A DNA stretch of 64,000 bases from contig CM046869.1 of NCBI GenBank assembly GCA_025617745.1, positions 17,190,994-17,254,993 on the forward strand. The letters run 5' to 3'. The notes under the pieces were generated by a model. That model was not told the origin of the DNA. It worked only from the letters and a program-made list of their open reading frames with translations, and ran no database searches. This DNA is from Heliocidaris erythrogramma. Its lineage: Eukaryota > Echinodermata > Echinoidea > Camarodonta > Echinometridae. The first letter of the stretch is position 1, and each line of letters opens with the position of its first letter. The position numbers and the translations under genes are program-made. Below are positions 1 through 64,000 of this stretch, one piece after another.

Positions 1-322
1 AGGACAATTCAGACAATACATCCAAATCAATAGAAAAAGCTGGCTATTGAGCAATTTAGCTACAAGCAAATCTTTAAAATAAAATTTTATCCATTACGGC
101 AGGTTTGTGGGAGCGGGTCACATATCGATTCTGACCCATGTACAAAAGGTAAATGTGTGAAAAACTGACATGGAGGCTTAACAGAGTTGTCAAGTTTATA
201 GGTTTATTCAGGCAAAGACATTGGAAAATTAAGCTATGAACGAAGCATTGCGTTGCATAGCTCAAACTATTTTAATGTTAAACAATATTTAACCAGTAAA
301 TCACTGAAGTATCTTGTAAATT

Positions 323-538
323 CTACCTTTTGCAGTCTTTCGCCCCCCCCCCCAAAAAAAAGAAGCGGCTGGATTGAAGAAAAAAATCTTCCCGCCATCT
401 TCTTAAACGGTCTGCTCGACGAGCAGATCTGACACGTTGCTGTCGCATATAATTATTGATCAGGATATTCCTATTCCGACGTAAAATCATACGAAACCAG
501 ATCAAAATGACTGCGCTTACAATACTCGCTACCGCCAT
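323..538 (-). other. Unassigned small ORF with a good initiation context
   Basis: A 71-codon minus-strand frame starts in AAAATGGCGG, a favourable animal initiation context. It encodes an aliphatic segment, then an Arg-rich stretch (QQRVRSARRADRLRRWREDF). The tail runs through a C/G homopolymer and looks random. The flank at 600-760 repeats GAATTCGAGTTCG-type motifs and GTGTAAAC pairs that resemble transposon ends. It could be the first exon of a transposon-derived gene, but no family was recognised. Confidence 0.25.
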
Positions 539-1322
539 TTTGAACTCACTCGCTGGGTTTTCACAAATTTAACCCGGAAGTTGATAATCACGATATTCCC
601 ACCAAGCGAGGGCGTAATCAAGTCGAATTCACTTTCCTTCTGAATTCGAGTTCGTCCAACGCTTGGTGTAAACAGCCCACCGAAAAATAATTTATGCTAA
701 TCCAAGGTCGCAATTGAATTCGCTGTCGAATTTGAACTCGAGTTCACTCTGTGTAAACGCGGTCATAGTGTGTTTCACATTCTCTATCTTGTAACATACA
801 GATTAGTATGTGTAGGGGCCTTTTGTTGTGTGTAGCTCTTTTATATCCCATCCACACCTTCCATTCATTTACACATGAAATTGTTATTATTTTCCCAGTG
901 CGCTTTATTGAGGCGGTTTACTGTGTCTTGTGTGAACTGTGCTTATCTATTTCAGTTGGTTCCTTAGTTTCTCTCAAAAATCTTTAAAGTTCTGCCAAAT
1001 TTGTAGGATTTAGACTATGAAATACACTCTCACTTGTTTGTGGTAGTTTTGTTGCCAATTTAAGGAGGCTAGCACAAAATTAGTGGATATTACTAAGGTA
1101 AACCAACTACATGTACCTAATGACATCTTGATTTTTTCTTATAGTGTGTGCGTGGATTAATTCTCAAAAACCTGTGCCTTTAATACAAATTGATTTGTTG
1201 TGAAAGCATTTTCAATTAAAGACACTGTGTCTTACCATTAAATATCCACTGTCAGTTAATGTAGGTGTGACAAAAAAGATTTTATTTGTTCTCTGATTTT
1301 GGATACATCAACAAGTACAAGA

Positions 1323-1353
<31 letters not shown>

Positions 1354-1433
1354 TGGCGGCTGGCCGACCTATGGTTTTTCTCCAAATACATGTACATGTA
1401 GCTTTCAATGCTAAGTGAAGAAAAATGGTTATA

Positions 1434-2245
1434 CACTAAAGGAAAAAAGAAACTTATAAAAGTTCAAGAGATCACCAAATTAAATTCTCTGCATGGAAAT
1501 GTACCAAATTTGGATATAATGTTGATTCAATGCATGGCTTTAAATGACAGTCAATAACAAAAGTTTTCTTCAATGCCACAAAAGAAATGTGCACTGAAAC
1601 AAAGGACTCTCTAATCCCAAAGTCACAAAGATAAACTGCAGTCTTGTACACCATATGCATGTCAATGAATGAAACAAAAGAATTTCAAAAGGGATTTGCA
1701 CCCCTCGAGCAAGAGGATATTGATGTTCTGCCATGGTTCGCCCGTTCACCAGACCTTTCCCCAATTGAACATCTCTGGGAAGAGCTTGGTCGACGTGTGT
1801 CAAGGCGTGACAATCAACCCATCAATAGGGAGACGCTCATTGCAGCACTGCAAGAGGAATGGAACAATGTTCCCCAGGCTACCATCGCGAATCTGATCGG
1901 AAGCATGCGAAGACGGTGTACAGCTTGCCAGCAAGCTAGAGGTGGACATACTGGCTATTAATCTGTTTGGATATGAACTTGCAAATCCCTTTTGAAATTC
2001 TTTTGTTTCATTCATTGACATGCATATGGTGTACAAGACTGCAGTTTATCTTTGTGACTTTGGGATTAGAGAGTCCTTTGTTTCAGTGCACATTTCTTTT
2101 GTGGCATTGAAGAAAACTTTTTGTTATTGACTGTCATTTAAAGCCATGCATTGAATCAACATTATATCCAAATTTGGTACATTTCCATGCAGAGAATTTA
2201 TTTGGTGATCTCTTGAACTTTTATAAGTTCTTTTTTCCTTTAGTC
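1434..2245 (+). mobile_element. Tc1-type transposon, internally deleted, with about 266-bp inverted ends
   Basis: The arms at 1434-1700 and 1980-2245 are inverted copies beginning CACTAAAGG and ending CCTTTAGT, with TA on both sides. Between them is only about 280 bp holding the C-terminal end of a Tc1/mariner transposase. The catalytic core upstream of the last acidic residue is gone, so the copy is non-autonomous. The arms remain very similar to each other, which suggests a fairly recent insertion. Confidence 0.88.
1701..1961 (+). pseudogene. Tc1/mariner transposase, C-terminal fragment
   Basis: About 86 codons ending in TAA. It contains FARSPDLSPIEHLWEELGRR, the segment with the third catalytic acidic residue (E of IEHLW), and ends NLIGSMRRRCTACQQARGGH. 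Full Tc1 transposases are about 340 aa, so roughly three quarters is missing. The upstream part of the open frame is inverted-repeat DNA, not transposase. Confidence 0.88.
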
Positions 2246-5200
2246 TAGATTTGATCCATGATCAACAAAATGCACCAATGAAAATGCATTTTTACCTAAT
2301 CTAGTGTTACCTTTACATAGAAATTATATAACCACTCTTGTCTAGTTGATATTATGTTAATCACATTACTTTCATTATGGGTATGAAAGAGTTAATGCCC
2401 TCAAGGTGCATCAACAGAAATAAGTTGATAAAGCTTAAACATTGAATGTTTTCTTTACATGAGAGAAGGAATTGAAACTCACATATTGTACAACACTGAA
2501 CATTTATATTTGTGTGATTTATAGTATCCTTAATGTACAGTACAGTTTGTTTCTATCAAAGTTTTTTTTTCTGATTTCTTTTTTTGAATTCCAGTACAGG
2601 ACTCTATAAAGGCATTTTATATCATATTCACCATTTATGTGGATCAGCTATTTATTAGATATTGTATTCAAATTAAATTGTTTTGTCTGAAAATTGGCTA
2701 AAAATGAATTTAGTCAATGTAGGTTTAAATGCATAATAATAAAATGTTTATTTAAATGTAGTTATCTCTAACTATGTTTTGAACACTTGACTTTGTAAAT
2801 ATTTTTGTATATTTCTCTGTCTATCATATTATCATACTTTTTTGTGATGCAATTTTTTTATTGGGAGAGAAAAGACCAACAAGAAGAAAAATCCATTGAG
2901 GGGTTGAAAAAAAAGTGTTTTGTAAAAGTGAAATCATATTTCAATGTAGTTCTATGTCTTCCCTTTATATTAAGCAGTTTCAAGTTTGGTGTTAATCTCT
3001 TCAAGAATGTTAGTTGAAATTCATGAGCCGGTATTCGGAACGATACTTCAGTCGGAAATATTTATTTTACGTAGTTGTAGGCTTGGATATATTACTTACT
3101 GTAGCCAACCTCAGTATTCTGTTGATTTTTTTTTGCCAGGTATTTTACCCTAAGTTTAAGAAGGCAAGCTACTTTAGTAGACTTACCGTAAACCAATTTT
3201 TAAAAATCTATTAGCTGGCAGTGGTTCTCATATTATGCAGGCCGCGAAAAGCTGCACACAAGGAAATATCATTAGCATGCATTTATCATTTGGGATTAGC
3301 TATGTGATGTTACAAGATCTATAAGTGAGTCTTTTGGCTTAAGATCAGCTTGGTAAAGTCCAATACTTGAATGTGATCAGAGTATTAAAGCTGAATGCTA
3401 CATGTAAGTAAAGGGTTTTACTGCATCCAGTTTGAGTTGAATACCAACCCTGCTATCGGAACTAACAGGAACTCTTTGGTGTAAAGTGTAGTAGATATTG
3501 GTGTTTATTTTCCTTTGGATATGTCTCCAGAAATCAGAATCAACACCATTCACTTTGTTTAATGTAGTACAAAGTCCAGTCCTGAGGTAGATGTTATTGT
3601 CTGAATGCTCCTGAATAAATTCTGAAATCTGAATAGCTTAATGAGCAGAATTGACTCCAAACAAGTTTTGTATTGGGTGTGTTTTATATCATGATTGTGT
3701 TTTCAAGGTCGTAGTGTCAAAATAATTGAGTTGAACTCTAATATAATCACAGTCAACATCAAACACTTTCAGTGTAAAGTACTGAGGTCACTCTGCCTGT
3801 GCATTTGTCAATCTCTGCTAATAGGCGGTGTTGGTTTTAACGCCAAGGTCTAAATGTGTTGCATTTCACTATGACTTGTAAGAGACCACACTACCATGCT
3901 ATATATGTATATGTACATGTCATTGTTGATGCATTTACCTAAAATGTGCCCCAATTATGCATTTCTTTAGCCCTTGCAAGTCTTTATCTAGTTAAAAAAA
4001 TAAATTATGTCTTGGGTGTATGAGTAGCACATATTCTTTTTTTTTTTTTTGAGGGGGACATAGGTATAATGGTTGCATTCTTTTTCAGCTTTTATTTATT
4101 CAGATATTCAGGGTTTCATAAGATTATGAACAGGCAGGCTGTAAAAAAATGCAAGTTTAGGTAATGTGTTTCATTCAATTCTGTTTATCATTGATTGGAA
4201 CATGTATTTATTCAGTTACATCGCATAATGATACAGCGTGTAGCAGAAATATTTAGGTGAAAGAGAAGTTGGCTCATTGAAATGTATGATATTTTCCTTC
4301 AAAAAGTCCAAAATAGCTTATGTGAACATTAATTTACAATGTATTGTCTATGTTGTACTACACCTTATTAAAGACAAATTATCACATTTAAAGAGTGTGT
4401 ATTTGCACAGCCAGTACACATTGAGAGATACTTATTACGAATTACCATTATGACAATGTTCTCCTGCTTGATAAATTATGACCAGTGATATAAATCAAGC
4501 TTGTTGTTGCTGTTTGTGCGTGATTCATTCCCTGAAAGAGCACGGATCTTTGGCAGTGAGAATGCCACTTTCAGACAAGTCAGGCCAATAGACATGATGT
4601 TTTGACTGATCACTCGAGGGTATAATTTATTTTCTCCCTTTTTTTGTCATTTTTTTTTCTTGTTTGTATGAGCCACATTGGAATATGTTTGTATGTTGGA
4701 TAACATGTACTTGTATAATAAAATATTTTGATATAACAAGAAATGATATATGTTCTCTAGTGCTTTATTTTACTTTCACTGAGTGAAATTTGGTCAAGTT
4801 AGCGTTTATGTTGGACACTCTTGCATAAAAATGTGTGATTATTAGGCAAATCAAAAAACAGAAAACAAATCCTTTATACTTGGGCCTATGGGCAATTCCA
4901 AGGAAAACGTTCACTTGCCAAAAATCATAAAATTGTAACTTCTGAAATATTTGTGGTACCATGACATAATTAGTATCAAACAAATGAGCTTAACAAGCCC
5001 TTTAATTTGATTATTCAAGTACATTTAGGTATGATTTTTTTTTTAAACCCTCACTTTTGGGAAAAATGTGGCTACTCTATGGTCAAAACTTCTTATAGTG
5101 TATCTTTAGGTCTCGTTATTTCACACCAGAAGAATTTCAGAATTTATTTTGGGTTGTAAATTGATGTGAATAGAATAAAGATCACCGATATGAGGTTTGC

Positions 5201-6524
5201 ATGAGCCATTGAATATTTCAAAGCAAAGTAATTAGTGCTTTTAAAAAGCATGCAAAGTGTGCATGGAATTCAAGTTTTAAAAAAAAAGTTTCCCTTGATA
5301 TCAACGTTTATGAAAGAAGCCCTGGATAGTGTCAAATTTTATATATTTGAAAGAAAAAAAATATGTAAATTGTTATTGAGTTACTGCCTGCAGTCGTCTT
5401 CATTCTTGATTGATATTGCCCGTCGTTAAATTCAATACAATTACACTCTCACAAGGAATGATACAGAAAAAAAGAAGAAAAACTGCAAATGTTTCAGCAT
5501 TTTGCAAGCATTAAATGCCTTTATTTTCCTTCAATCAATATTTGTATAAATAAATAAAAGATTCACAACAAAAAAATTTCTACAAACCTGAAAAAAAAGC
5601 ATTCGAATGAAAAGGCAGTGTTGCAAAGAACCAAATACATCGGATCTGAAAAAGAAAAGAAAAGATGTATAGCACTGGATCGTGGCACATATAAGCTTGA
5701 CAAATTAAAGCAAAATGAGAAATAAAGTTATAGAAAGCATAGTTTTGGCCCCTGAAAATAAAACTTGTCCACAAAATATACATGTATTACATATATCTTA
5801 GACCTATCACAAAACTTAGAGCATGAATTTATTCTGATCTAAATTTCTTGTCAATATCTAACCATTTGTTGTATTTACTCTTGAAAAGGTGTTATTTGCT
5901 CTCGGATATGCAAAACAAAGTGTTAGTTGCAAGTGACATTTTAAATTCAACATTAAGCATATATAGCATATTACATCTCTTCTCTCTCCTATTTACAACA
6001 GCTATAGATAGTGTTTCCTATATTATACAGACACATGAATATATTACATGTAATAGTCAGATATAATCTATTTCTGTTCAAAATCCTATACAGTCAATCT
6101 ACAGGGCAATTCATTCTACATGTACATGGGTATCATACACAAAGTGCTTTAAACTTTTACATGTTCGTTCAGGCTCAAGGCTCAATACACAAGGATCTTT
6201 TATTATTCAGTTACCTACATGTGATTTCACATGAATTAAGCAATCTTTTATCAAATAAGGTTCAACTAACATACATGTACACAAAGCATTGTAAAAAGGT
6301 GCAATAGGCTATATGCCCTACACTAGTACACGTCCCACATTTTTTACTAAGTGGTGCCGATAATACCAGTACGAGTGAATCACCAATAGGCTATTTCAAT
6401 TTGAATGTATTAACGTACATGAACAGAATGCCCTGAAATTTACCCAGTATTCTAATGTAAATCACAAAGAGCCTTCAATATCAATGAAAAATACATTTAC
6501 ATATTGTAACCAATTATAATAATA
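2246..6524. other. AT-rich noncoding DNA
   Basis: No exon-like frame, RNA gene or clear transposon could be supported here. The open frames are short, AT-rich and without family resemblance. A T-run at 4038-4051 and several TACATGTA motifs are the only notable features. Confidence 0.5.
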
Positions 6525-6802
6525 TACTGTATAAGCCATAAATTTCGCGGCCATAAATATTCGCGAATTAGTCTAGCCAGACTATTTTGAGAGTGGTTGA
6601 ATTTGCAATTCGGGGGAACTTCTCATATCTACAAACAGCCATGATGATATACTTTCGCAAAGCCAAGTGGTGAATTTTTGACCAGGAGAAAACAAATTCA
6701 ACTGACTACTTATGTTGGCAATATTTTAATGTGTTGTTAAATTCGCAATTCTCGAAATTCCCGAAAATTAAACCCCCTGCAAAATAGATGTTGTATACAG
6801 TA
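6525..6802 (+). mobile_element. MITE with TACTGTA ends
   Basis: It begins TACTGTATAAGCC and ends with GTATACAGTA. The interior is rich in TTCGCG/CGCGAA words, such as CATAAATTTCGCGG and ATTCGCGAATT. The same end and interior style recurs at 11024, 11808 and 28124. No coding capacity. Confidence 0.6.
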
Positions 6803-8301
6803 CTCAAATCATAGATTCGTATACCACCTCCTCTATTAAAATCTTGCGGCACAGTATTTTATGTATACTGTACCGTACAGTCAGGATCGTAATAAGGTGC
6901 AAATATCATAACTTTAAACTGATGCAGTATAAGTTTTCAGTGCCAAGTGAGGGAGGGGGTTGTCCAAACAAAGAAGGAAAAGTGTTTCAGTTTTCATAAA
7001 TATCACATCCATGTGAAAAGAATTGTAAAATTACATTTAGGCCAAAAAAGTATTTAAAAAGATAAAACACTGAATTACTATTTTAGTCATCGTCTTATCA
7101 ATTTCTTCAAAAAAAATCTATTCAATACTGAAACATAAGTTTCACAAAGCACTACATTTTATATGAGATGTATACTATCCAACTCATCTCTCAAGTTCAT
7201 TAAGTATGTATTTGTTAATGTATTTCAACACACATAGAAATGCCCTTTCGATAAGAAAATCTGTAACCAACTTCGTAGACCATAAATAGCAATGCACAAT
7301 GTCTACTAATATCTACGTACTATTGAGAAATATACAGTGTATGTTTATACAGACATGCAATTCATTTGCATATGTCATTTTCTACAATTGTAATAGACAA
7401 TGCTAAATAATAAACTTCAATAGAGAAGTAATAAATTGCATACATTGCATATACTTTATCACATCTATAGAATAGCAGATCTGTCTTATACATGTATTTG
7501 CTCACTTTTTTCTGTGTGTCTATCCAGTTTCTATTAAAAAGGTTTCAGAATTGGATTTTAATCTCACAACACCTTGATGATATAATGAAAAGTTGATTCC
7601 AATTTCATGTTTATATGTAACAAGGTACATACACACATGAACCTACATGTAGAAACACAAAACATCTACATTTACCCATAGTTTTCAACAACAGACTCAG
7701 AATTTCACCAGTGTTATAAAGTGGTTTCGAAAAAAACAGCAATTCACAACTTCCAAGAGTACAAATTTACCAGTAAATAACCCCAAGCGTACTAACTTTC
7801 TAAAGTTTCTACTGGAAATCTACACAATTTGACAGATAGTGAACTTAAATTTGAGATATAACAATCCAGAACTTTCAATGACCATCATGATACACTAGCC
7901 TCTAGTATGGCAGTCTAGCTGCTAAAGTGAAACGTGCCTTCTGTGTATTCTGTAAGAAAGATGACAACATTGTAAACATACTGGGGTGAGGGTATGGGAC
8001 CAACATACTTGTACCAAGGTTTCAACATAAAAAGAAAGAAAAAAAATGAAAAGCAAAATGAAAAGCAAACTAGAAATTCAGAGAAAAGAAAGAATTAAAG
8101 AAGTAAGGAGGAACAATGAAACAAAAAACAGGAATGATGAGAGGAAGATACTGATGGTAGCACAAATACATTTGTTTCTGTAAAGATTCCCAATCGTGCT
8201 CTTGAGCGGTTCTATGACATATGCTCTGGCGACAATGGTTGTTGGTCAATATCCTACACTATATCCTGAACTCCTAACTTCAACCCTGCGCTAAACACTA
8301 T
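6803..8301. other. AT-rich noncoding DNA
   Basis: No supported gene or element. A purine-rich A/G stretch around 8030-8150 is simple sequence. Confidence 0.5.
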
Positions 8302-8605
8302 ATTTAACCCAAACCCTAACCCTTACCTAAAACCCAATTGCAAGCCTAACCCTAAACCTAAAACCCAACTGCAACACTAAACCTAAACCTAAAACCCAAT
8401 TGCAACCCTAACCCTAAACCTAAAACCCAATTGCAAGCCTAACCCTAAACCTAAAACCCAACTGCAACACTAAACCTAAACCTAAAACCCAACTACAACA
8501 CTAAACCTAAACCTAAAACCCAATTGCAACACTAAACCTAAACCTAAAACCCAACTGCAACACTAAACCTAAACCTAAAACCCAATTTCAACCCTAACCC
8601 TTACT
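8302..8605 (+). repeat. 31-bp minisatellite with telomere-like CCTAAA words
   Basis: CCCAA(T/C)T landmarks occur at 8333, 8364, 8395, 8426, 8457, 8488, 8519, 8550 and 8581, an exact 31-bp period. Each unit carries CCTAA(A/C)CCTAAAACCC followed by AATTGCAAC or a variant. Two unit types alternate or mix, indicating homogenisation. The flank contains TGCTCTGGCGACAATGG, which also occurs in similar form beside the TTAGGG-like block at 18.5 kb. Confidence 0.9.
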
Positions 8606-9514
8606 TTTATCTTTGATAAAATAAAGCCAGAGAAAATGTCAGCAGATAAAATTTCAGGTCATCACTATGAACGAGTGACAACACGCGTAACACTTCACAA
8701 TATGTTGGGCGCATACTTTCAACAACAATGGCAAGGTTGATGGCTTCACAATCAAGGTTACATAACAATTTTATAGTAAGAAATATATTTACAAAGTAAG
8801 CAAAGTTTACATTGTCAGATTGGTGGATATTTTCTTATTAGCATGCTGCCAAATATGATATGCTGTTCGTTTACTATTAATGCCTAAGGTATACATGACA
8901 AATTTTATATCACAGTAAAGGTACACAAATTAATAGGTAACACTGGTGAGATTTGGTGGTTTGTTTATAATAGTTGGTTCTTCTTACTCTATTAAAATAC
9001 TTAAGATGTATATGGACATGTAAAATAGACATGTAAAACACCATTAGCAAAACATGAAAATGATAAATGAAAAGAGTATAATTTTACAGATATTCCTGAT
9101 GCTTCAACCTTGCAGTAAAGAGCCCAGCTGCAGAATTTGATTGGTAATTTGGGTTTGTAGAATTGAGAGAATTATCAAATTAAATTCAATAAAGAGGGGG
9201 AGAGGCTCATTTCAAAAACTTAACCACCTATTATAAATTCTGAATTTTATAATAAAGAATACGTAGGTCAGGATTGGTGGGCAAATTCAATTATTGTTCA
9301 ATATAGTGGTGCAGGAAATTTCAATTCATATGCAATTAAGATGCCTGTATGAAATCACAATTACACAATGAATGCTGATTAAATAAGAAATAGGCAGTGA
9401 ATTATATTCATAAATAACTCACCCTGGAGATGCCAATATTACACATGTGCCACATAGAAACAAATTCAAGCTAGAACGAGAATATGAATCTACCTCTTAA
9501 TACAATGATCAAAG
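8606..9514. other. Noncoding DNA
   Basis: AT-rich, without supported features. Confidence 0.45.
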
Positions 9515-9586
9515 ATGGCTGAGAAGGATAGCACCAAGAAGGTCACCAAGAAGAAGCCGGCAACACACCCACCTGTTGCCGAAATG
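9515..9586 (+). pseudogene. Histone H1 N-terminal fragment
   Basis: The frame starts at an ATG and encodes MAEKDSTKKVTKKKPATHPP followed by VAEM, the characteristic N-terminal tail of sea-urchin histone H1. After 24 codons the similarity stops: the globular domain is absent, and a GGCAGGGTGCCC foldback element starts about 25 bp later. This is a broken fragment, not a functional histone gene. It is also one of the better organism clues in the window. Confidence 0.6.
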
Positions 9587-9613
9587 ATCATAAAACATAC
9601 AAGGTCACCATGG

Positions 9614-9883
9614 CAGGGTGCCCACAGAAATTTGAGAACCAAATTCCATGACTTTCCACAGCCCATTTTTGCCTTTTTCCATGACCACATAAGTGCCATT
9701 TTGGTATGGGTTGCAGCATCCAAGCGGCGTACCAATACCATGCAGTGATACATATTTATTTCATGTTTGTAATGGAAGGCTGCCACTGCCACACACGGTC
9801 CACACCCACAATCAATTTCCATGACTTTCCATGAATTTCCAATGACTTTCCAGATTTTTCTATGACCTTGGGAACCCTGCCCA
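9614..9883 (+). mobile_element. hAT-like foldback MITE with CAGGGT ends
   Basis: It begins CAGGGTGCCCAC and ends GGGAACCCTG, with CCATGACTTTCC repeats inside, especially near the right end, and the related GGTCATGG/CCATGACC type words. This end type is typical of hAT-derived MITEs. No perfect 8-bp duplication is visible, so the copy is old or imprecisely bounded. Confidence 0.5.
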
Positions 9884-10204
9884 GGATAAATACAATATAC
9901 ATGTATAATCACATATCTGTTCATGGTATACTTACGAACAGTATTCCATGTATAATAAGATGTCAATCTATTATGAAATCACAATACTGAACCTTGTCAT
10001 CCCACGCTAAATCATCAATCAAAGCACAAAGAAACGAAACAATTGCACTCGTCAAAGTACCACAGAAAAGGGCATTGAGCACTTTTCATTAAAATTTCCA
10101 CCTTTCTCTATGGATCAATACTTTTACTCATCTTCTGTAGTTGATAAAATGAAAAACAATGGTATATTCACACTGTGCACAAACCAAAGCATGACCTAGA
10201 AAGC

Positions 10205-10610
10205 AGAAATCACAAAGGTTCCAGTGATGCTGGCTGACCAGATGCTCTGCTATGCTGTATGAGGGGATCAAATACATTTGAGGACTGTCTACTTATTAGA
10301 GCACGATTAAGGAAGCAAAGTGCTCTGCAACAGCTAATTAAATAGATTTGGACATTGTCCATAGACCAGAGTGTGACTGATCTGTCAGCAGTAGCAGTCG
10401 AAAAGCTGAGATCTTTGGGTTGCCAGCAACACTGGATGATCTGATGTTCTTCAAACATTGATGATGGAATCAAATAGATTTGAGGATTGTCCAAAGACCA
10501 GAGGGTGACTGTCCTGTCAGCATTCGAAGTCAAGAGGCTGAGATCGTTGGGATGCCAGCAACACTGGATGACATGACGCTCTTAATGGTAGCTGAGGGAA
10601 TCATATGGGT
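10205..10610 (-). repeat. Degenerate tandem copies of the last WDR47 exon
   Basis: Downstream of the WDR47 stop the terminal-exon sequence recurs. A GGATTGTCC-type landmark lies at 10615 (real exon), 10484 and about 10352, an offset of 131-132 bp, and again about 70 bp further on. Translated on the minus strand, the copies read as damaged blades: [20 protein letters not shown] and TADRSVTLWSMDNVQIYLI, each preceded by an IIQCCW-type motif. The coding frame ends before them, so they are 3' UTR or downstream pseudo-exon DNA. Confidence 0.85.
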
Positions 10611-35412
<24,802 letters not shown>

Positions 35413-37023
35413 CTTCACACCTCTGGGTTGACAATGGCTCACTGATCAGTTAAATGTATTCCGTCCTTTGTAAGGCACCACCAGTGTTTTCCTTCATCCA
35501 CTTAAATACAGCAGAACATTAATTTCCATCTTCAATTTTCAGCTGAATAATATTTGACCTACAAAGAAAATTGAAAATTCACTGAAAGGAAAAGTAGACA
35601 ACTTCACCATGGAAAACGGTATACATGTTAAAAATGAATATAACATTTATGTAGGGGGGCACAACCAGCTTCTGCCCCAACCTCTTTTGAAACCAAATGG
35701 GCATACCTTAAGTAAACTGTTAATGTGTAATTTTCAAAACTTTGATTAAGATCCTATTGAAGAATCTGGCATGAAATTAAATATATATTCTATCATCCTA
35801 AAATGTAGAAGAAAGTTTTTTTCTCAAAAGTTTACTGATTATAAACTGGTGTTTTTACATTTTCAACTTAGTCTTAGAAATTGACACAGCCCCTGATACA
35901 TGTAGAGTCTACATGTAGTGATGATTCCTTGAGTGCTCTAAGGTGCATCATGTGCATGTATGACTGAATATTTTCTATAGAGAAAATGGAAATTTATGAT
36001 ATAATCAGCTAAATTTTGCGAAGATACTTCCTTCTACGTACATGTTAGGATAATAGAATATCTGATTTCATGCCAGATTCTTCAATAGGAAAAGACTTTA
36101 TCATCTTGACCAAGTGAAATTTTTAGGCTGTTTTTTGAGTAGCGATCTTGCTCCTTTCCAGCACACATACGCTAGAGATCACATGGAGTGGGAGGCAATT
36201 TTTTGCAATACGAAGGTACAGAGTGCTAGGTTATCTACAAAAAGTTAAAAAAAACTCGCCTATGAGTGAGTGACCTCAGATATATCATCGTTGCTCATAT
36301 GTTTTTACACAAAACCTGTATGAAACATATTTATTCCTTTATCTTAAAATTAGAAAATTAAAATTTATGAGATTTTCTGTATTGAGCAAATGGGAGAGGA
36401 GCTTACAAGACACGTCACAGAGCTCCTAATTTGTGTTTGATTGATTAGGTCTAACGACTCTAACTTACATGTAAGTCTAAGTTAACAAATAAGTGAACAG
36501 TTAAATATGTTTGATGGGGGGGGGGGGGGGGGTTGTGTGTCCGTACACTGTCTTAACATAACATATCCTGTCAATTTTGTTGTCATATTTTACGAAAAAA
36601 TATGCATCAAGTAAAAATAAATAATAATAAATTTTGGCCTTCTCGTGAATTAAGCCACCGGTCATCGAGTGTGTACACACACACACTGCCGTGTAAAGTC
36701 GATGGGGGATGTGAACCCTCATAGGCAATTACACACAATAAACTGCATGTACAAAGTGAATGCGGGGTGGCTTATTTAACGAGAATGCCTAAATTTCACT
36801 TATAAAGCGCCTTTTCATAAGATACAAAGCGCATGTAACAGATAAACAAAGAGAACAGTATCATCCGGGGGGGGGGGGGAGTCAACCTTTTTTTGGATGT
36901 GGGTGTGCCGCTGCCAATCTCAAAACAGGGGGCTAAGGAGCTAAATGGTTAATTGAGGAAGCTCATTTTTTAGGGTCTAAGGAGCTACATGTAAATGGTT
37001 AATCGAGGAAGCTCATTTTTGAG
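35413..37023. other. WDR47 upstream region
   Basis: It should contain the WDR47 5' UTR and promoter, but no TATA box, CpG cluster or UTR exon could be assigned with confidence. An inverted repeat (CCTATTGAAGAATCTGGCAT at 35752 against its inverse near 36070) and a TTAA-MITE relic (GAGCAAATGGGAGAGGAGCT near 36387) occupy most of it. A 16-17 bp G-run lies near 36517. Confidence 0.5.
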
Positions 37024-37031
37024 GGTCTAAC

Positions 37032-37722
37032 CACTCCCGGGTACATTTCTGTAAAATAACTGGTATTTTCTGTCGCATGTACTAAAGGTATGGGGGGGAA
37101 AATAAGATAAATATTTTAAATACTTGCTTTCAAATTCAGCCCTTAAAAATCTCACTCCTACCTCAAATGGCCGTTAGGAAGAACTTTTGATATTTACAGC
37201 AAAATCCAAAGTCAAAATCTTGTCCAAAACCGGAGAAATCCCCGCCGATTTGTTTCGCGATCGCGTGTTGTTTACAAACTGCCGATGTCTTAGACTAAAA
37301 TCGGCCAATATAATTTTTGTCCACGAAGAAACTCGGGATCGCAAGGGCACATCGATCTTTACGATCGCGCACACAGAAAATCAGAACTTTTCCGTGTACG
37401 CCATAGGGACCGAATTTTTGAGGACAAAACTCTTTTGGGGAGATGTCAGCGCCCGCGGCGACCAGGAAATGTACACAATGACTCCGATAGCTCGTTTCGC
37501 GAGAATCAACAGTAAATTGCGGATTTCATTTTTGTAAATATCTTTTCCAACATTGGTGAGTTGAATTTATTGTATTTCTTCGATATTTTGGGGTCGGTTT
37601 TTGAAAATTAAATGCCGATTTTGAGTGAATATTGGTGACTTTTGTGCAGTGGTGTTTTAAAAAGATGAGGTGTATGACTGCCTACATTATACACACGAAG
37701 TATAGGAATGTACCTATGAGTG
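37032..37722 (+). mobile_element. Self-inserting hAT-like element, copy U1 (691 bp)
   Basis: Flanked by exact 8-bp duplications GGTCTAAC at 37024-37031 and 37723-37730. The left end CACTCCCGGGTACATTTCTG and the inverted right end CACTCATAGGTACATTCCTA match at 15 of 20 positions. No transposase is encoded. Frames on both strands happen to be open for about 110 codons. It is non-autonomous. Confidence 0.9.
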
Positions 37723-38044
37723 GGTCTAACTCTAAGGAGCGAAAGGGCTCATGGGCAGAGCTAATTTTATTGTATCCATTGTCATACCTTATCTGCATGA
37801 CAAGAGGAGGCATGGATACACACAAACACTGGCGAGTTTTCGGAAATTTCTTACGATCTTTTTTGGATTTTTTGGTAAAAATACATGTACGTACGATCAA
37901 AAAAACATTCTAATTCTAAACGTTTTCCTAGGAGTATACGCTGTGGTGAAGGAGCTATCGGTCGCGGGAGTTATCAGAAAAGTGATATTTCAGGGCATTT
38001 TCCAGTCATGCTAACCCGGGCGCAGTTAGATTGCTGGGTAAGAA

Positions 38045-39150
38045 CGCCTGGCTTCGTGATGTAGAAGGCGTATAGCCAATTTTTTTTTTTTTTACATTCA
38101 CGAAGCCAATCCTGGCTACCCTAGACCGAAATTTTCTGTCTCTCGTTCGTTAGCCTCTTATTTGGATAGGGTCGGCCATTCACTTAATTAGAGACAGAAA
38201 CGCTCCATTCACTCGCCTGACATGCCTGACTCTGAGCAAACTCACTGTCAACCGCTTGACAGTAGGCATCACTCCGGGTACATTTCTGTAAAATAGTTGG
38301 TATTTTCTGTCGCATGTACTAAAGGTATGGGGGAAAAAATAAGATAAATATTTTAAATACTTGCTTTCAAATTCAGCCCTTAAAAATCTCACTCCTACCT
38401 CAAATGGCCGTTAGGAAGAACTTTTGATATTTTCAGCAAAATCCAAAGTCAAAATCTTGTCCAAAACCTGAGAAATCCCCGCCGATTTGTTTCGCGATCG
38501 CGTGTTGTTTACAAACTGCCGATGTCTTAGACTAAAATCGGCCAATACAATTTTTGTCCACGAAGAAACTCGGGATCGCAAGCGCACATCGATCTTTACG
38601 ATCGCGCACACAGAAAATCGGAACTTTTCCGTGTATGCCATAGGGACCGAATTTTTGAGGACAAAACTCTTTTGGGGAGATGTCAGCGCCCGCGGCGACC
38701 AGGAAATGTACACAATGACTCCGATAGCTCGTTTCGCGTGAATCAACAGTAAATTACGGATTTGATTTTTGAAAATATCTTTTCCAACATTGGTGAGTTG
38801 AATTTATTGTATTTCTTGGATATTTTGGGGTCGGTTTTTGAAAATTAAATGCCGATTTTGAGTGAATATTGGTGACTTTTGTGCAGTGGTGTTTTAAAAA
38901 GATGAGGTGTATGACTGCCTACATTATACACACGAAGTATAGGAATGTAGCTATGAGTGGTAGGCATGTCGTTTTTGTAAATCGTATTATTCACATTTTA
39001 ACAATATAAATTTAAATTAAATAGATTAAGCCTAGGCTCTATACTTAAACGAAGTGAAGAGCTACGAACGAGAGACAGAATTTTCGGTCTATGGCTACCC
39101 GAGCACAGGCTCAGCCTCAGTCTCAGACTCGGTCAATGCATAGCCACAAT
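38045..39150. mobile_element. Inverted-arm repeat hosting copy U2
   Basis: AGACCGAAATTTTCTGTCTC followed by TCGTTCG near 38124 is inverted as GAGACAGAATTTTCGGTCT near 39070. Copy U2 (38270-38959) lies inside and is younger. The arms also share the CGGTCT end of the 0.8-kb repeat at 32-33 kb. Confidence 0.5.
38270..38959 (+). mobile_element. Self-inserting hAT-like element, copy U2 (690 bp)
   Basis: Flanked by exact GTAGGCAT duplications at 38262-38269 and 38960-38967. The left end is CACTCCGGGTACATT (one C fewer than U1) and the right end GTAGCTATGAGTG. It is nearly identical to U1 throughout. Confidence 0.92.
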
Positions 39151-39767
39151 ACCGTAGAGTCATGAGAGTGCAGTGCTGTCATGGCTGTGCATTATTCATT
39201 TACCGTACCGGCTAACGTTACCGGTCCTTGGTAGCGTACCGGTAATAATTCCAATCATGTTTTGGGTAATATCCAACACCTGATGCACTCACTGATCACA
39301 CCAATGACTGAAAAGCTTAAACATGTATCTATCATTTAATAATTAACAATACTTACACACTCACGTCCCTCCTGTACCTTTATATTTCAAAATTTTACAC
39401 TCTCTGTATCCTGCATGCAGTACTGGTTAGCGACTTTCCATTCTATTTTCATTCATATCATATCCGTTCATAAATTGAGGGTTGTTTGCTGCCATCTGCG
39501 TTGAATGTCTGGTCAACCACTCTCGTTTTTTTGTTTTTAAGATATTTTTTATTGTTTTCTCTCAAATCAAATACATAAAATGCAATTTTCATTAAACAAA
39601 TTGTACAAATTATTTGAACAAATATTTTAACAAAATAATACAATTATACATCAAACATTGAAAGAAATCTGAAAATAATGAAGAAAATATTACTTGTATC
39701 TTATACATAAATATTGAAATAAGAGAGAAAACCGTTACAAGCATCGATCGATGGTTACAAACGAGGA

Positions 39768-39798
39768 GGAGGAGGAAGAAGAAGAAGAAGAAGAAGAC
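39768..39798 (+). repeat. (GAGGAA/GAAGAA)n microsatellite
   Basis: A run of GAG/GAA triplets at the left edge of the 39.8-40.7 kb tandem array. Confidence 0.8.
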
Positions 39799-39859
39799 CG
39801 GCGAGCACTAGCTGGCGTAGACGGGGGGGAAGTGAGAGAAAAAGGCCTAAAAACTCGCT

Positions 39860-40690
39860 ATACAAGCCGTTATCTTTCTCTAAAAATTTGCTAAAACGTC
39901 AAAGCTTTCGCGCTTCGCGCGGGAAGGGGGAATAACTCTCCTCTCCCTGCACCCACTGTTACATACAGTGAAATGTTGAGTCCACATAATTCAAAAACAA
40001 TCCAGGCGTCGACCTATAACTTTCCGCCTAAATTTTTTTTTTTGCTACTAGCAGTTTTCTTTCTCTCAAATTTGCTAAAACGTCAGAGCTTTCGTACTTC
40101 GCGCGGGAAGGGGGAAACTCCCCCTCCCGTGCACCCATCCCTGTTACAGTGTAGTATTACGTCCAAAATAACTGAAAAGCAGCCAGGGCGTCGAACTGAA
40201 TTTCCGCCTGAAAAAAAAGTATTACGAGCCGTTATCTTTATCTCAAATTTGCTGTAAAACGTAGAGCTTTCGCACTTCGCGCCCACCCCTGTTACATATA
40301 TGCCTACCATGCAGTATTGCGTCCAAATAACTGAAAAGCAGCCAGGGCGTCGAACTATAACTTTCCGCCTAAAAAAATTGTTTGCTACCAGCCGTTTATC
40401 TTTCTCTGAAATTTGCTAAAACCTCAGAACTTTCGCGCTTCCCACGGGAAGGGGGACACTCCCCCTACCTGCACCCACCCCTGTTACATACAATGCAGTA
40501 TTGCGTCCAAATAACTGAAAAGCAGCCAGGGCGTCGAACTAACTTTCCGCCTAAAAAAAGTGTTACGAGCCGTTTTCTTTCTCTCAAATTTGCTGTAAGG
40601 CGTAGAGCTTTCGCGCTTCGCGCAGGAGGGGGAAAACTCCCCGGAAGGAAAAATCATAATCTGTATACGGATTACGCACCCCAAAATCCG
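39860..40690 (+). repeat. Degenerate tandem array, unit about 165-180 bp, five copies
   Basis: Each unit carries TTTGCTAAAACGTC or a variant, GAGCTTTCGCGCTTCGCGC, a CTCCCC...TGCACCC stretch, GTTACATACA, TCCAAATAACTGAAAAGCAG and ACTTTCCGCCTAAA. The CTTCGCGC landmark lies near 39915, 40098, 40276, 40438 and 40616. The third unit has lost about 20 bp. Confidence 0.8.
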
Positions 40691-42265
40691 CAAGGTTAAT
40701 GCACTAGAAATCTAGTTTTTGAAGGTTTGAAATGTGAACATTTTCAAAAGCTCTTTCGCTTTGCTCCCTCGCATAATTATTATCTTTAGGATCTCGTAGT
40801 TTCGCGCACCCAGTAGGCCAATATAGTTCTTAAATAGCTTAAAGGGTTCAAAAATTGAAAAAATAAAGATGTAACTGCTTTGCTCACTATATCATAATTA
40901 TGTTTCATATGACTCCTGCTAAATATTGCGCCCCCGATGTAGGATAAAGTATATAAAACAGCATTTGCAAAGGTTCAACTTATGAAAGAAATCTCAACTT
41001 CAGGTATAGCCTTGCTGAATTTCTCGACTCTTTCTCAAGCCTTTCAGGGTTTTCGTTAGTTTTGCTCCCGATTGTAGAATTGAGTGAATAGAAAACCGCT
41101 TATCAATGTATAAAATTCGAGCTTCTCTACCGCTGAATTGCAGTGGTTAATTGCAAAATTTCCTGGATAAAATGCACAAGAAATTGCGTTTTTTAGGGTT
41201 AAAAATTGAAAAATTTGCCGCTCGATCGCTTTGCTCCTTCGATGACGAAGATAAGTTTGGGCACTGGGGGGGGGGGGGGGACTTCGTTTTTTGCCCCGGG
41301 TGCCATAATCCCTAGTATCATGAACACGGATTGACACCCCTGTGGCCCCCCTATTGAAAAATCCTGGCTACGCCTGTGCCGGCGAGTTAGCAAAACCAGT
41401 GGCGTATCTAGGGATTATGGCGCCCAGGGCAAATAATGAAGTTAGTGAGGGAGCAAAGCGACCGAGCGGCAAATTTGCCCATAGTTAACCCTAAAAAACG
41501 CAATTTCTTGTGCATTTTACCCAGGAATTTTTGCAATTGACTATTGCAGTTGAGCAGTAGAGAAGCTAGAATTTTATACATTGATAAACGGTTTTCTATG
41601 TATTCACTCACTTCTACAATGGGGAGCAAAACTAACGATAACCCTATATATAGCCTTAAAAAGAGTCGAGAAATTAAGCAAGGCTACCTGAAGTTGAGAT
41701 TTCTTTCAAAAGTTGAACCTTTCCAAATGCTGTTTTATACACTTTATCCTATATTGGGGGCGCAATATTTAGCAGGAGTCATATGAAACGTATATGATAT
41801 TGTGAGCAAAGCAATTACATCTTTATTTTTTTTTCAAGTTTGAACCCTTTAAGGCCTACTGCACTGGTAAGTGGGCAGTGGGCAAATCCATTTTGAAATT
41901 CGGGGGGGGGGGGGGGGAGGGCACCACAAAAAATTCTCTGACAAGCAAAAAAAAAAATAGGTTATCACATTTTTGGGGTCTACTTTTCCTCAAAAAATCT
42001 TGGACAAAGCAAAAAAAAACAACAAAAAAACAAAGAAATCCTATTCCTGAATTTGTAGGGGGGGGGGGGTGGGGGCATTGGCCTATCTTCCAAAAGGTGA
42101 GGGGACCCCTGGATTTGCGCCCATGACTGGGGCGCGAAATTACAAGATCCTGAAAGAAAATAAATTGTCGCATTTCAAACCTTCAAAAGGTAGTTTTCTA
42201 GTGCATTTACCCTGCGGATTTGGGGCGCATAATCCGTAAGGATTATGATTTTTCTTCATTTCCCC
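40645..42265. mobile_element. Long foldback element, arms about 0.6-0.8 kb
   Basis: The left arm (AAAAATCATAATCTGTATAC, GGATTACGCACCCCAAAATC near 40670) is inverted in the right arm (GATTTGGGGCGCATAATCC near 42220). Matching continues through GACTCCTGCTAAATATTGCG and GCACAAGAAATTGCGTTTTT against their inverses at about 41760 and 41500. The arms differ by scattered substitutions and poly-G/C expansions, so this is an old element. Confidence 0.8.
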
Positions 42266-42351
42266 CTTCTTTTCTTTTTCTCCTTTGCATTTTTGCGCCC
42301 CCTCCAAGTGCCGCCCGGGCTACTTGCCCCCTGCCCCCTAGATATGCCACT
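41398..42351. mobile_element. hAT-type element with CAGTGGCGTA ends
   Basis: It begins CAGTGGCGTATCTAGGG and ends CCCCTAGATATGCCACTG, a TIR type common in animal hAT MITEs. The flanking octamers AGCAAAAC and AGCGAAGC agree at 6 of 8 positions, consistent with a decayed duplication. It overlaps the right arm of the foldback, so the two boundaries cannot both be simple. Confidence 0.55.
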
Positions 42352-43451
42352 GAGCGAAGCGACCGAGCGGGGGAGGGTGTGAGAGGGGGGTATCCCTCTC
42401 CCACACCAGGGACTTTTTAAAAAATCTGTCTATAAAACTTGCATTTTTATAGAGCATCCCAAAATGTTTTTTTAATGAAAAGAAGGAATGCACGGATCTA
42501 CGCCAATGGACGGAACCCCTCAATTAAGAATAACAATATGAGCGAACAGATTTTCTTCAATATTTTCGCATTGAAATTATGGCATATCTTATTTCCTAAC
42601 TTCTAATCATTAAAGAATGTGATGGTATATCAAGATCAAAGATAATGTACACAAATATAAAAAAAAGATCAAAGATAATGAGTTTGGATAATTATTAGAT
42701 TTAAGTTAATGTATCATAATTCTTATTTATTTTATCCAAAAATATTGGGGGGGGGGGGGAGGATGATAATACAGGCCATCCCCCACCTCAATTTTTTTGG
42801 GGATATATACGCCCATCCCCCCCCCCCCCCCCCCCGGGATCGACACCCATGTAGGGCATAAAATTTGACGTGGCTCTGACTTTGTAGGCCTACCATAGTT
42901 TCTTGCCTTCTTTCTTTTTCTTCAGTATTGTTGGCGTTGGCGTTCCATAGGCTGTTTTTCTCATTTTGTTTGTATGAAAAAGAAAGGAGAAAATAATGAC
43001 GAATGAATCTGTTTCTGGTGAGTTATTTCAAATGATATTGTCATATCGACGTGTGTATTGCTATTATGTGCAGCATAGGCCGGTCGATTTTCAAGTAAAA
43101 TGCAACAGAGTAGCAGTCTTACTCAATTTGTACTGTTTTATTTCCATACTTCACTACATGCATGTCCCACACATGTGATTTTATGTAAGGTTTCTGTCAC
43201 TCGTACACATACGAGCATGACGAGCTTATCGTAAGATAACCTCGTACTCCATAGACGTTAATACCACATCAGCAAGCAATGGTCATATTGACCATTAGAA
43301 TCATATACATGTGTGTATACTGGGTATTGGGGATACAGATGTAATTTTGTTTGAAATTGATGTTTTTGTGGGCAAACTGATACTTAAGTATCATTCTTTA
43401 GATTTTAAGTTATCAGTTCGTTAAGATACAAAATGTAGAAAGTTATAAAAA

Positions 43452-43557
43452 CTTACATTTACAGCCCTCTTTTTGGAACTTGTTACCAACACCTCCATAC
43501 GGATGACGACTGCTCTCAATAATGTTGCGCACTAGTGAGGCCGCTCTACATGGTTAC
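43452..43557 (-). pseudogene. Second exon-like fragment in the left arm of A1
   Basis: Read on the minus strand, AASLVRNIIESSRHPYGGVG then NKFQKEGCKC runs to a donor-like AAAT|GTAAGT. The same segment occurs at 47103-47205 (plus), 48745-48832 (minus) and 49078-49172 (plus). Small coding changes separate the copies. No ATG in frame was found nearby. Function unknown. Confidence 0.35.
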
Positions 43558-43639
43558 GCACCGTAGATACGTACGCAGAATGTTACGCACACAAGCTATT
43601 CTACGAAGACCTGGAAGGGCCAAACTGACGACGTAAAAA

Positions 43640-43735
43640 AATAAAAAATATTTCGTACGTACGTAGTAATTATTACGTACGTACGTAATATTTTTAATTT
43701 TTTTACGTCGTCAGTTTGGCCCTTTCAGGTTTTCG
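43640..43735. repeat. TACGTACG-centred palindrome of A1
   Basis: GGGCCAAACTGACGACGTAA on the left is inverted as TTACGTCGTCAGTTTGGCCC on the right. The centre is built from TACGTACGTA words around GTAATTATTAC. Confidence 0.9.
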
Positions 43736-43908
43736 TAGGAGATCGACGAACCATCGCGCCGGTACTACTACGAGTGCTGAGGGCTCCCTTCATCATAATC
43801 GTGAAAAATACAAACTGGATGCTGACGGGACAGTCTCGATAGCAGTTATCGACAAAAAGGACCCAAAATTTCAGGAAACCCTCTTCAAAGGTCACAAAAC
43901 AACCTGGT
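43735..43908 (+). pseudogene. Exon-like coding fragment inside element A1
   Basis: An open segment encodes SAEGSLHHNREKYKLDADGT and VSIAVIDKKDPKFQETLFKG, followed by HKTTW at a donor-like CTG|GTAAGT. A second copy is at 46784-46957 on the minus strand with near-identical coding (ACTGGTAAGT there becomes an AACTGGTAAGT context). The protein family was not recognised. It could be a captured host exon or a remnant of a transposon gene. Confidence 0.45.
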
Positions 43909-44204
43909 AAGTTTTAATCATCTATTATTCAATATAATTATTTGGATGTAAGTAAACTGCAATATATGATATTCAATTAAATATAGCCAAAAATGCACAG
44001 TGATGCAGTTTAGGTATGGGATGTGTGTTGGCTGCGTTACTACACAGTCGGCAATGGCGTGTACCTATGAGTGGTTATACGGCAGATTTGAATGTATACT
44101 TTACAATATCACCTCCCTTGCAATTCCAAGGGTTAATTCCCTATTTTTGCTGTATCTATATTGCATGATATTTATGTATTAACACTCATCATGCTCATAC
44201 CACT

Positions 44205-44895
44205 CACTCCCGGGTACATTTCTGTAAAATAGTTGGTATTTTCTGTCGCATGTACTAAAGGTATGGGGGGGAAAATAAGATAAATATTTTAAATACTTGC
44301 TTTCAAATTGAGCCCTTAAAAATCTCACTCCTACCTCAAATGGCCGTTAGGAAGAACTTTTGATATTTACAGCAAAATCCAAAGTCAAAATCTTGTCCAA
44401 AACCGGAGAAATCCCCGCCGATTTGTTTCGCGATCGCGTGTTGTTTACAAACTGCCGATGTCTTAGACTAAAATCGGCCAATATAATTTTTGTCCACGAA
44501 GAAACTCGGGATCGCAAGGGCACATCGATCTTTACGATCGCGCACACAGAAAATCGGAACTTTTCCGTGTACGCCATAGGGACCGAATTTTTGAGGACAA
44601 AACTCTTTTGGGGAGATGTCAGCGCCCGCGGCGACCAGGAAATGTACACAATGACTCCGATAGCTCGTTTCGCGAGAATCAACAGTAAATTACGGATTTG
44701 ATTTTTGGAAATATCTTTTCCAACATCGGTGAGTTGAATTTATTGTATTTCTTGGATATTTAGTGGTCGGTTTTTGTAAATTAAATGCCAATTTTGAGTG
44801 AATGTTTGTGACTTTTGTGCAGTGGTGTTTTAAAAAGTTGAGGTGTATGACTGCCTACATTATACACACGAAGTATAGGAATGTAGCTATGAGTG
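44205..44895 (+). mobile_element. Self-inserting hAT-like element, copy U3 (691 bp)
   Basis: Exact ATACCACT duplications at 44197-44204 and 44896-44903. Left end CACTCCCGGG, right end GCTATGAGTG. It is inserted across the left boundary of copy M1. Confidence 0.92.
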
Positions 44896-44909
44896 ATACC
44901 ACTCATAGC

Positions 44910-45625
44910 CACACCACGAATAGTGGTCATATTGACCACTACGAATACAAAATGCAAAAATAGTTCATATTTTCTGTCGCGTGTAGTAAAGGTATGGGGG
45001 GAAAATAAGATAAATATTTTAAATACTTGATTTCAAATTCAGCCCTTAAAAATCTCACTCCTACCTCAAATGGCCGTTAGAAAGAACTTTTGATATTTTC
45101 AGCAAAATCCAAAGTCAAAATCTTGTCCAAAACCAGAGAAATCCCCGCCGATTTGTTTCGCGATCGCGTGTTGTTTACATACTGCCGATGTCTTAGACTA
45201 AAATCGGCCAATAAATTTTTGTCCACGAAGAAACTCGGGATCGCAAGCGCACATCGATCTTAACGATCGCGCACACAGAAAATCGGGACTTTCCGTGTAT
45301 GCCACATAGGGACCGAATTTTTAAGGACAAAACTCTTTTGGGGAGATGTCAGCGCCCGCGGCGACCAGTAAATGTACACAATGACTCCGATAGCTCGTTT
45401 CGCGAGAATCAACAGTAAATTACGGATTTGATTTTTTGAAATATCTTTTCCAACATCGGTGAGTTGAATTTATTGTATTTCTTGGATATTTAGTGGTCGG
45501 TTTTTGTAAATTAAATGCCGATTTTGAGTGAATGTTTGTGACTTTTGTGCAGTGGTGTTTTAAAAAGTTGAGGTGTATGACTGCCTACATTATACACACG
45601 AAGTATAGGAATGTACCTATGAGTG
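44910..45625 (+). mobile_element. Self-inserting hAT-like element, copy U4 (716 bp)
   Basis: Exact CTCATAGC duplications at 44902-44909 and 45626-45633. The left end CACACCACGAATAGTGGTCA defines a second subfamily, with the perfect palindrome AGTGGTCATATTGACCACT. The right end is CCTATGAGTG. Its target octamer is part of the family's own terminus CACTCATAGC. Confidence 0.92.
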
Positions 45626-45633
45626 CTCATAGC

Positions 45634-46351
45634 CACACCACGAATAGTGGTCATATTGACCACTACGAATACAATATGCAAAAATAGTTGCTATTTTCTG
45701 TCGCGTGTAGTAAAGGTATGGGGGGAAAAATAAGATAAATATTTTAAATACTTGCTTTCAAATTCAGGCCTTAAAAATCTCACTCCTACCTCAAATGGCC
45801 GTGAGGAAAAACTTTTGATATTTTCAGCAAAATCCAAAGTCAAAATCTTGTCCAAAACCGGAGAAATCCCCGCCGATTTGTTTCGCGATCGCGCGTTGTT
45901 TACATACTGCCGATGTCTTTGGACTAAAATCGGCCAATAAAATTTTTGTCCACGAAAAAACTCGGGATCGCAAGCGCACATCGATCTTTACGATCGCGCA
46001 CACAGAAAATCGGGACTTTTCCGTGTATGCCACAGGGACCGAATTTTTAAGGACAAAAATCTTTTGGGGAGATGTCAGCGCCCGCGGCGACCAGGAAATG
46101 TACACATTGACTCCGATAGCTCGTTTCGCGAGAATCAACAGTAAATTACGGATTTGATTTTCGGAAATATCTTTTCCAACATCGGTGAGTTGAATTCATT
46201 GTATTTCTTGGATATTTTGATGTCGGTTTTTGTAATCTAAATGCCGATTTTGAGTGAATGTTTGTGACTTTTGTGCAGTGGTGTTTTAAAAAGTTGAGGT
46301 GTATGACTGCCTAAATTATACACACGAAGTATAGGAATGTAGCTATGAGTG
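45634..46351 (+). mobile_element. Self-inserting hAT-like element, copy U5 (718 bp)
   Basis: Exact CTCATAGC duplications at 45626-45633 and 46352-46359, the second insertion at the same octamer. It is about as intact as U4 and shares its left end. The right end GCTATGAGTG, followed by the target copy, creates the palindrome ATGTAGCTATGAG/TGCTCATAGCTACAT. Confidence 0.92.
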
Positions 46352-46617
46352 CTCATAGCTACATTCCTATACTTTGTGTGTATAATGTAGGCAGTCATAC
46401 ACCTCATCTTTTTAAAACACCACTGCACAAAAGTCACCAATATTCACTCAAAATCGGCATTTAATTTTCAAAAACCGACCCCAAAATATCCAAGAAATAC
46501 AATAAATTCAACTCACCAATGTTGGAAAAGATATTTACAAAAATGAAATCCGTAATTTACTGTTGATTCTCGCGAAACGAGCTATCGGAGTCATTGTGTA
46601 CATTTCCTGGTCGCCGC

Positions 46618-47392
46618 CACTCATAGGTACACGCCATTGCCGACTGTGTAGTAACGCAGGCAATAGTGAGTACGGTACTAATATGTATCACTGTGCATTT
46701 TTGGCTATATTTAAGTGAAACCCATATCTTGGTGTTTACTTAAATATAACTAATTATGTTGAATAATAGATGATTAAAACTTACCAGTTTGTTTTGTGAC
46801 CTTTGAAGAGGGTTTCCTGAAATTTTGGGTCCTTTTTGTCGATAACTGCTATCGAGACTGTCCCGTCAGCATCCAGTTTGTATTTTTCACGATTATGATG
46901 AAGGGAGCCCTCAGCGCTCGTAGTAGTACCGGCGCGATGGGTTCGTCGATCTCCTACGAAGACCTGAAAGGGCCAAACTGACGACGTAAAAAATTAAAAA
47001 TATTACGTACGTACGTAATAATTACTACGTACGTACGTAATATTTTTTATTTTTTTACGTCGTCAGTTTGGCCCTTCCAGGTCTTCGTAGGAGATCGACG
47101 AACCCATGTAGAGCGGCCTCACTAGTGCGCAACATTATTGAGAGCAGTCGCGATCCGTATGGAGATGTGGGTAACAAGTACCGAAAAGAGGGCTGTAAAT
47201 GTAAGTTTTTATAACTTTCTACATTTTGTATCTTAACGAACTGATAACTTAAAATCTAAAGAATGATACTTAAGTATCAGTTTGCCCACAAAAACATCAA
47301 TTTCAAACAAAATTACATCTGTATCCCCAATACCCAGTATACACACATGTATATGATTCTAATGGTCAATATGACCATTGCTTGCTGATGTG
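46618..47392 (-). mobile_element. Palindrome-centred element with captured exon, copy A2 (775 bp)
   Basis: Exact GTCGCCGC duplications at 46610-46617 and 47393-47400. It starts CACTCATAGGTACACGCC and ends CTTGCTGATGTG. It is inserted in the middle of copy M1. It carries the same exon-like fragment as A1 in inverse orientation and a central palindrome at 46937-47107. Confidence 0.92.
46784..46957 (-). pseudogene. Exon-like coding fragment inside element A2
   Basis: Minus-strand counterpart of 43735-43908, encoding the same YKLDADGTVSIAVIDKKDPK segment and ending at a GTAAGT donor-like site. The near identity of both copies shows that the fragment moved with the element rather than being acquired twice. 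Confidence 0.45.
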
Positions 47393-47831
47393 GTCGCCGC
47401 GGGCGCTGACATCTCCCCAAAAGAGTTTTGTCCTCAAAAATTCGGTCCCTATGGCGTACACGGAAAAGTTCCGATTTTCTGTGTGCGCGATCGTAAAGAT
47501 CGATGTGCCCTTGCGATCCCGAGTTTCTTCGTGGACAAAAATTATATTGGCCGATTTTAGTCTAAGACATCGGCAGTTTGTAAACAACACGCGATCGCGA
47601 AACAAATCGGCGGGGATTTCTCCGGTTTTGGACAAGATTTTGACTTTGGATTTTGCTGTAAATATCAAAAGTTCTTCCTAACGGCCATTTGAGGTAGGAG
47701 TGAGATTTTTAAGGGCTGAATTTGAAAGCAAGTATTTAAAATATTTATCTTATTTTTCCCCCCATACCTTTAGTACATGCGACAGAAAATACCAACTATT
47801 TTACAGCAATGTACCCGGGAGTGACTCATAC

Positions 47832-48530
47832 CACTCATAGCTACATTCCTATACTTCGTGTGTATAATGTATGAATGTAGGCAGTCATACACCTCATCTT
47901 TTTAAAACACCACTGCACAAAAGTCACCAATATTCACTCAAAATCGGCATTTAATTTTCAAAAACCGACCCCAAAATATCCAAGAAATACAATAAATTCA
48001 ACTCACCAATGTTGGAAAAGATATTTTCAAAAATCAAATCCGTAATTTACTGTTGATTCTCGCGAAACGAGCTATCGGAGTCATTGTGTACATTTCCTGG
48101 TCGCCGCGGGCGCTGACATCTCCCCAAAAGAGTTTTGTCCTCAAAAATTCGGTCCCTATGGCGTACACGGAAAAGTTCCGATTTTCTGTGTGCGCGATCG
48201 TAAAGATCGATGTGCGCTTGCGATCCCGAGTTTCTTCGTGGACAAAAATTGTATTGGCCGATTTTAGTCTAAGACATCGGCAGTTTGTAAACAACACGCG
48301 ATCGCGAAACAAATCGGCGGGGATTTCTCCGGTTTTGGACAAGATTTTGACTTTGGATTTTGCTGTAAATATCAAAAGTTCTTCCTAACGGCCATTTGAG
48401 GTAGGAGTGAGATTTTTAAGGGCTGAATTTGAAAGCAAGTATTTAAAATATTTATCTTATTTTTCCCCCCATACCTTTAGTACATGCGACAGAAAATACC
48501 AACTATTTTACAGAAATGTACCCGTGAGTG
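47832..48530 (-). mobile_element. Self-inserting hAT-like element, copy M2 (699 bp)
   Basis: Exact ACTCATAC duplications at 47824-47831 and 48531-48538. It starts CACTCATAGC and ends CCCGTGAGTG. It contains a small internal duplication (ATGTATGAATGTAG near 47866) that adds about 8 bp. It abuts M1, sharing one target copy. Confidence 0.92.
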
Positions 48531-48547
48531 ACTCATACCACTCATAG

Positions 48548-49356
48548 CACATCAGCAAGCAATGGTCATATTGACCATTAGAATCATATACATGTGTGTA
48601 TACTGGGTATTGGGGATACAGATGTAATTTTGTTTGAAATTGATGTTTTTGTGGGCAAACTGATACTTAAGTATCATTCTTTAGATTTTAAGTTATCAGT
48701 TCGTTAAGATACAAAATGTAGAAAGTTATAAAAACTTACATTTACAGCACTCTTTTTGGTACTTGTTACCCACATCTCCATACGGATCACGACTGCTCTC
48801 AATAATGTTGCGCACTAGTGAGGCCGCTCTACATGGTTACGCACCGTAGATACGTACGCAGAATGTTACGCACACAAGCTATTCTACGAAGACCTGGAAG
48901 GGCCAAACTGACGACGTAAAAAAATAAAAAATATTACGTACGTACGTAGTAATTATTACGTACGTACGTAATATTTTTTATTTTTTTACGTCGTCAGTTT
49001 GGCCCTTCCAGGTCTTCGTAGAATAGCTTGTGTGCGTAACATTCTGCGTACGTATCTACGGTGCGTAACCATGTAGAGCGGCCTCACTAGTGCGCAACAT
49101 ATTGAGAGCAGTCGTCATCCGTATGGAGGTGTGGGTAACAAGTACCAAAAAGAGGGCTGTAAATGTAAGTTTTTATAACTTTCTACATTTTGTATCTTAA
49201 CGAACTGATAACTTAAAATCTAAAGAATGATACTTAAGTATCAGTTTGCCCACAAAAACCTCCATTTCAAACAAAATTACATCTGTATCCCCAATACCCA
49301 GTATACACACATGTATATGATCCTAATGGTCAATATGACCATTGCTTGCTGATGTG
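48548..49356. mobile_element. Near-perfect 809-bp palindromic element P1
   Basis: Both ends are CACATCAGCAAGCAATGGTC, and the arms (48548 to about 48955 and about 48966 to 49356) mirror each other almost base for base. The centre is TACGTACGTAGTAATTATTA and CGTACGTA words. The flanks ACTCATAG and ACTCATAC agree at 7 of 8. It is the fully symmetrical form of elements A1/A2, and both arms carry the ESSRHPYGG exon-like fragment. Confidence 0.9.
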
Positions 49357-49364
49357 ACTCATAC

Positions 49365-49389
49365 CACATCAGCAAGCAATGGTCATATT
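49365..49389. mobile_element. Terminal fragment of a P/A-type element
   Basis: Only the first 25 bp of a P-type end (CACATCAGCAAGCAATGGTC and five more bases) remain, joined directly to a CACTCGTAG end of the other family. Confidence 0.8.
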
Positions 49390-49600
49390 CACTCGTAGCT
49401 ACATTCCTATACTTCGTGTGTATAATGTAGGCAGTCATACACCTCAACTTTTTAAAACACCACTGCACAAAAGTCACAAACATTCACTCAAAATCGGCAT
49501 TTAATTTACAAAAACCGACCACTAAATATCCAAGAAATACAATGAATTCAACTCACCGATGTTGGAAAAGATATTTCCAAAAATCAAATCCGTAATTTAC
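49390..49600 (-). mobile_element. Truncated hAT-like copy M4
   Basis: It begins CACTCGTAGCTACATTCC and follows the family until CGTAATTTAC, then is cut by the start of copy M5. Confidence 0.85.
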
Positions 49601-49601
49601 T

Positions 49602-50029
49602 CACTCATAGCTACATTCCTATACTTCGTGTGTATAATTTAGGCAGTCATACACCTCAACTTTTTAAAACACCACTGCACAAAAGTCACAAACTTTTACT
49701 CATAATCGGCATTTAATTTACAAAAACCGACCACAAAATATCCAAGAAATACAATAAATTCAACTCACCGATGTTGGAAAAGATATTTCCAAAAATCAAA
49801 TCCGTAATTTACTGTTGATTCTCGCGAAACGAGCTATCGGAGTCAATGTGTACATTTCCTGGTCGCCGCGGGCGCTGACATCTCCCCAAAAGAGTTTTGT
49901 CCTTAAAAATTCGGTCCCTGTGGCATACACGGAAAAGTCCCGATTTTCTGTGTGCGCGATCGTAAAGATCGATGTGCGCTTGCGATCCCGAGTTTTTTCG
50001 TGGACAAAAATTTTATTGGCCGATTTTAG
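49602..50029 (-). mobile_element. Truncated hAT-like copy M5 joined to a P-type end
   Basis: It begins CACTCATAGC and follows the family until CCGATTTTAG at 50029. Sequence 50030-50097 is unrelated DNA that ends in a P/A-type terminus (GGTCAATATGACCATTGCTT, GCTGATGTG). This is a chimaera of the two families. Confidence 0.8.
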
Positions 50030-50119
50030 GTGCGCAGACATAAGGCTCCCCATCATATATTTCCTAATGGTCAATATGACCATTGCTTGCTGATGTGGCC
50101 TAGAATAGATTCTACACAC

Positions 50120-50835
50120 CACTCATAGCTACATTCCTATACTTCGTGTGTATAATGTAGGCAGTCATACACCTCAACTTTTTAAAACACCACTGCACAA
50201 AAGTCACAAACATTCACTCAAAATCGGCATTTAATTTACAAAAACCAACCACAAAATATCCAAGAAATACAATAAATTCAACTCACCGATGTTGGAAAAG
50301 ATATTTCCAAAAATGAAATCCGTAATTTACTGTTGATTCTCGCGAAACGAGCTATCGGAGTCATTGTGTACATTTCCTGGTCGCCGCGGGCGCTGACATC
50401 TCCCCAAAAGAGTTTTGTCCTTAAAAATTCGGTCCCTGTGGCATACACGGAAAAGTCCCGATTTTCTGTGTGCGCGATCGTAAAGATCGATGTGCGCTTG
50501 CGATCCCGAGTTTCTTCGTGGACAAAAATTTTATTGGCCGATTTTAGTCTAAGACATCGGCAGTATGTAAACAACACGCGATCGCGAAACAAATCGGCGG
50601 GGATTTCTCCGGTTTTGGACAAGATTTTGACTTTGGATTTTGCTGAAAATATCAAAAGTTCTTCCTAACGGCCATTTGAGGTAGGAGTGAGATTTTTAAG
50701 GGCTGAATTTGAAAGCAAGTATTTAAAATATTTATCTTATTTTCCCCCCATACCTTTACTACACGCGACAGAAAATACCAACTATTTTTGCATGTTGTAT
50801 TCGTAGTGGTCAATATGACCACTATTCGTGGTGTG
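50120..50835 (-). mobile_element. hAT-like copy M6, left border of the LINE-containing unit (716 bp)
   Basis: It begins CACTCATAGC and ends ACCACTATTCGTGGTGTG, the second subfamily. Its 5' flank is CTACACAC. There is no matching octamer directly after its 3' end (GCTAATAG), but CTACAGCC follows copy U6 on the far side of the LINE fragment. Confidence 0.88.
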
Positions 50836-52132
50836 GCTAATAGCAAGGTTCTCTGGCAAGGAAAAGCTTCCAATCAAATCACCTTGGAGAAAGGCGGGCG
50901 ACAAGGTGCCATACTCTCGCCATCACTTTACACTCTCTTTATTGATAACCTGATAAAAGATCTCAAACTGAAAGGTCTAGGATGCAGCTTCCAGGGAAGA
51001 TATTCTGGTATAATTGTTCTTGCTGATGATGTAGCCCTTCTAACCCCCTCAGCTGATGAGTTACAGGAGATGCTTACAGTCACCCATGAGTATACCAAGA
51101 GATGGAAATACTCTGTCAACCCCTCTAAAAGTGCAGTCATTGCCTTCAATGAGAAGTATAGCCCTCCTGTCAAAAGGCAGCAGTCTTCTTGGATGCTTGC
51201 TGAGGGTCAACCAATCAATTAAAGTGACTCAATATCCCCATCTTGGAATCACCAAATCTACAGGCCGTTATGATCCTACCATAGACATCACTGCAAGGGG
51301 ACTCAAAACCTTCTACTCCCTCCATGGTGTTGGGGTTTACACTTCTGGCCTGTCTCCGCATCTCTGTGCAAAGCTGTGGACCGTGTTCTGTGTCCCCAGG
51401 ATGCTATATGGCACTCCTATCCTCTCCTTAACATCCCACCAGGCAGCTCGCATTAACACCTCTCAAAACCAGCTGTTCAAGAAGATTTTAGGAATCCCCC
51501 AAAGTGCAGCTAACGAGGCAGTGTTCCTTCTTACAGGTATCATTCCACTCCTCTCACAAGTAGAGCTAGATTCCCTCCTCGTCATAGGCCAGCTCACTTC
51601 ACTGCCTGAAGACCGTTTTGAGAAGAGGACGCTAATGCATGCTTCCATCCTCAATGTACCTCTTATGAAGTCCTGGAACATCCTTCTCTCCAAATACAAT
51701 CTACCTGACCTTACCTGCCTGATAGAGCTCCCAATCCCATATCAAAAGTGGAAATCTATCTCGAGGAAGTCTATCCACTCAAAAGTCCTGCAGGATACAC
51801 TAAATGCCATAACACTTAAACCATCCCTCTCCTTCTGGAAAGATCTTGACCACTTGCCTTCGTCTGCATTGTTCTTCCCGGAAGGATTAGCCCCTCATCT
51901 ACGTAAGGCACAAATAATCAGAGCTCAGCTCCTTACTCAGACTTGCCCTACCCAGAAGCGTCTCTCTAAAATCGGCAAATCCACCACTGCTTCCTGCCCG
52001 CTCTGTAAAGATGCTGATGAAGATGCCCTTCACTTTATCTCCTCTTGCTGCCATTTACAACCCCAGCGAACCTCCTTTATATCGAATGCCAACAAAAAGC
52101 TGCCTGAAATTGGAATTACTGATGGTCTTGAC
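50836..52132 (+). pseudogene. Non-LTR retrotransposon reverse-transcriptase fragment
   Basis: The frame from 50836 encodes EKGGRQGAILSPSLYTLFID and LADDVALLTPSADELQEMLT, the RT motifs around the catalytic ADD. The reading then shifts near 51205-51222 to the next frame, which continues VTQYPHLGITKSTGRYDPTI. It ends with a C-x2-C-x8-H-x4-C cluster (CPLCKDADEDALHFISSC), the usual LINE C-terminal finger. The RT N-terminus, endonuclease and 3' UTR are missing. Both ends stop exactly at hAT-like element termini. A single frameshift and otherwise open frames suggest modest age. Confidence 0.88.
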
Positions 52133-52800
52133 CACACCAGGAATAGTGGTCATATTGACCACTACGAATACAACATGCAAAAATAGTTGGTATTTTCTGT
52201 CGCGTGTAGTAAAGGTATGGGGGGAAAAATAAGATAAATATTTTAAATACTTGCTTTCAAATTCAGGCCTTAAAAATCTCAATCCTACCTCAAATGGCCG
52301 TTAGGAAGAACTTTTGATATTTTCAGCAAAATCCCAGTCAAAATCTTGTCCAAAACCGGAGAAATCCCCGCCGATTTGTTTCGCGATCGCGTGTTGTTTA
52401 CATACTGCCGATGTCTTAGACTAAAATCGGCCAATAAAATTTTTGTCCAGTAAGAAACTCGGGATCGAGCGCACATCGATCTTTACGATCGCGCACACAG
52501 GACAAAAATCTTTGGGGGAGATGTCAGCGCCCGCGGCGACCAGGAAGTGTACACAATGACTCCGATAGCTCGTTTCGCGAGAATCAACAGTAAATTACGG
52601 ATTTGATTTTTGGAAATATCTTTTCCAACATCGGTGAGTTGAATTTATTGTATTTCTTGGATATTTTGGGGTCGGTTTTTGTAAATTAAATGCCGATTTT
52701 GAGTGAATTTTGGTGACTTTTGTGCAGTGGTGTTTTAAAAAGTTGAGGTGTATGACTGCCTACATTCTACACACGAAGTATAGGAATGTAGCTATGAGTG
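52133..52800 (+). mobile_element. hAT-like copy U6, right border of the LINE-containing unit (668 bp)
   Basis: It begins CACACCAGGAATAGTGGTCA and ends GCTATGAGTG. It has lost about 45 bp internally near 52500. It is oriented opposite to M6, so the RT fragment lies between two inward-facing second-subfamily ends. Confidence 0.88.
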
Positions 52801-53119
52801 CTACAGCCAAGCTCAAAATATTGGTTCATTTTGAAGAAATACTTTATATAAATCACAAATGGCCAAATTCGTTAAGCCCAGTCGCCATTTATATCCAAGT
52901 AATGTCGATCAAATTTAGTCTAGCTCTAGGTGAGCATGGTGAGAGAGTTTGCTGATTCTAAACATTCTGCTATAGTTTCAGATCATTATTGAAATCATCA
53001 ACTAGAAATCACAAAACTCACCAATCTTCTACATTTCCATGCATTCTGTTGTCACGGTTTTGCAAATCTCTATCTCCTACATTTTCTCCCAGTCCTCCTC
53101 TTGGCAGTGGCTCATACTC

Positions 53120-53362
53120 TCACGCTACTACCCCTAACCTTGCCCCTTCACATGCGGCAGCATCCCCGTCTTCATCACCGTCTTCATCACCGGCCAGATC
53201 AGTATTGTCCTTGTCACTGTCACTACTGCCGCTGCCAGAACTCGATTCACTTTCATCGTTTCCCTCATCTTCTCTACATACTTCCTCACCATCCTCTACC
53301 TCCTCGTATTCACAGTCCATCAGCAAATCATCCTGATCTTCTTCGATCACAACTGACGCCAT
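53120..53362 (-). other. Acidic open frame, possible first coding exon
   Basis: It starts GTCATGGCGTCAG and encodes MASVVIEEDQDDLLMDCEYE, then a Glu/Asp/Ser-rich stretch (DESESSSGSGSSDSDKDNTD). A donor-like GGCAAG|GTTAGG lies at about 53138. Acidic N-terminal exons like this are common in piggyBac-type and other domesticated transposase genes, but no downstream exon was identified and the match is only in composition. Confidence 0.3.
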
Positions 53363-53745
53363 GACAACTCAAAACTTTTGTAAATAAACTTTATTATGCA
53401 GCGTTCAATGGACTTCTCCCCGCTCAACTTGTTTTGTTTATACTGTACAAATACATGCACGATTGCGTCGCGGCCTTCTACATGTAGTACTAAGTTCAAG
53501 TTCTAGCGGGTCTTCATAAGATGACGTCATAGCGCTTTCGATTTATTTCGGAACGGCTCACCCGTAAATGGCGGGGAGTCTGAAAATTATTTTTTGTTTT
53601 GCTTATTGTGCAATTACAAAATGTCTCATTGGTCTTTATCATATATTTTTGTATTCTACGTCCAATAAGCTTTCCATTGATATATAGTTGTTCAGTCACC
53701 GGACCAGGTCTTTAATCCAAAATTAACCTCGCTTTGACATGTTGT

Positions 53746-54512
53746 CAGCGGGGTTATCGCAACTGAATCGAGGCGAACGGAATACTAATATAGTGAACGC
53801 ACGTGCGCGCGTACGCGTACGTAGGTCCCAGCTTAGCTGCGGAGCTCCTGACTCAAATGCAGTCAAAGCTGATAAATTTGTTGTTTCATCGTATTTTGGT
53901 AAAAATATTACAAATACCACTTAAGATAATCTCACAAACCTTACTTAAAATGCAATAAAAAATCATAAATTTGCGTGGAGGAGGATGAATTTTACGATTT
54001 GAATATTTTCTGATGAAAAAAGGGCGAGAATATTATATCGCGGACGATCGCGAACGATCTTTTCTCTCCTGTTGAAGCACTACTGCGCGTGCGCAATGGT
54101 GATTGGCAATCAGGTTTTCGAGAGACCAGCATTGAGAAAAGATCGTTTGTGACATTTCTATTGCATTTTTTTTGCCAAAGAAATACTGAAAACGTACTTA
54201 TAATCACACCGATTGCAAGTTTTTTTATTTTCATGTAAGTATGAGTCGAGCTGGTGATTTTGTGTGATGTGGTATTTGTGATGTTTTAATCAAACTTTGG
54301 TCATAGCAAAAGTAATGCACAAGGGTGTATAGCTCGTCCGCGATGAGCCGAATATTGTAGCACCATAGGTATTAAGTACATAGCGATGGACCCCAACAGG
54401 ATTGGCTGGGGCAGACCTCCGTCTATGTGGGAGAGGGATTTCGCGAAGCCAGACGTAGTCTCCGCGGAGCATATCCCCGAACGAAATAGACTGATTTTTC
54501 GGTCTATGACTT
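53746..54512 (+). repeat. 0.8-kb dispersed repeat, copy 2
   Basis: Collinear with 32226-33046 (see the shared phrases given there). It differs by many substitutions and small indels, so the two copies are old. No conserved frame. Confidence 0.75.
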
Positions 54513-55610
54513 AACATGCTCTGATTGGTCTATGGTTAACTGTCTATTAGGGTTGCCATGGTATTAAAGGGAGTGGTGATGGAGAGTGCAAGTGACTTGG
54601 GTTGGTCCTATGACATTGTATGAGTATGAATCATAGTTCTTAGAATGTTGGTTCCTTGAAGTTATTGTCTGGGGTGGTCATTCGTGGTCAATGTTTATAA
54701 TTACAAGATCATGGAGTCAGTGTTTAGGATAATGGGGTACTGTTTTAGATCATGGAAGTGGGGAAAGGTGAATGCCTGAAAGGGAGACAGGAAGTGATTA
54801 TTACATACTAATGGCATACATTGTGTACTACATATTATGTCACTAACTGTACACAGCGCTGTACAAGCCGGCCTTTTCTCTAGCATTGCGAAATGTGAAT
54901 ACAAAGTGCGACTACAAAGTGCGACTACATGCTTTTTGTTGAAAGTACATTTATTTTTTATTTAAAAATTAAACTAAGTAAAACTTCAAATATTGATTAA
55001 TTGTAAGTTAAATTTAGTTAACCAACTTACAACTTGCCAAAAAACGATGATTTATTGCGTCGTCTGACCACAGTAGCTGTATTCTCTCCGCTCCATAATG
55101 GCAGAATGTAATCACTGCACTTTTTGAAAGGTCACACCTGTGCGTAACTATACACAGTGCTGTTGCGAAGCGGTACACATCCTGCAAAGCTATTTTGAAT
55201 TAGTTCGGCAATGGACAGGTTTTGGCACTCAAAAGTTGAAACTTTATACCCTGTGGACATTGGCTAATGGCTTGCTGGGGATTGAACTTCAACAAATTCA
55301 TCCAAGCAATCGATTTCATGTGAGTATAACGTAAAATTAGGAGTTTAACATACATTTTCATTGATTTTTCAATTAATTTTGTACATTGTTTTTAGCTACA
55401 TTGAGGGGTGTCACATTGAAAGTCTAGTGGGTCCTTGTCAGACGCCGTGCTTCGCATGGCATCTGGTCGGGCTAGTATGTCGCAAGCTCAAAAGTGTCCA
55501 AAGACCGCTACGAGCGAGCCTTGCACACATTCTGACCGGTGCCAGGCCCGCTCGTAGCACTGTATGCTGAAGACGCCCAGTCAAAATGGGTGCCAGGCCC
55601 GCTCGTAGCG
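54513..55610. other. Noncoding DNA with a short GCTCGTAGC palindrome
   Basis: No gene recognised. At 55500-55610 the phrase GCCAGGCCCGCTCGTAGC occurs twice, and GACCGCTACGAGCGAG is its partial inverse. The right edge GTCTTGTC is the target copy of element M7. Confidence 0.5.
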
Positions 55611-55618
55611 GTCTTGTC

Positions 55619-56334
55619 CACTCATAGCAGCATTACTATACTTCGTGTGTAGAATCTAGGCAGTCATACACCTCAACTTTTCAAACACGACTGCACAAAA
55701 GTCACCCGCATTCACTCAAAATCGGCATTTAATTTACAAAAACCAACCCCAACATATCCATGAAATCCAATAAATTCAACTCACTGATGATGGAAAAGAT
55801 AATTCCAAAAATGAAATCTGTAATTTGCTCTCAATTCCAGCGAAACGGGGTATCGGGAGTCATTGTGTACATTTCCTGATCGCCGCGAGCACTGACATCT
55901 CCCCCGAAAGAATTCGGTCGTTAAAAATTTGGGCCCTATCGCGTACACGGAATAGTTCTGATTTCCTGTATGCGCGATCGTAGAGAATAAAGTGCGCACA
56001 CGATACTGAGTTTCTTTGTGGACAAAATTTTATTAGCCGAATTTACTCTAAGACATCGGCGGAATGAAAACAACATGCTATCGCGAAAAAAATCGGCGGG
56101 GATTTCTTTGGTTTTGGACATGATTTTGACTTTGGATTTTGCTGGAAATATCAGAAGTTCTTCCTAACGGTCATTTAAGGTAGGAATGAGATTTTTAAGA
56201 GCTGAATTTGAAAGGAAGTATGTAAAATATTTATCTTATTTTCCCCCCATACCTTTAGTACATGCGATAGAAAATAACTAGTATTTTTGCATTCACCCCG
56301 CGTAATGGCCAATATGACCACTATTCTTGGTGTG
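55619..56334 (-). mobile_element. Older hAT-like copy M7 (716 bp)
   Basis: Exact GTCTTGTC duplications at 55611-55618 and 56335-56342. It begins CACTCATAGCAG and ends TTCTTGGTGTG. The interior carries many more substitutions than U1-U6, and its reading frames are broken, so it is the oldest copy in the window. Confidence 0.92.
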
Positions 56335-56486
56335 GTCTTGTCTAAGTATGGTGGATCTGAAAATCGTGTGAATGACTGTAGATCGATGACATATCCCAGA
56401 AATTACAGGACACATCTGGGTCTATGGCTATGAGCGCAGCGAAGGCTTTTTCGGGGAGTTTGGACAATATTGAACTTACCGTTTAA

Positions 56487-56804
56487 AGGGATACGCAACC
56501 AGGCGGCTGTGGGGAAAGTCAGGATTGCGTAAGCCCCATTCACTCGTACACAAAGTTTGTGCGTAGAACGCGTCCGTTGGACTACTAGGATTATATTTCG
56601 GACTGCACGAAGCCGACCGAATCTCGCACAAGAGCTCGAGTTACACACCATAGACAGTGTATTTAGCCATGAACGTAGTTTCATGTTGCACAGCGACTAG
56701 TCTGTCCGAACATTGAACCCCACGGGGCAACGGCATGATCAGGTAACGAACACGGTACCCTCTCGCGGCATAAAAACGTCCACAATCTGCGATTGAGTAT
56801 CCCT
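56487..56804. mobile_element. TTAA-target MITE, 318 bp
   Basis: TTAA at 56483-56486 and 56805-56808 bracket AGGGATACGCAACC at the left and its near inverse GATTGAGTATCCCT at the right. It is the same target class as 26294-26822 with different internal sequence. Confidence 0.8.
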
Positions 56805-57530
56805 TTAACACTAAAATTAATATTTCCCATTTTGTTTTCAATATTTTTAAATTCTAGAGTATGGGGTTTTAATACTCTAAAGCTATTGCGAACAGAGACA
56901 GAGGCAGGAAAAATAAAAATGAATATTGCCATGGCAACTCTTGTTTTTTTTGCGGGATTTTTTCTTTTCATTAAACTAGTAACAATATTGGCTTTCATGA
57001 TTTGAGCAAGAAATGAAAATAGATATGAAATAAAGAGTCCCAAAATAGGATTCTGTCTTAAGTTGCCGAATTCCCCTCCCTTACTCTAAAATGCAGGATT
57101 AAGTATTTTCTCAAAATTTTGCTGATTATATTGGTGTTTTTACCTCTTCAACTTAGAGGTTGTCACCACCGGCGAAATTGACACTGCCCCACATAGTGAT
57201 GGTTCTGTGAGTGTACATGTACTTGCATGTAGGATGATCAAATATCTTTGTTCAATGTAATTTTGATTGGATCTGTATTTTGATCAAGTCAAATTTTCAG
57301 GCTGTTTTTGTATGTGATAGCAGGAGATCTTGTTCCTTTGAAGCTGTTAGGAAGTCACTTCAGTACTGCTGTCGAGCTTTCCTATATATATATATATGTA
57401 TTAAAATGTGTGCATGGATCAGAATGACTCCAGACCTGTCAAGACCTGTCCTTGTACTTTTACAACTAATGTATTCAAGTGTTTTTTACTTTTCTGACCA
57501 ATCCTTCTATTGTCTTTGGTTTCAGGTGAT

Positions 57531-57645
57531 ATGGTTGGAAACATCTTTTCATTTAAGGATGACTACTTGAAATTGACAGCTGATCCAGTGCACTCCTACC
57601 CAGAAAAAGTGAAGAATGAAAGTGTGCCAATTATCATTGACAATG
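57531..57645 (+). CDS. ACTR5: ACTR5 coding exon 1
   Basis: Coding part of an exon that opens at 57526 after TTTCAG, so a noncoding exon must lie upstream; it was not located. It encodes [20 protein letters not shown] and onward to PIIIDNG, the nucleotide-binding phosphate-1 strand. The donor is AATG|GTGAGA and one base is carried over. Confidence 0.9.
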
Positions 57646-57715
57646 GTGAGAAATCATTCTTATTTTTTGGAGCAGGAGTCTATGCAAGTCCGAGCCTACA
57701 GATAGAGAAACCTCT

Positions 57716-57749
<34 letters not shown>

Positions 57750-59156
57750 AGGGAAGAGAGTGAAAGGGAAAGAGAAAGACAGACAGAAGAAAGAGTGACA
57801 TACATGTATAGAGTGAGAAGGAAGAGAAAAACAGCAATGGTGAAGGTTATTATTAATGCAGACAAGAAATGGAAATAGAGAGGAAGAAATAGGGGGGGGG
57901 GGAAGAATGATGCAAATGTGAGATGGAAAAAGGCCTGTTTTAAATAATGAATTAAGAAAATGAATGCAACAGAAAGTTCAGTAGATCTATGGGAATAATG
58001 AAGAATAGAGCTTTGAAAATGAGGTACATACAGTATCTAACAAAAGTGAGTACACCCATAACAAAAAAGATGAATACTCCGATGTAAATTTTTACAACAT
58101 GATATTAAACACACAAAGTTGACATTCTGTGATACATTTTTAGATTGAAATATATTTATTCTGTGAAAAATAGTGTAGTGCAGTGAGGAAATTTGTGAAA
58201 AAAGAGCGGAATCAAAAGTGAGTACACCCCTGTACTATATCACATTGGAATCAATTTCAGATTTAAATAAATGTCACAGTTCTGTATGGCCATCATGGTT
58301 TCTATGCGCTATATCACATTGGAATCAGAGTAGAGTTTGCCAATATTCCCTTGTGAAAAAGTACTGCAGTAGTACTGTAGTAAATTGGACCCAAGTACTG
58401 CAGTACCTGTACTACAGGTACTGCAGCTGCTGTACTACATGTATGTACTATGCAAGTACCTCAAAGTTTCTACGCTACTGCAGTACTACCTCAGAAAGTA
58501 CTGCAAAAATATTGCGAGTACTGCAGTAGTACTGCCGGATTATTGCAGTTCTACTGCAGTACTACTGCATTACTTTGCAGTACTTTTTTTACAATCTGGG
58601 TTACTTGTTTCGTAGACTGCATGCTGTTCCACCTGTCCGCAACAATATTGGGAGGGGTCAGAACTTGGAAACTTTTGCTCCTCTAGTTTGTGTGTTACAG
58701 AATGCCCCAGAAGAGCTTCAGTGATTTGGGTTATTTGTCATGCTATGTTACTCCAAGATATCCACCTGTAACATCTTAAAAAAGGCATTTTCTGCTTGGA
58801 ACAAAACAAAGTAATCACTGTTATTCTAAATCAGCTTTTTTGACCAAGCTCTTACAATGAGAATAACATCTTTTCCTTCAGAATGACATATTCCATTGAA
58901 AAAAAACCATAGACCATCTACACACAAAAGCTGGGGTGTACTCACTTTTGTTGCCATCTATTTGAACAACATCCTTAGCATGTACATGTATACTGTTGTT
59001 ATGGAATAAATCTTATGTACCAATATACATATCAGATATCACAGAATGTCTACTCTACCATTGCTGTATGGCTTGTGGTTTTAGTACATTTTTGTAAGAA
59101 GTTACACTGGAATTTTTAACAGTTCTTGAATTGTGTACTCACTTTTGTTGGATAGA

Positions 59157-59205
<49 letters not shown>

Positions 59206-62200
59206 TGAGGAAGTGAGAGAGAGAGAGAGAGAGAGTAAGGGGAGGGAGGGAGAGAGAGAAAGAGAGTGGAGGTAGAGAGAGAGAGAGAGAGAGAGAGATA
59301 TGTGAGATTGATTGAAGGGGAAAATGTGATTGAATTAGGCCCAAACAGGAATGAACTCAAGCGTTTGTATTCTTAAGCAATTCTTTAATCCAAACTATTT
59401 GTATTTATTTAGTGCTTTTTGTATTTGAGCAGGATCATGCTTCAGTAGGGTCGGTTGGGCTTGTGAAACTACTCCAGGACTTGCCTTTCGCAACATCATT
59501 GCCAGGCAACGGGGTAAGAAAGATTCAGAGGCTCAAATTGGCAACGACATACCCAACGTGGAGACTGTACGGTGGCTCTTGAAGACTCAGTTTGATCGAG
59601 ACGTCGTGACCCATTACGATGCTCAGGAACAAATTCTAGACCACGTGTTCCAGCGATTAGGCGTCGACTCAGAGGGGGCTGTAAAACACCCTATCGTCAT
59701 GACAGAAACGCCATGTAATCCTAATCTGTGCAGACAAAGTGAGTTTCGAATGCCAGAAAATTATTTCGGCTCAACTAATACAGATTTTTCTTCTTTATAT
59801 GCACAACACAAAATAAAACTTGATTAGGAGCAACTTCGATGAAGAAAAATGATCAGGTACAACAAATAGACAATACTTGGCAAGTTGGCAAACATTTGTT
59901 ATCAACTGGTAAAATAAATGATTGAACTCAAGTTAAAATCTTTGTTCATAATCATCTTGGAGTTTGGGAAAGTCTAGGAAGAAAACTCTTGAAGGAATTT
60001 CATAATTTCCTAAAGAATTAAAGGCTGCTTTCTAAATTTTTGCTGATATGTAAGCATGTTTGGCACTTCTCTTTATACTTTATGGCATTATTTTATATTG
60101 ATTGCAAATTTCTGGAAGGAGACTTGATTTTTCTGACAATTTTATGTCTCTATTTTACAGCAATGTCTGAACTCTTGTTTGAGTGCTATCATATACCCAG
60201 TCTTGCCTATGGCATTGACAGTCTGTTCAGCCTCTACTATAATTGTCCAGAATCTGGTAAGTATGCTGATACCATATGCTTTATTATTACATGTACCTAT
60301 ATGAGGCATTTTAGCGGCGCATTAAAAACGCATATTTTTGTCCGTTTGATTTGCGCGTGCAATATGAGAGCATATTGCACGGAACGCTTAATTCCCCATA
60401 GGCTACAGTACTAAACTTGCCGTGCAATATTATGCCGTATTTTGTCTGGTCTGTTTGCGTGTGCGCAAATAATGCAACGCATACACACATACGCACATGA
60501 CGTCATAAAGAGGTTGAGTTAAACTTGTGTGATCACAATGAAGTATGATGAGGGGCTCTATTAACTGAATGTGGTTGGTTAAAATGATTTTTATTAAGTT
60601 CTAAATCATTTTCCTGTAGGGTATAGATAATAATTATATTGGATGGCTTTATTTCATGGAATACCAGAAATATTCCACTCGTTAGGGCCAATACTGCACT
60701 CATCTTCGATTCGTGCAATGACTCCATTTGACTCCATTTTACCCCATTGGCTCGCTATTATTGCATAAGCAGTTTTCAGCAGTTTGTTTTCCATAATCAT
60801 ATTTTTGCCACATAGGATTTACTATTGGGGTTTGGGACAAATCCTTGACTATTAATTCTCTGAATGCAAGCATTACATTTTTTCATTGAACAGCAATGAA
60901 TGGCTGCAGCTTAGTCTTGTCGTCTGGATTCCAGACCAGTTACATTCTACCAGTCATCAACGGTCAGCTGGATTCTGGCCACTGCCGTAGGCTGAATATT
61001 GGCGGCACCCACTTGACTGGTTACTTACTTAGATTGCTACAACTCAAGTATCCAGCACATCAGTCAAGCATCAACCTGAGCAGAGCAGAGGTAGGGTCAG
61101 TTTAATAGAGATGGAAAAGAAGAATTAGGACAGGAGAAGGAGTGAAGAAGGGAGAAGGATGGAGGGAAAATGGAAAATGAGGGAGGGAGGCAGGGAGGCA
61201 GGGAGAGAGAGGCAGGGAGGCAGGGAGGCAGGGAGGGACGGAGAGAGAGGCAGTGAGGCAGGCAGGCAGGCAGGGAGGGAGGCAGGCAGGGAGAAAGAGG
61301 GAGGCAGACAGGGAGGCAGGCAGGGAGGGAGGGAGAGAGAGGGAGGCAGACAGGGAGGCAGGGGGGGAGGGAGAGAAAGGGAGGGAGGCAGGGAGAGAGA
61401 GGGAGGCAGGGAGGCAGGGAGACAGGGAGAGAGATGGAAGGAGGCAGGGAGAGAGGGAGGGAGGAAGGAAGGGAAGGAAGGGAGGCAGGGAGGGAAGGAG
61501 GAAGAGAGAGAAAAGGAGAAATAATTAGAGACAGAAAGATAATGTGAGAATGTAACAATGCAGAATAAAACGGAGAGAAAGATAGTGAAAACAAAAAGGA
61601 CGGAGTTGGAGAGAAAGAGAGAGAAGGATATGTAGAGACAGATGAAGAAAAGGATAGATAGAGAGACAGAGAGAGACAAAATGGATATATGGGTGTGGGT
61701 GTGGCGTTAGCAGAGTGGGAAATTTATAAGAGAATAAATGTTAGAAGGGAGAGTAGGGAGAGTAAAAGGTACTAGACCAATAGGGAATCCTAAAACCAAC
61801 TGGGAAGAGAACATTAAGACATTCTAGTGCATTCTTGCAATGTTTTTCCACTCCAGGGGAGCGTTTCATCAAGCATTTTGTCGGTGATTTTTGCTCTCAG
61901 CCAATCAGACGCAAGGATTTCAGTAGCTTATAACAGTTGTCGGTAAAAATCACTGACAAAACACTTGATGAAACGCTCCCCTGGAGTGGAAAAACATTGC
62001 AAGAATGCACTAGAATGGCACAGATGAGAGATGTGTGGAAAAAAAATGTTGCAATCAATCTCCAAAGACACCATGATATATAGAAAATAGGAAATTGAAA
62101 ATAGAATAACTGTAATAAATTTATGATGAAAATATTAAAAGTGGTACAATAATTAAGATGTTTTTTGGTTATCAGGATAAAGGAATGGGACAACACGAGA

Positions 62201-63775
62201 GAAATAATTTCAAAGCATTTTCCATCTTAGTTTAGGTACATTATGAATATTGTAATTTTGTATACTAAGAGCTTTCTGTACATAATGATTTCTTTTTTGT
62301 GTACAGGAGTTGTTGAAGGATCATATCTATGCAGCTGTGGACTGCTGGTCTGAGTTGGATGATTGGTCTTGCCCAGAATACTTCCAGAAACATGCGCACA
62401 AGATTCAGCTGCCTTATACTCCAGTATGTAACATTCATTGAGCAATTGATAGGAATTTCTATTAATTTCCCTCACCTGTTTTGACTTATTGTATGTCAAT
62501 AGTCAGAATTTGGCTTGGCACATTATTTGTTACTAAGCAAAGTAACCTCTGGCAAGCTTCTTCAGGGTTACCACTTGTAAACCATTGTAGTAGAGGCATG
62601 TATAAGATTAGAATGTATTTGTGAACTGACCTTTTATTTAAATAGTAGTTAATTGAGAATAGTTTGGTGCATGATGTGAAGATGAATGGTTTTTCATTTG
62701 TTTATGCAGAATGGTCTGTAGTATAGATGTGTACTAGATAGGTAATTTGTTGTAAATGAATCAAGAAAAATTGTGTGCTCAGTGGCATATAAAAAATTGA
62801 TTTAAAAGAAGGGGGTATCGAGGTATCGAGGTAGTTGGACTGGGAAAATTGTTTTTCCATGTGTATTATTTATATATGAATATACATATTAATCCTCTTC
62901 TTAATTAGTGATACACATACCCCCCCTCAAAAAAAAAAAAACAACAAAAAACAAACAACAAAAAAAAACCCAAAAAACAAAACAAAACAAAAACAACAAC
63001 AAAACCCCCCCCCCCCCAAAAAAAAAAAAAACAAACAACAACATAGACCTATTGATGGTAATGATTGCGATAAGGAGAAATATCACAATCATTACTATCA
63101 GATGAAAAAATTCATATGACAAAAGATTAAAGAATGTAACAATGTGAAAAGGAAAAGATGCAGACAAAATTTTGATTGAAGAAAACAAATGAAGAAGGAG
63201 ATTTAGAAAATAGAATGCAGGATAAAGAGAAGAAAACTTTGACTAAAAGAAGACAAAAAAAAAAGGAATAGAAGGAATGAAAGCAGATAATGAGAAAGAG
63301 GAGTAGAAAAGGGAGAAATTTTTTCAATCTTATTCTAAAATATTTCTTAGCTGCCAGGTTGGTCTGTAGGCAACAAGAAAGAAAGAAGACAACAATGCAT
63401 CAAACAACTGCAAGATCTTAATCAGAAGTGGAAGGAGGAAAAGGTTAGTAGTTTTAACCATACTTTTTGCTTTCAACTTAATATACCACCTAAGTCTACA
63501 TATTTACTGGATAACATTGATATTACAGGTAGGTACCACAAACTGTGTTAGCTGTCTTTTCAAAGATATTTCTTTGGTTTGTATGTTTGTGTATTTAGCA
63601 TCTATTGTTGGGAATACAACAATTTGTTCTTTTTTCAAGCAAGCTTTGTTTCTTCAAATAAAATGTCTTGGTCATAATTTTCTTTGCATATATGTAGCTA
63701 TCAGCTGCTGAGGACAAGCTACGAGCTCTCATTGCAGTACAAGAAACACAGGAGGATAGTAATGGAACACAAAAG
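57531..63775 (+). CDS. ACTR5: ACTR5 (Arp5), INO80 subunit, seven exons, 3' part beyond the window
   Basis: Nuclear actin-related protein of the INO80 chromatin-remodelling complex, which couples ATPase action to nucleosome sliding with Ies6. Exons are 57531-57645 (preceded by a UTR acceptor at 57525), 59433-59738, 60161-60256, 60894-61090, 62307-62423, 63351-63443 and 63698-63775. Lengths and phases join to 1002 nt (334 codons). Family signatures in order are [86 protein letters not shown] and [19 protein letters not shown]. They follow human ACTR5 closely, including the Arp5-specific insertion that begins after the last motif. The C-terminal actin-fold half lies off the right edge. The start ATG at 57531 matches the family N-terminus ([11 protein letters not shown]). 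Confidence 0.93.
57718..57782 (+). repeat. (GA)n microsatellite in ACTR5 intron 1
   Basis: A GAGAGA run with interruptions. It produces spurious Ser/Leu and Arg/Glu open frames. Confidence 0.9.
58034..58960. mobile_element. Tc1-type MITE with CAAAAGTGAGTACACCC ends
   Basis: The left end CTAACAAAAGTGAGTACACC and the right end GGTGTACTCACTTTTGTTGC are inverted and flanked by TA. The phrase AAAAGTGAGTACACCCC occurs again inside at 58214, and an extra end copy is at 59131-59152. This terminal type is widespread in animal Tc1-like MITEs. Confidence 0.7.
58360..58586 (+). repeat. Degenerate AGTACTGC microsatellite
   Basis: Many copies of TACTGCAGTA, GTACTGTAGT, AGTACTGCAAA and similar words make a self-complementary region of about 225 bp within the Tc1-type MITE. 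Confidence 0.8.
59150..59300 (+). repeat. (GA)n-rich microsatellite
   Basis: Long GAGAGA runs interrupted by short unique segments, directly after an extra Tc1-type end. Confidence 0.9.
59433..59738 (+). CDS. ACTR5: ACTR5 coding exon 2
   Basis: 306 bp. The acceptor is GAGCAG|GATCAT and the donor ACAAA|GTGAGT. It encodes the continuation [20 protein letters not shown], then [40 protein letters not shown] and [14 protein letters not shown], a near-perfect family match around the HPIV-TE-CNP signature. Confidence 0.95.
60161..60256 (+). CDS. ACTR5: ACTR5 coding exon 3
   Basis: 96 bp. The acceptor is TTTTACAG|CAATG and the donor TCTG|GTAAGT. It encodes [20 protein letters not shown] and [12 protein letters not shown], the conserved actin-fold segment [19 protein letters not shown]. 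Confidence 0.95.
60894..61090 (+). CDS. ACTR5: ACTR5 coding exon 4
   Basis: 197 bp. The acceptor is TGAACAG|CAATG and the donor GCAGAG|GTAGGG. It encodes [20 protein letters not shown] (phosphate-2 region), [20 protein letters not shown] and [16 protein letters not shown] 0.6-kb purine-rich tract begins directly after the exon. Confidence 0.95.
61105..61680 (+). repeat. Polypurine tract, GGGAGGCA and GAGA repeats
   Basis: About 570 bp, almost entirely A and G with scattered C on the plus strand. The densest part (61180-61510) is built of GGCAGGGA and GAGAGAGG words. Open frames on both strands here are compositional artefacts. It lies just after the donor of ACTR5 exon 4. Confidence 0.92.
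61822..62016. repeat. Palindrome with about 80-bp arms in ACTR5 intron 4
   Basis: CATTCTAGTGCATTCTTGCA on the left is inverted as TGCAAGAATGCACTAGAATG on the right. Matching continues inward through CACTCCAGGGGAGCGTTTCA and its inverse to about TTTTGTC. It is probably a foldback MITE. Confidence 0.85.
62307..62423 (+). CDS. ACTR5: ACTR5 coding exon 5
   Basis: 117 bp, phase 0 at both ends. The acceptor is TGTACAG|GAGTTG and the donor ACTCCA|GTATGT. It encodes [20 protein letters not shown] and [19 protein letters not shown], matching the Arp5 W-CP-YY-HK-QLPF region. Confidence 0.93.
63351..63443 (+). CDS. ACTR5: ACTR5 coding exon 6
   Basis: 93 bp, phase 0. The acceptor is TTCTTAG|CTGCCA and the donor GAAAAG|GTTAGT. 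It encodes [20 protein letters not shown] and [11 protein letters not shown], the charged helix of the Arp5 insertion ([20 protein letters not shown] in human). Confidence 0.88.
63698..63775 (+). CDS. ACTR5: ACTR5 coding exon 7 (last visible)
   Basis: 78 bp, phase 0. The acceptor is TATGTAG|CTATCA and the donor AAAAG|GTGAGT. It encodes [20 protein letters not shown] and SNGTQK, continuing the insertion helix. The alternative acceptor CTATCAG would drop two codons plus a frame and fits less well. The gene continues past the window. Confidence 0.8.
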
Positions 63776-64000
63776 GTGAGTCCTGATTACATGAATCGAA
63801 TGTTATGAAGCAATGAAACATGTGTAGGTTGATTTTATGTCTCTGTGCTTTTCATCAAATAGCATTGTGTGAACCAGCACCTGAATAACATGAATAAACA
63901 TAATGTAAATTGATATCTCTCTTATATTCACCTTGTTATATTTCTCAATTTCCTACATTCAAAGATAGTAATGATTTTATGTTAGTAAGGAAGGACTAGT

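Follow-up and report, generated by a model that had tools for sequence, protein, structure and literature searches.

Self-insertion of a MITE-like transposon family and a nested colony of its copies in the genome of Heliocidaris erythrogramma

The window analyzed here, a 64,000-nucleotide stretch of Heliocidaris erythrogramma contig CM046869.1 (positions 17,190,994 to 17,254,993), contains between 43.3 and 52.8 kb a colony of related transposons in which nine U/A copies and three M copies are nested or abut one another. Transposon nests are usually attributed to insertions that accumulate passively at safe sites. The question raised by this locus is whether such a colony arises by chance or by preferential insertion of a family into itself. 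The colony is real and one of many in the genome.

The family has three subfamilies, U, A, and M, which are non-autonomous, MITE-like cut-and-paste DNA transposons, as seen from their ends, target duplications, and target motif. Left ends counted across the genome number 1226 (U), 1501 (A), and 2019 (M). The U/A element measures 690 to 720 bp and its sister M 809 bp, with an end-to-end length of 810 bp in 26/30 fetched genome copies of M. The copies have the structure of MITEs, being 691 to 810 bp long, transposase-free, numerous, and homogeneous, with inverted ends and a target duplication. Their termini begin with CACTC, CACAC, or CACAT; over the first 20 positions, the left and right ends of U match at 15 and those of M at only a few, and the left end differs between U and A. 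No Pfam match was obtained for the three family frames tried. For an exon-like frame of M, no Pfam family was found, and its one weak match in the PDB (chain SAKe6DEtal, E = 0.0014, 22 residues) is not believed. A perfect octamer duplication flanks 47 of the 58 copies read on both sides and 12/12 plain copies on contig C1. Among the 30 best-scoring U copies fetched, 25 are identical to the letter; the burst of U, A, and M is very recent, and young copies make up ∼0.33% of the genome.

Within the colony, the role of host falls to U6, a U copy on the minus strand that is now split into a stub (44896 to 44909), a right part (46352 to 46617; U 689 to 424, 98.9%), and a left part (47393 to 47823; U 431 to 1, 99.5%). 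Its right terminus received U3 (44205 to 44895, plus strand), a complete 691-bp U with the perfect octamer ATACCACT and 98.1% identity to U. The 14-bp minus-strand stub, ATACCACTCATAGC, comprises the octamer of U3 and the right terminus of U6, severed by U3 and A1. A1 (44910 to 45625; 716 bp) and A2 (45634 to 46351; 718 bp), both complete plus-strand A copies, entered the same perfect octamer of this terminus, CTCATAGC, which is consequently present three times. M2 (46618 to 47392, minus strand, 91.1% to M) inserted into U6 at the perfect octamer GTCGCCGC, the second copy of which opens the left part of the host. The outer octamers of U6, GCTCATAC and ACTCATAC, agree at 7/8 positions. One octamer away lies U7 (47832 to 48530), a complete 699-bp minus-strand U with perfect ACTCATAC on both sides, so that this octamer is common to U6 and U7.

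The preliminary description had instead placed U3, U4, U5, and A2 within M1. This order is wrong: M1 (43265 to 44073, plus strand) is a complete 809-bp unit with both M ends and 99.0% identity to the M majority sequence, is closed by the right terminus of the family at 44073, and is an independent unit that hosts nothing. The error apparently came from pairing the left end of M1 with that of M2, 4 kb away. The flanks of M1 (GTTAATAC/GTTATACG) differ by four mismatches, although the loss of a single base would also account for the difference. The three copies described for the 775- to 809-bp sister were all recovered (M1, 809 bp; M2, 775 bp; M3, 809 bp). The ten or more copies described for the shorter element correspond to ten pieces found by BLAST with U1 (44.2 to 52.8 kb), which amount to nine U/A copies because two of the pieces form one interrupted copy.

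Beyond U7, M3 (48548 to 49356) is an 809-bp foldback in which M 1 to 474 occurs twice, head to head, matching in both orientations at 98.5 to 99.2%; its octamers (ACTCATAG/ACTCATAC) differ by one mismatch. A 25-bp plus-strand stub of an M left end (49365 to 49389) is broken at GTCATATT, the sequence in the M palindrome at which U8 (49390 to 49601) starts. U8 is a partial minus-strand U/A copy (212 bp, 96.2% to A) cut by A3 (49602 to 50029, minus strand), a partial A of 428 bp with 97.7% identity. The full-length A4 (50120 to 50835, minus strand, 97.1% to A) has flanking octamers with six mismatches (CTACACAC/GCTAATAG), and A5 (52133 to 52800, plus strand), an A of 668 bp with deletions and 89.6% identity, has five; neither shows a duplication. 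Octamer duplications, from which the preliminary description read the order, are perfect at U3, A1, A2, M2, and U7. In the core (43.2 to 49.4 kb), seven copies retain both ends, with perfect octamers in 5/7 and a single mismatch in 1/7. Two solitary plus-strand U copies outside the colony, U1 (37032 to 37722) and U2 (38270 to 38959), carry the perfect octamers GGTCTAAC and GTAGGCAT, respectively.

Self-insertion exceeds chance. In a run of 100 consecutive U insertions on contig C1, 32 went directly into the family, compared with 0.33 expected from young copies, and even with the family at 5% of the genome this count has a P of 1e-17. The claim that the family inserts into itself is thereby borne out, and the genome-wide check proposed with it (octamer duplications and insertion into the family's own ends) was positive. 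A further 7/100 insertions lie exactly one octamer (8 bp) from the end of another copy. In six readable cases of such adjacency, the shared octamer also occurs on the far side in four, and two lack matching octamers. For nested copies, the far side was examined in 20 and readable in 19, of which 15 have perfect octamers and 4 have no matching octamers. Under a stricter rule that requires host alignment across the junction, and which misses insertions in the outermost bases, 10 of the 58 copies read on both sides count as self-insertions, and the octamers of one of these 10 (L019) do not match.

Could these counts arise with no targeting, through misassembly, duplication of ready-made nests, or selective removal of insertions elsewhere? 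Near-identical copies are prone to misassembly, and some close-lying junctions may be copies of one another (1.4 kb apart on C6, 191 bp on C5, and 57 kb on C8). However, matching octamers occur on both sides, in different hosts, and in both orientations at one site, and the best-scoring copies are too similar for selection to have raised 0.33% to 32%. Spacing also argues against such an origin: 60 pairs of copies lie <1 kb apart versus 1.3 expected, whereas at 10 to 20 kb there are 14 versus 12.7, with no excess here or farther. The lack of excess beyond 10 kb likewise rules out regional clustering as the cause of the nests. We regard an origin with no targeting as extremely improbable.

The insertions concentrate on a few octamers. 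Ten young U copies have inserted at U 32 to 39 (∼0.004 expected), in orientations of 5:5, and 11 U insertions, counted in one orientation, fall at U 130 to 137 (∼0.001 expected). Of 23 insertions mapped on U, 18 are in the first 200 bp and 2 in the middle 430, and eight mapped on M are scattered along its whole length. Targeting extends beyond the ends, since the site in the middle of U that best fits the target motif is also overused (4 insertions versus 0.15 expected). This motif, symmetrized from 36 plain sites, is the palindrome G-GTYnnRAC-C. Motif preference alone is ruled out as the cause, as it raises the attractiveness of the family's own sequence only 1.2- to 1.3-fold.

Bends, AT-rich stretches, or palindromes of the element might instead be preferred targets wherever they occur. 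Insertions at GTCATATT (L043, L085, and U8 of the window) do fall in the TGGTCATATTGACCA palindrome, and the two hot octamers at U 130 to 149 flank a GGCC core. Most hot octamers nevertheless lie outside any clear palindrome, and the use of the exact octamer beside a copy is independent of inner sequence, making DNA structure a quite unlikely cause. The state of resident copies, open or marked by small RNAs, could also attract insertions with no transposase tether. Such chromatin targeting would equally be expected to limit nests to kilobases and to draw insertions into both U/A and M, but by itself leaves unexplained why single octamers were used 10 and 11 times and why flanking octamers are used exactly; we consider it unlikely.

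Very unlikely, in our estimation, is autointegration, in which excised copies insert into one another first and reach the chromosome as a composite. Three U-in-U composites on contig C1 (L095, L148, and L160) have outer hosts with different flanks, a pattern that the landing of whole composites would produce. Octamer reuse beside a resident copy (A1/A2 and four cases on contig C1) requires a host that is already chromosomal, however. Because U 32 to 39 was used 5:5 in orientation, the repeated sites do not stem from one spread composite, and the spread of whole U-in-U units is ruled out as their main source.

Which superfamily supplies the transposase is a separate matter. The preliminary description assigned the family to hAT; its 8-bp duplications stand, yet the ends start with CAC, not CAG. 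The general terminal form of hAT elements is CAGNG. Membership in hAT is not established, and a P-type affiliation fits at least as well: 8-bp duplications are also a P feature (7 bp in some P elements), and here they carry a GTnnnnAC-type motif. This motif is not decisive for P because that of hobo is similar; GTnnnnAC is described as common to hobo (hAT) and the P element (PMC3276498). Given the CAC ends and this shared motif, the hAT label comes down to the 8-bp duplication.

The genome contains 76 matches to PF05699 (hAT transposase), 29 to PF21787 (P type), and 5 to KDZ. Family ends were absent within 900 bp downstream at 12 loci of the 76 hAT matches and from 5 of the 29 P-type loci (6.0 to 6.5 kb each, three widened by 1 kb per side). 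One P-type family begins on the left with CACAGAACTCC, a boundary supported by three loci whose flanks differ; in this comparison, which covers the left end, it has only CAC in common with the U, A, and M ends. A tblastn search with one P-type transposase against the fetched loci and the window matched only three loci, all of which had been chosen for their P-type match. The flanks of 60 loci contain 195 frames of at least 110 amino acids, 64 of which remain after removal of family-derived ones; no partner transposase was seen by eye in the first 90 residues of the 30 longest. Across these searches (12/76 hAT matches, 5/29 P-type matches, and flanks of 60 loci), no autonomous partner with family ends was found.

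Nesting of MITEs within MITEs has reportedly been seen in maize and rice by Jiang and Wessler (2001). P-element-derived MITEs of Anopheles gambiae are similarly short and non-autonomous with 8-bp duplications, and AgaP2-P12MITE has two ends of different origin, which may be compared with the U left end being unlike that of A; their account describes P masters, not found for U/A/M, and in the portion available reports no preferential self-insertion (PMC1562414). The hAT MITEs Mar and those of BuT2 resemble the family in size range, 8-bp duplications, and bursts, but their ends begin with CAG (CAGRGGTAGGC; CAGTGCTGCC) rather than CACTC, CACAT, or CACAC, and the duplication consensus of Mar is nnnTAnnn versus GTYnnRAC here (PMC3517528, PMC3942097). 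Galileo, of the P superfamily, shares a GT...AC palindromic target motif and variable structure, and other elements occur at the termini of 28/191 copies; it differs in its long terminal repeats and, as a rule, 7-bp duplications, and self-targeting is not stated in the sections available (PMC4168063). "Autoinsertions" of plant LTR retrotransposons also prefer same-family copies and particular element regions, but this is a regional preference of retrotransposons, with no single octamers and, in the text available, no statement of duplication reuse (PMC6911290). A Fusarium Helitron inserts into itself and yields composite elements, but by a rolling-circle route, with one nested example and inferred composites in the excerpted account (PMC5148889). 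At the level of titles and abstracts, with most subscription journals outside coverage, neither this family nor any MITE that targets itself at single octamers was found to have been reported.

Taken together, we think it probable that U, A, and M underwent a recent burst in which integration was strongly directed to resident copies, likely by transposase tethering. A transposase encoded elsewhere would move all three in trans, making 8-bp target duplications at the palindromic G-GTYnnRAC-C site. Within the first 150 bp of the U/A left end, a small number of octamers serve as landing sites, as do the termini and the octamer flanking a resident copy. Most likely, transposase recognizing subterminal sequence occupies resident copies and keeps the incoming synaptic complex near; the nearest acceptable octamers would then be reused in either orientation because the complex is held nearby. 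Serial self-insertion, visible in octamers and genome-wide counts, builds colonies of up to ∼10 kb, that at 43.3 to 52.8 kb among them. More tentatively, resident copies may be the transposase's main landing platform, with transposase bound near their ends directing new copies to fixed subterminal and flanking octamers thousands of times over chance as a built-in property.

About one-third of sampled young insertions fall, at defined octamers, within ∼0.3% of the genome. Targeting can be separated from survival here because the elements differ too little for sorting by selection to have taken place, and the order of events is recorded in each octamer. The system therefore allows self-targeting, target-site reuse, and their cost to the burst to be measured. 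If resident copies are indeed the main landing platform, self-targeting would spare host genes and limit the burst of U, A, and M.

BLAST comparison of the window with the U1 copy retrieved ten pieces between 43.2 and 52.8 kb. The preliminary description of at least ten full or partial copies thus holds for pieces but not for separate copies, as the end-by-end map gives nine U/A copies (U3, A1, A2, U6 in two pieces, U7, U8, A3, A4, and A5). The three reported copies of the sister element M are present among them, as are two small M-left fragments, the first at 49365-49389 and the second with its end at 50097. U and A have nearly all sequence in common to the right of approximately U position 22 (A position 48), with unlike left ends (CACTCCCGGG and CACACCACG, respectively). 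M is asymmetric, with a left end of its own (CACATCAGC) and the right terminus common to the family (CTATGAGTG), and spans 810 bp between these ends in 26/30 fetched copies. The window, part of contig C17 (genome of 1.06 Gb in 26 contigs), also holds an older family copy at 55619-56287 (86% to U; left end unreadable). Elsewhere are two minus-strand WDR47-like coding stretches, at 13783-16596 (WD40 at 13.8-14.2 kb) and 34300-35445 (WDR47_COR at 34.3-35.4 kb), and a plus-strand actin-related stretch (59429-59824); these stretches make an animal source very probable.

Given the end-to-end length of fetched M copies, M1 (43265-44073) is a complete unit that hosts nothing. Its proposed role as first host of the colony belongs to the minus-strand copy U6, which is older than its guests U3, A1, A2, and M2. 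The target octamer of U6 is [G/A]CTCATAC (agreement at 7/8 positions). U3 sits in the right terminus of U6 (octamer ATACCACT), and the terminal octamer CTCATAGC was used by both A1 and A2 and is now present three times. M2 entered U6 at GTCGCCGC. The same U octamer is occupied by an M copy on contig C6; as M2 has 775 bp and 91% identity and the other copy 810 bp and 99%, they are separate insertions. Beside U6, octamer ACTCATAC is common to U6 and U7. U8 begins at GTCATATT, within the palindrome of an M-left stub. A4 and A5 stand outside this order because they have no matching octamers and are separated by a piece of a non-LTR-type retrotransposon (50836-52132; RVT_1 over the cutoff, zf-RVT slightly under), which the left ends of both copies face.

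Pattern searches of the genome found 1226 exact U-left ends and, with ≤1 mismatch, 1501 A-left and 2019 M-left ends, the last counting foldback copies such as M3 twice; reversed control patterns gave zero matches. Among 30 U copies, 25 were letter-identical over 691 bp, a figure that reflects the young core and not the average copy because the sample was drawn from the top 40 by score among 1958 candidates. Octamer duplications, for which the preliminary description proposed a genome-wide test, were perfect at 47/58 U and M copies with both flanks read (60 minus two without a located end) and had ≤1 mismatch at 52/58. The symmetrized target motif of 36 plain sites was G-GTYnnRAC-C.

The family is MITE-like in structure. 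The hAT label given earlier agrees with the 8-bp duplications but not with the end type, and the family's ends were absent from the 900 bp downstream of the 12 loci examined among 76 transposase matches. The target motif fits the P superfamily, a fit qualified by the similar motif of hobo (GTNCGNAC versus GTCCGGAC; PMC3276498). None of the family's ends occurred at the 5 loci examined among 29 P-type matches. We give P-type membership roughly even chances and regard hAT membership as unlikely. A separate young P-type transposon, with an 869-codon open frame (786 amino acids from ATG; same score at eight loci), lies at C17:9188300-9194800, C8:46529500-46535500, and further places. Two copies are 99.97% identical over 5.95 kb; its left boundary is CACAGAACTCC, starting with CAC like the family (three loci), and the stretches read contain no family ends save chance 7-mers. 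The middle of M (43602-43742, and correspondingly in other M copies) holds a near-perfect hairpin of ∼136 nt, at -64.2 kcal/mol as DNA versus a shuffle mean of -15. M1 also carries an exon-like open stretch (∼43724-43908; TTTCAG|G to the splice-donor-like TGG|GTAAGT), for which a Pfam search returned no match; a captured exon and a remnant of the autonomous element are both possible origins.

Insertion sites were sampled on one contig, C1, as the first 100 U-left ends listed in chromosomal order, each with 150 bp of upstream flank. Family sequence reached the junction in 32/100 (33 under a looser rule), against a genome share of 0.33% for young copies, which bears out the proposal that the family inserts into itself (P = 1e-17 even with the share set at 5%). 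Another copy's end lay exactly 8 bp off in 7/100 and at 7 and 9 bp in two more; family sequence was <150 bp away without contact in 9/100 and absent in 50/100. The far side, fetched for 20 of the 32 nested copies, was readable in 19, with the same octamer in 15 and not in 4; the host could be rejoined and aligned across the junction in 14, including L061, whose octamers mismatch. Non-nested copies had perfect octamers in 12/12, including one (L131) with family sequence 91 bp away. A stricter rule, which required the host to align to the left and right of the junction, placed 10 of the 58 two-sided copies inside the family (6/30 U, 4/28 M; one without matching octamers), and it misses insertions into the outermost bases (e.g., L018, L037, L048, and L054). 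Six of the seven octamer-adjacent copies were readable, four sharing the octamer on the far side. Autointegration prior to landing could also yield self-insertions, although the reuse of chromosomal octamers weakens this explanation.

Pair distances among 226 left ends (C1, 0-40 Mb; exact-match, and hence younger, ends from the 100 places listed first for each pattern) showed an excess at <1 kb (60 versus 1.3 expected), 1-2 kb (45 versus 1.3), 2-5 kb (53 versus 3.8), and 5-10 kb (45 versus 6.4), and none at 10-20 kb (14 versus 12.7) or farther out. Another end lay ≤2 kb away for 136/226. The clusters are nests, not favored regions.

Hosts of the 32 nested insertions were U (23), M (eight, spread along its length), and A (one, at position 24). 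Those in U fell at positions 2, 32 (three), 64, 123, 130-131 (five), 137 (two), 142 (two), 149 (two), 199, 370, 552, 638, 645, and 689, that is, 18/23 in the first 200 bp, 2/23 in the middle 430, and 3/23 in the last 61; the middle shortage has P = 1.4e-7 under a uniform and 1e-10 under a motif-weighted expectation. A GGCC core is flanked by CCTCAAAT (U 130-137) and GTTAGGAA (U 142-149), each used in both orientations. Genome-wide, exact junctions numbered 5 + 5 in two orientations at U 32-39, 11 in the single orientation counted at U 130-137, and 4 at the motif-best site of the U middle. The excess over a random-plus-motif expectation was ∼2500-, ∼8500-, and ∼26-fold, respectively, to be read as orders of magnitude, because the expectation considers only young hosts and takes its motif model from 36 sites, and some few junctions may be mutual copies. 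Family sequence is only 1.2 to 1.3 times as attractive by motif as other window sequence, and nested U copies occupy somewhat poorer sites than the remaining copies (median motif-score percentile, 0.87 versus 0.92). Chromatin marks on resident copies or their DNA structure are possible causes of such self-targeting.

The insertions are real and directed at the family's own copies, where they enter fixed subterminal octamers, the termini, and octamers that had served as targets before. We infer a transposase that remains bound at the ends of resident copies, or comes back to them, and integrates nearby.
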